Below are positions 1-64,000 of a DNA stretch of 64,000 nt, piece after piece (the stretch's first letter is position 1; every line of letters begins with the position of its first letter). Under the pieces are notes generated by a model, which worked only from the letters and a program-made list of their open reading frames with translations, ran no database searches and had not been told where the DNA came from. Location of the stretch: positions 20,365-84,364 of the forward strand of contig JAIXSO010000059.1 in the NCBI GenBank assembly GCA_027484685.1, in the 5' to 3' direction. This DNA is from Bacteroidota bacterium. Lineage in GTDB: Bacteria > Bacteroidota > Bacteroidia > UKL13-3. The position numbers and the translations under genes were made by a program.

Positions 1-40
1 GCATATAAAAAGCCTCAATATGCTTAATATGAGGCCTATT
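1..40 (-). terminator. Possible hairpin terminator at window edge
   Basis: GCCTCA and TGAGGC form a 6-bp stem. Read on the minus strand, the stem is followed by a run of T. No minus-strand gene lies just upstream in the window, so its role is unclear and the call is weak. Confidence 0.3.
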
Positions 41-751
41 AGTAGCGTATATTGTTAATTGTAATTACAAAAAACAAATAAATAACTTGAAAATAATTTT
101 AAGTTTACTTTTATTTGTCTCAAATAAAATTGAACTCGCCTATGTTTTATGATGGTTTTTGGTATATTATTGAAATAGAATATATAAAAACGTATGAATT
201 AGAATTATACTTACATAACATTCTAAAAAATTTACCCCTTGTCCAATCTCAATATATAATTTAATCCTCGGTTGGTGTCCTCACCAATCGATTTGGAGTG
301 GAAAACAGAATCAGTCATGCAGCGCATCTCCTTTGTTCGGCAACTAAGTTATCTAATGGCAAGTAATCATTTATAGCCAAGAAGATGCTTCCAGCATGAC
401 CTCAAACTATGTTTTGTTCACATGGTGCGGGAGCGTTATCCTGATTCCGCCAAAGCGGATTAAGGAACTTTATAAGGTGTTTCGATTTGCGTTTACTAAC
501 GAACGTCATTGCGAGCGAAGCGCGGCAATCTCTCTGTGGGATTGCTTCGTGCCTCGCAATGACGTAAGCTATCAGCCGAAACGTGGTCGTTGAGCAGAGT
601 CGAAACAGAATATGGTAAGTATCTGAATTTTCCATGGTCCATCGTCCAAAAACTAAAAGCCAACAGCAAAGCCAAAAAATCAACCAAATATCAACACGCT
701 TTTAAGTGTCTAATAAAATACTCACATTGCAGCCAATTAATCGATTTCAAA
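41..751. other. Gene-free region with palindromic repeats
   Basis: I find no convincing gene here. The short open frames at 396-593 and 402-683 run through palindromic repeat sequence on both strands and look accidental. Contents: a small hairpin at 270-289 (exact copy at 56430-56449), a long palindrome at 503-565, a GTTGAGC...GTCGAAAC element near 587-606, and a TCCATGGTCCAT element near 631. The promoter of the response regulator at 752 should lie at the right end. Confidence 0.6.
503..565. repeat. Long imperfect palindrome (REP-like)
   Basis: The left arm begins ACGTCATTGCGAG (503-515) and the right arm ends CTCGCAATGACGT (553-565), an exact 13-bp inverted match. The arms continue inwards through GGCAATC and GATTGC towards a short centre. 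The element is more G+C-rich than its surroundings. Palindromes with CGTCATTGCGAG ends recur between genes in many bacterial genomes, so I read this as a dispersed repeat. Confidence 0.7.
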
Positions 752-2119
752 ATGAGTAAAATTTTAATTATTGACGATGAAAAAGCTATTCGCAATACCC
801 TTCGCGAAATATTGGAATACGAAAGTTACCAAGTAGATGAAGCCAGTAATGGCGAAGAAGGTTTAGAAAAGCTAGAAGTAGGTGAGTATGCAGCTGTGCT
901 TTGCGATATTAAAATGCCTAAAATGGATGGTATTGAGGTACTTACCAAAGCCCAAGAAATGGATGCCGATGTACCATTTATTATGATTTCGGGCAATGGC
1001 ACCATTGAAACTGCCGTTGAAGCTACTAAAAAAGGTGCTTACGATTTTATTTCAAAACCACCTGATTTGAATCGTTTATTAATTACCCTTCGCAATGCCA
1101 TTGATAAAAAATCGTTAACGGTTGAAACAAAAGTATTACGTAGAAAAGTAACCAAAACCCGCGAAATTATTGGCGATAGCCCTGCTATTCAAAACATAAT
1201 GAGCACTATTGATAAAGTAGCTCCTACCGATGCACGTGTGTTAATTACAGGCGAAAACGGAACAGGTAAAGAGTTAGTGGCTCGTTGGATTCACGAAAAA
1301 AGTAACCGTGCTAAAAACATGTTGGTAGAGGTTAACTGCGCTGCTATTCCTACCGATTTAATTGAATCGGAATTATTCGGACACGAAAAAGGTGCTTTTA
1401 CATCGGCTATTAAACAGCGCATTGGCAAGTTTGAACAAGCCAATGGTGGTACTTTGTTTTTAGATGAAATAGGCGATATGAGTTTGGCTGCACAAGCCAA
1501 AGTATTACGCGCTTTGCAAGAAGGAAAAATTACCCGCGTTGGTGGTGATAAAGACATAGATGTAGATGTGCGTGTGGTAGCTGCTACCAATAAAAATTTA
1601 TTGCAAGAAATAGAGCGTAACAATTTCCGTATGGATTTGTACCACCGTTTAAGCGTTATTTTAATTCATGTTCCTTCGCTTAACGATAGAAAAGATGATA
1701 TTCCATCGTTAGCCGAAAAGTTTATTAAAGAAGTGTGCGAAGACAATAATTTTCCTAAAAAAATGTTTTTACCGCAAGCCTTAGATGAACTTAAAAAACT
1801 AGATTATTATGGTAATATCCGTGAGCTACGCAATGTGGTAGAACGTTTGGTAATATTAGGTCAGCAGCGCATTACAGTTGAAGATGTAAAGAAATTTGCA
1901 AGCCCACTAAGTGCCCGCGAGGAAGAAAAAAATATTTACGAGCGCTTTAGTACTTTACAAGATTTTAAAGAATATGTAGAGCGTATTTTTATTGAAGAAA
2001 AACTAAAGAAAAACGGTTGGAATGTGGCTAAAACTGCATTAGAAATTGATATTCAACGCAGTCATTTATACAATAAAATTGAAAAATATAACCTAAAACG
2101 TGGCGAGTACATTGATTAG
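752..2119 (+). CDS. Sigma-54-dependent response regulator, NtrC family
   Basis: Two-component transcription activator of 455 residues. An N-terminal receiver domain (about 1-120) has the acidic pair D8/D9, phospho-acceptor D52 and conserved K102. A sigma-54 AAA+ domain follows, with Walker A GENGTGKE (167-174), the sigma-54 contact loop GAFTSA (214-219), Walker B around TLFLDEIGD and arginine finger YHRL near 299. A Fis-type helix-turn-helix closes the protein (about 417-449). I place the start at the ATG at 752, where the receiver fold begins (MSKILIIDDE). The frame is open back to 590, but those 54 residues match nothing in the family. No sensor kinase is adjacent, so the signal is unknown. 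A hairpin terminator follows at 2251. Confidence 0.93.
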   Translation: MSKILIIDDEKAIRNTLREILEYESYQVDEASNGEEGLEKLEVGEYAAVLCDIKMPKMDGIEVLTKAQEMDADVPFIMISGNGTIETAVEATKKGAYDFISKPPDLNRLLITLRNAIDKKSLTVETKVLRRKVTKTREIIGDSPAIQNIMSTIDKVAPTDARVLITGENGTGKELVARWIHEKSNRAKNMLVEVNCAAIPTDLIESELFGHEKGAFTSAIKQRIGKFEQANGGTLFLDEIGDMSLAAQAKVLRALQEGKITRVGGDKDIDVDVRVVAATNKNLLQEIERNNFRMDLYHRLSVILIHVPSLNDRKDDIPSLAEKFIKEVCEDNNFPKKMFLPQALDELKKLDYYGNIRELRNVVERLVILGQQRITVEDVKKFASPLSAREEEKNIYERFSTLQDFKEYVERIFIEEKLKKNGWNVAKTALEIDIQRSHLYNKIEKYNLKRGEYID

Positions 2120-2160
2120 GTTTTAAAATATTATCTTTACCTAAAAGGCTGTCCCAAACG

Positions 2161-2281
2161 CCTTAAAGTGCTCGTCAGTTCGAGCGAAGTCGAGAACTTA
2201 ATATTCACGTTTTCAAAACATTTCGACTTCGCTCAATGTGACAAAAAACGAAGAGGTTGTTCTTTTATGACAATCTCTTTT
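2161..2281. repeat. Dispersed repeat B, copy 1
   Basis: This runs from CCTTAAAGTGC through TTCGAGCGAAGTCGA, then the inverted counterpart TTCGACTTCGCTCAA, to a terminal hairpin. A diverged second copy lies at 3759-3893, and the esterase gene sits between the two copies in the same orientation. The inverted arms would fold into a long stem. Confidence 0.65.
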
Positions 2282-2290
2282 GTTTTTTAA
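2251..2290 (+). terminator. Hairpin terminator after response regulator
   Basis: AAGAGGTTGT pairs with ACAATCTCTT (one G-T wobble) and is followed by a T-rich run. It forms the end of repeat B copy 1 and lies 45 bases before the esterase start. Confidence 0.6.
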
Positions 2291-2334
2291 AATATGTTGA
2301 GCGAAAAACAGTTATTTGTACTCCATTTAAAATT

Positions 2335-3738
2335 ATGAAAAAAGCATTTTTATTCTATTTATTATTGGCGGTATGCAGCAACTTATTGGCTCAAGTTACC
2401 ATTAATGTTATATCAGTTCCAACCAATACTCCAGCCACTGACGACTTGTTTATAGCAGGAAATTTCAATAATTGGAATCCAAAAGATAACAATTTTAAGT
2501 TAACCAAGGTTGGCAGCGGATATAGCGTTGTTATTCCGGCTGGTAGCGGAAAAGCTGAATATAAATTTACGCGCGGAAGTTGGCCCACAGTAGAAGGTGA
2601 TGTAAACGGAAATGTAATCAGTAACCGCAGTTTTACTTATACCGTAAATGGGGTAGAAAATGTATCAATAGCAGGTTGGGAAGATAAAAAAAGTGGGGGA
2701 GGAGTAGCTTCTACTGCATTGCCAAATGTTAAAGTATTGAGCAATAATTTTTTTATTCCTCAATTAAATAAATCGCGCAGGGTTTGGATTTATTTGCCTA
2801 ACGATTACCAAACTAATTTAACCAAACGTTACCCTGTTTTGTACATGCACGATGGTCAAAATTGTTTTGATAAAACTACCGCCTTTGCTGACGAATGGGG
2901 AATAGATGAAACTTTAAGTAACAAACAAAACAATGGAGATAAAGGTTGCATTGTTGTAGCGGTTGATAATGGCGGAACCACTCGTTTAGATGAGTATTCA
3001 CCTTATAATAATCCGCAATATGGCGGAGGCCAAGGCGATGCTTATGTTGATTTTTTAGCATTAACCTTAAAACCTTTTATTGATTCGGCTTATCGTACAT
3101 TTCCCGATAAAATAAATACAGCCATGGCTGGCAGCAGCATGGGCGGATTAATTACCACTTACGCCATGTTTAAATATCCTGATGTATATGGTAAGGCTGG
3201 TATTTTTTCGCCTGCATATTGGTTCAGCAATCAACTTTATACTTATGTATTGAATAAAAGTAAATCCAATAATCAAAAATTTTATTTTGTATGCGGGCAA
3301 AATGAAGGAGGCAATATGGCCAAGTGGCAAGATAGTATGAATGTAGTTTTGCAGCAAAAAGGCTATGCAAACAATACTGATTTAATGAATGTAATTAAAC
3401 CCAACGGAACTCATACTGAAGCATTTTGGCGCGCTGAATTTGGCGCTTGTTACGATTGGCTGTTTTCTGACTTAAAATTAAACGTAAAAAAAAACGAAAA
3501 ATTAAATCCAATAATTAGTGTTTATCCAAACCCCAATACCAGTTCAATTATTAGTATTACTGTAAATGGCAAATTTTTAAATGGAAAAGTAAAAATATAC
3601 AATAATTTAGGAGCTTTAGTTGATGAATGTACCATGCAAACTGAAGGTTTGGAAATGAATAATTCTAAATTTCCTAAAGGAATATATTTTATAAAAACAG
3701 AAATTAGTACTGAATTATTTAAAGTAATATTAGAATAA
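2335..3738 (+). CDS. Secreted esterase D-type alpha/beta-hydrolase with starch-binding-like domain and T9SS tail
   Basis: 467 residues. Signal peptide at 1-20 (MKKAFLFYLL...LLAQ). An immunoglobulin-like glycogen/starch-binding domain of the CBM20/CBM48 type follows (about 21-105; IAGNFNNW). Then comes a putative esterase of the PF00756 type (about 135-380), with nucleophile elbow GSSMGG (Ser268) and a likely catalytic His360 (NGTHTEAFW). A T9SS type A sorting domain ends the protein (from about 396, VYPNPNTSS). I use the ATG at 2335 because it opens the signal peptide; the upstream ATG at 2257 lies in the terminator hairpin. Family members act on acylated carbohydrates or siderophores, but the substrate here is not evident. 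Copies of repeat B lie on both sides. Confidence 0.85.
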   Translation: MKKAFLFYLLLAVCSNLLAQVTINVISVPTNTPATDDLFIAGNFNNWNPKDNNFKLTKVGSGYSVVIPAGSGKAEYKFTRGSWPTVEGDVNGNVISNRSFTYTVNGVENVSIAGWEDKKSGGGVASTALPNVKVLSNNFFIPQLNKSRRVWIYLPNDYQTNLTKRYPVLYMHDGQNCFDKTTAFADEWGIDETLSNKQNNGDKGCIVVAVDNGGTTRLDEYSPYNNPQYGGGQGDAYVDFLALTLKPFIDSAYRTFPDKINTAMAGSSMGGLITTYAMFKYPDVYGKAGIFSPAYWFSNQLYTYVLNKSKSNNQKFYFVCGQNEGGNMAKWQDSMNVVLQQKGYANNTDLMNVIKPNGTHTEAFWRAEFGACYDWLFSDLKLNVKKNEKLNPIISVYPNPNTSSIISITVNGKFLNGKVKIYNNLGALVDECTMQTEGLEMNNSKFPKGIYFIKTEISTELFKVILE

Positions 3739-3758
3739 AAAAGAGGTTGTATTAATTA

Positions 3759-3893
3759 CCTTAAAATGCTTGTCAGTTCGAGCGAAGTCGATAACTTAAT
3801 AATCATGTTTCCAAAAAATTTCTTCCTATAAATTGAAATAGCTTAATGTTACAAAACACAAAGAGGTTGTCTTTTTGAGACAACCTCTTTGTG
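3759..3893. repeat. Dispersed repeat B, copy 2
   Basis: It matches copy 1 over CCTTAAAATGC, GTCAGTTCGAGCGAAGTCGA and AACTTAATA, then diverges where copy 1 carries the inverted TTCGACTTCGCTC arm. It ends in a perfect 16-bp hairpin. Confidence 0.6.
3857..3893 (-). terminator. Perfect 16-bp hairpin terminator
   Basis: 3857-3872 pairs perfectly with 3878-3893 around the loop TTTTG. On the minus strand a short T-rich stretch follows. It lies 15 bases past the DUF4249 stop codon, so it probably terminates the receptor/DUF4249 operon, and may also block read-through from the esterase. Confidence 0.75.
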
Positions 3894-3907
3894 AGAAATA
3901 ATATTTA

Positions 3908-4957
3908 TTATTTTATGTTAAAATCAAAATTAGTCATTTTGGTTGTGATGGTCATTTTATGTGATGCACCAAACCAACCTAATACTTTAATTTTTGAGTT
4001 TCCAAATGGAAAAATATTAGAAGGCACATTGGTAACAGGAGTTGCAAATAATCCTGAAAATCCACCACCGGTTCCATTGGTTAGTTCTGTTTTTAAACGT
4101 ACATAAAAGAATAGATTTTCGCGTGTAATACTATAAATTTCAGCTTTAATTGAATCGCCTGGATAATAAGCCGGACGTAAAGAAATATCATCTTCTACCA
4201 CGTTAATAGAACGTGCAACAGGAAAGTTAAACAATGCTTCTTTTTCCAATTGCGAATTTGGTGATTGATCGCCACTGTTTGATTCACTTACCGTTATTAA
4301 ATTATTTATTTTATCGTAATAAGTCCAACCAGTGAAACCCTTACTTTCAGTAAAATAGGGATTGCTTGCTACTGGATTTCGTTTAACAAAGTATTTAATT
4401 CTATAACTATCGCCCAAACCAGCAGGGTCTGATACTTTCATATCTACGTATCCCCAGCCCGATTTAAGCGGTCCGCCTGGTCCAGTTCTACCCACACTTT
4501 GATCATTTAATACCAATGTTGTTAAGCTAGTATCGCCATAAGTTATACATGGGCGATTAATTTTAGTAAATGAAATTACAGTATCGCCAGTTGAAAAACG
4601 AACTAATAAAATATAACTATGTAAAGGCTGTGGTTTATTGGTTAATGAAATATAATTTCCATTGCCTACATTCTTAAAAGTATCTACCACAAAATTTCCA
4701 CCTGTGGAGTCAATAACCAATACTGTTGCATCGTTTACTTTTGGCGTTTCTCCATTATCTAAATAGCCAATTGATTTGGTAATTTTAATGGTATCTTTTA
4801 TTAGTTTATTAGGGTCTAAAGGGTCGTAAACAATTGATGCATCAATAACAAATTGTGGTTCACCATTTCCTGCATCTATGTCAATTTTTTCAATACATGA
4901 ACTAATCATTGCCACGGCAATAAAAAGCATAAGGTATAATTTATTTATTGTTTTCAT
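3908..4957 (-). CDS. DUF4249 family outer-membrane-associated lipoprotein
   Basis: 349 residues. A lipoprotein signal peptide carries lipobox ISSC (Cys21), followed by the conserved IEKIDID start of mature DUF4249 proteins and a mostly beta-strand body. It lies 21 bases downstream of a TonB-dependent receptor on the same strand, the usual arrangement for this family, so it probably acts as the surface partner of that receptor, loosely like SusD with SusC. The ligand is unknown. Confidence 0.85.
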   Translation of the reverse strand: MKTINKLYLMLFIAVAMISSCIEKIDIDAGNGEPQFVIDASIVYDPLDPNKLIKDTIKITKSIGYLDNGETPKVNDATVLVIDSTGGNFVVDTFKNVGNGNYISLTNKPQPLHSYILLVRFSTGDTVISFTKINRPCITYGDTSLTTLVLNDQSVGRTGPGGPLKSGWGYVDMKVSDPAGLGDSYRIKYFVKRNPVASNPYFTESKGFTGWTYYDKINNLITVSESNSGDQSPNSQLEKEALFNFPVARSINVVEDDISLRPAYYPGDSIKAEIYSITRENLFFYVRLKTELTNGTGGGFSGLFATPVTNVPSNIFPFGNSKIKVLGWFGASHKMTITTKMTNFDFNIK

Positions 4958-4978
4958 TTTAGGTATTTAATATTTATT

Positions 4979-7399
4979 TTAAAACTTAAAGTTATAAGTA
5001 AAAGCAGGAATAGGTACTGCAAATAATGAGAATTGAACCAATTCTGTAATAGCTGGTGATTTATCATTAACCCTTGGATATACTGCAAATGCATTACGTC
5101 TTCCAAGTAAGTTATAAATACCAAATACTATTTCCCATTCATAAGTATATTTCATTCGTTTTAAAAAATTAGTAGGCATAATTTCTGGTTGTTTGCGCTC
5201 TTTACTTTTTACAGTGGCAGTTAAATCTACTCTAAAAAAATCAGGAATTCGAATATTATTTCTAGGTGCATTTGGATTATGAGGCACTTGGTATCCTTCA
5301 AATGCAAATTTGTTGGTTGGTAAATTTACTGGTGTTCCACTTCCATATACCACATTGGTATTAAGTGTCCAGCGTTTATTCAAATCATAACTTACTACTA
5401 AATTTAAATTATGTAATTTATCAAAACGGGTAGGATACCAGTCATTATTATTAATTCTATCAACTTGGCGTTCAGTTCTAGCCAAAGTGTAGCTAATAAA
5501 ACCTGTTAGTTTACCAGTATTTTTCTTTACAAAAAACTCTAAACCATAAGCACGGCCCTTGCCACTTAATATTTGACCCTCAATAAATGGATTCAACAAT
5601 AAATCAGCTCCATCAATATAGTCAATTTGGTTCTGCATATCCTTATAATACGCTTCCACCGATGTTTCGTAATCGTTTTTAGTGTTACCAAAGTTTTTAA
5701 AATATCCTATTGCTACTTGGTCGGCTATTTGAGGTTTAATATTATTGGTACTTGGTGTCCATACATCTAAAGGAATAGATGCTGCTGTATTCGAAATTAA
5801 ATGAACGTATTGGCTGGTGCGCATATAACTTGCCTTTAAACTGCTTGTAGAGTTTAATTCATATTTTACAGCTGCTCTTGGCTCCAGGTTAAAGTAGTTT
5901 TGCATCGATTCAAAGTCATCATATTTTTCAATTCCAGTTAATACTTTTCCAAACGAGTTAAATTCATTGCTGTAAATTTGTTTTTCGCCATTACCCAAAT
6001 AATGAAAAGTTGAAAAGCGTAATCCATAACTTACCGATAACCTAGCGTTAATAGTTTGGTCGTTAGACGCATACAGCGCGTTTTCTAATGAATATTTATA
6101 AGGCAAATTAATATCCTGACGAACTCCACCACTTACAAAACTTGCATTAGCAGGATTGAATTGGTAAAAAATGCTTTGACCACCAACATTGATAGTGTTT
6201 TTACTGTTTAAATACCAAGTAAAATCTTGTTTTAAACTGTAGTTAATAATGCGCGAAGTCCATTTAAAAGCATCTCTTGCACCTAAGTTATCAGTGCCAA
6301 TTCCATAATCGTAATTACTGTAAAATGCAGTGGTATTGCTAAATAATTTGCTTTTTATTTCATGGTTCCAACGTGCAGTCAATGTTTGATTTCCCCAATT
6401 AAATCCAAAAGTTGATACCCCAAAAACATCACGTCCCATATAACCCGAAAGGAAAACTTTATCTTTTTTACCCAAACTATAATTGGCTTTAACAGTTAAG
6501 TCGTAAAAATATAATTGAAGGCCATTAAAATCGGCATTTCCAGCTAAAAATGGCGCTGCTAATACATCACCATAACTTCTTCTTCCAGCAATAATGTATG
6601 AACCTTTACCTTTTTTTATTGGTCCTTCTAATGTTAAACGCGAAAAAATTAAACCAATTCCACCTTGTGCTGCAAAATGTTTTTTGTTTCCATCTTTTAA
6701 CCTCACATCTAAAATGGATGATAACCTTCCCCCATATTTAGCATTGATACCACCTTTAAATAGTTTTACATCTTTTACGGCATCAGGGTTAAATACCGAA
6801 AAGAAACCAAACAAATGCGATGAATTATAAACCGGGGCTTCATCTAATAAAATTAAATTTTGGTCAATGCTTCCCCCGCGCACATTAAAACCTGAGGCTC
6901 CTTCGCCTACAGTACTTACGCCCGGCAAAAGTTGTATACTTCTTACTAAATCTACCTCGCCTAAAAGTGCTGGAATTTTACTAATGGCTTTCATGTCTAA
7001 CTTATTGGTCGACATTTCAGTAGTTTTAATATTTTCGTTTTTCTTTTCACCAGTTACATTTACTGCCTTCAGTTCTTTGTTTTGAGGAACTAATTCAAAA
7101 TTTAATTTAAGATTATTAGTTAAACTTACTGCTTGAATATTAGTAACATAACCAATATATTTTACTGAAATATTATAATTTCCGGCAGGTAATGTAATTG
7201 AATAATAACCGTATTCGTTGGTTAAGGCTCCTTTACCTGTTTCTTTTACAATTACAGATACGCCAATTAGGTCTTCACCAGTTTTGCTATCGCGAACATA
7301 GCCACTCAGCACTACTTTGTCTTTTTGCTGGGCAAAGGAAGTAACGCTTGAAAATAGAATAATAGAATAAATCAAAAATGATTTTAGGGTAAATTTCAT
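4979..7399 (-). CDS. TonB-dependent receptor with carboxypeptidase-regulatory-like domain
   Basis: 806 residues. Signal peptide at about 1-23. An N-terminal carboxypeptidase-regulatory-like beta-sandwich follows (about 27-110; SGYVRDSKTGEDLIGVSV). The plug comes next (about 140-240; FNVRGGSIDQNLILLDEAPV and the KYGGRLSSILDV end), then an outer-membrane barrel to the C-terminal aromatic strand FTYNFKF. It is the first gene of a two-gene operon with the DUF4249 lipoprotein. It should import a ligand across the outer membrane using TonB energy; the sequence does not reveal the ligand. Confidence 0.92.
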   Translation of the reverse strand: MKFTLKSFLIYSIILFSSVTSFAQQKDKVVLSGYVRDSKTGEDLIGVSVIVKETGKGALTNEYGYYSITLPAGNYNISVKYIGYVTNIQAVSLTNNLKLNFELVPQNKELKAVNVTGEKKNENIKTTEMSTNKLDMKAISKIPALLGEVDLVRSIQLLPGVSTVGEGASGFNVRGGSIDQNLILLDEAPVYNSSHLFGFFSVFNPDAVKDVKLFKGGINAKYGGRLSSILDVRLKDGNKKHFAAQGGIGLIFSRLTLEGPIKKGKGSYIIAGRRSYGDVLAAPFLAGNADFNGLQLYFYDLTVKANYSLGKKDKVFLSGYMGRDVFGVSTFGFNWGNQTLTARWNHEIKSKLFSNTTAFYSNYDYGIGTDNLGARDAFKWTSRIINYSLKQDFTWYLNSKNTINVGGQSIFYQFNPANASFVSGGVRQDINLPYKYSLENALYASNDQTINARLSVSYGLRFSTFHYLGNGEKQIYSNEFNSFGKVLTGIEKYDDFESMQNYFNLEPRAAVKYELNSTSSLKASYMRTSQYVHLISNTAASIPLDVWTPSTNNIKPQIADQVAIGYFKNFGNTKNDYETSVEAYYKDMQNQIDYIDGADLLLNPFIEGQILSGKGRAYGLEFFVKKNTGKLTGFISYTLARTERQVDRINNNDWYPTRFDKLHNLNLVVSYDLNKRWTLNTNVVYGSGTPVNLPTNKFAFEGYQVPHNPNAPRNNIRIPDFFRVDLTATVKSKERKQPEIMPTNFLKRMKYTYEWEIVFGIYNLLGRRNAFAVYPRVNDKSPAITELVQFSLFAVPIPAFTYNFKF

Positions 7400-7637
7400 G
7401 TTTTGTGCTTTTTTTCGGCCGCAATATTAATGCAGCAATGGGTTAATTTTATTATTTTTAATTTAAATATTGCCAAAATATTGTAAATGGCTAACTACAA
7501 AAATTATTGGTCATACAAACTGATATAAGGTTTTTTATTCAATTTAGTTTTTGTATGTTTTCGTATTTTATAGGTGCAATAATAATACGATAACATGTTT
7601 AATGCAAGTTTTTTTTACGAAATCATACTTTTTTAAA

Positions 7638-7645
7638 TAAATTTG
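7638..7645 (+). promoter_or_regulatory. Bacteroidota -7 promoter element
   Basis: TAAATTTG matches the Bacteroidota -7 consensus TAnnTTTG exactly and lies 24 bases before the start of the MarR-type gene. Upstream at the -33 position there is only a T-run, not a clear TTG. Confidence 0.5.
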
Positions 7646-7669
7646 TAACGAAAGTTTTTTTAAAAATCA

Positions 7670-8335
7670 ATGAAATCAAAGGCTATTTTACAGCAATTAA
7701 TTAACGATTTAAGCAACTATGAAATTGAAAATGAGGGTAGTAGTGAATTGGATTATGTTGACTTTATTGCTTATTTAAGTAGTAAAGTACAATCAACTCC
7801 AACCGAAATAAGAAATTTGAGAGGCGAAGAGGAAATGTGGATTGATGAACAATACAAAGATTCACAGACTGATATTGTAATTTTTATTACCCTTTTGTAT
7901 CGATATGCCAAAGTCTATATAAAAAAAGCACTAAAAAATAGTTTGGTTCAAACTGCTGATGAGTTTTCGTATTTAATCGTACTAATGACACACGAAAGTT
8001 TAAGCAAATCCGATTTAATACAAAAAAATGTAATGGAAAAAACTTCTGGTGTTGAGGTTATTAAACGTTTAGTAAATAACAACTTAATACATCAATTTGA
8101 AGATAAGGATGATAAAAGAATTGTGAGGGTGGCTATAACTGAAAAGGGTAAATTCGAAATTATTAAACTTTTGCCTGAAATGGCTAAAGTTTCAAAAATT
8201 GTCTCTGCCAATTTAATACCAAATGAGTTATTAATATTAACTCAATTGCTAAAAAAACTTGATTTATACCACAATAACTTGTATTTAAATAAAAAGAATT
8301 TAGATCTCGATAATTTATTGATAAACAATAGTTAA
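7670..8335 (+). CDS. MarR-family winged-helix transcriptional regulator
   Basis: 221 residues, soluble. The middle part (about 95-175) has the MarR winged-helix layout: a helix with FSYLIVLMTHESLSKSDL, a recognition helix with EKTSGVEVIKRLVNNNLI, then the wing DKDDKRIVRVAITEKG. The N-terminal 60 residues and the C-terminal helices should form the dimer interface. It is divergent from receptor and neighbours, and followed by a gene-free stretch, so its targets are not indicated by context. Confidence 0.8.
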   Translation: MKSKAILQQLINDLSNYEIENEGSSELDYVDFIAYLSSKVQSTPTEIRNLRGEEEMWIDEQYKDSQTDIVIFITLLYRYAKVYIKKALKNSLVQTADEFSYLIVLMTHESLSKSDLIQKNVMEKTSGVEVIKRLVNNNLIHQFEDKDDKRIVRVAITEKGKFEIIKLLPEMAKVSKIVSANLIPNELLILTQLLKKLDLYHNNLYLNKKNLDLDNLLINNS

Positions 8336-9006
8336 TATGAATAAAATGGTTGGAGAGTTATTAAACGATAAATTAATAAACCAAAAGAAAAAACAAAGGA
8401 ACTAAGTGCTTGATTATTAAAAAGTACAGTTTCAATTGATGAATTGCTATCATTTGCAACTTAGGCTAAGTATTCTCCAAAGGCTATCTGCCTTGAAGCA
8501 CTAGCGTTTACTTATTAACAAAATGCAGCTATTGTTAATGAGTCTTGCTTCAATTTTTGGTACAATTATTTTAAGCTAATAGCCCCTTGTGTAAATTGGG
8601 AGTCAGCCAGCTTAATTGGTAATACTACTTATTTATATACCAATCTTTTAAATGTAGTCATTCAATATTTATGTTAAATATTTAAACACGATTGAAACGT
8701 AGTAAGATGAAATGCTACTTTTGCTTTAGGCCAAATTTTAAAACTTATATCCTAACATAATAAAACATTATTGAATGCTATTAAAGCTATTTTTAAAAAG
8801 AAGGAAAAAGTAGTATTCAAAAGATTTATTTAACTACCTTAAAAAAGCAGGTAAATAAGTAACAGATAATTTAAAAATCAGATTAAATTAAAATTCTTAA
8901 AAATTGCACAATTCTTTTAAGGTGATTGTAATAATTGAATAAGTATTACAAATCAACTTGTTTTTGATTGGTTTTTAACGACATTTGCCACGTTTAAAAA
9001 ATATAA
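8336..9006. other. 670-base region without recognisable genes
   Basis: It is very AT-rich and has frequent stops in all frames on both strands. The only open stretch after the MarR gene is a 22-codon frame at 8338. I see no RNA gene, long palindrome or repeat copy from elsewhere in the window. It may be a decayed gene, but nothing in the reading frames is recognisable. Confidence 0.5.
8958..8987 (+). promoter_or_regulatory. Candidate promoter of the nrnA-FKBP operon
   Basis: TTG (8958-8960), a 19-base spacer and GACATTTG (8980-8987) fit the Bacteroidota -33/-7 pattern with one mismatch. The -7 element lies 19 bases before the nrnA start. Confidence 0.4.
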
Positions 9007-10017
9007 ATGAACAATATAGCTGAGCTAAAACCTTTATTACTAGCAAATTTAAAACCTAAAATAGTAATTACTACTCACCATAAACCTGATGCCGATGCTT
9101 TGGGTTCTAGTTTGGGTTTATATAACTTTTTATTACAATTAAATATTACTGCTCAAGTAATAACGCCTACCGATTATGGCGATTTTTTAATGTGGATGCC
9201 GGGTGAGCCAACTGTAATAAATTTTGAGGAAGAAACAGAATTAGCTACTCAATTGGTGGCCGATGCTGATTTTATTTTTTGTTTAGACTTTAATGCTTTA
9301 AAACGTATCAATGCTTTAGGCGAATTGGTGAATGCAAGTAGAGCAAAGAAAGTAATGATTGACCATCATTTACAACCTGAAAATTTTGATGATTATCGTT
9401 TATGGACAAGCAAGGCTAGTAGCACATGTGAGTTAATTTATTGGTTTATTCAAACTTTACAATTTGAGCATTTAATTAATAAAGAAATTGCTTCTTGCTT
9501 ATACGCAGGTATTATGACCGATACAGCTTCCTTCAAACATAGTAGTACCACAGCTAATACTCACCGTGTAGCTGCCGAATTACTTGAAAAAGGTGCCGAA
9601 AGCAATATAATTTTTGAAAATATTTACGACAATTATTCCGAAAACAGAACCCGCTTTATTGGCTACTGTTTAAACGAAAAATTGCAAATTTTACCTGAAT
9701 ATCACACAGCAATTATTTGTGTAACTGCTCAAGAATTAGAAAAATACAATATTATTGTTGGCGATTCTGAAGGTTTGGTTAATTATGGATTATCAATAAA
9801 AGGAATTAAATTTTCGGTTTTGGTAGTTGATAGAACCGTGGCACGCAAAATGAGTTTTAGGGCAAAAGGTAATTTCCCTGCTAATGAATTTGCAAGAAAA
9901 TATTTTAATGGAGGAGGGCACTTTAGTGCGGCAGGTGGCGAAAGTAAAGATACCATTGAAAACGTAGAAATTAAGCTAAAAGAATCGATTGCTGAATATG
10001 CAGCATTTTTAAAATAA
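9007..10017 (+). CDS. nrnA: Bifunctional oligoribonuclease/pAp phosphatase NrnA
   Basis: 336 residues, cytoplasmic DHH phosphoesterase. The metal-binding motifs are THHKPDADALGS (23-34), the aspartate in FCLDFN (Asp94), MIDHH (117-121) and MTDTASFKHS. The DHHA1 domain ends with GGGHFSAAGG (302-311). The family degrades short RNA oligonucleotides to mononucleotides and dephosphorylates 3'-phosphoadenosine 5'-phosphate. Length is normal. It is the first gene of a likely operon with four FKBP isomerases, the first starting 26 bases after its stop; I see no functional link between the two activities. Confidence 0.92.
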   Translation: MNNIAELKPLLLANLKPKIVITTHHKPDADALGSSLGLYNFLLQLNITAQVITPTDYGDFLMWMPGEPTVINFEEETELATQLVADADFIFCLDFNALKRINALGELVNASRAKKVMIDHHLQPENFDDYRLWTSKASSTCELIYWFIQTLQFEHLINKEIASCLYAGIMTDTASFKHSSTTANTHRVAAELLEKGAESNIIFENIYDNYSENRTRFIGYCLNEKLQILPEYHTAIICVTAQELEKYNIIVGDSEGLVNYGLSIKGIKFSVLVVDRTVARKMSFRAKGNFPANEFARKYFNGGGHFSAAGGESKDTIENVEIKLKESIAEYAAFLK

Positions 10018-10043
10018 ATAACGAATAGAACAAATAAAGAAAG

Positions 10044-10934
10044 ATGAGAAAGTTAGTAGTAGTAATGGCAGCATTAGCCATGTTTGGAGTGAGTAGTTGT
10101 GGTAAAAAAATGCAAACAACTGAAAATGGAATTAATTACAGAATTATTCAAAGTTCTGACACTGCGCGTTTAATAACTAAAGGCGATTTGATGATGATTC
10201 AAATGATTGGTTTAGGTCAATTAGCTGATTCGTTAGGTGGAAAAGATACAACCATTTTTGATTCATATAAAGTTGGAAAAGCATATTATATACCTGCTGA
10301 TGAAACTACTTTAAAAGATGTGTTTATGATGTTACATAAAGGCGATAGTGCTGAATTTGAGGTAAGTGCAGATACATTATTTATGAAAAGTTTTGGTCAG
10401 TTAACGCCTGGTTTCTTAAAGAAAAATAGTAATATTCACTTTTATGTAAAGGTGGAAAATATTTATAGCCAAAGCGAATTAGAGGTTATGAAAGCCGAAG
10501 AAAGAGCAAAATCTATTATGAAAGATTCAGTAGAAGCTGCTGCTTATATTGCTAATTTAACCAATGTGCAAACTACCACAAGTGGTTTAAAATATGTAAT
10601 TACTAAACCTTCAAAAGGTGCGCAACCTAAAGCTGGCCAAGAAGTGAGTATGCTTTACAGAGGTTTATTATTGAACGGTACAAAATTTGACGAAAACCAA
10701 GACGAGGCAAATCCATTTAAATTTACTGTTGGTATGCGTCAAGTAATTCCAGGTTGGGATGAAGGTGTAATGTTATTGCACGAAGGTGAAGAGGCTAAAT
10801 TTATTATACCTGCTCGCTTAGCTTATGGCGAACAAGGTGGTGGGCCAATTCCTCCAAACTCAACCTTGATTTTTGACGTAAAGTTATTGAAAATTAATAC
10901 AGCCCCTAAGACACCAACTGCAAAAGGAAATTAA
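10044..10934 (+). CDS. FKBP-type peptidyl-prolyl isomerase, lipoprotein
   Basis: 296 residues. Lipoprotein signal peptide with VSSC (Cys19). The C-terminal part (about 190-285) is a complete FKBP domain: YRGLLLNGTKFDEN, VIPGWDEG, AYGEQGGGPIPPNSTL. The N-terminal part (about 30-150) keeps an FKBP-like order of motifs (GDLMMIQMIG, IFDS, LHKGDSAEFEV, FYVKV) but lacks the catalytic WDEG and AYG residues, so I read it as a degenerate FKBP domain. The family catalyses proline isomerisation during folding; lipid anchoring places it in the periplasm or at the surface. First of four FKBP genes in a row. Confidence 0.88.
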   Translation: MRKLVVVMAALAMFGVSSCGKKMQTTENGINYRIIQSSDTARLITKGDLMMIQMIGLGQLADSLGGKDTTIFDSYKVGKAYYIPADETTLKDVFMMLHKGDSAEFEVSADTLFMKSFGQLTPGFLKKNSNIHFYVKVENIYSQSELEVMKAEERAKSIMKDSVEAAAYIANLTNVQTTTSGLKYVITKPSKGAQPKAGQEVSMLYRGLLLNGTKFDENQDEANPFKFTVGMRQVIPGWDEGVMLLHEGEEAKFIIPARLAYGEQGGGPIPPNSTLIFDVKLLKINTAPKTPTAKGN

Positions 10935-10935
10935 G

Positions 10936-11820
10936 ATGCAAAAGGTTGTTTCAATATTAATTCTATGTTTTTTTGTAGTAAGTAGCGTATTTTCTCAAAA
11001 AGGGAAATCGGTAGCCACTAACACCTTTACTAAACTAAGTAAAGGTGTTAGTTATAAAATAGTTACTACTGGGCCCAATAATAAAAAACTAAAATTGAAT
11101 GATTTGCTGTTGATTAATTTATTGGGAATAGGCAAAACAACCAATGGGAAAGATACGGTAGTGTTCAATACTTATGGTAGTGGAAAGCCATTTTATATTC
11201 CTGTTACAGAGCCCACATTTACCGAAGTTTTTTTGAAGTTATATAAAAACGACAGTGCTATTTTAAATATCAATGCTGACTCTCTTTTTACAAACAGTTT
11301 TGGACAACCTGCTCCAGATTTTTTAGCTAAAAATAGCATTATTAAATTTAATTTAAAAGTAGTAGAAGTTTTTGATGAAAAAGAAGTTGAAGAATTAAGA
11401 GAATCTGAGCGAGCTAAGACAGTTGCAAAAGATTCAATAGAAATAAATGCGCTTTTGGCTAAATATAAAGACATAAAAACAACTGCTTCTGGTTTAAAAT
11501 ATATTATTACTAAACCAACTACTGGCAAAATTCCTCAAAAAGGTGATGAAGTTGAAATGAATTATACTGGAATGTTTGCAGACGGGAAAAAATTTGATGA
11601 GAATTTAAATATAGCAAATCCATTTAGTTTTAAATTAGGATTAGGACAAGTTATAGCTGGTTGGGATGAAGCAATTATGTTACTTCACGAGGGTGAAGAA
11701 GCAAAGCTAATAATTCCTTCTAACTTAGGTTATGGCGAGCAAGGAGCAGGCCCAATTCCACCAAATGCTTCACTGGTTTTTGATGTAAAATTATTGAAAA
11801 TTAAATCTAACACTAAATAA
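10936..11820 (+). CDS. FKBP-type peptidyl-prolyl isomerase, exported
   Basis: 294 residues. Signal peptide at 1-20 (ending VFSQ) and no lipobox, so it is probably soluble in the periplasm. The architecture matches the preceding gene: a degenerate N-terminal FKBP-like half (NDLLLINLLGIG, LYKNDSAILNI) and an intact C-terminal FKBP domain (NYTGMFADGKKFDEN, VIAGWDEA, GYGEQGAGPIPPNASL). It starts one base after the previous stop and its last base is the first base of the next start, so translation is probably coupled. It is a paralogue from tandem duplication. Confidence 0.88.
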   Translation: MQKVVSILILCFFVVSSVFSQKGKSVATNTFTKLSKGVSYKIVTTGPNNKKLKLNDLLLINLLGIGKTTNGKDTVVFNTYGSGKPFYIPVTEPTFTEVFLKLYKNDSAILNINADSLFTNSFGQPAPDFLAKNSIIKFNLKVVEVFDEKEVEELRESERAKTVAKDSIEINALLAKYKDIKTTASGLKYIITKPTTGKIPQKGDEVEMNYTGMFADGKKFDENLNIANPFSFKLGLGQVIAGWDEAIMLLHEGEEAKLIIPSNLGYGEQGAGPIPPNASLVFDVKLLKIKSNTK

Positions 11821-12671
11821 TGAAAAAATCGGCTATCATCATTGCTTTATTAATTTTTTCCATCAAAATCCATAGTCAAACTTGGATTAAGACAGATGGT
11901 GGTACAGTATTTAAGTACATTACCAAAAACGAAAAAGGCCGTAAAATTAGACCAAACATGATTATGTTGGTTGATTTATTAGGCAAAGTACAAAAGGCAG
12001 GTAATATAGCTGAAGACACAGTAATTTTTAACAGTGGTACAAGCGATAAACCTTTTTATATTCCTACCGAACAGCCTGGCCTTCAAAATGTGTTTTATAA
12101 TTTAAATACTGGCGATAGTATTGAAATAAAAATAATTGCAGATACATTTTATAACAAAGTATTTGCAGCAAATCTGCCTGATTTTGTGGCAAAAGGTAGT
12201 ATAGTAACACTTTATTTTCATGTTCAAGAAGCTTTAACTAAAGAAGAAATTGAGGATAGGGTAAAAATTCAAAACACCAAAGCTGTTAAGTCTGACTCCT
12301 TAAATGTATTGAAATACTGTAATAAAATAAAAGGTGTAAAAAAGTTGGCAAGTGGATTGCGCTATAAACCTTTAAAGTTAAATCCAACAGGTACCTTAGC
12401 AAAAAAGGGTTCAATGGTTTCGGTTAGGTACAAAGGTTGGCTTATAGATGGTGATGTATTTGACGAAAATGAAACTGGTGAGCCATTTAAATTAGTGTTA
12501 GGAATGAACCAAGTAATTAAAGGTTGGGAAGAAGGGCTTAAACTAATGAAAACCGGAGAAAAATATAGGCTTATAATACCTTGGTATTTAGCTTATGGAA
12601 CTTTGGGCAATGGCCCAATACCTCCTTTTACCAGCATTGTTTTTGATGTGCAATTAATTGAAATTAAGTAA
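11820..12671 (+). CDS. FKBP-type peptidyl-prolyl isomerase, exported, third paralogue
   Basis: 283 residues. Signal peptide ends KIHSQ. An N-terminal FKBP-like half (PNMIMLVDLLGKV, LNTGDSIEIKI) precedes a C-terminal FKBP domain (RYKGWLIDGDVFDEN, VIKGWEEG, AYGTLGNGPIPPFTSI). The C-terminal domain is more diverged than in its neighbours: IPWYLAYG replaces the usual IPxxLAYG and PPFTS replaces PPNAS. The active-site tryptophan and tyrosine remain, so catalysis is plausible. Its start overlaps the previous stop by one base. Confidence 0.85.
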   Translation: MKKSAIIIALLIFSIKIHSQTWIKTDGGTVFKYITKNEKGRKIRPNMIMLVDLLGKVQKAGNIAEDTVIFNSGTSDKPFYIPTEQPGLQNVFYNLNTGDSIEIKIIADTFYNKVFAANLPDFVAKGSIVTLYFHVQEALTKEEIEDRVKIQNTKAVKSDSLNVLKYCNKIKGVKKLASGLRYKPLKLNPTGTLAKKGSMVSVRYKGWLIDGDVFDENETGEPFKLVLGMNQVIKGWEEGLKLMKTGEKYRLIIPWYLAYGTLGNGPIPPFTSIVFDVQLIEIK

Positions 12672-12685
12672 TATACTAAAATAAT

Positions 12686-13567
12686 ATGAAAAAAAGTACC
12701 GCAACATTATTATTGGTTTTATCTTCTTCGTTTTTGTTTGCACAGCAAGCAAAAGGTGGCAAAAAACAAGCTAAAACCAAAGCAAAAACAACTCCAATAG
12801 CAACAATAAAGAAAGTAGAAAATAAGATGGATTCTAATGAAACAGTAACCGCAAGCGGTTTAAAAGTTAAAATTACGGAACACGGAATTGGTCGTCAGGT
12901 ACAAAAAGGCGATAAAGTAACAGCTCATTATACTGGTTTACTAACCGATGGTAAAAAGTTTGATAGCTCAAAAGATAGAAATCAACCGTTTTCGTTTAAA
13001 GTTGGCGTTGGACAAGTAATAGCTGGTTGGGATGAAGGTTTTCAGTTATTAAAGGTGGGTGATAAAGCAACTTTTACCATTCCTCCACAAATAGCTTACG
13101 GTGCTTCTGGTGCTGGTGGGGGAGTAATACCGCCAAATGCTACTTTGGTTTTTGATGTAGAAGTTATTGATGCTGTTGAAGCTCCTAAACCTCGTCCTGC
13201 AGTTCCTTACGATGTTACAGGATTAGATACTGTAAAAATGCAAAGTGGTTTGCGTTTTGTAAAAGTAGAGTCGGGTAATGGTGTAAAGGCTCAACAAGGT
13301 AAATATGTTTCGGTACACTATACCGGCTATTTAATGGATGGCAAAAAATTCGATTCATCAGTAGAACGTGGTGAGCCAATTGAGTTTCAATTAGGTAGAG
13401 GCATGGTTATTAAAGGTTGGGAAGAAGGAATAGAGCTAATGCATGTTGGCGATAAAATGCGTTTTATTATTCCTAGCGAATTGGCTTATGGCGAAAATGG
13501 AGCTCCTGGAGCTATTCCTCCAAATGCTACTTTAATTTTTGATTGCGAATTAGTAGATGTACAATAA
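12686..13567 (+). CDS. Tandem two-domain FKBP peptidyl-prolyl isomerase, exported
   Basis: 293 residues. Signal peptide ends LFAQ, then a Lys-rich linker (about 21-45). Two complete FKBP domains follow: about 56-163 (HYTGLLTDGKKFDSS, VIAGWDEG, AYGASGAGGGVIPPNATL) and about 183-293 (HYTGYLMDGKKFDSS, VIKGWEEG, AYGENGAPGAIPPNATL). Both keep the catalytic aspartate, tryptophan and tyrosine, unlike the N-terminal halves of the three upstream paralogues. It is the last gene of the run, 14 bases after the previous stop, and a strong terminator follows. Confidence 0.92.
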   Translation: MKKSTATLLLVLSSSFLFAQQAKGGKKQAKTKAKTTPIATIKKVENKMDSNETVTASGLKVKITEHGIGRQVQKGDKVTAHYTGLLTDGKKFDSSKDRNQPFSFKVGVGQVIAGWDEGFQLLKVGDKATFTIPPQIAYGASGAGGGVIPPNATLVFDVEVIDAVEAPKPRPAVPYDVTGLDTVKMQSGLRFVKVESGNGVKAQQGKYVSVHYTGYLMDGKKFDSSVERGEPIEFQLGRGMVIKGWEEGIELMHVGDKMRFIIPSELAYGENGAPGAIPPNATLIFDCELVDVQ

Positions 13568-13592
13568 ATAAACATTTACATAACAATATATT

Positions 13593-13626
13593 AAAAGTCG
13601 GCCAATGTAAATTGGCCGACTTTTTT
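13593..13626 (+). terminator. Rho-independent terminator of the FKBP operon
   Basis: AAAGTCGGCCAAT pairs with ATTGGCCGACTTT around the loop GTAA, followed by six T. The stem is G+C-rich for this genome. Confidence 0.92.
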
Positions 13627-13629
13627 GTT

Positions 13630-13684
13630 GTTAACCTTATGGTAACATTGTGGTAATTTATACATAACCTGAAGGTAACATTCT
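13630..13684 (+). promoter_or_regulatory. Array of five 11-bp direct repeats, Pho-box-like operator
   Basis: Five contiguous 11-mers: GTTAACCTTAT (13630), GGTAACATTGT (13641), GGTAATTTATA (13652), CATAACCTGAA (13663) and GGTAACATTCT (13674). Each has a conserved 7-base core (nnTAACM-like) and a 4-base variable spacer. Sixteen bases later comes a -7-like TTCCTTTG (13701-13708). Direct repeats on an 11-bp period are how PhoB/SphR-type OmpR-family regulators bind. Assignment to phosphate control is inference. A matching array precedes the next gene. Confidence 0.65.
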
Positions 13685-13728
13685 GTTTAAAAGGTAATAG
13701 TTCCTTTGCGGCAGGTTAATTTTAGAAA

Positions 13729-16596
13729 ATGAATAGATTATTTAAACATGCACTCGTGTTTGCTTTTATTATTACAAGCATATCATTTGTGTCGGCCCAA
13801 ACGGGCAAAATTTCTGGTAAAGTACAAGATAAAAATACCGGGGAAGCCATTATTTCAGCAGTAGTTAGCATTCCTGCATTAAGTTTATCAACTACTACCG
13901 ATTTTGAAGGAAAATACATTTTGCAAAACGTAAAAGCGGGAACCTATACATTAACAGTATCTTATGTTAATTACATAAAAAAAGAAATTCCTAATGTAGT
14001 TGTAGAAGCTAAAGAAACTGAGGTTATTAATGTTTCGCTTGAGGAAAAAGAAAGTTTAAAAGCTATTACTATTAAAGGCAAAGTTAAAAGAGAAAGCGCA
14101 AACGAAGTTTTAATTCAACAGAAGGCAGCCATCGCGGTATCAAGTGGGGTATCGGCTGAGGCAATTAGAAAAACACCAGATAGAACTACCGCTGATGTTA
14201 TTAAACGTGTAAGTGGTGCTAGTATTCAAGATGGAAAGTTTGCCATTGTTCGCGGTTTAGGCGATAGATACAATATGGGCTTTATAAATGGAGCTCCATT
14301 ACCTAGCTCTGAAAGCGATAGAAAAGCATTTAGTTTAGATATTATTCCAGCAGCAGTATTGGATAATATGATGATTACCAAAACTGCTACACCTGATATG
14401 CCAGGTGATTTTGCAGGAGGTTTTATTCAAATAAATACCAAAGATATTCCAGACGAAAACAATACTTCAGTTCAATTAGGATTAGGTACACATTCACTAA
14501 CTACTTTTCAAAATACCAACCGTGTTGGTGGTGGTTCAACCGATTTTTTAGGTTTTGATAACGGCAATAGAGCTATTCCTGCTGGATTTCCTGGAACTGA
14601 TGCTTCAAAAGCAATAACCGATAATGCTAAATTAGCTAATTATACCAAAGGTTTTAACAATAATTTTGCGCCAGAAAATGTAAGTTTTACACGTCCTAAT
14701 TTTAACTTACAGGCTAATAGCAGCCGTAGATGGAAAATTGGTAAAAACGATTTTGGTGTAGTAGGAGCATTAACTTATAGTAATTCATTGCGTTATATGC
14801 CATTTACTATTAGAAATGTGGACGGTGCTAACACTATTAATGAACTTGCTGACAATGCCAAATATGATGGCTCAACACTAGATTATAATAACTATAGAAA
14901 TACAGTAAACTTAGGTGGTATTTTAAATTTTAGTTATAAAATAGGTAAAAATACAAAGTTGGTATTTAAAAACTTAATTACCCAAACGGGCGATGATCAA
15001 ACCATTACTAGAACTGGAAGCTCAATTAAAGGTGTTAACGATCCAATTGAATCGCAAGTAGAGCGTAAGTTTCAACATTATATTTACCAATACCAACAAA
15101 GCAGAATGATTAGTTCTCAGTTCGGTGGAGATCATTTTTTTACAGGGTCTAAAATAAAAGTGAACTACACATTAGGCTATAATAATTTAAATAAGCAAAT
15201 GCCTGATTTTAAACGTTTGTTTTATCAAGCAGATAGAAATGTATCTACTGAGTTTGGTGCAACTGAAGCTCAAATTACGGATAACGCTAGTGCTTTTTCG
15301 GTAGCGAATAGTGGTAGATTTGTTTCTAATTTATCAGAAAATAGTTTCAATGCCAATTATAGTGCAACCATTCCATTTAAATTTTTACCAAAAGTATTTG
15401 CTCGTAACGAGTTAAAAGTGGGTGGAATGAATATGTATAGAACACGCGATTTTAAGGCCAGAAACTTTATATATACATTTAATGGAAATGTGTTTGATAG
15501 AAATATTTTACAGAGCGATGTCAGCACATTGTTCAACAATATAGGCGAAAATGGAATTTTTCAAAAAGAAACAACTCAAAAGTTTGATTCGTATGATGCA
15601 AATTCAACCTTACATGCAGGCTTTATTATGTTAAATCAAAAATTAAGTAATTTAAGATTGATTTATGGTGTTAGAGTTGAAAGCTTTAATCAAAAGGTAA
15701 ATTCGTTTGATAACAGTGGTAATCCAGTAAATGTTAATAGCACGGTTGTTGATTTTTTACCTTCATTAAATGCAATTTATGAAATTACTAATAAACAAAA
15801 TTTACGTTTAGGTTATGCTAAAACTGTTTCGCGACCTGAATTTAGAGAGTTTGCTCCATTGGCCTTTTTTGAGGTAAACTATAACGGGGTAGTAACAGGC
15901 AATCCAAACTTGGTTAGAGCAACCATTGACAATTTAGATTTGAAATGGGAAATGTTCCCATCAGCTGGTCAAACCTTTTCAGTAAATCCATTTTATAAAA
16001 GATTTACCAATCCAGTGGAGTTAATTGCGAATCCTGCCTTGGATGGTGCTTTACAATTTACTTATGGTAATGCGGCCGAAGCATATAATTATGGTGTGGA
16101 GTTAGAAGCAAGAGTTACTTTGAGTACTTTTACTAAAAACAAAGCAGGTATATTAAATAGATTTACCTTGTATTCTAATTTTAGCTTTATTCAGTCAGAA
16201 GTTAACGTGGGTGCAATGGGCGGAGCTGTAACTAACAGACCTTTACAAGGACAGTCTCCTTATGTATTCAATGCTGGGGTTAACTATAGCAATCCTAAAA
16301 AATTCTTTGATATTACTTTAAATGCCAATAGAGTAGGAAGACGTATTGCATTTGTGGGTACTCAAGATAATTTTACTATTTGGGAAAACCCAAGAACAAT
16401 ATTAGATGCAAGTATTTCAAAAACATTTAAAAAGAAATTGATAGCTAAATTAACCATGGGCGATTTGTTAGCTCAAAACTTAGTTTTCTATCAAGATTTA
16501 AATAAAAACGGTAACTATGATGAAGGTAAAGATATTGCTACTTTCAACTACCGATTTGGGTTCACAACTTCATTTTCATTAACCTATAATTTTTAG
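13729..16596 (+). CDS. TonB-dependent receptor, likely co-regulated with the following T9SS protein
   Basis: 955 residues. Signal peptide about 1-23 (ending VSA). A carboxypeptidase-regulatory-like domain follows (about 27-107; SGKVQDKNTGEAIISAVVSI). The plug (about 125-240) has TTADVIKRVSGASI and FAIVRGLGDRYN, then the GDFAGGFIQINTKD end. A large barrel runs to SFSLTYNF. The plug belongs to the large receptor type that lists TPDMPGDFAGG after the plug core. A Pho-box-like array lies 45 bases upstream of its start, and an equivalent array lies before the next gene, so the two probably respond to one signal while using separate promoters, since a terminator separates them. The ligand is unknown. 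Confidence 0.92.
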   Translation: MNRLFKHALVFAFIITSISFVSAQTGKISGKVQDKNTGEAIISAVVSIPALSLSTTTDFEGKYILQNVKAGTYTLTVSYVNYIKKEIPNVVVEAKETEVINVSLEEKESLKAITIKGKVKRESANEVLIQQKAAIAVSSGVSAEAIRKTPDRTTADVIKRVSGASIQDGKFAIVRGLGDRYNMGFINGAPLPSSESDRKAFSLDIIPAAVLDNMMITKTATPDMPGDFAGGFIQINTKDIPDENNTSVQLGLGTHSLTTFQNTNRVGGGSTDFLGFDNGNRAIPAGFPGTDASKAITDNAKLANYTKGFNNNFAPENVSFTRPNFNLQANSSRRWKIGKNDFGVVGALTYSNSLRYMPFTIRNVDGANTINELADNAKYDGSTLDYNNYRNTVNLGGILNFSYKIGKNTKLVFKNLITQTGDDQTITRTGSSIKGVNDPIESQVERKFQHYIYQYQQSRMISSQFGGDHFFTGSKIKVNYTLGYNNLNKQMPDFKRLFYQADRNVSTEFGATEAQITDNASAFSVANSGRFVSNLSENSFNANYSATIPFKFLPKVFARNELKVGGMNMYRTRDFKARNFIYTFNGNVFDRNILQSDVSTLFNNIGENGIFQKETTQKFDSYDANSTLHAGFIMLNQKLSNLRLIYGVRVESFNQKVNSFDNSGNPVNVNSTVVDFLPSLNAIYEITNKQNLRLGYAKTVSRPEFREFAPLAFFEVNYNGVVTGNPNLVRATIDNLDLKWEMFPSAGQTFSVNPFYKRFTNPVELIANPALDGALQFTYGNAAEAYNYGVELEARVTLSTFTKNKAGILNRFTLYSNFSFIQSEVNVGAMGGAVTNRPLQGQSPYVFNAGVNYSNPKKFFDITLNANRVGRRIAFVGTQDNFTIWENPRTILDASISKTFKKKLIAKLTMGDLLAQNLVFYQDLNKNGNYDEGKDIATFNYRFGFTTSFSLTYNF

Positions 16597-16631
16597 TTGT
16601 TTTTGTATTCAAAAAAATGGCTATTTAAACT

Positions 16632-16662
16632 AAACCCTGTAAGAAGTTGCAGGGTTTTTTTA
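16632..16662 (+). terminator. Rho-independent terminator
   Basis: AAACCCTG pairs with CAGGGTTT, followed by further T. It lies between the TonB receptor and the T9SS protein, so the latter needs its own promoter. Confidence 0.85.
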
Positions 16663-16676
16663 TGCTCAAATGTGTA

Positions 16677-16731
16677 GTTAACATTTAAGTAATACTACAT
16701 TTACCTAAGCATAACCTTGAAGTAACATACA
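16677..16731 (+). promoter_or_regulatory. Second array of five 11-bp direct repeats, Pho-box-like operator
   Basis: Five contiguous 11-mers: GTTAACATTTA (16677), AGTAATACTAC (16688), ATTTACCTAAG (16699), CATAACCTTGA (16710) and AGTAACATACA (16721). The -7 element TACTTTCG lies at 16748-16755, exactly 16 bases after the array, as in the first array. The fourth and fifth units are nearly the same as those at 13663 and 13674. Confidence 0.65.
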
Positions 16732-16775
16732 CGCAACAACGGCAATCTACTTTCGCGGATATTTATTTTATAAAA

Positions 16776-19700
16776 ATGAAAACAAAGATTTCCTTATTAA
16801 TTCTAGCTGTAATGATTTACAGCAATGGTTTTGCCCAGTTTTTCGATTCAGTTCCATTTCGTGGAGCTTTTGGAGTAAACGGAACTACTAAGAATATTTC
16901 ATCAGGGTATAATCCTGATCCAACTAACACTTCGGCCGATTGGAGTAAACCTTGGGCTAATTGGACCCCAAATGCTACTGCATATCCAGGTGATGCTGGC
17001 TACAACTCAAGTAACCCTCAGTTTTTTACAGTAGGAACCGCTGCCGAAAAAGTAGTATTAAGTGGCGATATTGCTTCTGACTTAACTTTATCGAGCAGCA
17101 AATGGTACGAAATTAGTGGAACAATCCACGTTTTAAATGGAGCTACTTTAACCATTCCCGCTGGAACTTGTTTACGCGGAAGTACAACAAATATTGGTGT
17201 TTTAATTATTGCCAAAGGTGGTAAATTAAACGCTGTTGGTACCAAAGATCATCCAATTGTAATTACCTCAGGTAAAGCTGCTGGTTCACGTATTCGTGCC
17301 GATTGGGGTGGATTATTATTAATTGGTAATGCTCATACCAATACTCCAGGTGGAGCTCGTCAATACGAAGCTTTACCTTCTGATCCATTAGCTAATTATG
17401 GTGGAGGTTTAAATCCTAACGATGCAGATAACAGTGGTACAATGCGTTACATGCGCATTGAGTTTGCTGGTTTTAACTACTTACCAGATCAAGAAATTAA
17501 CGGGATTACCTTTGCAGGAGTTGGTAGTGGTACTAAAGCCGATTATTTAATGGTTAGTTTTTCAAACGATGATAACTTTGAATGGTTTGGTGGTGCCGTA
17601 AATCATAAATACCTTATCTCTTTTGCAAGTACTGATGATGAGTTTGATATGGATGAAGGTTACAATGGAAAATGTCAATATTTATTAGGTGTGCGTAATC
17701 CTGCTGTTTTTGAAACTTCACCAACTGGAACATCAAATGGTTTAGAACATGATAATAATACAGGTTTAGGTACTTCTGGTGTTATTAATCCAAATACGCC
17801 AACTCCAACCCCAACTACTGCTCCTGTTATTTCTAATATGACTTTGGTTGGACCAATTAAAGCAGGTTCAAACAGAACAACTTTATCAACTACTGCAAAT
17901 TCACGTTTTGGTAGAGCTTTAGAGTATAGAACAAATGTTTCTACATCGGTATTTAATTCAGTAATTTGGGGTTACCCAACATTATTCCAATTAGGAAACC
18001 CAACAGGTACTTTCCCTGCTAGTACTCAAACAAGAGCTTTTGATGATCAATTATCGTTAAGAAATTCAACATTTATTTCAACTGCTACAGGCAGTGATGT
18101 AAGATTTAACAGTCAAAATGCACCAACTTATAATAGTGTAAGTTTAAATACTTCATGGATGCGTAATTGGTTAATTAACGGCCCAACTGTAGGTTTTACT
18201 GGTGCTACCGATAATGATACAGTAAGAACTACTTTAACAGTAGGTACTGAATTTACAAACCCAATTTATGCTGGTACTACTAACGGTGCTTTAAATCAAT
18301 TAGATTTTTCAGGTGTTGACTATACTTTAGCAGTTGGAAGTCCATTTGCCAATGCATCTAATTTTAGTCATCCAAAAATTTCGGTAGTTCCAACTCCAAG
18401 TGTTGCTATTACTGCCTCTAGCTTGGCTCCATTTAATATCATTTTAGGTCAACCTTTGCAAGTAAAATGGATTGTTTTAACTGCAAGTGCTTTAGCTGGT
18501 AATGTAAATATTACTGCACCAACTAATTTTGAAATCTCATGGAGCAGAACTACTGGTTGGGCTGCTAATATCTCTAAAAATGGTCCTGCTGTTAATGATA
18601 CAATATTTGTACGTTTTAATAGAACCTCTACTGGTTCTAACAATGGTTTCTTAAACGTTTCTTCAACTGTTTCAGCTGATTTTAGCCCATTAAATATTGC
18701 ATTAAACGGAACTGCTGTAGCACCTGCTGCAGCTTATGTAAATATAACTGAAAGTGGATTAAGTTTTAACAACGCTGTTGGTGCTCCAACTACTGCTATG
18801 TTTAGCATTTTAGGTAAAAACTTAGTTGATACAGTAGCTTTGGTAGCTCCTACTAATTTTGAAATTTCGTTAAATGCTACTTCGGGTTTTGCTCAAACTT
18901 TAACTTTAAACAACCCTGTTAAACCTTCTTTTGCATCTACTTTGGTTTATGTAAGGTACAATCCTACAACTGCTTCTGCATCACACAGCGGTAATTTAGT
19001 TGTATCATCTAAAACTATTGATGCTATCAATATAACTTTAGCTGGAAATTCAGCTGCTACTTTAACTTCATCACCAGCTCAGTTAACTGAAATTGCTACT
19101 ATTGTTGGAACTCCATCATTGGCTTATGCTATTTCATTATCAGGTGTTAAATTAAGCGATACTGTAAAAGTGGTTGCTCCTGCTGGTTTCCAATTATCAA
19201 TTGATTCAGTATTTACAACTCCAGTTACTTCATTAAACTTAAATATTCCTACTGCTGCGGTATTGGCTAATACCAAAGTTTATGTACGCTATAATCCATC
19301 ATCCGCTGGTACTGCAACAGGTAATGTTTCAATTTCGAGCACAGGTGCTACCACTAGAAACGTGGTTGTAACAGGCAGAGCTTTAGCTGCTAATGCAAAA
19401 GCGGTTTTTGCTTATTCGTCAGCTTTTTCATTAGTATTTACTACTATTTTTACCACTCCTGCTGTTCCGTCAGCTTCTCAAGCTATAACTGTAAGTGGTA
19501 TAAACTTAGGAACTGATTCATTGGTTGTAACTGCTCCTTCAAGCTTTGAAGTTTCATTAGATAATTCAAACTATGTTTCGGTAATTAAATTAGGAAATAT
19601 TGGCGGAATAGTTGCTCCTACAACGGTTTATGTGCGTTACAATCCAGTTGTTCAATCGGCACAAAACCAACAGTTATATGTTCACTTATCGTCTGCTAAT

Positions 19701-20702
19701 CCATCAACTACTTCAAGTGCAACAAATGTTGTAATGTTTGTAAACGGAAATTCATCTCCATCAATTACAGTTAATTCATCGGTTGAGCCAACATTATACA
19801 CTACTTTTGGTAAACCATCGGTTGCTTCATCGGTAATAGTTAATGGAACTCGTTTGGTTGACAATGTAATTGCAACTGCTCCTACTGGTTTCGAATTATC
19901 TTTAGATTCAGTTAACTTTACTACTTCGGTAACTATTAATAAAACAGGTACTACTTTAGCTAATACTACAGTTTATATTCGCTTTAACCCTAGTGTAGCT
20001 GGTGCTTCTGCTCCTAATAGTTTTGTTTCGTTCAATACAGTGAATGGTGCTGCTGTTCCAGTTGCAGTTTCAGGTATAGCAGTTGTTCCTGCTACTCCAA
20101 TTGTTTCATTATCTACTGCTACTTTACCAATGTTTACTACTAACGGTGTGGTTCCAACTGCTCCAGTTTCATTTACATTCAACGCACAAAACTTAGTAGC
20201 TGATTTAGCTATAACAGTTGGTAACGATTTTGAACTTTCAAACGATTCAGTAACTTATAAAAACACTTGGAATATTACTCCTGATGTAGATGGTAATATT
20301 GGAACTACTAAATTATTCTGTCGCTTTAAACGCGCTACTACTGGTTCGGTAAGCGATAGTATTAAATTTAACAGTACTAACTTAGTTGAACAAGCAATTG
20401 CTTTAACTGGTAAAAATACTACTGGTGTAGTTGAAGTAAATGCAGTTTCTGCTTTAAAATTATATCCAAATCCTGCTAGCAGCCAAGTTGCAGTTGAGTT
20501 TGAATTAAACGAAAATAGCCAAGTAACTATTGCTATAGTTGATTTGAGTGGTAAAATAGTTGGAACCACAGTTTCTAACCAATTTAATAAAGGTTTTAAC
20601 AGTGTAGAAATTCCTACTAGCGATTTATTAAATGGTTTCTATTTTGTAAACATTGTTTCAGAAAAAGGAGCTAAAACTGCTAAACTTTCAGTTATTAAAT
20701 AA
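16776..20702 (+). CDS. Large T9SS-secreted surface protein with six repeated beta-domains
   Basis: 1308 residues. Signal peptide ends NGFAQ. The N-terminal 530 residues look like a beta-helix or beta-solenoid (ISGTIHVLNGATLTIPAG, IIAKGGKLNAVGTKDHP, RADWGGLLLIGNA, NSGTMRYMRIEFAG), a family common beside TonB receptors in Bacteroidota. Six repeats of roughly 100 residues follow (about 540-1210), each with the signature AP-x-x-FE(L/I)S and a later VYVRYNP or variant. A T9SS type A sorting domain ends the protein (about 1222-1308, LKLYPNPASSQVAVEF). With the 11-bp array it probably forms a unit with the preceding receptor, perhaps binding or processing its ligand at the surface. Confidence 0.85.
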   Translation: MKTKISLLILAVMIYSNGFAQFFDSVPFRGAFGVNGTTKNISSGYNPDPTNTSADWSKPWANWTPNATAYPGDAGYNSSNPQFFTVGTAAEKVVLSGDIASDLTLSSSKWYEISGTIHVLNGATLTIPAGTCLRGSTTNIGVLIIAKGGKLNAVGTKDHPIVITSGKAAGSRIRADWGGLLLIGNAHTNTPGGARQYEALPSDPLANYGGGLNPNDADNSGTMRYMRIEFAGFNYLPDQEINGITFAGVGSGTKADYLMVSFSNDDNFEWFGGAVNHKYLISFASTDDEFDMDEGYNGKCQYLLGVRNPAVFETSPTGTSNGLEHDNNTGLGTSGVINPNTPTPTPTTAPVISNMTLVGPIKAGSNRTTLSTTANSRFGRALEYRTNVSTSVFNSVIWGYPTLFQLGNPTGTFPASTQTRAFDDQLSLRNSTFISTATGSDVRFNSQNAPTYNSVSLNTSWMRNWLINGPTVGFTGATDNDTVRTTLTVGTEFTNPIYAGTTNGALNQLDFSGVDYTLAVGSPFANASNFSHPKISVVPTPSVAITASSLAPFNIILGQPLQVKWIVLTASALAGNVNITAPTNFEISWSRTTGWAANISKNGPAVNDTIFVRFNRTSTGSNNGFLNVSSTVSADFSPLNIALNGTAVAPAAAYVNITESGLSFNNAVGAPTTAMFSILGKNLVDTVALVAPTNFEISLNATSGFAQTLTLNNPVKPSFASTLVYVRYNPTTASASHSGNLVVSSKTIDAINITLAGNSAATLTSSPAQLTEIATIVGTPSLAYAISLSGVKLSDTVKVVAPAGFQLSIDSVFTTPVTSLNLNIPTAAVLANTKVYVRYNPSSAGTATGNVSISSTGATTRNVVVTGRALAANAKAVFAYSSAFSLVFTTIFTTPAVPSASQAITVSGINLGTDSLVVTAPSSFEVSLDNSNYVSVIKLGNIGGIVAPTTVYVRYNPVVQSAQNQQLYVHLSSANPSTTSSATNVVMFVNGNSSPSITVNSSVEPTLYTTFGKPSVASSVIVNGTRLVDNVIATAPTGFELSLDSVNFTTSVTINKTGTTLANTTVYIRFNPSVAGASAPNSFVSFNTVNGAAVPVAVSGIAVVPATPIVSLSTATLPMFTTNGVVPTAPVSFTFNAQNLVADLAITVGNDFELSNDSVTYKNTWNITPDVDGNIGTTKLFCRFKRATTGSVSDSIKFNSTNLVEQAIALTGKNTTGVVEVNAVSALKLYPNPASSQVAVEFELNENSQVTIAIVDLSGKIVGTTVSNQFNKGFNSVEIPTSDLLNGFYFVNIVSEKGAKTAKLSVIK

Positions 20703-20717
20703 ATAAACTTTCAATTA

Positions 20718-20745
20718 TAAAAAGCGGCTTATAAACCGCTTTTTA
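20718..20745 (+). terminator. Rho-independent terminator, first of two
   Basis: AAAAAGCGG pairs with CCGCTTTTT around CTTATAAA, 15 bases after the stop of the T9SS protein. Confidence 0.85.
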
Positions 20746-20764
20746 TAATTTGTTTAAGATTTGT

Positions 20765-20791
20765 AAAGCACCGCTTAAGCGGTGCTTTTTT
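20765..20791 (+). terminator. Rho-independent terminator, second of two
   Basis: AAGCACCGCTTAAGCGGTGCTT is a perfect palindrome followed by a T-run. It gives a tandem terminator before prmA. Confidence 0.88.
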
Positions 20792-20845
20792 GTTTGCTAA
20801 GTTTTTCAATAACATACAATATATTTGCCACCTTAATTTTTTATT

Positions 20846-21682
20846 ATGACTAACTACAAAGTTTTCCAAATTAATTGCGGTGCCGATTTAACTGATATTT
20901 TAATAGCTGAATTAGCCGAAATTGGCTTTGAAGGATTTTTGGAAAATGAAACTGGTTTTGAAGCCTATTTATTAGAAAGTGAATACAATGAAAATTTATT
21001 CAAAGAAATTATAAGTAATTATGGTTTAGCCCAAAATCAAATAATTGAAAACACCATTCCTCAACAAAATTGGAATGCACAATGGGAAAGTAGTTTTGAG
21101 CCTGTTATAGTTAGCAATCAATTAATTATAAAAGCACCTTTCCATCAAATTGAACAAAAATATCCTTACGAAATAATTATTCAACCTAAAACTTCGTTTG
21201 GAACTGGCCACCACGAAACCACGCAAAGCATCATGGAGTTAATGCTTAAAATGGATTTTAAAAACAAAACCGTTTTTGATTATGGTTGTGGCACAGGTGT
21301 TTTGGCTATATTAGCTTCGCAATTAGGCGCTACCAGTATTTTTGCTAACGATATTGACGATTGGGCTTTTGAAAATGTAGGCGAAAATGCCGCTATGAAT
21401 AATATTACTAATATTGATTACCAAAAAGGCGATTTAAGCATTGTTCCCAATACTGAATACGATATTATTTTAGCCAATATCAATAAAAATATTTTACTAA
21501 AAAGCTTTGAACAATTAAGCAAACACGTTAAAGCAAACGGAATAGTTTTAATAAGTGGTTTCTATGAATCTGATTTAGCTGATTTATTGGATTGTTGCCA
21601 AGCTTTTGGCCTAAATTTACAACAAAAAGTAGTTACTAATAATTGGTGCGCTGCGGTTTTGGTGATGGATTCTGGCAACTAG
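20846..21682 (+). CDS. prmA: Ribosomal protein L11 methyltransferase PrmA
   Basis: 278 residues, cytoplasmic. The N-terminal substrate-recognition domain (about 1-95) is followed by a Rossmann methyltransferase domain with GTGHHET (119-125), the AdoMet-binding loop DYGCGTG (145-151), the acidic ANDID and the motif IILANINKNIL. It trimethylates lysines and the N-terminus of ribosomal protein L11. Length is typical of Bacteroidota PrmA. It stands alone between two terminators upstream and a repeat-rich gap downstream. Confidence 0.93.
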   Translation: MTNYKVFQINCGADLTDILIAELAEIGFEGFLENETGFEAYLLESEYNENLFKEIISNYGLAQNQIIENTIPQQNWNAQWESSFEPVIVSNQLIIKAPFHQIEQKYPYEIIIQPKTSFGTGHHETTQSIMELMLKMDFKNKTVFDYGCGTGVLAILASQLGATSIFANDIDDWAFENVGENAAMNNITNIDYQKGDLSIVPNTEYDIILANINKNILLKSFEQLSKHVKANGIVLISGFYESDLADLLDCCQAFGLNLQQKVVTNNWCAAVLVMDSGN

Positions 21683-21706
21683 CAACTGACTTCTGGCCGC
21701 TGGCTG
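21670..21706. repeat. Dispersed TCTGGCAACTAGC-type repeat
   Basis: It overlaps the end of prmA and contains TCTGGCAACTAGCAACTGAC and TTCTGGCCGCTGGCTG. Related sequences lie at 26251-26279, 57628-57656 and 57671-57707. Confidence 0.5.
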
Positions 21707-21753
21707 AATTTGTTAATGGACTATTGACCATGGACCATAGAAGTAGCCGCTGA

Positions 21754-21781
21754 GCTTCGTCCGATAGCTATCGGACGAAGC
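21754..21781. repeat. Perfect 28-bp palindrome
   Basis: GCTTCGTCCGATAG is followed directly by its exact reverse complement. Sixteen bases of it (TTCGTCCGATAGCTAT) recur at 24146-24161, where the second arm is replaced by TGTGAC. A GACCATGGACCATAG element lies just upstream. Confidence 0.75.
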
Positions 21782-21963
21782 GCGTTTGTTGTTGCTGTTT
21801 TAGACTTTTTTAAAGATTTAACTTTGTCAAAGTTTTCCCGCAACTTTAGTTATAGGATTTGTTAATCAACCTGCATTTAAGAAGCAAAGTTTAATGATTT
21901 ATGCATATTGAATAAATTTGAACATAAGATAAAATATTGATAAATTAAAGTTTACAAAAAAAC

Positions 21964-22508
21964 ATGATTGTATCTTATAAAATTGACGAAAATAACTTCT
22001 TGACTCATCAGCTTTATGTTGCATCAAAGTCAGACAGAATAAAGAAAAAAGACGAAAGAGTAAAGTTATAGTGCCTGTTATTTATGTTTTTTTAGGTCTT
22101 TTGCTTATATTTATGGAGGAATCATCAACAGGAATTACTTTTTTGATAATATCACCCTTATGGTTTTTTTTATATCCTATTTGGGAAAAAAAGTATTATG
22201 TAAAACATTACAAAGGTTTCATTATTGAAAATTATAAAGACCGATTTGATAGAACTATAAATTTAGAAATTAATAATGAATTTATAATTACTAAGGAAAA
22301 TGGAAGTGAAAGTACAATTTTAACATCTGAATTTGATGAAATAGTAGAAATTCATTCAATCATATTGATAAAATTAAAAAACGGACATTGGTTAATTTTA
22401 CCGAAAGTTAAAATAAATGAACTTGACCTTTTGACAAATAAGCTTAAAGAACTTGCAACACACTTGAATATTAAATATCGATTGGACCTTCAATGGAAAT
22501 GGAATTGA
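21964..22508 (+). pseudogene. YcxB-like membrane protein gene, frameshifted
   Basis: Two frames together make one YcxB-family protein. The ATG at 21964 encodes MIVSYKIDENNFLTHQLY and SKSDRIKKK, then goes out of frame and stops at 22071. In another frame the family sequence continues without a gap: RRKSKVIVPVIYVFLG, a second membrane segment, and the soluble C-terminal domain to 22508. The switch lies at the A-run 22045-22050; one extra A would restore a continuous protein of about 181 residues. The GTG at 22071 could start a shorter product lacking the first 35 residues. A mutation or a homopolymer sequencing error is likelier than programmed slippage, because the A-run is not in the standard slippery phase. 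Confidence 0.75.
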
Positions 22509-22575
22509 TTAATGTTGTTTGTAACGTTGTTTAAAATTGAATTATTACTAAATCTTATTCCGCTTATATTCATAA

Positions 22576-22778
22576 AAGCTTCATGTCTTATCCCGTAGGG
22601 ATAAACTTATGGTAGCAAATAAATAACGAAATATCATATAAGCCCTGTAAGGGCGACCTTACAACAAAACGAAGCTTTTCCTTAAATAAGGTCATCCCTC
22701 CGGGACTTAACTTTCATAATATTTCTATTACTACCATAAGTTCGCCTTTACAAGGCTGTTGATTTTGTTAAAACCTAA
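22576..22778. repeat. 203-bp dispersed repeat A, copy 1
   Basis: It starts AAGCTTCATGTCTTATCCC and ends GTTAAAACCTAA. It contains hairpins (ATCCCGTAGGGAT, GCCCTGTAAGGGC, TCCCTCCGGGA) and a 12-bp inverted pair, AACTTATGGTAG and CTACCATAAGTT. A copy of equal length in the same orientation lies at 23893-24095, with about 16 differences by eye. It holds no open frame of note. Confidence 0.85.
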
Positions 22779-22960
22779 ACTACTTGGAGCCAAAAGGCCA
22801 CTGAGCGGAGCCGAAGTGGCTTTTCGGCTCCCGCTAAACGTCCAAATCAACTCAATTAACCCTTCAACCCCAAAATCCTCTATCCACGCCTAAATCAACT
22901 TTCAAAACCATCAGCCAAGTTCCTTAACTTTGTAAAGCACAAAAACTCATTTATAGTTCA
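22779..22960. other. Intergenic region with G+C-rich hairpin
   Basis: GGAGCCGAA (22807-22815) pairs with TTCGGCTCC (22823-22831), inside a larger GGCCACT...AGTGGC stem. The following sequence up to the gene at 22961 is AT-rich and shows no other feature. Confidence 0.5.
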
Positions 22961-23860
22961 ATGAAACAGTTGTTTACTTTTATAATATTTTCGGTATTTC
23001 TTATCGTTTCTTGTGGTCCTTCGGCAGAAGAAATAGCTGCAATGAAAAGATGTATTCAGGAGGAAATCGACATTGAAACTGCTGTAAGAGAAAATCTACA
23101 AAATACTTTTGATGCTCCATTTCCAAAAAGGAATAAGAATTTGGCAAAAATTTTAGGCGATACCTTGCAATTGGAAGGAAGGTGTTTTCCTTTAACTTTT
23201 AAAATTTTGTCTACCCGCAAATCTAATTTAATCATCAATATCAATACTGGCGACACACTTTTTAAAGGAACTGTTTGTAAGTATAGAGATTTCTTTTATT
23301 TCAGTGAGCAGATAAATGATACCTCTTATAGAATATTTGCATTAAAAATTACTGATAGTTTAATTTATGGGTTTCAAAACTACTTTCAATATGCGCAAAT
23401 TGATAGTTTAGTAGCACAAGGAAAGTTCCCCCAACTTGTTAAATGTATTGATAAAAATAAAAAAGTAATAAGGCTTCATCCTGATAAGAAAGAACTCAGA
23501 AAATTATTTAATTCTATTCTTGCAAACACCAAACCTTTTGAAATAATAGGAGCAAAGGCCAATATAAAAGCCAATGATTTAGAAGAGGCACCCACGCCAA
23601 TTGAAACTGAGGATTTGGAAGTTATAGCCAAGGTTTATCCAAATCCAGCAGTTGACGAATTAAATATTGAATTGTATCAAAGAAACACAGCAACCGAATT
23701 TTATTTGTCCGATCTAAATGCAAAAGTAATGTTGAAAGGAGATTTGGGAGAAATTGTAAATAAAGTCGATATCAGCCATTTACCAAATGGTATTTACACA
23801 TTAACGGTTTTATCTTCTAGCAAACAAACTGAAACAGTAAAAATAATTAAGGGAAGATGA
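22961..23860 (+). CDS. Lipoprotein-like protein with T9SS type A sorting domain, unknown function
   Basis: 299 residues. The N-terminus MKQLFTFIIFSVFLIVSC is a lipoprotein signal (Cys18). The middle (about 20-215) has no family I recognise; it contains CFPLTFKIL and several short beta-strand segments. The C-terminal 80 residues are a T9SS type A sorting domain (VYPNPAVDELNIEL, LPNGIYTLTVL). Having both a lipobox and a T9SS tail is unusual, because T9SS cargo normally uses ordinary signal peptides. The gene lies between two direct copies of repeat A. Confidence 0.7.
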   Translation: MKQLFTFIIFSVFLIVSCGPSAEEIAAMKRCIQEEIDIETAVRENLQNTFDAPFPKRNKNLAKILGDTLQLEGRCFPLTFKILSTRKSNLIININTGDTLFKGTVCKYRDFFYFSEQINDTSYRIFALKITDSLIYGFQNYFQYAQIDSLVAQGKFPQLVKCIDKNKKVIRLHPDKKELRKLFNSILANTKPFEIIGAKANIKANDLEEAPTPIETEDLEVIAKVYPNPAVDELNIELYQRNTATEFYLSDLNAKVMLKGDLGEIVNKVDISHLPNGIYTLTVLSSSKQTETVKIIKGR

Positions 23861-23892
23861 TGAAAATTTATTATAACAGATTTGTTTTTTAT

Positions 23893-24095
23893 AAGCTTCA
23901 TGTCTTATCCCTTAGGGATAAACTTATGGTAGCAAATAAATAATGAAATGTTATATAAGCCCTGTAAGGGTGACCTTACAAAAAGACCAAGCTTTTTCTA
24001 AAATAAGGTCGTCCCTCTGGGACTTTACTATAATAATATTTCTATTACTACCATAAGTTCGCCTTTACAAGGCTATTGATTTTGTTAAAACCTAA
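23893..24095. repeat. 203-bp dispersed repeat A, copy 2
   Basis: It has the same length and orientation as the copy at 22576-22778. The terminal 40 bases are almost identical. Differences are spread through the middle and mostly keep the hairpins paired or nearly so (for example CCCTTAGGG for CCCGTAGGG). Confidence 0.85.
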
Positions 24096-24282
24096 TTCTA
24101 GCAATATATTTAGTAAAAGTGTGGTTGAAAAAACCGAAGTCACGTTTCGTCCGATAGCTATGTGACTCCGCTCAACGTCCACTCAACCTATCAACATTTT
24201 TAACTTCATTAACCGACCTACCCCAAAAACACTATCAACCGACAACCATCAACAATCAACTAAAAAGCCTTACCTTTGCCAA
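24096..24282. other. Intergenic region with a partial palindrome copy
   Basis: It contains TTCGTCCGATAGCTAT (24146-24161), half of the palindrome at 21754, now flanked by GTCAC and GTGAC, which can pair. The rest is AT-rich and leads into rluD; no gene is seen. Confidence 0.5.
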
Positions 24283-25335
24283 ATGTATTTAAAGCCGCTT
24301 TTAGAAGACGACAATAACGAAGAACAAGAATTATACGAACATCACCGAGTAGAAGTAGAAAAGGGTCAGGCCATGCTTCGAATTGATAAATATTTAATGA
24401 TTCGTATAGCCAATGCTACACGCTCCAAATTGCAGCAAGCCTGCGAGTTAGGTTGTGTTTTGGTAAACGAAAAACCAGTAAAATCGAATTATAAAGTTAA
24501 ACCTTTTGATGTAATCAGCATTGTTTTACCCAATCCTCCAGCTAATACCGAAATTGTTGCAGAAAATATTCCGTTAAATATTATTTACGAAGATGATTCG
24601 TTATTAATAGTAAACAAACCTACTAACATGGTGGTTCATCCTGGTTATAATAACACTACTGGTACTTTGGTAAATGCTTTGGCTTGGCATTTTCAAGATT
24701 TACCTTTTGCCAAGGAAAACAATGTAAGGCCAGGTTTGGTGCATAGAATTGATAAAAATACCACCGGTTTATTGGTGGTAGCAAAAACCGAACATGCCAT
24801 GACCCATTTGGCTAAACAGTTTTACGAACACAGCATTGATAGAAGTTATAATGCCATAGCTTGGGGCGAAATGCCGGAACCTGAAGGAACCATAACTGGA
24901 TATATTGGCCGCAGTAACCACGACAGAAAAATTTTCCAACTTTATAATGAAGAAGAAAAAGGAAAATGGAGTGTAACGCATTACAAAGTGTTGGAAAACT
25001 TAACCTATGTAAGTTTAATTGAATTAAAGTTGGAAACAGGCAGAACGCATCAAATCAGGGTGCATTGCAAAAGCATTGGGCATCCACTTTTTGGCGATAC
25101 TACTTATGGTGGCGATAGAATTTTAAAAGGAACAACATTTACTAAATACAAGCAATTTGTAGATAATTGTTTTGAAATATTGCCTCGCCAGGCTTTGCAC
25201 GCACATTCACTTGGGTTTACACATCCTGTAACCAATGAGCGCATGTTTTTTGAAAGTCCTTTGCCTGACGATTTTGTGAAAGTATTAGATAAATGGAAAA
25301 ATTACGCCCATTTTAAACCAATGGAGGAGGAATAA
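24283..25335 (+). CDS. rluD: Large-subunit rRNA pseudouridine synthase, RluD family
   Basis: 350 residues, cytoplasmic. An N-terminal S4 RNA-binding domain (about 31-90; RIDKYLMIRI, VNEKPVKSNYKV) is followed by the RluA/RluD catalytic domain with HRIDKNTTGLLV (154-165) and catalytic Asp157. Later motifs GRTHQIRVH and HPLFGDTTYGG are intact. The family makes the pseudouridines of 23S rRNA helix 69; the RluA/C/D subtype cannot be settled from motifs alone. The next gene starts two bases after its stop codon. Confidence 0.9.
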   Translation: MYLKPLLEDDNNEEQELYEHHRVEVEKGQAMLRIDKYLMIRIANATRSKLQQACELGCVLVNEKPVKSNYKVKPFDVISIVLPNPPANTEIVAENIPLNIIYEDDSLLIVNKPTNMVVHPGYNNTTGTLVNALAWHFQDLPFAKENNVRPGLVHRIDKNTTGLLVVAKTEHAMTHLAKQFYEHSIDRSYNAIAWGEMPEPEGTITGYIGRSNHDRKIFQLYNEEEKGKWSVTHYKVLENLTYVSLIELKLETGRTHQIRVHCKSIGHPLFGDTTYGGDRILKGTTFTKYKQFVDNCFEILPRQALHAHSLGFTHPVTNERMFFESPLPDDFVKVLDKWKNYAHFKPMEEE

Positions 25336-25337
25336 AT

Positions 25338-26249
25338 ATGAAATTTTGGAATAAAAATACGGTTATCATTCTGTTAGTTGGTATCATTTGTTTTGGCAGC
25401 GGTTTGTTTATTAAAGGCAGTTTACGCTACGATGACAAGCAGCAGCAGTTAATTGAACAAAACATCCGAAGTTATTCATTGCCAATTCCCGAAAGTGTAA
25501 CATTTGCTGGGCAAAAAATTAGCTTAAAGGAGTTTGATGTGCGCGAAAGATTTGATAGAGAATTGCTTACCAATGTATATTGGCAATCGCAAACTATTTT
25601 GTTATTGAAGCGTGCAAATCGATTTTTTCCAACCATTGAGCGCATTTTAAAGGAACAAGGTATGCCCGATGATTTAAAATATGTGGCATTAATTGAAAGT
25701 GGTTTAATGAATGTAAATTCTCCAGTTGGTGCTTCGGGCTTTTGGCAGTTTATGGATAAAACAGGCAAACAGTATGGCTTAACTATCAATACCGAAGTAG
25801 ATGAGCGCTACAACCTTGAAAAAGCTACTTATGCAGCTTGCAAGTACTTTAAAGAATCGTATGCAGTTTTTAACGATTGGGGTTTGGTGGCTGCCAGTTA
25901 TAATATGGGAATTGAGGGTTTAAGGCGTCAGCTAAAAAATCAATCAGGTAGCAGTTATTACGATTTGTTTTTAAATACCGAAACATCGCGTTATGTGTTT
26001 AGAATTTTAGCCATGAAGGAAATAGCCGAAAAGCCACAGCAATATGGCTTTTATATAGCTAAAAATCATTTGTACGATCCAATTCCAACCATGAACTTAT
26101 CGGTTAATTATTCCATTCCTGATTTGGCTGCTTGGGCTATTCAGTTTAAAACCAATTATAAAACGGTAAAATTATTAAACCCTTGGTTGCGTAGCAATAC
26201 ACTTACTTTAAAAGAAGGCGAAAGTGTAGAAATTACTTTGAGGAAATAA
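25338..26249 (+). CDS. Membrane-anchored lytic transglycosylase (SLT domain)
   Basis: 303 residues. An N-terminal membrane anchor or signal (about 8-24) is followed by an SLT lysozyme-like domain (about 95-225) with DDLKYVALIESG, catalytic Glu120, and the family motifs GASGFWQFM, DERYNLEKAT and VAASYNMG. It should cleave peptidoglycan glycan strands to 1,6-anhydro products. MltD-type enzymes often carry C-terminal LysM domains; here only one short LysM-like stretch may remain (about 270-300, VKLLNPWLRSNTLTLKEGE). Cotranscribed with rluD. Confidence 0.87.
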   Translation: MKFWNKNTVIILLVGIICFGSGLFIKGSLRYDDKQQQLIEQNIRSYSLPIPESVTFAGQKISLKEFDVRERFDRELLTNVYWQSQTILLLKRANRFFPTIERILKEQGMPDDLKYVALIESGLMNVNSPVGASGFWQFMDKTGKQYGLTINTEVDERYNLEKATYAACKYFKESYAVFNDWGLVAASYNMGIEGLRRQLKNQSGSSYYDLFLNTETSRYVFRILAMKEIAEKPQQYGFYIAKNHLYDPIPTMNLSVNYSIPDLAAWAIQFKTNYKTVKLLNPWLRSNTLTLKEGESVEITLRK

Positions 26250-26250
26250 G

Positions 26251-26279
26251 TTCTGGCAGCTAGCTTCTAGCAACTAGCT
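26251..26279. repeat. 29-bp dispersed repeat
   Basis: TTCTGGCAGCTAGC followed by TTCTAGCAACTAGCT. It differs at one base from 57628-57656, more than 31 kb away. Confidence 0.7.
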
Positions 26280-26290
26280 TAATTTACCCA

Positions 26291-26332
26291 ATAAAAAAGC
26301 CCTGCTAAAATAGTTTAGCAAGGCTTTTTTTT
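26291..26332. terminator. Bidirectional terminator
   Basis: AGCCCTGCTAAA pairs with TTTAGCAAGGCT (one internal mismatch), with A-run and T-run on opposite sides. It serves the convergent transglycosylase and Crp genes. Confidence 0.85.
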
Positions 26333-27041
26333 ATACAGTGGCGTGCGATATGCGTTCTAACGCGCCTTTATTTAAAATTTTTATTCGCTTACCTTCAAAA
26401 TCAATGTATTTGTCGGTTTTAAATTCCGAAAGTAATCTTATTAAAGTTTCAGTTGCAGTTCCAACTATGTTAGCTAAATCTTCACGAGGTAAACTTATTG
26501 GAATTACAGGCTCCTCTTCTACCGATTTTTGAGCAAAGGTTTGGTGTAAATACAAAATGGTCTCAGCCACTCTTTCTCTCACACTTTTTTGAGCTAAACT
26601 TTGTACTTTTTCGTTGTTTAAACCCATATCGTGGCATAATGCTTTAAACATTTGTTTGTTTATTTCGGCATTGCTTTGCAATAAGTCTAAAAACACTTGG
26701 CGAGGTATAAAACAAGCCGTTACATCTTCAATACAAGTAGCAGTAGCAGTTAAAGGCTCTTCGGCTATTACAGCCCTGTAACCTAAAAACTCACCTTCTT
26801 TGGCAAAACGAAGAATTTGCTCTTTACCAAAATTATTACTTCGGGTTAGTTTAACTATTCCTTTGGTAATACAATAAATTCCAAGTGGCAAATTATCTTC
26901 ATAAAAAATGGATTGACCTTTTTTGTAGTAACCACATGATTTTGCATTAGAAACGGCAAGCGTTTCTTCTGGTGTACAGTATTTCATAAATGAAATGGCT
27001 TTTGAGTCGCACATTTCGCATTCAAGTTTTACTTTTTGCAT
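26331..27041 (-). CDS. Crp/Fnr-family transcriptional regulator
   Basis: 236 residues. A cyclic-nucleotide-binding fold (about 35-145) leads to a long dimerisation helix and a Crp-type winged helix with LPREDLANIVGTATETLIRL (about 184-203). The protein has many cysteines: Cys8, Cys11, Cys22, Cys36, Cys57, Cys103, Cys110 and Cys136. The N-terminal set recalls the iron-sulfur cluster ligands of FNR, but the spacing (C-x2-C-x10-C) is not the classical one. An oxygen- or redox-sensing role is plausible but not shown. No target site is evident nearby. Confidence 0.85.
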   Translation of the reverse strand: MQKVKLECEMCDSKAISFMKYCTPEETLAVSNAKSCGYYKKGQSIFYEDNLPLGIYCITKGIVKLTRSNNFGKEQILRFAKEGEFLGYRAVIAEEPLTATATCIEDVTACFIPRQVFLDLLQSNAEINKQMFKALCHDMGLNNEKVQSLAQKSVRERVAETILYLHQTFAQKSVEEEPVIPISLPREDLANIVGTATETLIRLLSEFKTDKYIDFEGKRIKILNKGALERISHATV

Positions 27042-27082
27042 AGTAAAAAGATTGGTTTAAACGATGTTTCAAATATATAATC

Positions 27083-28513
27083 CTATCTGTTAACCAAAAA
27101 ATTAAATAGTGAATTATTTTCAGAATTTATACTTTTTGTTAATTTATTATTACTTATTGAACAATCAAAGTAAGGTAAAATGTTTTGTAATTCTGTAATT
27201 ATTTTATTTTTCCCCCATATAACTGTCTCAAAATAACGTTCAAAACTTTCTTGGCCGTATTTTTCGAGCAGTAATTTATAGTCGTTTTCGGTATATCCTT
27301 TGTTTTGTTTGTAAAATAAATGGTACAAATCGTGCATTACATTATCCAAACTATATTTACCGTTTGAATTTTTTATAATAGTTAAATCTGCAAGCATTGC
27401 TGCAAGCATTCCTTCTACATAAATGCTTACTTTTCGCGCAGGTACGCCAGTTACATAGCCATCTAACCAAGTATCGAAACTTGATTCTGCTACAGAATAG
27501 TTTTGGTTACCAGCATTGTTTATATGACGCAAAAAATCGCCATTCCAACTATCTACATATTGCTCCCAGCTCCAAACTCCGCTTCTAAGTAGCATTAAAT
27601 CACCATAATAGGTTGTTATTCCTTCATAAACATAACCTAAATGACTATAATTTTCTTTGGTAAAATCGTAAGGCCACATGCTTTCTGGGCGAATGCGTTT
27701 TATATTCCATAAATGGAATAGTTCGTGGCTGCTAATGGCTAAAAGATCGTTATAAAAATCGTCTCGAAGCATTTCATTGCTCATTCCGATGGCAATTACT
27801 GTGCTATCGGCATGTTCTACACCGTGCCTAAAAGGTGTGGGTAAAATTTGATATAAAAAATGGTAATCAGCACAAGGTAATTCTTTAAAAATAGCTGTTT
27901 GTGCTTTGGTATAAGCTATGGTGTCCAATTCAAGCTGCGCTAAATCCATTTCGTGTTTGCCTTGAAACCAAAAATGAATTTTAGTATTTTCAACCATAAA
28001 CTCATGGTGTTGCAAATTTGCACTTGCAATAAAAGGACTATCGGCCAATTGGTCAAAATTTTCAGCTTTTAAAATATTTAAATTGTGAGGTAATTGGCAA
28101 GCAATTTTGTAATCAAAAGGAATATTTAATTTTATCTCAAAAGGCTCATTTATTTTACCAACTTCATACATAAAACAATGTACCGGATTTACATACAATT
28201 GTTCAGTATTTAAAAAACATGCACCTGCATCTAGCTGATTAGCATAGTATTCGTAATAAATAGTAATTTTTTTATTGTTATCAATATTAAATATTTTCCA
28301 ACTGTCTTTGGTTTGTTTCCTAACCTTAAGTTCTGTTCCATTTTGCGCAGTGGCTTTAAAACACCTAATATTTTTTGCAAAATTAGCAAGTTCATACCTG
28401 CCCGGCCTCCAAGCTGGTAATTGCAATATAATTTCAGCATCGTTTGTGCTTATTTCGGCTTCAATTTCAATAAAATTTTCTAAAGCCTTGTTTATTGATA
28501 CTTGGTATTTCAT
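27083..28513 (-). CDS. M61-family metallopeptidase (glycyl aminopeptidase-like), short form
   Basis: 476 residues, no signal peptide seen. The N-terminal beta-domain of M61 peptidases (about 1-175; LPAWRPGRYELANFAKNI) is followed by the zinc-binding HELFH (263-267) and third-ligand motif VYEGITTYYGD (Glu297). GVEHADS, also typical of the family, precedes them. Many M61 proteins are near 600 residues with a C-terminal PDZ domain; this one ends after the catalytic domain, so the PDZ domain is missing. The frame ends at a normal stop and I see no remnant of PDZ sequence in the 41 bases that follow. Confidence 0.85.
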   Translation of the reverse strand: MKYQVSINKALENFIEIEAEISTNDAEIILQLPAWRPGRYELANFAKNIRCFKATAQNGTELKVRKQTKDSWKIFNIDNNKKITIYYEYYANQLDAGACFLNTEQLYVNPVHCFMYEVGKINEPFEIKLNIPFDYKIACQLPHNLNILKAENFDQLADSPFIASANLQHHEFMVENTKIHFWFQGKHEMDLAQLELDTIAYTKAQTAIFKELPCADYHFLYQILPTPFRHGVEHADSTVIAIGMSNEMLRDDFYNDLLAISSHELFHLWNIKRIRPESMWPYDFTKENYSHLGYVYEGITTYYGDLMLLRSGVWSWEQYVDSWNGDFLRHINNAGNQNYSVAESSFDTWLDGYVTGVPARKVSIYVEGMLAAMLADLTIIKNSNGKYSLDNVMHDLYHLFYKQNKGYTENDYKLLLEKYGQESFERYFETVIWGKNKIITELQNILPYFDCSISNNKLTKSINSENNSLFNFLVNR

Positions 28514-28527
28514 ATTTGTTGCAAAAT

Positions 28528-28779
28528 ATGAACATAGCCGTTATAACCGCAATTTTTTCTGTAATTATGTTATTAATTTTTACAGCGCTTTCTCTTTTAA
28601 AAACCCAAAATATGATGTTACAGCTTGTATTTGTGGTAGTTGCATCGTTTAATATTGGTGTAATTTCGTGCATAATTTTGGTAAATTACGAAAGTAAATC
28701 GGCCTTAATTTGGCCAGGACTTTTTGTAATTATGTTAGTTAATAAAGTAATAGAAATTAGTAAAAACCTTCGTTCATAA
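28528..28779 (+). CDS. Small membrane protein, unknown function
   Basis: 83 residues with three predicted membrane helices (about 3-22, 28-50 and 55-73) and a short charged tail (VNKVIEISKNLRS). The frame is open back to an ATG at 28495, but that start would lie inside the opposite-strand M61 gene; the ATG at 28528 opens directly into the first helix and is preferred. Divergent from M61, with only 14 bases between the two starts. I do not recognise a family. Confidence 0.6.
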   Translation: MNIAVITAIFSVIMLLIFTALSLLKTQNMMLQLVFVVVASFNIGVISCIILVNYESKSALIWPGLFVIMLVNKVIEISKNLRS

Positions 28780-28814
28780 TTTTTTACTACATTTACAGCC
28801 CAAAAATAAGTCCT

Positions 28815-29453
28815 GTGAAAAAATACATTTTAATTATTTTAAGTTTTTTAACTTTAAGTAGCATAGCCCAAAGTAGTAAAGATGCCGATTTACTAATTGA
28901 TAAAATTAGCAAACGCTACAAAAAGTTTAAATCAATAAAAGCCGATTTTACGTATAGCATTGAGAGCAAAGCTGAAAAAATTAATGAAAAGCAAAAAGGC
29001 AATATTGTAATAAAAGGCAATAAGTTTAGGTTAGATATAGCAGGGCAAACCATTATTTGCGATAATAAAACGCAATGGACTTATAGCAAAGAAATTAACG
29101 AAGTTAATATACAAAATTACAAACCTAAAGAAGGTGTAATGAAGTTAGATGATATTTTTACCATGTACAGTAAAGGTTTTGTAAGCCGTATAGCTGAAGT
29201 GGTAAAAGAAAATGGTAGAGAGTTAACCGTGATAGAATTGGCACCTAAAGACAAAAAGAAGAACTATTTTAAAATAAAACTATACGTTGAAAAAAATAAC
29301 CAACAAATAATTAGATCGGTAATATTTGATAAAAATGGAAGTGTTCATACTTATACCATTACCAATCAAATACCTAATATTAAGTTTGAAGATGGTTATT
29401 TTACTTTTAATCCTAAAAAATATCCAAACGTAGAAATAAACGATATGCGATAA
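28815..29453 (+). CDS. lolA: Outer-membrane lipoprotein carrier protein LolA-like
   Basis: 212 residues. The start is GTG at 28815, opening a signal peptide (MKKYILIILSFLTLSSIAQ). The mature part has the LolA pattern: KFKSIKADFTYSI, GNIVIKGNKFRLDI, WTYSKEINEVNIQNY and the C-terminal FTFNPKKYPNVEINDMR. LolA carries lipoproteins across the periplasm to the outer membrane, in line with the many lipoproteins here. It is followed six bases later by a TPR protein. Bacteroidota carry several LolA-like paralogues, so which role it has is less sure than the fold. Confidence 0.82.
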   Translation: MKKYILIILSFLTLSSIAQSSKDADLLIDKISKRYKKFKSIKADFTYSIESKAEKINEKQKGNIVIKGNKFRLDIAGQTIICDNKTQWTYSKEINEVNIQNYKPKEGVMKLDDIFTMYSKGFVSRIAEVVKENGRELTVIELAPKDKKKNYFKIKLYVEKNNQQIIRSVIFDKNGSVHTYTITNQIPNIKFEDGYFTFNPKKYPNVEINDMR

Positions 29454-29459
29454 TAAAGT

Positions 29460-29984
29460 ATGAAAAGAGCGCTTAACATACTGATTATATTATTAATACT
29501 AACCTTTGCAAGTGGTATTGTTTGGTTTATTTATAATCCTGATAAATACTCTGACACCAATCTTGACTCTATAGTAGAAGAAAATTTTAAGGTTTATCCT
29601 AACTATTATACTTCATCCGATAATTTTACTGACACCAGTAGCCTTGCTTTAACTGCTATGAAATACTACACTTTAGGTAACTATCAAATAGCTATGGAAA
29701 CCTTTAGAAAGTATGAGCCTGAACCCCGGGATGATGGTTATTATAACTTATACGCAGGTATTTGTTTTTTTAAATGTGGTTATACCAATGTAGCTATTAG
29801 GCATTTTGACGAGTCAGTTGAGTCGTTTAATATGTTTAGTGATAAAACTGTAGCACGTTGGTATATGGCATTAGCCATGTTAAAAGCTAATAGAGTAGCC
29901 GATGCCAAAGAAATTTTATTACAATTAGTAAATCAAAACACTACCTATAAGAAGAAAGCTCAAGATATTTTAAAAGCGCTTTAG
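29460..29984 (+). CDS. Membrane-anchored TPR protein
   Basis: 174 residues. One N-terminal membrane anchor (about 7-25), then a periplasmic part with about three tetratricopeptide-like helical pairs (ALTAMKYYTLGNYQIAMETF, YYNLYAGICFFKCGYTNVAI, MALAMLKANRVADAKEILLQ). It probably binds a protein partner, as TPR domains do. It is in an operon with the LolA-like gene. The stop codon lies in a hairpin shared with the convergent permease gene. Confidence 0.7.
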   Translation: MKRALNILIILLILTFASGIVWFIYNPDKYSDTNLDSIVEENFKVYPNYYTSSDNFTDTSSLALTAMKYYTLGNYQIAMETFRKYEPEPRDDGYYNLYAGICFFKCGYTNVAIRHFDESVESFNMFSDKTVARWYMALAMLKANRVADAKEILLQLVNQNTTYKKKAQDILKAL

Positions 29985-30014
29985 GTTAAAAATTCAACCT
30001 AAAGCTAATATTTT
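29978..30014. terminator. Hairpin terminator between convergent genes
   Basis: GCTTTAGGTT (29978-29987) pairs perfectly with AACCTAAAGC (29996-30005), followed on the plus strand by TAATATTTTTT. It overlaps the stop codon of the TPR gene. Confidence 0.75.
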
Positions 30015-31709
30015 TTACCGGTGAGTGTAATTTAATTTACTATGTTTTTTACCATAGAAAAAGTAAATAATTAAGCCAATTACTAACCATATTCCAAATG
30101 CTATCCAATTAGATTTTCCTAGTTGAGTCATTAAATAAAAATTAGTAATCATACCTAAAACAGGCAGTAACGAAAAGCGTTTTAAGAAACTTAGAATAGA
30201 TATTACAGCAAATAAAATCCAAAAACTATAAGCAGGAAAATTAGCCGACCAATCAAAATTTTGGAATATTTTGTTTTCATCATAAACAGTAAAAAGAAAA
30301 AAGCTCACTAAAAATAACAACGGCATAATTATTCTGCCACTTATGTAAGGCACCCTAAATCCTTTGTGGTTTTCGTTCCTATGGCTTTCCATTTGAATAA
30401 CACCAGCATTTACCAAAACAAAGGCAAACAAAGTTCCAATACTGCTTATATCTGTTACTTCTTTTAGGTTTAAAAATAATGCGGGAATAGCTACCAAAGC
30501 ACCCGTAATTAATGTTGAAAAATGTGGGGTTTTATATTTTGGATGAATATTGCTGAATTTTTTAGGTAATAACCCATCACGGCTCATACTCATCCAAATA
30601 CGTGGTTGCCCATTTTGAAAAACCAAAAGTACTGAAGCCATCGCTATTACAGCACTTACAGCTACTATTCCGCTCATCCAATTTACATTTAGTTTTTGGA
30701 AAACAAATGCCAATGGATCGCCAACGGCAAGTTCTTTATAACTAATCATTCCAGTTAAAGTTAAAGAAATAAGGATGTATAAAACGGTGCAAATTACCAA
30801 CGATGCAATCATAGATTTTGGCAAATCGCGTTCAGGATTTTTACACTCTTCGGCTGTGGTAGCCAAGGCATCAAAGCCAATATATGCAAAAAATACCGAT
30901 GAAACTCCCTGTAAAACACCTGTTATTTTATTAGGCATAAAAGGGCTCCAATTATCAGGATTTACATAAAATGCACCTACTACAATAACTAAAACAATAA
31001 CAAATAGCTTAATGGCTACAAACATATTGCTAGCTTTTTTGGTTTCTTGTACTCCTCTGTAAATTAACGCAGTAATTGCTAGCACAACACCAACAGCTGG
31101 CAAATCAAAAATAAGTTTTGTGCCTAAAAATATAGGAGCTGTTAACCAAGCGCTGTGTTGTTCTGTTTGCACAAAAGTTAAAGTTTCGTTTTTAGCTAAT
31201 AAGTTGCTTGCTGCTTCAAAACCATTTTTAGCTGTTAAATAATCCATGGTTAAATAATCAGGCACATGAATATGTAGTCCAGCTAATAAACCAGTAAAGT
31301 AATCGCTCCAACTTATGGCTACTACTATATTTCCAATACCATATTCTAATATCAAAGCCCAACCTATAATCCAGGCTATAATTTCGCCAAACGAAGCATA
31401 AGCATAAGTGTAAGCGCTACCACTAATTGGAATTGAGGAAGCAAATTCAGCATAGCTCATAGCTGAAAATCCGCAAGCAATGGCAGTAAAAACAAACAGT
31501 AAAATAACAGCCGGTCCACCCATAAAACTAGCATTGCCAATGGTACTAAAAATACCAGCACCAATTATGGCTGCAATACCCATTGCGGTAAGGTCGCGCA
31601 ACGATAATGTTTTATGTAATTGATGGCTTCCGTGTTCGGCTTTATTGGCTTCTGTTAATATTTGATTTACGTTTTTTTTGCGAAAAAGCGCTTTCATGTA
31701 TTCTATCAT
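30015..31709 (-). CDS. APC-family amino-acid permease
   Basis: 564 residues with 12 or more membrane helices. The start resembles cationic amino-acid transporters: LSLRDLTAMGIAAIIGAGIF for the first helix, then GGPAVILLFVFTAIACGFSA and the conserved EFASSIPISGSAYTYAY. The late C-terminal helices (SFWILFAVISILSFL) also fit. Substrate is unknown; the length and N-terminal motif suggest the CAT subgroup. Another in-frame ATG at 31697 would remove four residues. It is transcribed alone on the minus strand. Confidence 0.88.
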   Translation of the reverse strand: MIEYMKALFRKKNVNQILTEANKAEHGSHQLHKTLSLRDLTAMGIAAIIGAGIFSTIGNASFMGGPAVILLFVFTAIACGFSAMSYAEFASSIPISGSAYTYAYASFGEIIAWIIGWALILEYGIGNIVVAISWSDYFTGLLAGLHIHVPDYLTMDYLTAKNGFEAASNLLAKNETLTFVQTEQHSAWLTAPIFLGTKLIFDLPAVGVVLAITALIYRGVQETKKASNMFVAIKLFVIVLVIVVGAFYVNPDNWSPFMPNKITGVLQGVSSVFFAYIGFDALATTAEECKNPERDLPKSMIASLVICTVLYILISLTLTGMISYKELAVGDPLAFVFQKLNVNWMSGIVAVSAVIAMASVLLVFQNGQPRIWMSMSRDGLLPKKFSNIHPKYKTPHFSTLITGALVAIPALFLNLKEVTDISSIGTLFAFVLVNAGVIQMESHRNENHKGFRVPYISGRIIMPLLFLVSFFLFTVYDENKIFQNFDWSANFPAYSFWILFAVISILSFLKRFSLLPVLGMITNFYLMTQLGKSNWIAFGIWLVIGLIIYFFYGKKHSKLNYTHR

Positions 31710-31864
31710 TTGTAAAACTATCTGTATGCAATTATACCAATATTACCGGTAAATAAAATTGGTTCCATAATTAATAAGCGTTTCCAAAACTAGAAAAACA
31801 TGTGTTTTTGTTAAAAATAAATATTTTGGCATTGTACATATTTTACTTTAATTCGTAGAATTAG

Positions 31865-33238
31865 ATGAGCGCTGAACAAAATTTTCATCAAGCAGTAAAA
31901 AAATCGTTGCAAAACACCGAGTTGCAAACACGCACGGCTGCCGCTGCGGCTAAGCATCAATTTGCTGTGGCCGAAGCTTTAAAGCAATTTGCCGACCTTG
32001 AATTAGCGCGCAATAGAGCCAAATATATTAAATGGCGAGTAAACGAAAATTTAGATAAATACCTTATTGATTTTGAAGCCAATTTAATGCGTAAGGGCGG
32101 AAAAGTTATTTGGGCCGACACGCCTCAAACTGCTTTAGCCGAAATTGAACAAATCATAAAAAAAAATCAAGCAAAACATATTGTTAAGTCAAAATCGTCT
32201 ATTTGTAACGAAATTGGCTTAAATGAATTTATAAAAGCCAAAGGTTACGATTTAACCGAAACCGATTTGGGTGATTTTATTGTAGATGGATTTAACGAAA
32301 AACCTTTTCATGGAATTTTACCAGCTGCTCATAAAACCAAAGAAGAAATTAATAATTTACTGAACCAAAAAATTAGCACTTCCTTAGATATTGAGTTAAA
32401 TGAAATGACTAAGGACGTGCGCGATTATATGCGCAGTAAATTTTTTAAAGCAGATATTGGAATAACAGGTGCAAATTTTTTAATTGCCGAAAATGGTATG
32501 GTTTGCATTTCTGAAAATGAAGGAAATGTTAGGCTTGCTAGCGCTTTTGCCAAAACACATATCATAATTGCTGGTATTGATAAAATACTACCTACCCTTC
32601 AGGATGTAGATTTATTTTTTTCATTATTAAGCAGTTATGGAAATGGTCAGCGCTTAATGGCTTACAACTCTATAGTTGGTCCTAAAAATTTAGAAGAGCA
32701 AGATGGAGCCAATGAGTTTATTGTAATTTTAGTGGATAATGGTCGTAGCAGCACTTTAGCTTCACACGATCAAAGGGAGGCGCTTTCATGTATTAAATGC
32801 GGAGCTTGTCATTTTGTTTGTCCAGTTTTTACCAATATTGGTGGCCACAGCTATGGTAGCAGTTATACGGGTCCAATTGGTTCAATTACTGAGCCTTTAG
32901 CACATGGTTTAAACGAATATAAACATTTAAGTAATGCCAGCACCAATTGTGGTAAATGCAACGATGTATGCCCTGTAAAAATTGATATAAGCAACCATAT
33001 AATCAGAAATAGGCGTGACAATATTAATGCAGGTAACGAAACCACAGGTGAAAAACTAGCTTGGTACACTTGGACAAAAGCCATGTTGAGTCGTAAAAAC
33101 TTAAATCGGTCTACTTCTATTAAAAATTTTACTTTTAGACAATTATATAAAACCGCTTGGGGAGCTGAAAAAGAATTTCCAAAAATTGAAGAAAAATCTT
33201 TTAATCAATTATGGCGCGAAAAATTTGGTGGTGTTTAA
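31865..33238 (+). CDS. lutB: Lactate utilisation protein B (LutB) iron-sulfur protein
   Basis: 457 residues, cytoplasmic. An N-terminal LUD domain (about 60-300; GITGANFLIAENGMVCISEN) is followed by two [4Fe-4S] motifs: CIKCGACHFVC (Cys309, 312, 315, 319) and CGKCNDVC (Cys362, 365, 369, completed by another cysteine or a ligand elsewhere). A C-terminal tail (FNQLWREKFGGV) ends the protein. With LutA and LutC, LutB oxidises L-lactate to pyruvate. Neither partner is adjacent, so they must be elsewhere or the protein works with other partners. Confidence 0.88.
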   Translation: MSAEQNFHQAVKKSLQNTELQTRTAAAAAKHQFAVAEALKQFADLELARNRAKYIKWRVNENLDKYLIDFEANLMRKGGKVIWADTPQTALAEIEQIIKKNQAKHIVKSKSSICNEIGLNEFIKAKGYDLTETDLGDFIVDGFNEKPFHGILPAAHKTKEEINNLLNQKISTSLDIELNEMTKDVRDYMRSKFFKADIGITGANFLIAENGMVCISENEGNVRLASAFAKTHIIIAGIDKILPTLQDVDLFFSLLSSYGNGQRLMAYNSIVGPKNLEEQDGANEFIVILVDNGRSSTLASHDQREALSCIKCGACHFVCPVFTNIGGHSYGSSYTGPIGSITEPLAHGLNEYKHLSNASTNCGKCNDVCPVKIDISNHIIRNRRDNINAGNETTGEKLAWYTWTKAMLSRKNLNRSTSIKNFTFRQLYKTAWGAEKEFPKIEEKSFNQLWREKFGGV

Positions 33239-33265
33239 TAAGTTTGGTTAAAAGCTATTGTAAAT

Positions 33266-33295
33266 AAAAAAAGCTCCAATTTGGAGCTTTTTTTG
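33266..33295. terminator. Bidirectional terminator
   Basis: AAAAAGCTCCAATTTGGAGC with a matching T-run forms a perfect stem. It ends three bases from the 3' end of the minus-strand tRNA-Cys, so it can terminate both lutB and the tRNA. Confidence 0.88.
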
Positions 33296-33297
33296 TG

Positions 33298-33368
33298 AGG
33301 TATCGAGCAGATTCGAACTGCTGTAGGAGCTTTTGCAGAGCTCAGCCTAGCCGCTCGGCCACGATACC
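33298..33368 (-). tRNA. tRNA-Cys (anticodon GCA)
   Basis: 71 nt on the minus strand. Acceptor stem GGTATCG/CGATACC is fully paired and the discriminator is U73, the identity base for cysteine tRNA. The anticodon stem is GAGCT/AGCTC with loop CTGCAAA, so the anticodon is GCA. The T arm carries TTCGAAT. The 3' CCA is not encoded. Confidence 0.95.
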
Positions 33369-33569
33369 CTGATGCGATTAGGGTTGCAAATATATAAATA
33401 TTATTTACTTATGATAAATTTTTTTTCCATTATTAGTCTTTTTATTTAAAAACCTGATTTTCTTAATTATTAATTTTTTATGTTTTTAGGTTGTACTGGC
33501 GTTTAACGCACTTATGGCTGTTCAATTTTTGTGTATTTTGTATTACATCTAAAATATTGATAAATTAAC

Positions 33570-33592
33570 TTACCATAAATAACCTATGGTAA
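33570..33592. promoter_or_regulatory. Inverted repeat upstream of DUF4920 gene
   Basis: TTACCATA (33570-33577) and TATGGTAA (33585-33592) are perfect inverted arms around seven bases, 56 bases before the start of the lipoprotein gene. The size and symmetry fit an operator for a dimeric regulator. Downstream, TTTATTTG (33609-33616) is a one-mismatch -7 element. Confidence 0.4.
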
Positions 33593-33648
33593 TCATGTTA
33601 TAAAATGTTTTATTTGTGTACTTAAAAATTTAAAACTTAAACACAGAA

Positions 33649-34161
33649 ATGAAAAAAATAATTTTATGCGCAGCAGTTGCTTTAACTGTAATTGCATGTG
33701 GAAATGGTAACACACCAAAACAAGAAACAACTCCAACAGATACAACCAAAACAGCAACAGATACTACAGCACAAGCTCAATATTTTGGTGCTAAAATTAC
33801 TGAAGATGGAGCAATTGCTTTAGCAGACTTAAAAAGCGCAATGGGCGATAAAAAAGAGTTAAATGTAAAAGTATCGGGCGAGGTAGATGCGGTTTGCCAA
33901 AAGAAAGGCTGTTGGATGGAAATTAAAAATGCAGATGGCGATGTAGTTCGTGTAACTTTTAAAGATTATGCATTTTTTATGCCAATGGATTGTGCTGGTA
34001 AAACTGCTGTAGTGGAAGGTGTTGCTAAAATTGAAGAAACTAGCGTAGCTGATTTAAAGGAATATGCTAAAGATGATAATCAAAGCAAAGAAGCTATTGC
34101 TGCTATAAAAGAGCCTAAAAAAGAATTGGTTTTTGAAGCTAGTGGCGTAATTTTAAAATAA
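33649..34161 (+). CDS. DUF4920-domain lipoprotein
   Basis: 170 residues. Lipobox VIAC (Cys17), a Thr-rich linker (about 24-45), then a small beta-barrel-like domain with VCQKKGCWMEIKNADGD and DYAFFMPMDCAGK. Those cysteines and the GCWM motif are typical of DUF4920, and this domain resembles OB folds. Family function is unknown. A terminator separates it from the next lipoprotein gene. Confidence 0.8.
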   Translation: MKKIILCAAVALTVIACGNGNTPKQETTPTDTTKTATDTTAQAQYFGAKITEDGAIALADLKSAMGDKKELNVKVSGEVDAVCQKKGCWMEIKNADGDVVRVTFKDYAFFMPMDCAGKTAVVEGVAKIEETSVADLKEYAKDDNQSKEAIAAIKEPKKELVFEASGVILK

Positions 34162-34170
34162 ATTTTTTAT

Positions 34171-34214
34171 AAGCCATATTGCAAGTGAATTATAACTAGC
34201 AATATGGCTTTTTT
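34171..34214 (+). terminator. Rho-independent terminator
   Basis: AAGCCATATTGC (34171-34182) pairs perfectly with GCAATATGGCTT (34199-34210) and is followed by T. It lies between the DUF4920 and cytochrome-like genes. Confidence 0.85.
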
Positions 34215-34231
34215 AGTAAATTATATAATAA

Positions 34232-34696
34232 ATGAAAAAAATTATCTATTCCATTTTGGTTTTTGCAGCAATCGGTATTTTAATAAATGCTTGTTCAAAT
34301 AACCAAAAACCAGCAATCGAGGCCAAAAGTGCAGATTCAAGCGCTGTGCAAACCATTAAAGACCCAAATAGCCCAAAGCCAATGGCATTAATGATGCGCC
34401 AAATGGCTGCCAATGCCGATAGCATGAAAGCTAAGTTATTGCGCGGTGAAAGTTTAGATAGTTTATCATTTCCATTTATTCGTTTTTATTTGGTAGAACC
34501 TACCGATAAAAATGTGTTAGAGCCTCAGTTTTTTAAAAATGCAGATATTTATAAAGCTGCACATAAAGCTGTTTTCGACCATCCTAAAGAGCAAAAGAAA
34601 TATTATAATTTAATGATTAATGCTTGTATTAGCTGTCATGAAAATTATTGCAGTGGCCCATTACGTAGAATCAGAAAAATGCCAATAACTGAGTAA
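34232..34696 (+). CDS. Small lipoprotein with one c-type haem motif
   Basis: 154 residues. Lipobox INAC (Cys21). The only haem-binding signature is CISCH (132-136), near the C-terminus; HENYC follows, and two conserved-looking methionines lie nearby. Methionine-rich MALMMRQMAANADSMKAKLL (51-70) precedes. A monohaem cytochrome-like electron carrier at the outer membrane or in the periplasm is the best reading, though the fold is not a classical cytochrome c. The thioredoxin-like gene starts four bases after its stop. Confidence 0.7.
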   Translation: MKKIIYSILVFAAIGILINACSNNQKPAIEAKSADSSAVQTIKDPNSPKPMALMMRQMAANADSMKAKLLRGESLDSLSFPFIRFYLVEPTDKNVLEPQFFKNADIYKAAHKAVFDHPKEQKKYYNLMINACISCHENYCSGPLRRIRKMPITE

Positions 34697-34700
34697 AACT

Positions 34701-35186
34701 ATGAAAAGTAAAATATTATTAATTGCCATAATTTTGATTAGTTCGTGCGGTATTTTTAAAAATAATTATTCAAAAATTTTGAACGGAAGAGCATCACAAG
34801 CTACATTTACTAAGAGCAAACAATTTGCTTGGTTTGATTCTGAGTATAATGCATATAAAGTAAATACTGAATTGGTTAATCAATTAAAGCCTTTAAAAAA
34901 CGATTTAAAGGTGCTTATTGTAGCTGGTTCGTGGTGTGGTGATACCCAACGTGAACTACCTCGATTTTTTAAAATTGCCAATGAAGTGGGCGTACCAAAT
35001 CAAAACATTGAACTTATAATGGTAGATGAAAGCAAAGTTTCAAGTGCTATTAATGTTTCTGTTTTGCAAGTAACTAATATTCCAACTTTTATATTTTTTA
35101 AAGACGGAAAAGAACAAGGCCGCATCATTGAAAAACCTAAAAATACCTTAGAAGAAGACTTGTGTAATTTACTTCATTTAATGTAA
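34701..35186 (+). CDS. Thioredoxin-fold lipoprotein with a single active-site cysteine
   Basis: 161 residues. Lipobox ISSC (Cys16). A thioredoxin-like domain (about 55-155) has AGSWCGDTQRELPRF in place of the usual W-C-x-x-C motif, so only Cys79 is present, and the cis-proline region TNIPTFIFFKDGKEQGR. A thiol-disulfide oxidoreductase that lacks its resolving cysteine would act as an isomerase, a peroxidase or a binding protein rather than a classical thioredoxin. It is in a likely operon with the cytochrome-like lipoprotein. Confidence 0.78.
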   Translation: MKSKILLIAIILISSCGIFKNNYSKILNGRASQATFTKSKQFAWFDSEYNAYKVNTELVNQLKPLKNDLKVLIVAGSWCGDTQRELPRFFKIANEVGVPNQNIELIMVDESKVSSAINVSVLQVTNIPTFIFFKDGKEQGRIIEKPKNTLEEDLCNLLHLM

Positions 35187-35291
35187 CAAATAGGTAAACA
35201 ATCGTTTGTACTTGTAATTTTATAAAAAATTAAGATTTTGAATTATTAATTAATTATAAAACTTTACATATATTCGTTTTTGGTTTATTAT

Positions 35292-35313
35292 AAAAGTTGT
35301 ATTTGCAACTTTT
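35292..35313 (+). other. Leader hairpin before the PKD gene
   Basis: AAAAGTTG pairs with CAACTTTT around TATTTG, 26 bases before the start codon at 35339. No long T-run follows, so it is more likely an mRNA leader structure than a terminator. Confidence 0.35.
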
Positions 35314-35338
35314 AAGCTAAAATAAACTCATTACATGT

Positions 35339-38300
35339 ATGATAAAAAAGTTTTATATCTTTATTTTTTGTATTTTAACTTTACTAGAAGTAAATGCCCA
35401 AACTTGCACCATAATTCCTAGTTCAAAACTAGTTTGTATAAATAATGCTATTAACTTTACTGTAACTTACACTGCTGGTTTAACTCCTGCAAGTTACGAT
35501 TGGAATTTTGGAAATGCAGTAACAAATTCACAAGCAAGTCCTACTTACAATTACCCCAATACAGGCACATTTATACCCACACTAAAAATAACTTTTACTA
35601 ATAATGCTCAATGTATAGTTTCTGGTGATCCTATAAAAGTGGTTGCATTGCCTACAGCCGATTTTAGAATAACTACACCAACCACACAATGTTTTAAAGG
35701 CAATCAGGTTTGTATTAACGATTCTTCAAGGCCTGGTCCAAGTGGAAGTCCTATTGTTACTCGTACTTTTTTATGGGGAGATGGAGGTTTTGATGTAAGC
35801 AATATTTCTATAAAAAAGCTTTGCCACAATTATGTTAATGCAGCTGGAAGTACTAATTCGTTGGTAATTGAAGTTACCGATACCAATGGTTGTATCAGTC
35901 GTTTTGAAAGAAATAATTCAATTGTAATTTTACCTAAGCAAGATCCTATAAGTTTTACTACACAATACACTGTTCAGTGCAACACCACCCCAGTTACTTT
36001 TTTAAATACATCTATTTTAGCAAGAGCAAAAGTAAGCAAGTTTACTTGGGATTTTGGAGATGGAACATTTGATTCATCTAGTACCAATTGGAATAATTTT
36101 GTGCATAATTATACCAAAGGAGGTTTTTTTTCGCCTAGATTAATTATTACAGATTTAAATGGATGTAAAGATACGTTTACCTTAAATAATGGTGCCCAAA
36201 ATTTAAAGCTAGATGATAAAATTACAATAAACACCATTGATAAATGTTTTAGCAAACAAAGTTATACTTTTTCTGCCCCAGGCTCTGCGGGTGCCAATAT
36301 TTCTTGGGCAGTTTACGGCCCTAATGGCAAGTTGTTTGATACCTTGGTAAATGCAACTTATTTTCAAACTTTAAATAAAAAATTTAATTGCGGTCAATAT
36401 AAAGTTATTATGTATGCCGGCTTGGGTAATTGTAAAATTGTGGTTGATACGCTGGTTGATGTATATGGACCAAATACTATTTTAGCAAATGATACCGTAC
36501 GCCCTGTTAATGAAAACCAGTGTATTCCTAAAGACACTGTGTTTTTTAGGGTTCCGCCACCCGAAATTTCTTGTTTTTATAAAAATGTAACTGAATGGTT
36601 ATGGGATTTTGGTGATGGGTTTGCCCCTCCTTGTACTACCGATACTAAAAATGGTCAGAATGTTGGCGTTAATTGCCGATATAGTAAAGATAGTACCAGA
36701 GTAAAACATCTTTACGATAAAACAAAGCCAGACTGTTATAATGTTAGGCTTACTATTACCGACCCAATTAAAGGATGCAGTGATGTAGATTCCTCATTAG
36801 TTATTTTGGCTGAGCCAAATGCCCATCCTGATTTACCAGCACGCAGAGGATTATATTATTATACCATACCTCCTGGTATAAGCGGGCCGCCTCAAAATTG
36901 TTATAGCAGTGTATTTGTTTTTCAATACGAAGAAACATTGCCTAATTGTGGAAGGGAGAGGGCTTGGATAAATACCGATTCAACTGCGGGTATAAATAGA
37001 TGGGATTCTATTAATCCAAAAAATAATTTTTATATTAAAAGATACCAAGATGTAGCCGACCCTAACGGTTGGGTTACTGTTGGGTTAATTATAAAAAATG
37101 GATTATGTTATGACACTGCTTGGTATCATAATATGTTTCAATTGATAAAAATTAAACCTCAATTTACTACTAAAGTGGAAGGCATTTGTCCACCTTACAA
37201 AGTAACAGTATCGCTTATAGATTCTATTCAAGATAGTTTAACTACTGCTAGGATTAATTTTTCAGGGGTTGATAGCGTGCAAACTTTTTCAATTACTGAT
37301 TCCATTATAAAGCAAAAATCATTTGTGTATAATTCGATGGGAATTAAGAATATTCGGGTTACTTTAACCAATCGAAAGGGTTGCTCGCAATCGTATGATA
37401 CTACTATTTATTTTGGTTATTTTAAAGATTTAACGGTTACCAAACCAACTATTTGCTTAAAGGACTCAACTCAATTTGTGGAAAATATTGAATATTTTTC
37501 AAGAACTACAAATAATTGGAAAAACCCATTACGGGCAGCAGCCAATAAGGAAAAAGCATTTTGGAACTTTGGCGATACCAATGCATTTTTAGATTTAGGA
37601 ATATTCCCAAAATACAAATTTAGGCGTACAGGCAATTTTAAAGTGAGGTTAGCTATTCAAGATAGTCTGGGTTGTAGAGATACCTTTTTATTTAATCAAA
37701 CCATTAAGGTTGTTGATGTAAATGCAGGTATTCAACCAATAAGTGCCAATTTAATTTGTGCACCTAAAATTATTCCATTTAAAGATAACTCTTTTAGTAT
37801 TGATTCATCTTCTATTTACGGTGACCCTAAATATGATAGCATTGTAACTTGGTTTTGGGATTTTGGTGATTTAAAGGCCACTAGTTCTATAAAAGATCCT
37901 TTGCACGATTATACGAGTAACGATAATTTTATTGTTAAACATATGGTAACTACAGCAGCAGGTTGCAAAGATAGTGTGTTAATGCCTTTATCTATTAAAG
38001 GTCCAAAACCTAAATACGCATTTGCAAGTGGCGATACTTTGGGATGCAGTCCGGTTAAACTTAAAATAAATAATACCACAGGAAGTCAATTACAAAGTTG
38101 GCAATGGAAAGTAGATGGGCCAATTAATTTTATTATTTCTACCGATAAAGATACCGCTACTGATTTTTCGTTGGTTAAGGCTGGAAGGTATAGAATTTTG
38201 TTACTTGGAACCGATTCGTTAAAGAATGAAGTTACAGGTCAAATAGTTTATTGTACTTCTGTTTATCCCGATACTTTAAATCCAAGTCAAAAGCCAGTTT

Positions 38301-39124
38301 ATGTTACTGTTTACGATAAACCTTTGGTAAATTTAATTGGTCCTGATAGTGTTTGTCCTAACCAAAATGTCCAATTTATAGCTAAAGCAGATACCATTTA
38401 TAAACAATTTAATTGGATAGTAAGCGATGGTTTTTCAACTGGTTTGAAACCTCGTACTGACACGTTATTTAATTATATATTTAAAGATACAGGTAATTAT
38501 TTTATAAAATTAGCACCAACTACCAATGTGGCAATTACTTGCTTAGATACTGGCTATAAAGCCATTTATGTGCAATCAATAAAAGCCGATTTTGATATTG
38601 ATAATTCCCAATCACCATTTTATAAATTTACCAATAAATCAATTAATGCAGTGGCCTATTATTGGAATTTTGGTCAACCAAGTTCGGGTGCTGAAAACAC
38701 ATCAAATATTCAAAATCCAACACACGATTACAAGAATTTAAACGATAGTTTTAAAATATGTTTAGTAGTTAAAAACGCAGGTGAATGTTTTGATACAACG
38801 TGCAAAGTTTTATTACCAAAATCGCGCTTAATCAATATTCCAAATGTATTTACCCCAAATAATGATGGCGTTAACGATGCATTTGATATTGATATATTTG
38901 GTGAATATTTTTATGAATTGAAAATTTTTAACCGTTGGGGAGGTAAGGTATTTGAAACCACCAAAGATGGTAAAGGCAACGATGGCATTAATTGGAATGG
39001 AAAAACCGATAATGATGGTGGAAACAATCCAGCAGGAGAGTATTTTTATACTTTTAAATATAAATTTAGCGAAGCTGAAAGTGAAAGAACGGTTCACGGA
39101 ACCATTACACTTATAAGAGAATAA
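35339..39124 (+). CDS. Giant PKD-repeat surface protein with T9SS type B (gliding-associated) domain, first of pair
   Basis: 1261 residues. Signal peptide ends VNAQ. Multiple PKD-like beta-sandwich domains are marked by YDWNFGN, FTWDFGDG, WLWDFGDG, FWNFGD, WFWDFGD and YYWNFG. A Cys-containing block near 425-460 (PPCTTDTKNGQNVGVNC) is nearly identical in the next gene. The C-terminal 95 residues are the gliding-motility-associated / T9SS type B domain (IPNVFTPNNDGVNDAF, GTITLIRE). It should be exported through T9SS and held at the surface, probably as an adhesin. The next gene, a paralogue, starts 39 bases later. Confidence 0.87.
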   Translation: MIKKFYIFIFCILTLLEVNAQTCTIIPSSKLVCINNAINFTVTYTAGLTPASYDWNFGNAVTNSQASPTYNYPNTGTFIPTLKITFTNNAQCIVSGDPIKVVALPTADFRITTPTTQCFKGNQVCINDSSRPGPSGSPIVTRTFLWGDGGFDVSNISIKKLCHNYVNAAGSTNSLVIEVTDTNGCISRFERNNSIVILPKQDPISFTTQYTVQCNTTPVTFLNTSILARAKVSKFTWDFGDGTFDSSSTNWNNFVHNYTKGGFFSPRLIITDLNGCKDTFTLNNGAQNLKLDDKITINTIDKCFSKQSYTFSAPGSAGANISWAVYGPNGKLFDTLVNATYFQTLNKKFNCGQYKVIMYAGLGNCKIVVDTLVDVYGPNTILANDTVRPVNENQCIPKDTVFFRVPPPEISCFYKNVTEWLWDFGDGFAPPCTTDTKNGQNVGVNCRYSKDSTRVKHLYDKTKPDCYNVRLTITDPIKGCSDVDSSLVILAEPNAHPDLPARRGLYYYTIPPGISGPPQNCYSSVFVFQYEETLPNCGRERAWINTDSTAGINRWDSINPKNNFYIKRYQDVADPNGWVTVGLIIKNGLCYDTAWYHNMFQLIKIKPQFTTKVEGICPPYKVTVSLIDSIQDSLTTARINFSGVDSVQTFSITDSIIKQKSFVYNSMGIKNIRVTLTNRKGCSQSYDTTIYFGYFKDLTVTKPTICLKDSTQFVENIEYFSRTTNNWKNPLRAAANKEKAFWNFGDTNAFLDLGIFPKYKFRRTGNFKVRLAIQDSLGCRDTFLFNQTIKVVDVNAGIQPISANLICAPKIIPFKDNSFSIDSSSIYGDPKYDSIVTWFWDFGDLKATSSIKDPLHDYTSNDNFIVKHMVTTAAGCKDSVLMPLSIKGPKPKYAFASGDTLGCSPVKLKINNTTGSQLQSWQWKVDGPINFIISTDKDTATDFSLVKAGRYRILLLGTDSLKNEVTGQIVYCTSVYPDTLNPSQKPVYVTVYDKPLVNLIGPDSVCPNQNVQFIAKADTIYKQFNWIVSDGFSTGLKPRTDTLFNYIFKDTGNYFIKLAPTTNVAITCLDTGYKAIYVQSIKADFDIDNSQSPFYKFTNKSINAVAYYWNFGQPSSGAENTSNIQNPTHDYKNLNDSFKICLVVKNAGECFDTTCKVLLPKSRLINIPNVFTPNNDGVNDAFDIDIFGEYFYELKIFNRWGGKVFETTKDGKGNDGINWNGKTDNDGGNNPAGEYFYTFKYKFSEAESERTVHGTITLIRE

Positions 39125-39163
39125 TACTCTTTTAAATATAAACATTGCTAACCTTATAACTGC

Positions 39164-42100
39164 ATGTATAAACGCATTTATTTATATTTAATTATTTTAT
39201 TTTATTCAATAAAAATAAATGCGCAAGTGTGTTCTATTCAAACCAACGACACCATTGTTTGCTTAGGAAATGCCTTAAATTTTAGTACCACATACACATC
39301 AGGGCTAACGCCCACTGCTTACGAATGGGATTACGGCAATGGTGTAAAAAGTACCCAAGGTGCTAATACTTATAATTACACTTCGGCAGGTGTTTTTATT
39401 CCAACTTTAAAAATTACTTTTTCTAATAATTCGCAATGTTTTGCTACTGGTAAAGCTATTAAAGTTGTAGCATTGCCTAAAGCTTATTTCTCTATACTAA
39501 GCGATACTTTTCAATGCTTTAAATACAATGAGGTTTGTATAAAAGATTCGGCTACTCCAGGGAGCAATGGAAGTTTAATAACCAAGCGAACTTTTATTTG
39601 GGGTGATGGAATTTTTGAAACGCAGTTTGGTTTTGGCGATACACTTTGTCATAACTATAGATATACTGCTGGAGGTGTTTACTCTTTGGTTTTAGAGGTA
39701 ACCGACTCAAATAATTGTTTTTCGCGTTTTGAACGTAAGAATGCCATTCGTATTTTACCTCAACTTGAAAAAATTAGCTTTTCAAGTGTGTTAAAAAGGT
39801 GTGATTCTACCCTCATGATTTTTTCAAATACTTCCGCCTTTCCATACAGTAAAGTGCAAAAATTTGTATGGGATTTTGGCGATGGAAAAAAAGACACCAC
39901 ATCGCAAAAGTGGGGCACTTTTAATTATTTATACGATTTTATTGGTGATTATACTGCTAGGTTAATCATTACCGATAAATTTAATTGTACAGATACTGCC
40001 AATAAACTTTTACGCGCCACAAAAAAGGTAATGGATACCAAAGTAACTTTTATTCGTAATAGCCAATGTTATAATTTACAGCCTTTTTCAGTTATTTATA
40101 AAGATGCTGTTGAGCGTGATAGCATCATTTGGAAAGTTTATGATAGTAATAATAAAAGATTGGATTCGGTTTATAATTATGCATTTTTTAGTCCTTTAAT
40201 ATCATACGAGTGCGGTAAATACCGCATTACCATGGATGCTTTTTACGATAATATTTGTAAAATGAGTATTGATACCAGTTTTGAAATATTTGGTCCGCAT
40301 GCCATACTCACACCAAAAGGTATACCTGTAGTTAACCAATACCAATGCAATACCAACGATACTGTGTTTTTTAGAAATCCAATACCAGAATATTCGTGTT
40401 TGAATAATAATATGGGTAATAATTGGTTTTGGGATTTTGGTGATGGATTTGCACCGCCTTGTACCACAGATACCAAAAAGGGGCAGAATTTAGGTATCAA
40501 TTGTAGATACAGTAAAGATAAAGATAACGTAAAACATAAGTTTAATAATATTGGTGAAAACTGTTATTTTGTTAAAATGTATATTGCCGATACTGTCCGC
40601 AATTGTTCACATGTAGATTCAACTAAAGTAGTGATAGGCAATGTAAGTGCTGCACCTGATTTACCCTCTAGAAGAGGTTTATATTATTATACCATGCCTC
40701 CCGGAAAAGAATTACCTCCTCAACATTGCTTTAGGAATACGTTTGTTTTTAAGTTTGATGAAACTTTGCCAAGTTGCGGACGAGAACAAATATGGATTAT
40801 GCCAGATTCTGCGGCACCCAAAAAAAATTGGCTTGGAGTTGACCCATGGATTGATAGTACCGAAATTGTGTATTACAACGTTGGCGATTCTTCAGGTTGG
40901 GTAACGGTAGGCTTAATGGTTAAAAATGGACCTTGTATCGATACTTTTTGGTATCACCGTATGTTTAAAATTATGCCAATTAACCCAAGGTTTAATACTA
41001 CATTCAATTCTAAGTGTTTTCCTTATGCAACAACAATCACTTTTGCCGATTCACTCCAAGATAGCATAAAAAAAGTAGCGGTTAATATTTATAAAATTAA
41101 TGAAAATCCTTATGAGGAAATTTTTGTAAAGTCATTTGTTCAAAATATTACCAAGCAAGATTCAATAATTCATGCTGTAAAATATACTTTTAATGAACCA
41201 TATAGGTATAAAATTGATGCATTGTTAATTAATTCTGATGGTTGTGGTTCATCGTATTCCGAACGTTTAAATATTGGTTATTATCAAACTAAACCAACTA
41301 CTAAAACAGTGGTTTGTGTAACCGACTCTGTAGTGTTTGCAGATGAATTTGAATATTATGGTCAAAAAAACAATAATTGGAAAAATGAAGCTAGGGCTAA
41401 TGCTAATTTAGAAAGATTTTGGTGGAATTTTGGTGATTCAGTGGGGTATCAATTTTTAGGGGTCAACCCAAAACATAAATACGATAGTGTTGAAAATTAT
41501 AATGTCACTTTATTGGTTCAAGACAGTGTGGCCTGTATTGATACCTTAAAGAATTTTTATAACATTAAAGTAGTTGATGTAAAAGCTGCCATTGAACCTA
41601 TTACCAAAAGTTTGTTATGTGCCCCAAAAGCAATTACCTTTAAAAGCAATTCTCACACCATCGATAAATCAGCTAAATATGGACAGAATCCTTTTGATGA
41701 AGTGAATAGTTGGTACTGGGATTTTGGCGATGGTAAAGTGGCAAGTATTTCAAGCAACCCAACCCACGATTATTCAGATAACGATAGTTATAATGTTGTT
41801 CTTAAAATTAGCACTTTGGCAGGTTGTGTTGATAGCACTAGCATGCCTATTACAATTAAAGGGCCCAAACCTAGATACAATTTTGCCATGGGTGATACCT
41901 TTGGTTGTAGTCCTGTAAAATTAACTTTAAATAATACCACCGGTAAACAATTATTAAACTGGCAATGGAAAGTAAATGGTCCCGCTAGTTTTGTGGTTTC
42001 AACCAATAAAGATTCTGCCACTCCTTTTGAGTTGGTTAAAGCAGGTATTTACCGAATTTTATTGTTAGGAACTGATTCCTTTATAAATGAAATAACAGGT

Positions 42101-42985
42101 CAAACTATTTATTGTACATCAATTTATCCTGATACCAATAGTTTAACTCAACGACCAATTTATGTAAGAGTGGAAAATAAACCAACTGTTAAATTAACTG
42201 GGCCTGATACTGTTTGTGTTAATAATCCTTTTTCAATTTCTGCTACGGCCGATGCTGTTTACAAACAGTTTATTTGGCAAACAAACGATGGCTTTAATTC
42301 AGGCATCAAACCTTTTTCCGATTCTGTTTTTAACTATGTTTTTAAAGATTCGGGTAATTATTTTATAAGATTAATTCCAATACCGAGTATAAATATTCAG
42401 TGTATTGATACAGCAATACATCAAATAGTAGCTGGAAAAGTAAATGCTAACTTCGACATTGATGCCACTCAATCGCTATTATTTTTGTTTAAAAATAAAT
42501 CCAAATTTGCCAATGGTTTTGAGTGGGATTTTGGCGACCCTGCTTCAGGAGCAGATAATCAATCGTTTTTAGAAAATCCAACGCATACTTATAAAAACTT
42601 AAACGACAGTTTTAAAGTATGCCTTGTTACCAACACTTTTTCCAAGTGTTTTGATACCATTTGTAAATACATTTTACCTAAACCACATTTAATAAATATA
42701 CCTAATGTATTTACACCAAATAACGATGGGGTAAACGATGCTTTTGATATTGAGATTGTTGGTTATTCAATATATGATTTAGTAATATTTAACCGTTGGG
42801 GAACCAAGGTTTTTGAAGGAGATAAAGATGGCATTGCCAATGATGGCATTAATTGGAATGGTAAAAATTTCAATACTGGGGAGCTTAATACCAATGGTGT
42901 TTACTATTACTCATTTAAGTATAAACTTAATTACGATGAGGTAGAAAAATACGTTCATGGAACAATAACTTTAATTAGAGAATAA
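39164..42985 (+). CDS. Giant PKD-repeat surface protein with T9SS type B domain, second of pair
   Basis: 1273 residues. It has the same architecture as the preceding gene: a signal peptide ending INAQ, PKD-like domains (YEWDYGNG, FVWDFGDG, WFWDFGDG, FWWNFGD, WYWDFGDG, FEWDFGDP), the Cys block PPCTTDTKKGQNLGINC, and the type B domain (IPNVFTPNNDGVNDAF ... HGTITLIRE). The two diverge most in the region from about 640 to 760. They arose by tandem duplication. Probably cotranscribed with the three genes that follow; the next starts five bases later. Confidence 0.87.
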   Translation: MYKRIYLYLIILFYSIKINAQVCSIQTNDTIVCLGNALNFSTTYTSGLTPTAYEWDYGNGVKSTQGANTYNYTSAGVFIPTLKITFSNNSQCFATGKAIKVVALPKAYFSILSDTFQCFKYNEVCIKDSATPGSNGSLITKRTFIWGDGIFETQFGFGDTLCHNYRYTAGGVYSLVLEVTDSNNCFSRFERKNAIRILPQLEKISFSSVLKRCDSTLMIFSNTSAFPYSKVQKFVWDFGDGKKDTTSQKWGTFNYLYDFIGDYTARLIITDKFNCTDTANKLLRATKKVMDTKVTFIRNSQCYNLQPFSVIYKDAVERDSIIWKVYDSNNKRLDSVYNYAFFSPLISYECGKYRITMDAFYDNICKMSIDTSFEIFGPHAILTPKGIPVVNQYQCNTNDTVFFRNPIPEYSCLNNNMGNNWFWDFGDGFAPPCTTDTKKGQNLGINCRYSKDKDNVKHKFNNIGENCYFVKMYIADTVRNCSHVDSTKVVIGNVSAAPDLPSRRGLYYYTMPPGKELPPQHCFRNTFVFKFDETLPSCGREQIWIMPDSAAPKKNWLGVDPWIDSTEIVYYNVGDSSGWVTVGLMVKNGPCIDTFWYHRMFKIMPINPRFNTTFNSKCFPYATTITFADSLQDSIKKVAVNIYKINENPYEEIFVKSFVQNITKQDSIIHAVKYTFNEPYRYKIDALLINSDGCGSSYSERLNIGYYQTKPTTKTVVCVTDSVVFADEFEYYGQKNNNWKNEARANANLERFWWNFGDSVGYQFLGVNPKHKYDSVENYNVTLLVQDSVACIDTLKNFYNIKVVDVKAAIEPITKSLLCAPKAITFKSNSHTIDKSAKYGQNPFDEVNSWYWDFGDGKVASISSNPTHDYSDNDSYNVVLKISTLAGCVDSTSMPITIKGPKPRYNFAMGDTFGCSPVKLTLNNTTGKQLLNWQWKVNGPASFVVSTNKDSATPFELVKAGIYRILLLGTDSFINEITGQTIYCTSIYPDTNSLTQRPIYVRVENKPTVKLTGPDTVCVNNPFSISATADAVYKQFIWQTNDGFNSGIKPFSDSVFNYVFKDSGNYFIRLIPIPSINIQCIDTAIHQIVAGKVNANFDIDATQSLLFLFKNKSKFANGFEWDFGDPASGADNQSFLENPTHTYKNLNDSFKVCLVTNTFSKCFDTICKYILPKPHLINIPNVFTPNNDGVNDAFDIEIVGYSIYDLVIFNRWGTKVFEGDKDGIANDGINWNGKNFNTGELNTNGVYYYSFKYKLNYDEVEKYVHGTITLIRE

Positions 42986-42990
42986 TATAC

Positions 42991-43344
42991 ATGACAAACG
43001 AACAAATTGCTTTAAAATGGTTTGAAGCATTTAATGAACATAACCTTGAAAATTTGCTTTCGCTTTATAGCGATAACGCCCAACATTTTAGCCCAAAACT
43101 AAAAATTAGGCAACCCGAAACCAATGGTTTGATAATTGGAAAAAATGCCTTAAGAGCTTGGTGGGCCGATGCTTTTGAACGATTACCCAATTTGCACTAT
43201 AAAGTAACTTCGTTAACTGCTAATGAACAACGCGTTTTTATGGAATATATTAGGCAAGTGCCAATGGAAGATGATATGCTGGTAGCCGAAGTATTAGAAA
43301 TTGATAAAGGTTTGATAATAGCCTCAAGGGTTTATCATGGATAA
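42991..43344 (+). CDS. SnoaL-like / NTF2-fold protein
   Basis: 117 residues, no signal peptide. MTNEQIALKWFEAFNEHNLE, SLYSDNAQHFSPK and WWADAFERLPNLHYKV follow the pattern of SnoaL-type NTF2-fold proteins (helix, sheet, central pocket). Members include ketosteroid isomerases, cyclases and simple binding proteins; the catalytic set cannot be assigned. It lies directly after the PKD pair and before a small lipoprotein, so it is probably cotranscribed by position only. Confidence 0.75.
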   Translation: MTNEQIALKWFEAFNEHNLENLLSLYSDNAQHFSPKLKIRQPETNGLIIGKNALRAWWADAFERLPNLHYKVTSLTANEQRVFMEYIRQVPMEDDMLVAEVLEIDKGLIIASRVYHG

Positions 43345-43364
43345 TTTTTTTTAAATTTGTGCCA

Positions 43365-43871
43365 ATGAAATTAAGGCTATGGTTTATACCTATTGTTATA
43401 CTACTTTTAAGTAGCTGCCAAAAAAGGTATTGGTACCGTTCGTTTGTATTTGGTGGTGGTAAAAATTTAGTACCCGTAAATGTTGTTATACAAAACGAAA
43501 GCCCAACACTGTTAACCGAAACTTTTGAAAAGGAAATTTTAGCAGCATGCGAAAAACAATTGCTTAAAAAAGGGTACAAAGCCACTGCTAAAAAAGCTAT
43601 TTTTCAGTTTACATTGGTTATTAAAGTAGAAAAATTTAAAGTGAATGGACTTGCCCATTATGGAGGCGAACGCACCATGTTATATCCATATTTTGATAAA
43701 GAAGTAAAAGCTATTTTGTTTGAATGCAAACTTACCCAAAGTAAAAAAGATTTAACTTGGCAAGTATGGGAAAACAGCAACGATTTGTATTTTTTTGGTA
43801 AGCAAAAACGCGATATGCGCAGAAGCAAAGGAATGGTTAAATATTTAATAAGAAGTGCAAAGCAGAAATGA
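43365..43871 (+). CDS. Small lipoprotein, DUF4136-like
   Basis: 168 residues. Lipobox SSC near Cys18 (LLLSSCQKRYWYRSF). The body has one alpha helix (TFEKEILAACEKQLLKKGYK) followed by beta strands, as in DUF4136-type proteins. GTG at 43359 would add two residues; the ATG at 43365 is preferred because it opens the lipoprotein signal. It overlaps the next gene by four bases (ATGA), so translation is likely coupled. Confidence 0.6.
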   Translation: MKLRLWFIPIVILLLSSCQKRYWYRSFVFGGGKNLVPVNVVIQNESPTLLTETFEKEILAACEKQLLKKGYKATAKKAIFQFTLVIKVEKFKVNGLAHYGGERTMLYPYFDKEVKAILFECKLTQSKKDLTWQVWENSNDLYFFGKQKRDMRRSKGMVKYLIRSAKQK

Positions 43872-45016
43872 AAAAACAGATTATACTTTTATTGTTTAAT
43901 ATAATCTTTTGTGTTGGTTTGAATGCGCAAAATAAGTCATTGTTTGATAGAGTGCTTGCGCAGTCGCAAAAGATTAAATCAGGAAGTTATATTATAGAAA
44001 GACAGAAGAAATTTTTCGATTCAGACAAAATAATAATTGAAAAACTGGATGTAAAGTTTTGTGAAGTTGGTAATAATACCATTTGTTTGGTTAAAGATTT
44101 GGTGAACGAAAGGGTTCTGTTCTTTGATACTACAATTTGGACTTACGAATATAGATTTAAAGATTCAACCCTAAATATTTATGTAAAGTATAATCCCAAT
44201 CAAGATTTATTATATACTTACATGCAACCTTATGGCTTTTTAAATACTTTTGGTTTACATTTTCAACTTCCTGTATTAGAAAATAAAATGAGCCTTACTG
44301 TTAAGTGGCCTTATGACTCTTATGATGAGATTCATACTAAAAATTCTTTTTTAAAATTCGAAATAGATTCGAGTTTCCTTATTCCCATAAAATATCAAAA
44401 CTATAGCGAGGAGTGGTTGGATTCTGTTAATTTCAATGTTCAAAATATGGTTGAGGAAATAACAGATTTACAGTTAAATAATATAAATCCATGGCTTTTA
44501 CTTCAGCATATGAATAATTTTAAGAAAAGCTTACCTATTACAAAGGAAGTTTATCCTAATTATTCTAAAATTGTTTCTAAACCACATGATACACTTGATT
44601 TAGAAAGGTGGAACTTGCGAAATACTAAATCTAGTAAGTTTGTCAAAGTGGATAAAAATAAACCAACATTTTTATACTTTACCTATATGGGTTGTTTGCC
44701 ATGCAAATATGCCTTGCCAAGCATTGATTCAATTTATCAAAAGTGGGGTCATTTAGTAAATTTTTATGCTGTTGATTTATTTGACACAAATTTATCAAAG
44801 CTTGAAATATATAAGAAAGCCAATAATACGCAGTTTGATTATCTCTATTCAAATGATGATGGTATGAAAAAGGATTTTTCTGCCAAATATAAGATTGCTT
44901 CTTATCCTACTTTTTTAATTGTAAATTCTTCAGGTAAAATTGTTTTCCGAAAAGAGGGTTTTAAAAATAGTTTTTTGGAGGAAATAGACAATGCTCTAAA
45001 GCTTGAAATCAAATAG
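43868..45016 (+). CDS. Exported thioredoxin-like (TlpA/AhpC-type) protein
   Basis: 382 residues. Signal peptide ends LNAQ. The N-terminal 240 residues have no recognised family and look beta-rich. A C-terminal thioredoxin-like domain (about 255-380) has MGCLPCKYALPSIDSIYQKW with an intact C-x-x-C, and the cis-proline KIASYPTFLIV. It probably reduces or exchanges disulfides in the periplasm, as TlpA-type proteins do. It overlaps the preceding lipoprotein gene by four bases. Confidence 0.75.
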   Translation: MKKQIILLLFNIIFCVGLNAQNKSLFDRVLAQSQKIKSGSYIIERQKKFFDSDKIIIEKLDVKFCEVGNNTICLVKDLVNERVLFFDTTIWTYEYRFKDSTLNIYVKYNPNQDLLYTYMQPYGFLNTFGLHFQLPVLENKMSLTVKWPYDSYDEIHTKNSFLKFEIDSSFLIPIKYQNYSEEWLDSVNFNVQNMVEEITDLQLNNINPWLLLQHMNNFKKSLPITKEVYPNYSKIVSKPHDTLDLERWNLRNTKSSKFVKVDKNKPTFLYFTYMGCLPCKYALPSIDSIYQKWGHLVNFYAVDLFDTNLSKLEIYKKANNTQFDYLYSNDDGMKKDFSAKYKIASYPTFLIVNSSGKIVFRKEGFKNSFLEEIDNALKLEIK

Positions 45017-45137
45017 GAATTACTAAAACTATCCCACATTTATACCTTTTATCTTTTAGAGGTTTCGTTTGCACAATAAGTTAGGCAGTTATTTTATTAA
45101 TAAATATATTAGCTGCGCAATTAATCAATAATTATTT

Positions 45138-46901
45138 ATGAAGCAGTTTTTTAAGTTCATGTTTGCCAGTATGTTAGGTTTTATTATCAGTGGCGTGGTA
45201 TTGTTTTTTATTTTAATTGGAGCAATAGCTGGTTTGGCTTCAAAAGGCGATAAAGAAGAAGTAAAGGTAGAGACAAACTCTATTTTAAAACTTAACTTAA
45301 ACTATGCTATTCCTGAAAGAACCACCAGCAATGTGTTTAAAAACTTTAATTTTCAAACTTTTGAAAGTAAAAACGATGCAGGTTTAGACGATATTTTAGC
45401 AAATATAAAAAAAGCAGCAGCTGATGAAAATGTAAAAGGTATTTACCTTGAAATGGGCATTAATATGAACAGTTTTGCTACTGTTGAAGAAATTAGAAAT
45501 GAGCTTATTGCTTTTAAAAAGTCAAAAAAATTCATTGTAGCTTATGGCGAGTTGGCCGATCAAAAATCGTATTACCTATGTTCTGTAGCCGATAAAGTAT
45601 TTTTAAATCCAGCAGGCGAGTTGGTTTTAAATGGTTTGTCGAGCAGTGTAATGTATTTAAAAAATATGTTTACTAAAATAGGAGTGGAGCCTGAATTAAT
45701 CCGTCATGGTAAGTTTAAGTCGGCAGGCGAACCTTTAATTGCCGACAAAATGAGCGATGCCAATAGAGAGCAAATTAGTTCTTACATGGGTAGTTTATAC
45801 CACACAATGGTTAACGGAATTGCTGCTGCACGTAAAAAACAAGTTACCGAAGTTGAAAATATAGTAAATCAATTGTTAATTCAACATCCACAAGATGCTG
45901 TAGAATTAGGCTTGGCCGATGGTTTAAAATACAATGATGAAGTAGAAACTGAACTTAAAAAATTAATTGGCAACGATGATAAATTGAATTTTGTTTCAAT
46001 GAATAAATATGCTAAAGTTACCAATACTAATATTAGCACAAGCGAGAATAAAATTGCCATTATTTATTGCAATGGCGAAATAGTAAGTGGCGAAAGCAGC
46101 GATGATAACATGGGTAGCGAAACCATTGCCAATGCTATAAAAAAAGTACGTTTAGACGATAATTATAAAGCTATTGTATTGCGTATTAATTCACCAGGTG
46201 GAAGTGCTATGGCAAGCGATGTAATTTGGCGAGAAGTTATATTAGCTAAAAAAGTAAAACCGGTAATTGTAAGCATGGCAAGTGTAGCTGCTAGTGGTGG
46301 TTATTATATTGCTGCTCCGGCCGATGTAATTGTAGCTGAACCAAATACCATAACTGGTTCAATTGGTGTATTTGGTTTAATGGTAAATGCCAAAGAATTG
46401 TTAAATAATAAATTAGGCATCAATGTAGAAACTGTAAAAATGGGCGAATATGCCGATTTAGGTTCAATTGATAGAGCTTTAACTCCAGCAGAAAGAGCCA
46501 TAATTCAAAAAGGAGTTGACAGAATTTATGATGAGTTTATAACCAAAGTAGCCGAAGGACGTAAACTTAAAAAGGCACAAGTGGATAGCATTGCACAAGG
46601 AAGAGTTTGGGCTGCTACCGATGCTAAAAAAATTGGTTTGGTTGATGAATTTGGTGGATTAGATAAAGCGCTTGAAATAGCTAAAAATAAAGCTAAGTTA
46701 GGCGACTATCGCACTGTAAGTTTCCCTGAGTTAAAAGATCCAATACAATCGTTATTTGAAGATATGTCGGGCCAAGCAAGTGTGTTTTTAACCAAACAAA
46801 GTTTAACGCCTGAGCAGTTTAAATTATTTACCGATTTTAATAAATTAATGCATTACCGTGGTGTGCAAGCTCGCATGAGTTTTGATGTAAATGTGCAATA
46901 A
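45138..46901 (+). CDS. sppA: Signal peptide peptidase SppA, 67K type
   Basis: 587 residues. An N-terminal membrane anchor (about 8-30) is followed by two ClpP/crotonase-like halves, as in E. coli SppA. The catalytic lysine lies in HGKFKSAGEP (Lys194 by the family pattern) in the first half, and the nucleophile in SVAASGGYYIAAP (Ser386) in the second. Motif NSPGGSAMASDVIWRE precedes it. The family digests signal peptides left in the membrane after export, which fits the many exported proteins here. A bidirectional terminator follows. Confidence 0.92.
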   Translation: MKQFFKFMFASMLGFIISGVVLFFILIGAIAGLASKGDKEEVKVETNSILKLNLNYAIPERTTSNVFKNFNFQTFESKNDAGLDDILANIKKAAADENVKGIYLEMGINMNSFATVEEIRNELIAFKKSKKFIVAYGELADQKSYYLCSVADKVFLNPAGELVLNGLSSSVMYLKNMFTKIGVEPELIRHGKFKSAGEPLIADKMSDANREQISSYMGSLYHTMVNGIAAARKKQVTEVENIVNQLLIQHPQDAVELGLADGLKYNDEVETELKKLIGNDDKLNFVSMNKYAKVTNTNISTSENKIAIIYCNGEIVSGESSDDNMGSETIANAIKKVRLDDNYKAIVLRINSPGGSAMASDVIWREVILAKKVKPVIVSMASVAASGGYYIAAPADVIVAEPNTITGSIGVFGLMVNAKELLNNKLGINVETVKMGEYADLGSIDRALTPAERAIIQKGVDRIYDEFITKVAEGRKLKKAQVDSIAQGRVWAATDAKKIGLVDEFGGLDKALEIAKNKAKLGDYRTVSFPELKDPIQSLFEDMSGQASVFLTKQSLTPEQFKLFTDFNKLMHYRGVQARMSFDVNVQ

Positions 46902-46920
46902 TTAATTTAATTATAAATAT

Positions 46921-46957
46921 AAAAGCCTGATTGGAATTTTTTCAATCAGGCTTTTTA
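46921..46957. terminator. Bidirectional terminator
   Basis: AAAAGCCTGATTG pairs with CAATCAGGCTTTT. It lies between sppA and the convergent gene at 46942, whose stop codon is inside the hairpin. Confidence 0.9.
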
Positions 46958-47712
46958 TTTGAATTTTTTCGTCTGGTTTTTTTCACCACAATGCTACTTG
47001 GAGCCAACATCACCATGGAGTTTTGTGATTCATCATCATTTTCCTTTTGTTTCTTATTATCGTTGTTATGGTAGTTTGTACTTAAACTAATCAAGTTATT
47101 AGGCTTCGGTTCATCAGGATTAGATGGTATGAAAATGCTTGGAATAAATGGTTCAATTCCTAACGCTTCTAACGTGGTAAATCCTGTAGTTATATATTCA
47201 AACGGTGCTGTATTTATTTCTATTTCTGAAGTTATAAATGAATCGTCATTATTAATACGCAAACTTTCAGTATTTGAAGTGTCGGTTTTAGCTATAGCAT
47301 CATTGTTTTCTTGAAAATACAAACTGTCTTTTGCTTTTGTTGTATCAATTTGTTGTAATACCAAGCTATCAGGATTTTCAGTTTGGTTTAGTTTAAACTC
47401 TATTGCAAATAATTGATTACCAAAACACACCAAGATAATAACTAAAAGCTTTTGCCAATAAGAAATATTGCTTTGCAAAATACTAGCTTCTAGTTTAATT
47501 ACTATATTGTAAATTTGATGATTGTAAAATCTACCACAAGTTGGTTGGTTATTATTAGCTATAAAATAGTCCTTAATTTGTTGTTCCGATTTTTGGGTAA
47601 AATCAATTACACTTTTATTGCACTGCTGGCAAAATTTGCCTTGTTGCGCAGCTTCCATTTCCTCCCATTTGTTGGAACACGGATTGGTTATTTTTATTTT
47701 ATAGCTTTTCAA
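46942..47712 (-). CDS. Membrane protein with N-terminal Cys motif, unknown function
   Basis: 256 residues. The N-terminal 60 residues carry a motif seen in many Bacteroidota proteins: NPCSNKWEEM, GKFCQQCNKSVIDFT and, after a gap, PTCGRF. The four cysteines (Cys12, 28, 31, 59) could bind zinc. A membrane helix follows (about 82-104), then a long, acidic, Asn/Ser-rich tail that ends in a basic patch (VKKTRRKNSNKKPD). Function is unknown. It is the last gene of an apparent minus-strand operon with the LPP20-like and TPR lipoproteins. Confidence 0.6.
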   Translation of the reverse strand: MKSYKIKITNPCSNKWEEMEAAQQGKFCQQCNKSVIDFTQKSEQQIKDYFIANNNQPTCGRFYNHQIYNIVIKLEASILQSNISYWQKLLVIILVCFGNQLFAIEFKLNQTENPDSLVLQQIDTTKAKDSLYFQENNDAIAKTDTSNTESLRINNDDSFITSEIEINTAPFEYITTGFTTLEALGIEPFIPSIFIPSNPDEPKPNNLISLSTNYHNNDNKKQKENDDESQNSMVMLAPSSIVVKKTRRKNSNKKPD

Positions 47713-47767
47713 CTTTTAAGAGCTTCTTAAATTAGTTGATTATTTTTTTAAAATATGGTTGCTTGCT

Positions 47768-49153
47768 TTAAAGTAATTGTTCAATAATATCGGGAACAAT
47801 GCGTCTTTTTATAAAGTCAACACCCATGTTGTAAACCATATTATTGGCTATTTCCGCATTAGTATCATTGCTTTTTAAATCGTTTATATTACGCTGATAA
47901 ACTATTCTTTGGGTACTGTTTTTTACTGTAATAGTAGCCGTAAAAACAACATTACTCGCATTAAAGTTTGTTCCGGCTTGTAGGCTATTACTATTTATTT
48001 CTATGGTAAAATCTGCATTTTTGCTGCTGCTCAAACATGCTATTCCATTACTTATAAAAGCACTATTAGCGGCTTCTTTAAGCAAACTAGCGTTGGTGTT
48101 TTGGTCAAATTTTTTCTCGTTTGATACAATAAAAAAAGTTGGATTAATAATGGTTACTTGCTTTACAAAACTATTGGTATTGATATTTTTGAGCAGTTTT
48201 TTTACCCAAAAATCATTGGTGGCTTCTTGTATTATTTCGTTAAAGTCAATTTTGGCTGTAAAGTAGTCGTTGGTTTTTCTTGTTTTTATTTTTGGAACAG
48301 CAAATTGCACTTCGCCATTGCTTAGCGAGCGGGCTTTTTCGTTTTGCATAAATCCTGATGAAAAATCGGCTATTACGGGTATGTTTTCTATTTTGTTGCC
48401 TTTACTGTCTTTTATTACAAAAGTGAGCATTTCGTTGGTTAATGGCTGCCCTTTTTTAGCTGTAATTTCTTTTGTATTCGATGAAATTTTAAGCTCATTT
48501 ATACAAAACATTATTTCGTTAAACAGTTCATTGCCAAAATAAATTTCTTTGTTTTTATAAGTAGTAATAAGTGTTTCCGATAAATAAGGTTTTACATCTT
48601 CTACCGCTTTAACTAACAAAACCAATGCATTTTGGTATTGAAATTTTGTTTTTGCATTCAATGCATTGTCGTATTTAGCTAAAGCAATATCCAAAGCTTT
48701 TTGTATGCGTTGGCGTTTCAACTCTTGGTATTTTTGTTTCGAAAGTTGGTAATAAACCCAATAATTGCTTTCATCTTCAAAACTTCCCACGAGTTCGAAC
48801 CCTTCTATAAATTCATTGGCAGTTACCGATGTTCTGGAGTCGTAAGTTTCTTTCATGTTATCGTTAACCGATAGTTTATATAAAAACGATGAACTCGAAA
48901 TATTTACACTAATTTCACTTACCAAATCTTTTAAGGCATTATTTTTAGCTGTTTGTTGGTATTGGTTTATTAACCCAATTTTTGGAGTTACGCCTATTCC
49001 AATATAATATTCAGGGTTAATTGGTCTATTGGCTACCCAACTAGGTTTGGTTATAACAGCTTTTTTGCTTGCGCAATGAATTGATAATACACAAACTGAA
49101 AATAAACTAATAACTAATATTTTAACCTTATGGCTTTTTAAAAATAGATGCAT
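47768..49153 (-). CDS. LPP20-family lipoprotein
   Basis: 461 residues. Lipobox SIHC (Cys27). The LPP20-like domain is at about 35-150: PSWVANRPINPEYYIGIG, AKNNALKDLVSEISVNISSS, YWVYYQLSK. A helical linker follows, and the C-terminal 200 residues are beta-rich (TAKKGQPLTNEML, then a CsgG-like alternation near IEINSNSLQAG). LPP20 proteins are outer-membrane-associated, with unknown function. Its start lies six bases after the upstream TPR lipoprotein stop, so the two are co-translated and may form one envelope complex. Confidence 0.8.
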   Translation of the reverse strand: MHLFLKSHKVKILVISLFSVCVLSIHCASKKAVITKPSWVANRPINPEYYIGIGVTPKIGLINQYQQTAKNNALKDLVSEISVNISSSSFLYKLSVNDNMKETYDSRTSVTANEFIEGFELVGSFEDESNYWVYYQLSKQKYQELKRQRIQKALDIALAKYDNALNAKTKFQYQNALVLLVKAVEDVKPYLSETLITTYKNKEIYFGNELFNEIMFCINELKISSNTKEITAKKGQPLTNEMLTFVIKDSKGNKIENIPVIADFSSGFMQNEKARSLSNGEVQFAVPKIKTRKTNDYFTAKIDFNEIIQEATNDFWVKKLLKNINTNSFVKQVTIINPTFFIVSNEKKFDQNTNASLLKEAANSAFISNGIACLSSSKNADFTIEINSNSLQAGTNFNASNVVFTATITVKNSTQRIVYQRNINDLKSNDTNAEIANNMVYNMGVDFIKRRIVPDIIEQLL

Positions 49154-49159
49154 GTGTAT

Positions 49160-50542
49160 TTAGTTTTCTGGGTTGTAATTAATAACTCTTTGACTAGCAA
49201 CTTTAGCCATTTTTTCAATTAATTCATTCTGCAAAGTTTCAATAGATTTAATGTTTCGTTGCGCTCTAAATAAACTCTGCAAATTTTGTACCTCTCCAAA
49301 ATTATTGTTTACTCTATCCTCTGGCGAACTAACATTGGCAAATTTCCAAAATCCTGGAACTAAGTTGCTATAATCGCCATTATAGGTTGCATAACGCACT
49401 TCGTCTTGTGTTTGAATGGTAGCCGCATCTGAAGCTAAAACTGCACCATTTTCGGTTGATACCAATTGAAATTTAAAGAAACACTGGGTATAACTGCTTT
49501 GAAAAAATTCTTTGTACTCCACCTTTCTAAATTCATCAATTCTTTGCCCGTTGGCATTGGTTTTTGTAGATTTGATGTAGCCTTTCATTATTTTGGTGTT
49601 GAGAGCACTTGGCGCTTTTTGAATATTATCAATCTTTGCAATTAATATTGCTTTTACACCATCAATCTTAAGGTTTTGAGCATTGGTATTTTTATTCACA
49701 ATGTCAAAAAAACTTTTTTTATTTTTTTGACTGTTATCAACTACTGAAGGGTTTTCTATTATTTTTATAAAAGGATCTCTTGAATTATTTAATTGACTAA
49801 TAATGGCACTTTTAAGTTTAGCTCCTGCTGCTGGGTCGTTATAGTTTTCAATATCTTTAATCCAAATGGTAAATTGAGCAGCGGTTAGCGCATCTTGTTT
49901 AAATTGAGCAGCTTCTTTGTAATTTCCTGTACCTTTAATAATATTATCAAAAACATAGTAAGCCTTGCGGAACATCTTATTATCTAAATGTGTTTTTCCA
50001 TTGCGGTAAAGTGGCTCGTAATGCGCAGTTTTTAAAAGTTCTTTAGTATCTTTATAGTTATTTTCTAATGAAATTATTTCGTTTAAAATGGTTTCACTTT
50101 CAGCAAATTTTTCGTTGTTTAGTAAGGTCAATGCTTCCTTGTATCTTTCCTCCACATGTTGCTTTTTTGCCTCATTAAACTGTTCTTCATATTGCGGTGC
50201 CATATCTAATTCTACACCACTAGACGCAAATTTTTCGAAGTATTTTTTTGTATTTAAATAATAGTAAACGGCATTTTTAGTTTGTCCACTGCTGTATGCT
50301 TTAGTAAATTCAGCTAGCTTTTTATCAAGTGTTATTTGCCCGTTTTTGCGTGCTCCTATTTTAGCTTCAATATTATTTTTATTGGCAGTTAGCGACTTTA
50401 AGTACAATTCAGCCGCATCTTCAAATAAGCCAGCTTGTTCATTTTTTAAGGCTAGTTTAGCATATTTTTTGGATGTGCAACCCAAAAACATAACCATCGC
50501 AATTAACGTAACGAGTAAACCTAAATGCTTTTGTTTTAACAT
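49160..50542 (-). CDS. TPR-repeat lipoprotein
   Basis: 460 residues. I start at 50542, where MLKQKHLGLLVTLIAMVMFL opens a lipoprotein signal (lipobox LGC); the frame reaches back to 50623, but that stretch lacks a credible signal. Helical repeats follow over about 30-230 (AGLFEDAAELYLKSL, ERYKEALTLLNNEKFAESE, NKMFRKAYYVFDNII). The C-terminal part is beta-rich and conserved-looking (INYNPEN end). With the LPP20-like gene six bases downstream it probably forms an outer-membrane complex of unknown role. Confidence 0.72.
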   Translation of the reverse strand: MLKQKHLGLLVTLIAMVMFLGCTSKKYAKLALKNEQAGLFEDAAELYLKSLTANKNNIEAKIGARKNGQITLDKKLAEFTKAYSSGQTKNAVYYYLNTKKYFEKFASSGVELDMAPQYEEQFNEAKKQHVEERYKEALTLLNNEKFAESETILNEIISLENNYKDTKELLKTAHYEPLYRNGKTHLDNKMFRKAYYVFDNIIKGTGNYKEAAQFKQDALTAAQFTIWIKDIENYNDPAAGAKLKSAIISQLNNSRDPFIKIIENPSVVDNSQKNKKSFFDIVNKNTNAQNLKIDGVKAILIAKIDNIQKAPSALNTKIMKGYIKSTKTNANGQRIDEFRKVEYKEFFQSSYTQCFFKFQLVSTENGAVLASDAATIQTQDEVRYATYNGDYSNLVPGFWKFANVSSPEDRVNNNFGEVQNLQSLFRAQRNIKSIETLQNELIEKMAKVASQRVINYNPEN

Positions 50543-50623
50543 TATTTTTTGAAAATTTTCGGTAAAAATAATCAAATTTAGTTTAATACTTACTTCTATA
50601 CTAAATGGAAAGATGTTAAGCAT

Positions 50624-50661
50624 AAAAAAGCCCGCTTGAAATTTTTCAAACGGGCTTTTTT
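50624..50661 (-). terminator. Terminator of the DEAD-box helicase gene
   Basis: AAAAAGCCCG pairs with CGGGCTTTTT, and TTGAA/TTCAA extends the stem. On the minus strand it follows the helicase stop codon directly. Confidence 0.88.
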
Positions 50662-50662
50662 A

Positions 50663-51937
50663 TTATCGTTTAGCGTATCGCTTTGCGCTACCATTACTTG
50701 GCTTAGCTTGGCTAGTATTGCTTTTAGGTCTCGAACCTTGTGGTCTTTCGGTTCTTGGTCCACGGCCTCTTGGTTGTTCCTTAGGCTTTATTTCAAAATC
50801 TTGCATGGGGTAATCGTGGTCATCAATTACAGGAATTGAAATATTAATTACCTTCTGAATATCTTTTAAATATGCTTTTTCTTCAAAATCGCAAAACGAT
50901 AAGGCTATACCTTTGGCACCTGCTCTACCTGTTCTACCAATTCTGTGTACATACGATTCAGGAACATTGGGTAAATCGTAATTGATAACATGCGTTAAAT
51001 CGTCAATGTCAATTCCGCGCGCTGCTATATCAGTTGCTACCAAAGCCCTAATAGTATTGTCTTTAAAATCGCTTAATGCTTTTTGTCTTGCATTTTGCGA
51101 TTTATTACCATGTATAGCTGCCGATTTGATACCTGCTTTTGCTAATTCTTTCGATATTTTATCTGCCACATGTTTGGTTCTGGTAAATACCAAAGCCGAT
51201 TTGATGGTTTTATCGTTTAAAATATCAACTAGTAAATTGCGTTTGTTATTTTTATCTACAAAATAAACAGCTTGCTTAATGGTTTCGGCAGTTGACGATA
51301 CCGGAGTAACCTCAACTTTTTCGGGTTTGTGTAAAATGGTATTAGCCAATTTAGTAATTTCAGGAGGCATGGTAGCCGAAAAGAAAAGTGTTTGACGTTT
51401 AAAAGGTAATTTAGCAATTACTTTTTTTACATCGTTCACAAATCCCATGTCTAACATACGGTCGGCTTCATCAAGCACAAAAACTTCTAAGCTGCGTAAA
51501 TCAACAAAACCTTGGTTCATTAAATCGAGCAAACGGCCCGGAGTAGCTATCAAAATATCAATACCTCTGCGCAATGCATCGGTTTGCGGTTTTTGACCTA
51601 CACCACCAAATATAACAGTGCTGGTAATGCCGGTGTATCTGCCATAAGCTTTAAAACTCTCGTCAATTTGAATGGCAAGCTCTCTTGTAGGTGTTAACAC
51701 CAACGCTTTTATTTTTTTAAATCCTTTTTCGTTACTTTTAGTTTTATATAAATTTTGCAACATTGGAATGGCAAAAGCAGCTGTTTTACCTGTTCCTGTT
51801 TGGGCGCAGCCCAATAAATCTATTTTGTTTAATACTATCGGAATTGCTTGTTGTTGGATTGGAGTTGGGGTTTCGTAACCCTCGTCAGTTAATGCCTTTA
51901 AAATAGGCTCTATTAACTGCAAATCAGTAAATTTCAT
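50663..51937 (-). CDS. DEAD-box RNA helicase (RhlE-like)
   Basis: 424 residues, cytoplasmic. Q motif TPIQQQAIP (about 26-33), motif I AQTGTGKT (45-52), PTRELA, motif II DEAD (156-159), SAT, then the second RecA-like domain ending in HRIGRTGRAG. The C-terminal tail is basic and low-complexity (EQPRGRGPRTERPQGSRP), as in RhlE-type helicases, and probably helps bind RNA. Roles in ribosome assembly or cold adaptation are known for relatives. It stands alone on the minus strand with its own terminator. Confidence 0.92.
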   Translation of the reverse strand: MKFTDLQLIEPILKALTDEGYETPTPIQQQAIPIVLNKIDLLGCAQTGTGKTAAFAIPMLQNLYKTKSNEKGFKKIKALVLTPTRELAIQIDESFKAYGRYTGITSTVIFGGVGQKPQTDALRRGIDILIATPGRLLDLMNQGFVDLRSLEVFVLDEADRMLDMGFVNDVKKVIAKLPFKRQTLFFSATMPPEITKLANTILHKPEKVEVTPVSSTAETIKQAVYFVDKNNKRNLLVDILNDKTIKSALVFTRTKHVADKISKELAKAGIKSAAIHGNKSQNARQKALSDFKDNTIRALVATDIAARGIDIDDLTHVINYDLPNVPESYVHRIGRTGRAGAKGIALSFCDFEEKAYLKDIQKVINISIPVIDDHDYPMQDFEIKPKEQPRGRGPRTERPQGSRPKSNTSQAKPSNGSAKRYAKR

Positions 51938-52069
51938 TAATTAATTGTATTGTTTGTAATACTTTTAATGCACCTAAATAATTGGAGAAGAATAATTTAT
52001 TTACTTGTTAAAAGTACACAAAGGTATGCCATTTAAGCCATTAACCTAATTTTATTATTTTGGGGTGGT

Positions 52070-52166
52070 TTATGGATGATAGTTTATAGACGATAGTTTT
52101 TGGACTATAGACAATAGTTGATAGTAAAAATCTATGGTCCATGGTCTATAAACCATGGTCATTAGT
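52070..52166. repeat. Dispersed CATGGTCCATGG / TATAGAC repeat region
   Basis: Short inverted units repeat here: GGATGATAGTTTATAGACGA, GGACTATAGACAATAG, CTATGGTCCATGGTCTAT and AACCATGGTCATTAG. Related pieces lie near 631 and 21721-21740. It begins one base after the stop codon of the small gene at 52167 and fills the gap to the helicase. Confidence 0.55.
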
Positions 52167-52610
52167 TCAATAAGGCATACGCATAATTTGTTTGTTATTT
52201 AAATATTGTTGGGTTGGTTCGTCTTTTTTTATTAATATTTTTGGTTGAGGAGTATCAGAAAGAATTATACTTTTGTGTAAAACTGAAATTGTTCTGATAG
52301 TAATGATGTTAGATTTTATAAGCACTTCTTCAAGTTTTGTTTTTTGATAACCTGGATGGGTAATTGTAATGTTATAAATATCAGTTAATAAACTATCATA
52401 AACAGCTAAACCAGTACTATCAGAGTTTTTTGTCTTTAAATATTTTGTGCCTTCTAGTTTCACAACAGCATTCGCTAAAGTCTTTTTAGTCATTCCATCA
52501 ATTACTTTCACTTCCAATTTACCATATTGAACAGTAGCTGTTTGGGCAAACAAGTTTAGGCCAATTACAAGTATGGTAAAAGTTAATATGTATTTTAAAT
52601 GGTTTATCAT
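52167..52610 (-). CDS. Small exported protein with carboxypeptidase-regulatory-like domain, last of four
   Basis: 147 residues. Signal peptide ends LFAQ. One carboxypeptidase-regulatory-like beta-sandwich (about 28-110; LEVKVIDGMTKKTLANAVVK, GYQKTKLEEV). The last residues, TQQYLNNKQIMRMPY, look like the stretch that leads into the plug of a TonB receptor (typically T-x-x-I-x-x-M-P), but the frame stops there. The sequence directly after the stop is a dispersed repeat, so the gene may be a receptor truncated by repeat sequence. It overlaps the upstream gene by four bases. Confidence 0.65.
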   Translation of the reverse strand: MINHLKYILTFTILVIGLNLFAQTATVQYGKLEVKVIDGMTKKTLANAVVKLEGTKYLKTKNSDSTGLAVYDSLLTDIYNITITHPGYQKTKLEEVLIKSNIITIRTISVLHKSIILSDTPQPKILIKKDEPTQQYLNNKQIMRMPY

Positions 52611-53200
52611 TGTTTTACAGCAAAGTAATCGCTTGCTATTCTAAGTTGTGTTATATAAAATGGATTTGGGTTGGTTAATGGATTATTGTTAAATGAAATA
52701 GGAGCAGCTATTTTTTTATAGCTATACCAATAAAACTCTTCTGTATCTGGATGTTTAACCCAATTGGTAATGGTATAATTAACATAGTTTTTTGGTAAGA
52801 AAAAATAACAACACCTTATACAGCTGTGCTCACTAAATACGTTAAGGTTTTGTTTCTGCACTTTAAAAATTGGAATCAACTTAAAACCAATAGTAACCAC
52901 AGAATCTTCTGTAATGGTAATAAAGTTTAATAATTCGTTTAATTTAAAATTATCTTTATGAACTGTTACGCTGTAAACTCCTTTAGGTAATGCATTAAAT
53001 TGATAAATTCCAATATGGTTTGAAGTAGTTTGAAAAACTTGTTGATTACCAATTAAAGTAATGGTAGCATTTGGTATTTCATTTTCTGAATAGGCATTTT
53101 TAATTTTACCTATCAAAGCACTAGTTTGTGCTAAAATTGAATTGCTAAAGCCAATTCCGAATATTGATAAAATCAAAAAGCCAATTTTACCCAACTTCAT
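52607..53200 (-). CDS. Small exported protein with carboxypeptidase-regulatory-like domain, third of four
   Basis: 197 residues. Signal peptide ends ILAQ. The carboxypeptidase-regulatory-like domain is at about 27-110 (GKIKNAYSENEIPNATITLI, GIYQFNALPKGVYSVTV). The rest (about 115-197) is unlike its neighbours, contains CIRCCYFFLPKNY and many aromatic residues, and has no plug fragment. Function is unknown. It sits directly between genes of the same small-protein family: its start abuts the stop of the upstream gene and its end overlaps the next start. Confidence 0.6.
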   Translation of the reverse strand: MKLGKIGFLILSIFGIGFSNSILAQTSALIGKIKNAYSENEIPNATITLIGNQQVFQTTSNHIGIYQFNALPKGVYSVTVHKDNFKLNELLNFITITEDSVVTIGFKLIPIFKVQKQNLNVFSEHSCIRCCYFFLPKNYVNYTITNWVKHPDTEEFYWYSYKKIAAPISFNNNPLTNPNPFYITQLRIASDYFAVKQ

Positions 53201-53803
53201 TTATTTGCCAATTATGGTTAAACTTTGATCCATTCCTGCTAAACGAACACCATCTAAATAATAGCCAGTATTTTCAGGACGAGCACCCATAATACTTGGT
53301 GTTTCTCCATTACGCGAGTCAACTCCACGCATATAAGCCGCAATGGCATTGATGTTTTGGTTTGGAGCAGCATTATTAAATCGCACAAAAGTTTGTTCTA
53401 TTGGTTTGTAAATTTCAATTCCACAGCCAAATGTTACACCTTCTACTCTAACTCCGTCAATATAATATCCCCAGTTGCTTGGAAAAACATTTTTTACAAA
53501 TCTATTTGTATTGCTGCCATCTAATAATAAAGTATCATTCATGGGTACAAGATTTAAATAATTAATCTTTAAATTATAACCACCATTAGGAATATTAGCT
53601 AAACAATAGTTTCCACTTGAATCAGTTTGGGTTTGGTAGAGTTTTGTATTGTCGTAAATGGTTATAGTGGCGTTAGGAATTGGTAAGTTTATTTCATCGG
53701 TAACAGTTCCCGATATTTTATTCATATTAGCTTTGGTATTTTGAGCCAATACCATTTGCCCAACTAAAAGTAATATGATGCTTAATGTAAATGGTAATTT
53801 CAT
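53201..53803 (-). CDS. Exported mini-protein: carboxypeptidase-regulatory-like domain plus TonB-plug fragment, second of four
   Basis: 200 residues. Signal peptide ends VLAQ. The beta-sandwich domain (about 27-100) begins KISGTVTDEINLPIPNATIT. After a variable middle (WGYYIDGVRVEG, GCGIEIYKP) the last 55 residues resemble the start of a TonB-receptor plug: NAIAAYMRGVDSRNGETPSI, then ARPENTGYYLDGVRLAG. There is no barrel. The N-terminal and C-terminal parts are nearly the same as in the upstream paralogue, while the middle differs. Role unknown. Confidence 0.7.
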   Translation of the reverse strand: MKLPFTLSIILLLVGQMVLAQNTKANMNKISGTVTDEINLPIPNATITIYDNTKLYQTQTDSSGNYCLANIPNGGYNLKINYLNLVPMNDTLLLDGSNTNRFVKNVFPSNWGYYIDGVRVEGVTFGCGIEIYKPIEQTFVRFNNAAPNQNINAIAAYMRGVDSRNGETPSIMGARPENTGYYLDGVRLAGMDQSLTIIGK

Positions 53804-53845
53804 AATTTTAATTTTTTAAAGGTGAAACAAATTGCGCAACCTCAT

Positions 53846-54415
53846 TTATTTGCCAATTATTATTAAACTTTGGTCCATTCCTGCTAAACGAACACCATCC
53901 AAATAATAGGCAGTATTTTCAGGACGAGCACCCATTATACTTGGTGTTTCGCCATTACGTGAATCAACTCCGCGCATATAAGCCGCAATGGCATTTATAT
54001 TTTGGTTTGGTGCTCTCAAAAGTGGATTGATAGGTTCTTGAACCCTCCATCCTCTACAAACAGACATGGTGCATGTTTGCCTTGAAGAGAAAAGTGAAAA
54101 ATCTTGAATTGAAATGGAGGAAACATTTTTGTTTAAGCTTATGATTTGATTTTGTTCTTCGTAATTTATAGAGTTAATAAGCATTATAAACTCACCATTG
54201 GGAACACCAGCTACACAATAATTACCACTTGAATCAGTTTGAGTTTGGTAGAGTTTAGTGTTATCGTAAATGGTTACTGTAGCGTTAGGAATTGCTAAGT
54301 TTATTTCATCTGTAACAGTTCCTGATATTTTATTCAAAGCTGTTTGGGTGTTTTGAGCCAATAGCATTTGCCCAACTAAAAGTAATATAATACTAAATGT
54401 AAATGGTAATTTCAT
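53846..54415 (-). CDS. Exported mini-protein: carboxypeptidase-regulatory-like domain plus TonB-plug fragment, first of four
   Basis: 189 residues. Signal peptide ends LLAQ. The layout matches the following paralogue: the domain beginning KISGTVTDEINLAIPNATVT, a variable middle (about 76-134; SSRQTCTMSVCRGWRVQE) and a 55-residue plug-like tail that differs at two positions only. Upstream, the short leader AAAGGTGAAACAAAT also recurs before the paralogue. The protein ends at IIGK without any barrel sequence. First gene of the four-gene run. Confidence 0.7.
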   Translation of the reverse strand: MKLPFTFSIILLLVGQMLLAQNTQTALNKISGTVTDEINLAIPNATVTIYDNTKLYQTQTDSSGNYCVAGVPNGEFIMLINSINYEEQNQIISLNKNVSSISIQDFSLFSSRQTCTMSVCRGWRVQEPINPLLRAPNQNINAIAAYMRGVDSRNGETPSIMGARPENTAYYLDGVRLAGMDQSLIIIGK

Positions 54416-54504
54416 AATTTGATTTTTTTAAAGGTGAAACAAATTTGCGCAATACCAATTAGTCACCAACCATTTAGATTAAGTTGTATGGGTAAAAAAT
54501 TATT

Positions 54505-55926
54505 TTATTTAACCATTAATTTTTGGGTAAAAGTAAACTGATTATTGGTGGTTATTTTAACAAAATAGAGGCCTGTTTTGAAATTTTCGAGAAGTATTTT
54601 GCTATTGCCACGATTATTTTCTTTTACTAAAATTTCTTCACCCAATAAATTAGTTATAACTATATTATATCGCTCATAATTAGCATTTATGTTCAGCATT
54701 TCAGTATTGCTAATTGGGTTTGGAAAAACTGAAATTAATGGCTTTTCTATATTTTCAACACTCAAATTATCAAAAGGTACTCCCCAAGTTTCTACTCCTT
54801 TTTTGTAGTAAACCATGTTTTCGTTTGAATTTCCAGGGAATTGATAGCTGTCATAACTAAAAAAACCCAATCCTTCGCCATAAGTAATGTTATATCCTGG
54901 GTCTGCGTGTAATTCATACCAACAACCGTTATTTGAATTATGTTTATGCGTTGAACCTACATTAAAAAACCTTCTGTTATTTAAATTATTCGTAATAATT
55001 TTTCGTCCTTCACTTTCATTAGAAACACGGTTTAAAATAGGTTCTTCGGGTAAATATTGTTTTTCGTTAATAAAATAATTTACATTCAAGGTATCTATTA
55101 AAAGATGGTTTTTATCTGCTTTATTGGCATAATAAAAATATGTTGCTCTTTTTATTTGGTAATAAACAGTGTCTCCATTATTTGAATATTTTTTATCTAA
55201 TATCTTATGAATTGAATTTGTTTTATTGTCGTCAGGGCTAATTGTGTAACTAAATTTTTCATAATGAAATTCGTCTCCAATTTCAAAATCAAATGTTTGT
55301 TTTAAAGTTAAATAAGTTTTACCTAGATTATTTTTACTCGTTCCAATCAAGCTACTTTTAACAGTAATAACTGGAAATGTTAAATATTCAAGTATGGTTA
55401 TTGATCCATAGTTTTTGCTTATTTTTAAAGTTTGATTGTCTAATTGGCTTGTGATAGTATTGTTATTTTTATCATAAGTTGTAAATGAATATTCAATTAT
55501 TGAATCAGAAGTATTTAAAAATGTTTCAACTATCTTGGATGAAATTTTTGCCAATATATAGCTTGAATCCTCAAATGTATAAAAGCGCCAAGTAGTACCT
55601 GAATTTGAACTTGGGTGGTAATAAATGGTATCATTATTTTGATTAAAAAACAAAAATTGATTATTTATTATTGCCATTTTATAGCCAAGCCAAGAGGGGC
55701 CGTTTGGCTTTATGCAACCTCGATCTTCTATATTCCAAGTTTTATTAAACTCAAAAATATCGACATTATTTATTTGGTAAGAAGAGTCTATTTTAGTACC
55801 TCTGATTTTATTATTTTGATTACTAAAAAATGAAATATTGCTATCTACTAAAATGGGTTCGTAGTTTTGAGCAGTACACATTTTCCCCAAAAAAAGTAAT
55901 AAGATAACAAAGGTTAAATTTTTCAT
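54505..55926 (-). CDS. Exported protein with T9SS type A sorting domain, unknown function
   Basis: 473 residues. Signal peptide MKNLTFVILLLFLGKMCTAQ; I use the ATG at 55926, since the one at 55938 only adds MLQL. The central 370 residues are beta-rich and unfamiliar; several short motifs (YYHPSSNSGTTWRFYTFEDS) suggest a carbohydrate-binding or adhesive fold, but I cannot name a family. The C-terminal 80 residues are a type A sorting domain (SVFPNPISNTEMLNINA, GLYFVKITTNNQFTFTQKLM). It should be exported by T9SS. It precedes the four small exported proteins on the same strand. Confidence 0.75.
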   Translation of the reverse strand: MKNLTFVILLLFLGKMCTAQNYEPILVDSNISFFSNQNNKIRGTKIDSSYQINNVDIFEFNKTWNIEDRGCIKPNGPSWLGYKMAIINNQFLFFNQNNDTIYYHPSSNSGTTWRFYTFEDSSYILAKISSKIVETFLNTSDSIIEYSFTTYDKNNNTITSQLDNQTLKISKNYGSITILEYLTFPVITVKSSLIGTSKNNLGKTYLTLKQTFDFEIGDEFHYEKFSYTISPDDNKTNSIHKILDKKYSNNGDTVYYQIKRATYFYYANKADKNHLLIDTLNVNYFINEKQYLPEEPILNRVSNESEGRKIITNNLNNRRFFNVGSTHKHNSNNGCWYELHADPGYNITYGEGLGFFSYDSYQFPGNSNENMVYYKKGVETWGVPFDNLSVENIEKPLISVFPNPISNTEMLNINANYERYNIVITNLLGEEILVKENNRGNSKILLENFKTGLYFVKITTNNQFTFTQKLMVK

Positions 55927-56004
55927 TAGTTGTAGCATTTAATATAAGTCAAAATAAAACTTTAAAAGGTTGTTAAATTCACTTTGTTTTTTTGCAATCC
56001 TAAA

Positions 56005-56220
56005 TTATTTTGAATTTAGCCATTCTTCCACTTCATTTTTTAATTGAGTATGAGTTTTAACTAAACCATCTTTAGCTTGCTTAGCACTCATGCTTAAAAG
56101 TAAAGCTGTGCGTTCGTCAAATTTATTTTTGGGTGAAATAACAAAATTTAACTCTTTCAATAAAGTTAAAAGCATTTTACCTTTATCTGTTTCTTCATTT
56201 ATTTCTACTTCGTAAATCAT
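56005..56220 (-). CDS. Small antitoxin-like protein
   Basis: 71 residues, highly charged, helical. MIYEVEINEETDKGKMLLTLLKEL and the tail EVEEWLNSK resemble the small antitoxins of RelE/HigB-type toxin-antitoxin pairs in Bacteroidota. No toxin-sized frame lies next to it: the 65 bases downstream lead to a T9SS gene and upstream is a repeat region. It is an orphan antitoxin or another small regulator. Confidence 0.5.
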   Translation of the reverse strand: MIYEVEINEETDKGKMLLTLLKELNFVISPKNKFDERTALLLSMSAKQAKDGLVKTHTQLKNEVEEWLNSK

Positions 56221-56359
56221 ATTTAAAAATAATGATTATACCGCTTTGATGTGTTATTTAGTCCAATTTATTTTTTGCGGCATAATACCATCTAAGATTT
56301 ACACCCAACCCATTGGCCTATTTCGTAAATCAAAATGGTATTATTTTACTTAAACAAAA

Positions 56360-56391
56360 AAGGAGTTGATTTTTGCCTCAACTCCTTTTCG
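56360..56391 (-). terminator. Terminator of the rfbB gene
   Basis: AAAGGAGTTGA pairs with TCAACTCCTTT; on the minus strand a T-run follows. It lies past the end of the rfbB gene at 56559. Confidence 0.8.
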
Positions 56392-56429
56392 AATTTAGAT
56401 ATTTGATTTATGCTACTTTCTTTATCCAA

Positions 56430-56449
56430 GGTTGGTGTCCTCACCAATC
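56430..56449. repeat. 20-bp hairpin repeat, copy 2
   Basis: GGTTGGTGTCCTCACCAATC, identical to 270-289. TTGGTG and CACCAA pair around TCCT. Confidence 0.6.
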
Positions 56450-56558
56450 CTTCTATAATTAGCAAAAAGCGTTTGGTTTGTGCGTTTCGACTTCGCTCAA
56501 CGACCAAAAGGCGCAATATCAACCGACAACTAAATCACGCAAGGCGTGAACCAACTAA

Positions 56559-57617
56559 TTACCTACTAGCGTACATTTTATCGTAATATTTGGCATAATC
56601 GCCACTAGTAACTTCATCCATCCATTGTTGGTTATCCATGTACCAATTAATGGTTTTTTCTATACCTTCTTCAAATTGCAAACTTGGTTCCCAACCTAAT
56701 TCTTTCATTATTTTGTTGGCATCAATGGCGTAACGTAAATCGTGTCCAGCTCTGTCGGTTACGTAAGTAATTAACTTTTCGCTTTCACCTTCAGGTCTGC
56801 CCAAAATTTTGTCCATGGTTTTGCATATCACCTTTATCAAATCAATGTTGGTCCACTCGTTAAAGCCGCCAATATTGTAGGTTTCACCAATTTTACCTTT
56901 GTGGTAAACCACATCAATAGCACGTGCATGATCCACTACATATAACCAATCTCGTACGTTTTCGCCTTTGCCATAAACAGGCAATGGTTTGTTGTTTCTA
57001 ATATTATTAATAAATAAAGGAACCAATTTTTCAGGGAATTGATTTGGCCCATAGTTATTAGAACAATTAGTTAAAACCACCGGAATCTTATAGGTGTTGT
57101 GATAAGCACGCACAAAATGATCGCTAGCTGCTTTACTTGCCGAATATGGGCTTTGAGGGTCGTATGAGGTTGTTTCTAAAAAGAAACCACCATCGTGCAA
57201 ACTGCCATAAACTTCATCTGTAGATACATGGTAAAACAACTTACCTTCCATATTACCTTTCCAAATTTCTTTGGCAGCATTTAGTAAATTAACAGTTCCT
57301 ACCACATTGGTCATCACAAAATCCATAGGATTGGTAATACTTCTATCTACGTGGCTTTCGGCTGCTAAGTGAATCACCGAATCAAACTGATGTTCGTTAA
57401 ATAAATTATTAACCGCAGTGGCATCTACTAAATCAAGTCTTACAAAATGATAATTAGGTGCATTTTCTATATCGGTCAGGTTTTTTAAATTACCTGCATA
57501 AGTTAATTTATCTAAGTTATAAATTTCGTAGTTTGGATAATTATTTACAAATAAACGTACTACGTGAGAGCCAATAAAACCCGCTCCTCCAGTTATTAAT
57601 ATTTTTCTTTTTGTCAT
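56559..57617 (-). CDS. rfbB: dTDP-glucose 4,6-dehydratase
   Basis: 352 residues, cytoplasmic, extended SDR fold. NAD-binding GGAGFIGSH near the N-terminus, the active-site STDEVYG, and the Tyr-Lys pair in SPYSASKAASDHF. It converts dTDP-glucose to dTDP-4-keto-6-deoxyglucose, the precursor of dTDP-rhamnose and related sugars. I start at 57617, where the dehydratase sequence begins; the frame extends back to 57650 with unrelated residues over a dispersed repeat. It is just downstream of galE on the same strand, so the two form a small nucleotide-sugar cluster; other rhamnose genes are not in the window. Confidence 0.93.
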   Translation of the reverse strand: MTKRKILITGGAGFIGSHVVRLFVNNYPNYEIYNLDKLTYAGNLKNLTDIENAPNYHFVRLDLVDATAVNNLFNEHQFDSVIHLAAESHVDRSITNPMDFVMTNVVGTVNLLNAAKEIWKGNMEGKLFYHVSTDEVYGSLHDGGFFLETTSYDPQSPYSASKAASDHFVRAYHNTYKIPVVLTNCSNNYGPNQFPEKLVPLFINNIRNNKPLPVYGKGENVRDWLYVVDHARAIDVVYHKGKIGETYNIGGFNEWTNIDLIKVICKTMDKILGRPEGESEKLITYVTDRAGHDLRYAIDANKIMKELGWEPSLQFEEGIEKTINWYMDNQQWMDEVTSGDYAKYYDKMYASR

Positions 57618-57627
57618 AATAAATTGC

Positions 57628-57656
57628 TTCTGGCAGCTAGCTTCTGGCAACTAGCT
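57628..57656. repeat. 29-bp dispersed repeat, copy 2
   Basis: TTCTGGCAGCTAGC followed by TTCTGGCAACTAGCT; one base differs from 26251-26279. A related piece follows at 57671-57707. Together they fill the gap between rfbB and galE. Confidence 0.7.
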
Positions 57657-57704
57657 AATTGATAATATTTTTTCTGCCAGCAGCCAGATGCCAGCAGCTA
57701 GTTG

Positions 57705-58718
57705 CTATTTGTTAGCTAAATGTTTCTCCCAAGCCCAAGCTGTTTGCATACAATTATCCAAATCGCGTTCCGTTTTCCAACCTAATACATTGGTTGCTTT
57801 ATCGCAATTGGCATAAATTTGAATTACATCACCGCCTCTGCGAGGGCCAATTTTATAATTAACTTTTACTCCTGTTACTTTTTCAAACGATTGTATTACT
57901 TCTAAAACCGAGTTTCCTTGTCCAGTGCCTAAGTTAAATACACTGTAAGCTTCGGTATATTTTTTTTGTTCTAAAAACTCAATGGCTTTTACATGTGCTT
58001 TGGCCAAATCAACTACATGTATGTAATCGCGAATACAAGTTCCGTCAGGTGTTGGGTAATCGTTTCCAAACACAGTTAAAACCTCACGTTTGCCAATAGC
58101 AGTTTGGGTAATAAAAGGCACCAAATTATTAGGAACTCCAATTGGTAGTTCGCCAATCAAAGCCGAATCGTGCGCGCCTACTGGGTTAAAATAGCGCAAT
58201 GAAACTACTTTTAAATTGCTTGCTTTGGTATAATCAAAAAGTACTTCTTCGCAGATTTGTTTGGTATTTCCGTATGGCGATTGTGCTTCTGGTCTCGCAG
58301 TATTTTCATCTACCGGAGGGTTAGCTTCGCCATATACCGTACACGATGAAGAAAAAGCAATTTGGCTAATGCCTGCAGCTTCCATTGCATATAGTAAATT
58401 AACCGTTCCGCCTACATTGTTTTCGTAGTATTTTAAAGGATTTTGAACACTTTCGCCAACGGCCTTAAATGCAGCAAAATGTATTACAGCATCAATTCCT
58501 TTTTGGCTAACCATAAAATCGGTAAGGGCTTTTTTATCTCTGATATCTACATTTTGAAAAACTACTTTTTTGCCAGTAATTTTTTCAATATTGTCAAGCA
58601 CCTCCGGATACGAATTATCAAAATTATCAATTGCCACCACTTCGTGCCCTGCATTGTGCAGTTCTACAACAGTGTGTGAACCAATATAGCCGGTTCCGCC
58701 TGTTACCAATATTTTCAT
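57705..58718 (-). CDS. galE: UDP-glucose 4-epimerase
   Basis: 337 residues, cytoplasmic. NAD-binding GGTGYIGSH (7-15), the SDR Tyr-Lys pair in SPYGNTK, FSSSCTVYG preceding it, and the FNLGTGQGNSVLEVI stretch typical of GalE. It interconverts UDP-glucose and UDP-galactose for the Leloir pathway and for polysaccharide synthesis. Located upstream of rfbB on the same strand; about 90 bases separate them, filled by dispersed repeats. Confidence 0.94.
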   Translation of the reverse strand: MKILVTGGTGYIGSHTVVELHNAGHEVVAIDNFDNSYPEVLDNIEKITGKKVVFQNVDIRDKKALTDFMVSQKGIDAVIHFAAFKAVGESVQNPLKYYENNVGGTVNLLYAMEAAGISQIAFSSSCTVYGEANPPVDENTARPEAQSPYGNTKQICEEVLFDYTKASNLKVVSLRYFNPVGAHDSALIGELPIGVPNNLVPFITQTAIGKREVLTVFGNDYPTPDGTCIRDYIHVVDLAKAHVKAIEFLEQKKYTEAYSVFNLGTGQGNSVLEVIQSFEKVTGVKVNYKIGPRRGGDVIQIYANCDKATNVLGWKTERDLDNCMQTAWAWEKHLANK

Positions 58719-58922
58719 AATACCAAGTTGTTTTATTTCGGTTTTGGCTGCAAAATAACAATAATGATTTAAAATAAAAGTGACATTACTATCAATTTTG
58801 TTTAATCAAAATTATTTGAGGATTTTGTAAGATGTTAAATTTTATAAAAAATATCTCTAATATTATAATTGGCTTTAAATAAAATTTCACATATTTGTTA
58901 GCTATAACTACCTAAACGCTTA

Positions 58923-61244
58923 TTGATGAAACAAATATTTACTTTAACTTTTTTATTTTTTTTAAGCACATTAACTATTGCGCAGCAGGCCAAAATAAAA
59001 GGTGTTGTAACAGATTTAAATACACAGCAAATAGTTGATTTTGCTGTGGTTTCGCTCGATAAAACCAAACAAGTTTATACCGATAGTTTGGGTGCTTTTA
59101 GTTTTATAACTACTGCTGGCAAGCATTCTCTAAAAATTTCGCGCGTTGGTTATCGGACTTTATTTTTAAATATTGACTTAGATGAAGGAGCAAATAAGAA
59201 TATTCAAATTGATTTGGAACCTTTCAATAATCAAATGGATCAAATTGTTATTGCTGGTTCACGCGAGGGGAAAAAAGTAGCTAAAGAAATTGCATCGGTA
59301 AGTATAATAAAACCATATTTAATTGATAATACCAATAGCACAGATTTATCGCAAGTAATTAACAGATTACCTGGGGTGCAAGTAGCCGATGGGCAAGCAA
59401 GCATTAGGGGAGGAGTAGGCTATAGTTATAATACGGGTAGTAGAATTGCAGTTTTGCTTGATGATATGCCTTTAATGGGCGCAGATTTGGGCGATGTACG
59501 TTGGAAATTTTTACCCATTGAAGCAGCTGAACAAGTGGAGGTTATAAAAGGTTCAGCCTCTGTGCTGTATGGTTCTGCTGCTTTAAACGGAACCATTAAT
59601 GTAAGAACGGGTTGGCCTACTAAAACGCCAAAAACCAAAATTCAAGCTTACCAAGGTATTATGCAAAATTACGAAAGAAGTCTTATTAATTGGTGGGAAG
59701 CTTCTACTCAGCCGTTTAATAATGGCATGTTTTTTACACACAAGCAAATGTTTGGTAATTTTGATTTGGTATTAAGTGGCAATATTTCGAGCACACGTAG
59801 TCATTTAGAATTTGCCGATGAATTTAGGGCGCGAACTTACATTAAAACTCGTTACCGACCTGAGTGGAATAAAAGAATTACTTTTGGTGTAAACGGAAGT
59901 TTGATGTACGAAAAATCCGGTCGGTTTTTTTTATGGGCAAATGCCGATTCGGGAACTCTAAAACAATTTAATGGATCAAAACCAATTGATGATTTATTTA
60001 GAATTTTTACCATAGACCCTCATTTTGATTATAGCGGTTTAAAAATGCACCATGCAGTTAAATTCAGAATGTATCAAATTACTCGATTGTTAGATAAAAC
60101 AAGATTTCCAAACCAATCGGATGCAGTAGCTAATTTGTATGCTTTTGATTATAATAATAAATATAAAATTGATAAATTTTTTTCATTGAATAGTGGTGTT
60201 TATTTAACATCAATGTTTAGCAATGGCAATGTATATAAAGGCGAATTTGGTGGCGGAACGGGAGCGGTTTATAGTCAATTAGATTTTACCTATAAAAAAT
60301 TTATTATCACTGGGGGATTGCGTTATGAGCTCATAGCTCAAGATACCAGCAAAATAGAAAAGGCACTTTTAAAACGAATTGGTTTAAATTACCAAGCAGC
60401 TAAAAAAACTTATTTGCGCGCTAACTATTCAGAAGGTTATAGAGTGCCAACCATTGGCGAAAAATTTGTAGAAGATAAAGTATCGTTTTTAAATGTATTA
60501 CCCAATCCTAATTTAATTCCCGAAAAAGGTTGGACAGCCGAAATTGGCATTCAACAAGGATTTAAAATAGCCGGGTTTTTAGCTTCAGCCGATTTTGCAG
60601 TTTTTATTCAGGATTACGATAGCATGATTGATTTTAGATTTGGCCAATACAATAAACCAACTATCGAAAATCCTGACCCGAAGATTGGTTTTAAGGCGTT
60701 TAATGTAGGCCATGTGCGTGCAGGGGGCTTCGATTTTAGTTTACAAGGTGAGGGTAAAATAAAAGATGTGATGATTAGAATTTTGACAGGTTATACCTAT
60801 AGTTTGCCTGTAAATATGAGTACAGACGAGAGTTTGAAAGATTATGGAAACTATACCAAATTATTTTTTGAAAGTTTGGGTGTTAGCAAAGCTGCAGATG
60901 ATAATTACTTAAAAAAAGTAATTATGCCTTACAGAAATAGAACCACAGCCAAGTTTGATTTAGATTTGGCATACCGCAAACTTACCTTTGGTTACAGCAT
61001 TTTTTATTACAGTGTTTACGAAAAAGTAGATAATTTTGTATTGCTACTTCCAGGCGTAAAAACCTTCTTTGAAAATGCTGGAAATGCAGACGTAGTGCAT
61101 AATATTCGTATAGGACTAAAACCAACTAAAAATTATTCGATAGGTTTATTGGTCAATAATTTAACCAATCGCGAATATGCCACGAGGCCAGGAAAATTAG
61201 ATCCTGCTAGAACTTTGGTTGTACAGCTTTTGGTTAATTTCTAG
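58923..61244 (+). CDS. TonB-dependent receptor with carboxypeptidase-regulatory-like domain
   Basis: 773 residues. Signal peptide ends TIAQ. The regulatory-like domain is at about 22-110 (IKGVVTDLNTQQIVDFAVVS). The plug is at about 115-235 (SQVINRLPGVQVADGQASI, AVLLDDMPLMG, VLYGSAALNGTINVRTG). A barrel follows to the C-terminal RTLVVQLLVNF. Receptor without a DUF4249 or SusD-like partner beside it. Ligand unknown. Transcribed alone. Confidence 0.92.
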   Translation: MMKQIFTLTFLFFLSTLTIAQQAKIKGVVTDLNTQQIVDFAVVSLDKTKQVYTDSLGAFSFITTAGKHSLKISRVGYRTLFLNIDLDEGANKNIQIDLEPFNNQMDQIVIAGSREGKKVAKEIASVSIIKPYLIDNTNSTDLSQVINRLPGVQVADGQASIRGGVGYSYNTGSRIAVLLDDMPLMGADLGDVRWKFLPIEAAEQVEVIKGSASVLYGSAALNGTINVRTGWPTKTPKTKIQAYQGIMQNYERSLINWWEASTQPFNNGMFFTHKQMFGNFDLVLSGNISSTRSHLEFADEFRARTYIKTRYRPEWNKRITFGVNGSLMYEKSGRFFLWANADSGTLKQFNGSKPIDDLFRIFTIDPHFDYSGLKMHHAVKFRMYQITRLLDKTRFPNQSDAVANLYAFDYNNKYKIDKFFSLNSGVYLTSMFSNGNVYKGEFGGGTGAVYSQLDFTYKKFIITGGLRYELIAQDTSKIEKALLKRIGLNYQAAKKTYLRANYSEGYRVPTIGEKFVEDKVSFLNVLPNPNLIPEKGWTAEIGIQQGFKIAGFLASADFAVFIQDYDSMIDFRFGQYNKPTIENPDPKIGFKAFNVGHVRAGGFDFSLQGEGKIKDVMIRILTGYTYSLPVNMSTDESLKDYGNYTKLFFESLGVSKAADDNYLKKVIMPYRNRTTAKFDLDLAYRKLTFGYSIFYYSVYEKVDNFVLLLPGVKTFFENAGNADVVHNIRIGLKPTKNYSIGLLVNNLTNREYATRPGKLDPARTLVVQLLVNF

Positions 61245-61365
61245 TGTTTTATTTAAAAGTTATACTGGTAAATGAAGTAATCAGTTGATAAGGTAAACGT
61301 ATAATAAAAAGGTTCTATTTCACTAATTTCCTCATTCCAAATTTTTGTCACTTCGCATTTCGAAC

Positions 61366-62670
61366 TTATTCCTGCGTCCAATTAGCTCTGTCCATTGGGC
61401 TAAATTGCCAAGGAGCTTGGTTATTTTCCAAATTGCTAAACATATTGTTTAATGAAGCAGGTGCTTTGGTTTCTTCCATTACTTTGTATCTGCGCATTTC
61501 TACAATAATTTCCATTGGATTAATATTTATAGGGCAAGCCTCTACACAAGCATTGCAAGTATTACAAGCCCATAATTCTTCTTCACTTATATAACTGTGT
61601 AAATTTTTATCGTCACTTACAAAGGTTCCTTTGTTAGTATCAATATTTTTTCCAACTTCTTCTAATCTATCGCGAGTATCCATCATAATTTTACGTGGTG
61701 AAAGCAATTTTCCAGTTTGATTTTGAGGGCAACTACTGGTACATCTTCCACACTCAGTGCAGCTGTAAGCATCCATTAAATTTTTCCAAGTTAAATCAGT
61801 TACGTCTTTTACCCCAAAACTAACAGGAGGCTCATAACCATCAGGCTGAACAGCACTTGGGTCTAACATTAATTTTACCTCTTGTGTTACCGATTCCATA
61901 TTATTCAAATTGCCTTTAGCAGTTAAATTAGAATAATAAGTATTTGGGAATGCTAAAATAATGTGGAAATGCTTGCTAAATGGTAAGTAGTTCATAAAAA
62001 GAAAAATACCAATAATATGGAACCACCAAGCTATGCGTTCAAAAGCTATTAAGGTATCAGTTGAAAAGTTTTCAAAAATTGGAACCAATAACCATGAGCT
62101 AATTGGAAATGAGCCTGCATTGATATAATGAGCTGCCCCGCGCATTTGTAAAATTTGATCAGCGGCATTCATTTTTAATAATGCCCCCATTAAAACTATT
62201 TCCACAAATAATATAGTAGCAGCATCCTTAGTAGCAAAGCCTTTTAATTCTGGACTTTGAAAACGGGGTAATTTTAAAATATAACGTCTGCTTAAAAATA
62301 CTACGCAAGCTATAAGCACACCAAATGCTAATATTTCGAAGAAACCAATTGCTACATTATAAATTGGTCCAAAAAATGAAAGCGCTCTGTGTGTGCCAAA
62401 AACGCCATCAATTAATATTTCCAAAACTTCAATATTGATGAGCACAAAACCTATGTATATTATAAAATGGAAAAATGCCGCAACGGGTTTTGTTCCCATT
62501 TTACTTTGACCAAAAGCCACTCTAAGCATTGTTTTTAAACGTTCAGGTTTATTGTCAGTTCGGTCTATATCCTTGCCTAATAAAATATTACGTCTAATTT
62601 TTCCTAAGTTTTTTACAAAAAAATAGGTGGCTATTCCAGCAATTATTACAAAAAGTATTTGAGCTATCAT
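61366..62670 (-). CDS. Membrane Fe-S oxidoreductase, heterodisulfide reductase-like
   Basis: 434 residues. The N-terminal half has about six membrane helices with histidines suited to haem binding (His68, 218, 234, 236). The C-terminal half has two [4Fe-4S] motifs: CTECGRCTSSC (Cys304, 307, 310, 314) and CNTCNACVEAC (Cys369, 372, 375, 379). The arrangement matches the Bacteroidota (Fe-S)-binding proteins that usually pair with a CCG-domain HdrB-like subunit. No such partner is adjacent. It should move electrons between quinones and soluble carriers; exact role unknown. Confidence 0.82.
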   Translation of the reverse strand: MIAQILFVIIAGIATYFFVKNLGKIRRNILLGKDIDRTDNKPERLKTMLRVAFGQSKMGTKPVAAFFHFIIYIGFVLINIEVLEILIDGVFGTHRALSFFGPIYNVAIGFFEILAFGVLIACVVFLSRRYILKLPRFQSPELKGFATKDAATILFVEIVLMGALLKMNAADQILQMRGAAHYINAGSFPISSWLLVPIFENFSTDTLIAFERIAWWFHIIGIFLFMNYLPFSKHFHIILAFPNTYYSNLTAKGNLNNMESVTQEVKLMLDPSAVQPDGYEPPVSFGVKDVTDLTWKNLMDAYSCTECGRCTSSCPQNQTGKLLSPRKIMMDTRDRLEEVGKNIDTNKGTFVSDDKNLHSYISEEELWACNTCNACVEACPININPMEIIVEMRRYKVMEETKAPASLNNMFSNLENNQAPWQFSPMDRANWTQE

Positions 62671-62872
62671 ATATTAAAATTGATTCAGCGCAATAATAAA
62701 TAATATTTACTTGAAACAAATGCAGTAAAAAGCAAAATATTTACAGAATAAAATTAATTTTTTATAGACTGAAAATGAATTGTTTTGACGGTAATGTGAA
62801 AAAAAGTAAAAAATATTTTCAAAACTGCTTGCACAAAAGAGAAAATAACTTACTTTTGCGCTCCCACAAAAC

Positions 62873-62945
62873 GGTGCAGTAGCTCAGTCGGTAGAGCAAA
62901 AGACTGAAAATCTTTGTGTCGGGGGTTCGATTCCCTCCTACACCA
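62873..62945 (+). tRNA. tRNA-Phe (anticodon GAA)
   Basis: 73 nt. Anticodon stem AAAGA/TCTTT with loop CTGAAAA, so the anticodon is GAA. D arm GCTC/GAGC, T arm GGGGG/CCCTC with TTCGATT. The acceptor stem GGTGCAG/CTACACC has a C5-A68 mismatch. Discriminator A. CCA is not encoded beyond the discriminator. Confidence 0.93.
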
Positions 62946-62951
62946 CATTTT

Positions 62952-62986
62952 GAAAGGCTTCAATTAAATTTGAAGCCTTTTTTTAT
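62952..62986 (+). terminator. Terminator after tRNA-Phe
   Basis: AAAGGCTTCAA pairs with TTGAAGCCTTT, followed by more T. Confidence 0.9.
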
Positions 62987-63050
62987 TTTTAAAATTTTTG
63001 TTCCCAACCTTCTCATTTCTTTTATCGTATTAGTTTTAAGTTAAACAAAA

Positions 63051-63081
63051 TTTTGAATTGTAAAAAAAAATACTACTTTCG
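63051..63081 (+). promoter_or_regulatory. Candidate promoter of the final surface-protein gene
   Basis: TTTTG (63051-63055), 18 bases and TACTTTCG (63074-63081) fit the Bacteroidota pattern. The same -7 octamer serves the T9SS gene at 16776. Confidence 0.45.
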
Positions 63082-63102
63082 AAATTAATATATATATAAT
63101 AC

Positions 63103-64000
63103 ATGAAAAAAAATCTACATTTCTTATTTACTTTAATCATTGCAGGAATATTTTATTCTAGCAATGTAAAAGCGCAAGCTCCTTATTGTGCAGCATCATA
63201 TACCTTAAATGGATGCGGTCCAGCTAGTACTAACGATTATATTGAAAGTTTCACTTTTGCTACTTTAAGCAATGTGCTTTCGGGTTGTACTCCAGCACCT
63301 TATTATGTAAATTTTTTGCCGACAGGAAATCTTACAACTACGGTAATACAGGGTGCTACTTATACTTTAACTGTAACAGGTAACGCGACTAAACAAAATG
63401 GTTTTGGTGTTTGGATTGATTTTAACAGAAATAATAGTTTAACCGATGCTGGTGAATTGGTTTATTTTACTCCTACCATTTTAGGAGCAGGTGTAACATA
63501 CACAGCAAATGTAACAATACCAACAAATGCACTTTCAGGTTTAACAAGATTAAGAGTAAGGTCTAATTGGAATAACTCTTCTGGTGTTTTTGCATTGGCT
63601 AGTGCATGCGGAACAATTGGAGATTGGGGTGAAATTGAAGATTATACAATTCAAATTGGAACTAATGCAGGCCCAGCGCAACCACCAATTGCTAATTTTT
63701 ACGCACCAGATACTGTTTGGATAAACAGTCCGGCTACCTTAATTAATACATCAAGCTTCCAAAGCCGTGTATTTTGGGACTTACCGAACGAAAATCCATT
63801 ATTGACTGGTTACAACCGCCAAGCAGGATATATTGATACAGCAAGATTTTTTAACAACTTTACTTATACATTTACTTCACCAGGTTTAAAATTGGTAAAA
63901 TTATTGGCAGTTAGTGATGTAAAACGTGATTCATTACGTGATTCGATAAGTAAATTTATTTACGTAGATACCCCAAGCCAAGCACCCAAAGCCGATTTTA
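63103..64000 (+). CDS. Surface protein with GEVED and PKD-like domains, partial (runs off window)
   Basis: At least 299 residues; open to the window end, so the C-terminus is unseen. Signal peptide MKKNLHFLF... ending KAQ. A GEVED domain is at about 80-185: VWIDFNRNNSLTDAGELV and GDWGEIEDYTI. A PKD-like domain begins near 193 (PIANFYAPDTVWINSPATLI). Such proteins in Bacteroidota are usually large T9SS-exported surface proteins, and a sorting domain probably lies beyond the window. Confidence 0.8.
   Translation, partial: MKKNLHFLFTLIIAGIFYSSNVKAQAPYCAASYTLNGCGPASTNDYIESFTFATLSNVLSGCTPAPYYVNFLPTGNLTTTVIQGATYTLTVTGNATKQNGFGVWIDFNRNNSLTDAGELVYFTPTILGAGVTYTANVTIPTNALSGLTRLRVRSNWNNSSGVFALASACGTIGDWGEIEDYTIQIGTNAGPAQPPIANFYAPDTVWINSPATLINTSSFQSRVFWDLPNENPLLTGYNRQAGYIDTARFFNNFTYTFTSPGLKLVKLLAVSDVKRDSLRDSISKFIYVDTPSQAPKADF

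Follow-up and report, generated by a model that had tools for sequence, protein, structure and literature searches.

The locus and its two repeat arrays

The window, a stretch of 64,000 nucleotides of Bacteroidota DNA, carries neighbouring genes for a TonB-dependent receptor and a secreted surface protein, each preceded by an array of direct repeats. The features of the locus are as follows.

13593..13624, + strand: terminator-like hairpin, directly 5' of array 1
13630..13684, + strand: array 1, predicted PhoB sites: five direct repeats of 11 bp, TAAC-type cores, kept upstream of orthologues
13701..13708, + strand: -7-like element TTCCTTTG, starting 16 bp past array 1, phase kept in relatives
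13729..16596, + strand: TonB-dependent receptor, 955 aa (CarbopepD_reg, Plug, beta-barrel)
16632..16657, + strand: terminator-like hairpin, separating the receptor and surface-protein genes
16677..16731, + strand: array 2, predicted PhoB sites: five direct repeats of 11 bp
16748..16755, + strand: -7-like element TACTTTCG, starting 16 bp past array 2
16776..20702, + strand: T9SS-sorted surface protein, 1308 aa, residues about 84-488 modelled as a right-handed beta-helix

Array 1 consists of five contiguous 11-mers in register (GTTAACCTTAT, GGTAACATTGT, GGTAATTTATA, CATAACCTGAA and GGTAACATTCT), as does array 2 (GTTAACATTTA, AGTAATACTAC, ATTTACCTAAG, CATAACCTTGA and AGTAACATACA), and the repeat unit is about NTTAACATTNN. 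Both arrays thus show the arrangement of a PHO box, two or more direct repeats in tandem, spaced at 11 bp. The preliminary description of this DNA had reported five 11-mers at each of these places, an array end exactly 16 bases before a -7-like element and a terminator between the two genes; the arrays and their spacing were confirmed in both cases, and the hairpin was located at 16632-16657.

The arrays are far above chance. A matrix trained on the arrays of other genomes alone gave them 34.6 (array 1) and 34.4 (array 2), and the best site elsewhere in the window, overlapping neither array, scored 8.2; the maxima of 60 simulated windows (first-order Markov) averaged 6.9 and reached 16.6 at most. 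In a motif-free comparison, array 1 was the window's top 11-base self-similarity, with 65-66 matches (mean 30.8, sd 5.6), and array 2 was high, at 55 matches, but below the window top. When the genome holding the window (G000, hereafter the source genome) was compared with genome G003, whose receptor is 92% identical, unit positions 1-6 differed at 1/60 sites and positions 7-11 at 13/50.

No relative of the surface protein was found at E<=0.01 in PDB sequence searches, in which no F. johnsoniae anchor was seen either, and a scan of viral contigs found no relatives.

Conservation and phase of the arrays in relatives

Conservation upstream of orthologues had been proposed as a check on the arrays, and the box was found to be kept there, in one of eleven phases. 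For a first set of 30 loci, 59 of 74 TAAC cores shared one phase of eleven relative to the -7 element; this count covers 22 loci, the eight left out being the source locus and its nearest kin (L004-L005), the near-duplicates L012-L015, and L026 and L028, which showed no visible array. The automatic -7 anchor was visibly wrong for some of the loci kept, such as L023. At the receptor promoters of named relatives, 125/183 cores fell in one phase (78 of the 80 loci, the other two having no upstream DNA), although at least four of these records (L160, L161, L164 and L169) apparently repeat contigs of the first set, and three of them gave training sequences. The sequences are related, and the counts are therefore not independent events.

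The arrays were conserved down to about 40% receptor identity. Loci labelled Flavobacterium (L214, L216) had few recognisable units, although induction has been measured in that genus. The position relative to the core promoter is helically fixed at the pair (16 bp in both arrays, one phase in relatives); before genes for PiT phosphate transporters, the distance from box to -7 element varied, being 18 bp at the PiT gene of the source genome and 16-18 bp at others, as counted by eye.

The box before phosphate genes

A model built from the arrays, R1, was run over the source genome and 39 relatives and gave 77 matches at E<=0.1. Twenty preceded the receptor or a homologue, 14 lay at the surface-protein promoter, five preceded PiT genes, two OprP porin genes and two PhoB-like genes, and one lay near a PhoB-like gene; 33 were unassigned by position, and 23 of these were inspected. 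The 18 matches below 1e-9 comprised 12 of the model's own training sequences and six near-duplicates of these. At most 118 candidates per genome, of up to 7934, were scored with R1, so weak matches may be missing. Six of the box sites examined in relatives fall inside open frames, and some of the gene names beside box sites (kup, pstB-like and others) were assigned by eye.

Promoters were scored with a matrix trained only on relatives' receptor arrays, against 625 control promoters (95% level 9.3, 99% level 17.1). The 95% level was exceeded by 20 of 21 PiT and 24 of 30 PhoB-like promoters (the two from the source genome included), by 69/79 receptor and 51/68 beta-helix promoters, and by seven of eight OprP/PstS promoters, which were hand-chosen from 12 OprP loci and six PstS loci over cut-off. 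Below it lay 6/30 PhoB-like, 10/79 receptor and 17/68 beta-helix promoters, and the 99% level was reached by just 3/21 PiT and 2/30 PhoB-like promoters. The PiT promoters came from 21 of 30 loci (41 places), after setting aside eight that carry a different type of PiT and one with an unresolved start, and the PhoB-like promoters from the 30 of 46 places having loci.

In the source genome, strong arrays were found at the receptor/surface-protein pair only, the next R1 matches having E values of 0.037 and 0.06. The promoters of its phoB-like gene (L255) and its PiT gene (L134) scored 14.1 and 15.7, between the two control levels, so that the box stands before an uptake gene and a regulator gene of the same genome. 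An OprP-type porin gene follows the PiT gene. The promoters of PhoX genes in relatives were mostly without the box (one of seven at the 95% level; 7/11 loci scored). Searches of the source genome gave no PhoX match at E<=1e-15 and no PstS above the family cut-off; a PF12849/TIGR02136 candidate was set aside, its best member (contig C2) being under the TIGR02136 cut-off and without a box. The expectation that a genome scan would place the box before phosphate genes was therefore borne out for phoB-like and PiT genes in the source genome and for PiT, OprP, pstS and phoB-like genes in relatives, and mostly failed for PhoX.

Loose patterns carried no signal in the source genome, and only long arrays or conserved places were informative. 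A first pattern gave 47 matches against 65 for its reversed control, and a second 205 against 230. Because the phoB and PiT boxes had served to design the second, its exact matches at these two places are circular; no third exact copy was found in the source genome.

The PhoB-like regulator

The source genome has a single PhoB-like protein (G000:C3:19056-19736), with receiver and winged-helix domains (PF00072 and PF00486), and each of the 24 genomes searched had one such match at E<=1e-50. The NCBIfam models were run on a protein 76% identical to it (P0001 of G010); the PhoB models ranked first and second and yet scored under their cut-offs (TIGR02154, 229.4 against 296.2 bits; NF053854, 217.7 against 270 bits), and the regulator is therefore named PhoB-like and not filed as a PhoB member. 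A PhoR-like kinase is encoded at G000:C10:60044-61054; PhoR-like kinases in loci L180 and L214 likewise fell below cut-off.

The pair (contig C17), phoB (C3), the PhoR-like gene and PiT lie on four different contigs of the source genome, and a cluster with the pair beside phoBR is absent from the window and present in relatives such as L183 and L214. A PhoB-like gene was found no more than 10 kb from the receptor in 23 of the 80 named loci (identity at least 54% in 22 of them and 46% in L174), and 13 of the 23 genes are divergent from and adjoin the receptor gene. In L183, one stretch holds PhoR-PhoB, the receptor and beta-helix genes, and PBP_like_2 with two permeases.

Comparison with known systems

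A PHO box has been described as two 11-nt units (PMC4415409), and the SphR box as at least three 8-bp repeats with a 3-bp linker, CTTAACCT (PMC1906773). The arrays resemble the PHO boxes of PhoB and SphR (CTGTCAT in E. coli, CTTAACCT in cyanobacteria) in their 11-bp direct repeats and in their place close upstream of the promoter, before phosphate transport genes, and their TTAAC core is close to the cyanobacterial one. They differ in the unit, about NTTAACATTNN, in running to five or six units before many receptor genes, and in standing 16 bp (or 5, in phase) from a TAnnTTTG -7 element rather than before a sigma-70 -10. Among the matches listed by a literature search of open PMC papers, no paper defining a Bacteroidota Pho box was found.

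In Riemerella anatipestifer, also of the Bacteroidota, the response regulator PhoP is reported to be up in phosphate starvation, has a DAP-seq motif whose most conserved letters are TTTAACA, and shifts a TonB-receptor promoter in gel shift (PMC9603813). A difference is that the paper calls this regulator ArcA-like and links it with virulence and aerotolerance, and its available text does not describe an 11-bp array, a -7 phase or a phosphate-gene box (PMC9603813).

On Pi depletion in F. johnsoniae, where 95 genes are reported as induced at low Pi, the receptor (Fjoh_0545), FII (Fjoh_0546) and PhoB of the PUSIV cluster (Fjoh_0541, 0543-0546) were reported to be up, with printed fold changes of 8.02, 9.91 and 3.06, and the changes of OprP (-1.3) and PhoR (0.76) were not significant (PMC8115612). 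L214 and L183 share its order of glycosyltransferase (pf04101), PhoR, PhoB, TonB receptor and exoprotein FII, the glycosyltransferase of L214 being PF04101 as well; OprP (0542) belongs to the F. johnsoniae cluster (PMC8115612) and was not seen at that place in either locus. The window differs in having the pair by itself, phoB being on another contig, and in the T9SS tail of its exoprotein; the F. johnsoniae proteins are called lipoproteins (PMC8115612). The terms 'pho box', 'promoter' and 'motif' have no occurrences in the main text of that paper (PMC8115612).

Interpretation

The arrays are predicted to be PhoB sites because shorter copies precede the genome's own phosphate-transporter and PhoB-like genes. 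Very probably, they are a Bacteroidota Pho box that would drive the receptor and the beta-helix exoprotein for phosphorus scavenging; the Pho-box equivalent proposed in the preliminary description is supported by conservation at orthologues and by boxes before phosphate genes. Other origins were considered. Neutral tandem duplication, or chance repeats in A+T-rich DNA, would suit the composition of the window and the fact that array 2 alone is not its top self-similarity; this origin is extremely improbable, and was dropped, given conservation at about 40% receptor identity, the phase kept in the named loci and, in the G003 comparison, substitutions lying outside the unit cores. It is also very unlikely that the arrays are a dedicated operator of the pair, read by a local regulator that responds to the substrate taken up, independently of phosphate status. 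The restriction of strong arrays to the pair in the source genome would fit such an operator, but the array unit also precedes phoB and PiT, at a similar distance from a -7-like element, both here and in most of the relatives scored, and the regulator gene beside the pair in relatives is PhoB-like.

Less remote, though still unlikely, is binding by another OmpR-family regulator (ArcA- or KdpE-like, responding to redox, potassium or envelope state) with phosphate genes as some of its targets. Tandem repeats of about 11 bp are common to OmpR-family sites, which counts for this explanation. One array match precedes a kup-type potassium transporter gene (G025:C110, named by eye), and the motif of Riemerella PhoP was considered very similar to the E. 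coli ArcA motif, the Riemerella regulator being tied to membrane proteins, aerotolerance and virulence (PMC9603813). Against it stand the box at PiT, OprP, PstS and phoB-like promoters, the resemblance to PhoB of the receptor-side regulator in 23/80 loci, and the F. johnsoniae data that link the gene order to phosphate (PMC8115612).

As a Pho box, the arrays would be bound head to tail, at NTTAACATTNN-type repeats, by phosphorylated PhoB under phosphate shortage. With a period of 11 bp and a constant phase to the TAnnTTTG -7 element, PhoB molecules would stack along a single face of the DNA, and the last of them would adjoin the polymerase and replace the normal -33 contact. The likely regulator is the PhoB-like protein, whose own promoter carries the box, and the PhoR-like kinase on C10 may be its partner. 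Two separate promoters would switch on the receptor and the T9SS-secreted beta-helix protein together. These proteins may capture phosphate or an organophosphate at the cell surface and import it, as their likeness to F. johnsoniae FII and Caulobacter ElpS suggests, alongside the PiT transporter, which has the box, and the OprP-type porin gene after it. A role of the pair in organophosphate scavenging is suggested by homology and by the published F. johnsoniae data. A graded response is a speculative possibility, suggested by the contrast between the long arrays of the pair and the two or three units before phoB and PiT.

Bacteroidota are a phylum important for phosphorus cycling in soil and water, and a box with known unit, period and phase would allow candidate Pho regulons to be listed from sequence alone in many MAGs. 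It would also mark orphan TonB receptors likely to import phosphorus rather than glycan or iron.

A broader proposal is put forward tentatively, as somewhat less than an even prospect: a phylum-wide Pho box in which unit number (2-3 at phoB and PiT, 5-6 at the receptor and its partner) orders the response, with PhoB replacing the -33 contact on a sigma-ABfr-type promoter, and the pair as an outer-membrane phosphorus importer, driven by TonB and of a kind in principle common to this pair and Caulobacter ElpS/CC0171. ElpS of Caulobacter crescentus is a phosphate-starvation exoprotein whose gene adjoins that of a TonB receptor (PMC2996285), and in the window, too, an exoprotein modelled as a beta-helix is encoded beside a TonB receptor, the likeness being one of gene context. 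ElpS differs in being a T2SS-secreted lipoprotein, and cc0171 is reported to be constitutive (PMC2996285). The exoprotein and the receptor are reported to co-occur in genomes, and cc0170 to be conserved in Bacteroides species (PMC2996285).

Repeat arrays and promoters of the receptor and surface-protein genes

In the window, G000:C17:20365-84364, the two arrays of 11-bp TAAC-type direct repeats were confirmed where the preliminary description had placed them, at the same distance from a -7-like element:

13630-13684, array 1, five 11-bp units, exactly 16 bp upstream of a -7-like element
16677-16731, array 2, five 11-bp units, exactly 16 bp upstream of a -7-like element

Array 1 lies upstream of the gene for a TonB-dependent receptor of 955 aa, and array 2 upstream of the gene for a protein of 1308 aa that carries a T9SS sorting tail. 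As a terminator-like hairpin separates the two genes, each is likely to have its own promoter, the two being of common design, as proposed earlier.

A matrix built from 62 units from the receptor promoters of other genomes gave scores of 34.6 and 34.4 at the two array places. The best place in the window overlapping neither array scored 8.2, and the top score over 60 simulated windows was 16.6. Substitutions between the window arrays and those of G003, the nearest relative by receptor identity among the genomes searched, avoided the unit cores (1/60 at unit positions 1-6 and 13/50 at positions 7-11).

Conservation and phase in relatives

Receptor homologues (E<=1e-40) were present in 34 of the 40 genomes searched, including the own genome, and the box was found upstream of orthologues with its phase kept. 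Relative to the best TAnnTTTG, an anchor chosen independently of the array, one phase of eleven held 59 of 74 TAAC words in 22 of 30 upstream regions; the other eight were excluded from the count, and two of these eight (loci L026 and L028) had no visible array. A second count placed 125 of 183 TAAC words in one phase (78 of 80 named loci), in a collection that has four or more contigs in common with the first. The number of units varied, with six in some arrays and fewer in others, and some arrays finished 5 bp rather than 16 bp from the -7 element, which is one unit nearer and still in phase. The retention of phase as well as sequence fits the expectation for a protein stacked on one DNA face. 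Nearly all surface-protein homologues among the 120 listed (P0002-P0121) carried PF28492.

Occurrence of the box before phosphate genes

A sequence-only model from 12 arrays was run over the own genome and 39 relatives. All 18 matches below 1e-9 were at a receptor or surface-protein promoter, 12 being training sequences and six near-duplicates of these. At E<=0.1 there were 77 matches, of which 34 were at the receptor/surface-protein pair or a homologue, five before PiT phosphate transporters, two before OprP-type porins, and three before (two) or near (one) PhoB-like regulators. The remaining 33 were unassigned by position; the 23 of these that were inspected included a beta-helix homologue (L082), a kup-like gene (L083), sites within open frames and a place upstream of a pstB-like frame (L103; named by eye). 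The L083 match (G025:C110:8660-8712), with two good units (TTAACATTGG, TTAACATTAG) upstream of a gene reading as a kup-type potassium transporter, was the highest-scoring one without a visible phosphate connection. Another match, L105 (G017:C3:24292-24343), was upstream of a gene for an uncharacterised secreted protein, close to and divergent from a PhoX-family gene (G017:C3:22566-23702).

The PiT, OprP and PhoB places were gathered by family or protein search, blind to the box, and scored with the receptor-trained matrix against 625 control promoters. The 95% control level was exceeded by 20/21 PiT promoters, 24/30 PhoB-like promoters and 7/8 hand-chosen OprP/PstS promoters, but by only one of the seven PhoX promoters scored. 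The PiT and PhoB boxes mostly had two or three units, and 3/21 and 2/30, respectively, reached the 99% level, so that any one box taken by itself is weak and the argument depends on the promoter sets. The P values of the promoter-set comparison overstate independence, as the sequences are related.

The following genes were located in the own genome:

G000:C3:19056-19736, PhoB-like gene, product 76% identical to P0001, the PhoB-like protein of G010
G000:C12:54421-55707, PiT gene, box in promoter
G000:C10:60044-61054, PhoR-like kinase gene, product 50% identical to the PhoR-like kinase of locus L183

The PhoB-like promoter reads CTTAACAATTA ACTAACAATAA TCTAAT immediately upstream of TAAGTTTG, and the PiT promoter ATTTACAATTA CTTAACATTGC, then 18 bp to TACTTTCG. 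An OprP-type porin gene lies downstream of PiT on the same strand. Neither a PhoX (E<=1e-15) nor a PstS scoring over the family cut-off was found in the own genome.

A proposed Pho box in Bacteroidota

The repeat unit, its 11-bp period, phase and conservation, the co-occurrence with phosphate genes and the gene order are direct observations. Phosphorylated PhoB is the predicted binder of the arrays, and its binding would activate the genes behind them, with phosphate starvation as the probable signal. One might speculate that the number of units grades the response, and, equally speculatively, that the pair imports organophosphate. Several findings count against reading the arrays as a Pho box: the PhoB-like and PhoR-like proteins scored under family cut-offs, PhoX promoters mostly lacked the box, arrays were weak in loci labelled Flavobacterium, and in the own genome the pair is unlinked to phosphate genes.

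The PHO box principle is already known (PMC4415409, PMC1906773). Apart from a Riemerella motif, which partially overlaps the box proposed here, no Bacteroidota consensus, long arrays or phase to the -7 element turned up among the open PMC papers listed in literature searches.

Gene neighbourhoods of the receptor

Across the 80 named loci, 877 ORFs were clustered without prior selection, and the commonest neighbours of the receptor were a beta-helix surface protein (64/80 loci) and a response-regulator/kinase group (24/80). A PhoB-like regulator was within 10 kb of the receptor in at least 23 of the 80 loci, a lower bound because many loci stop short of 10 kb; 22 of these regulators were at least 54% identical to P0001 and one was 46% identical. 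In 13 loci the PhoB-like gene was divergent from and adjoining the receptor gene, so that the two have one intergenic region in common. The order in L183 was glycosyltransferase, PhoR-like, PhoB-like, receptor and beta-helix protein, after which came more regulators, a frame matching no Pfam family, a PBP_like_2 protein and two permease subunits.

The receptor was also within about 20 kb, on one contig, of PiT, OprP and PstS (G028:C156), of PiT (G031:C115) and of a pstB-like frame named by eye (G014:C10). In the window, four consecutive FKBP-type prolyl isomerase genes (10044-13567) immediately precede the receptor gene, and the fourth of them additionally matches the BamJ model (151 bits, cut-off 100). 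The match of an 806-aa frame at 4979-7399 (-) to the SusC/RagA model was confined to the model's N-terminal fifth (positions 3-191 of 981). In the complete genome CP034120.1 (L211), whose title is Glaciecola amylolytica, the receptor, beta-helix gene and several neighbours resemble those of L201 and L189, both titled Fluviicola, and the name on CP034120.1 looks doubtful.
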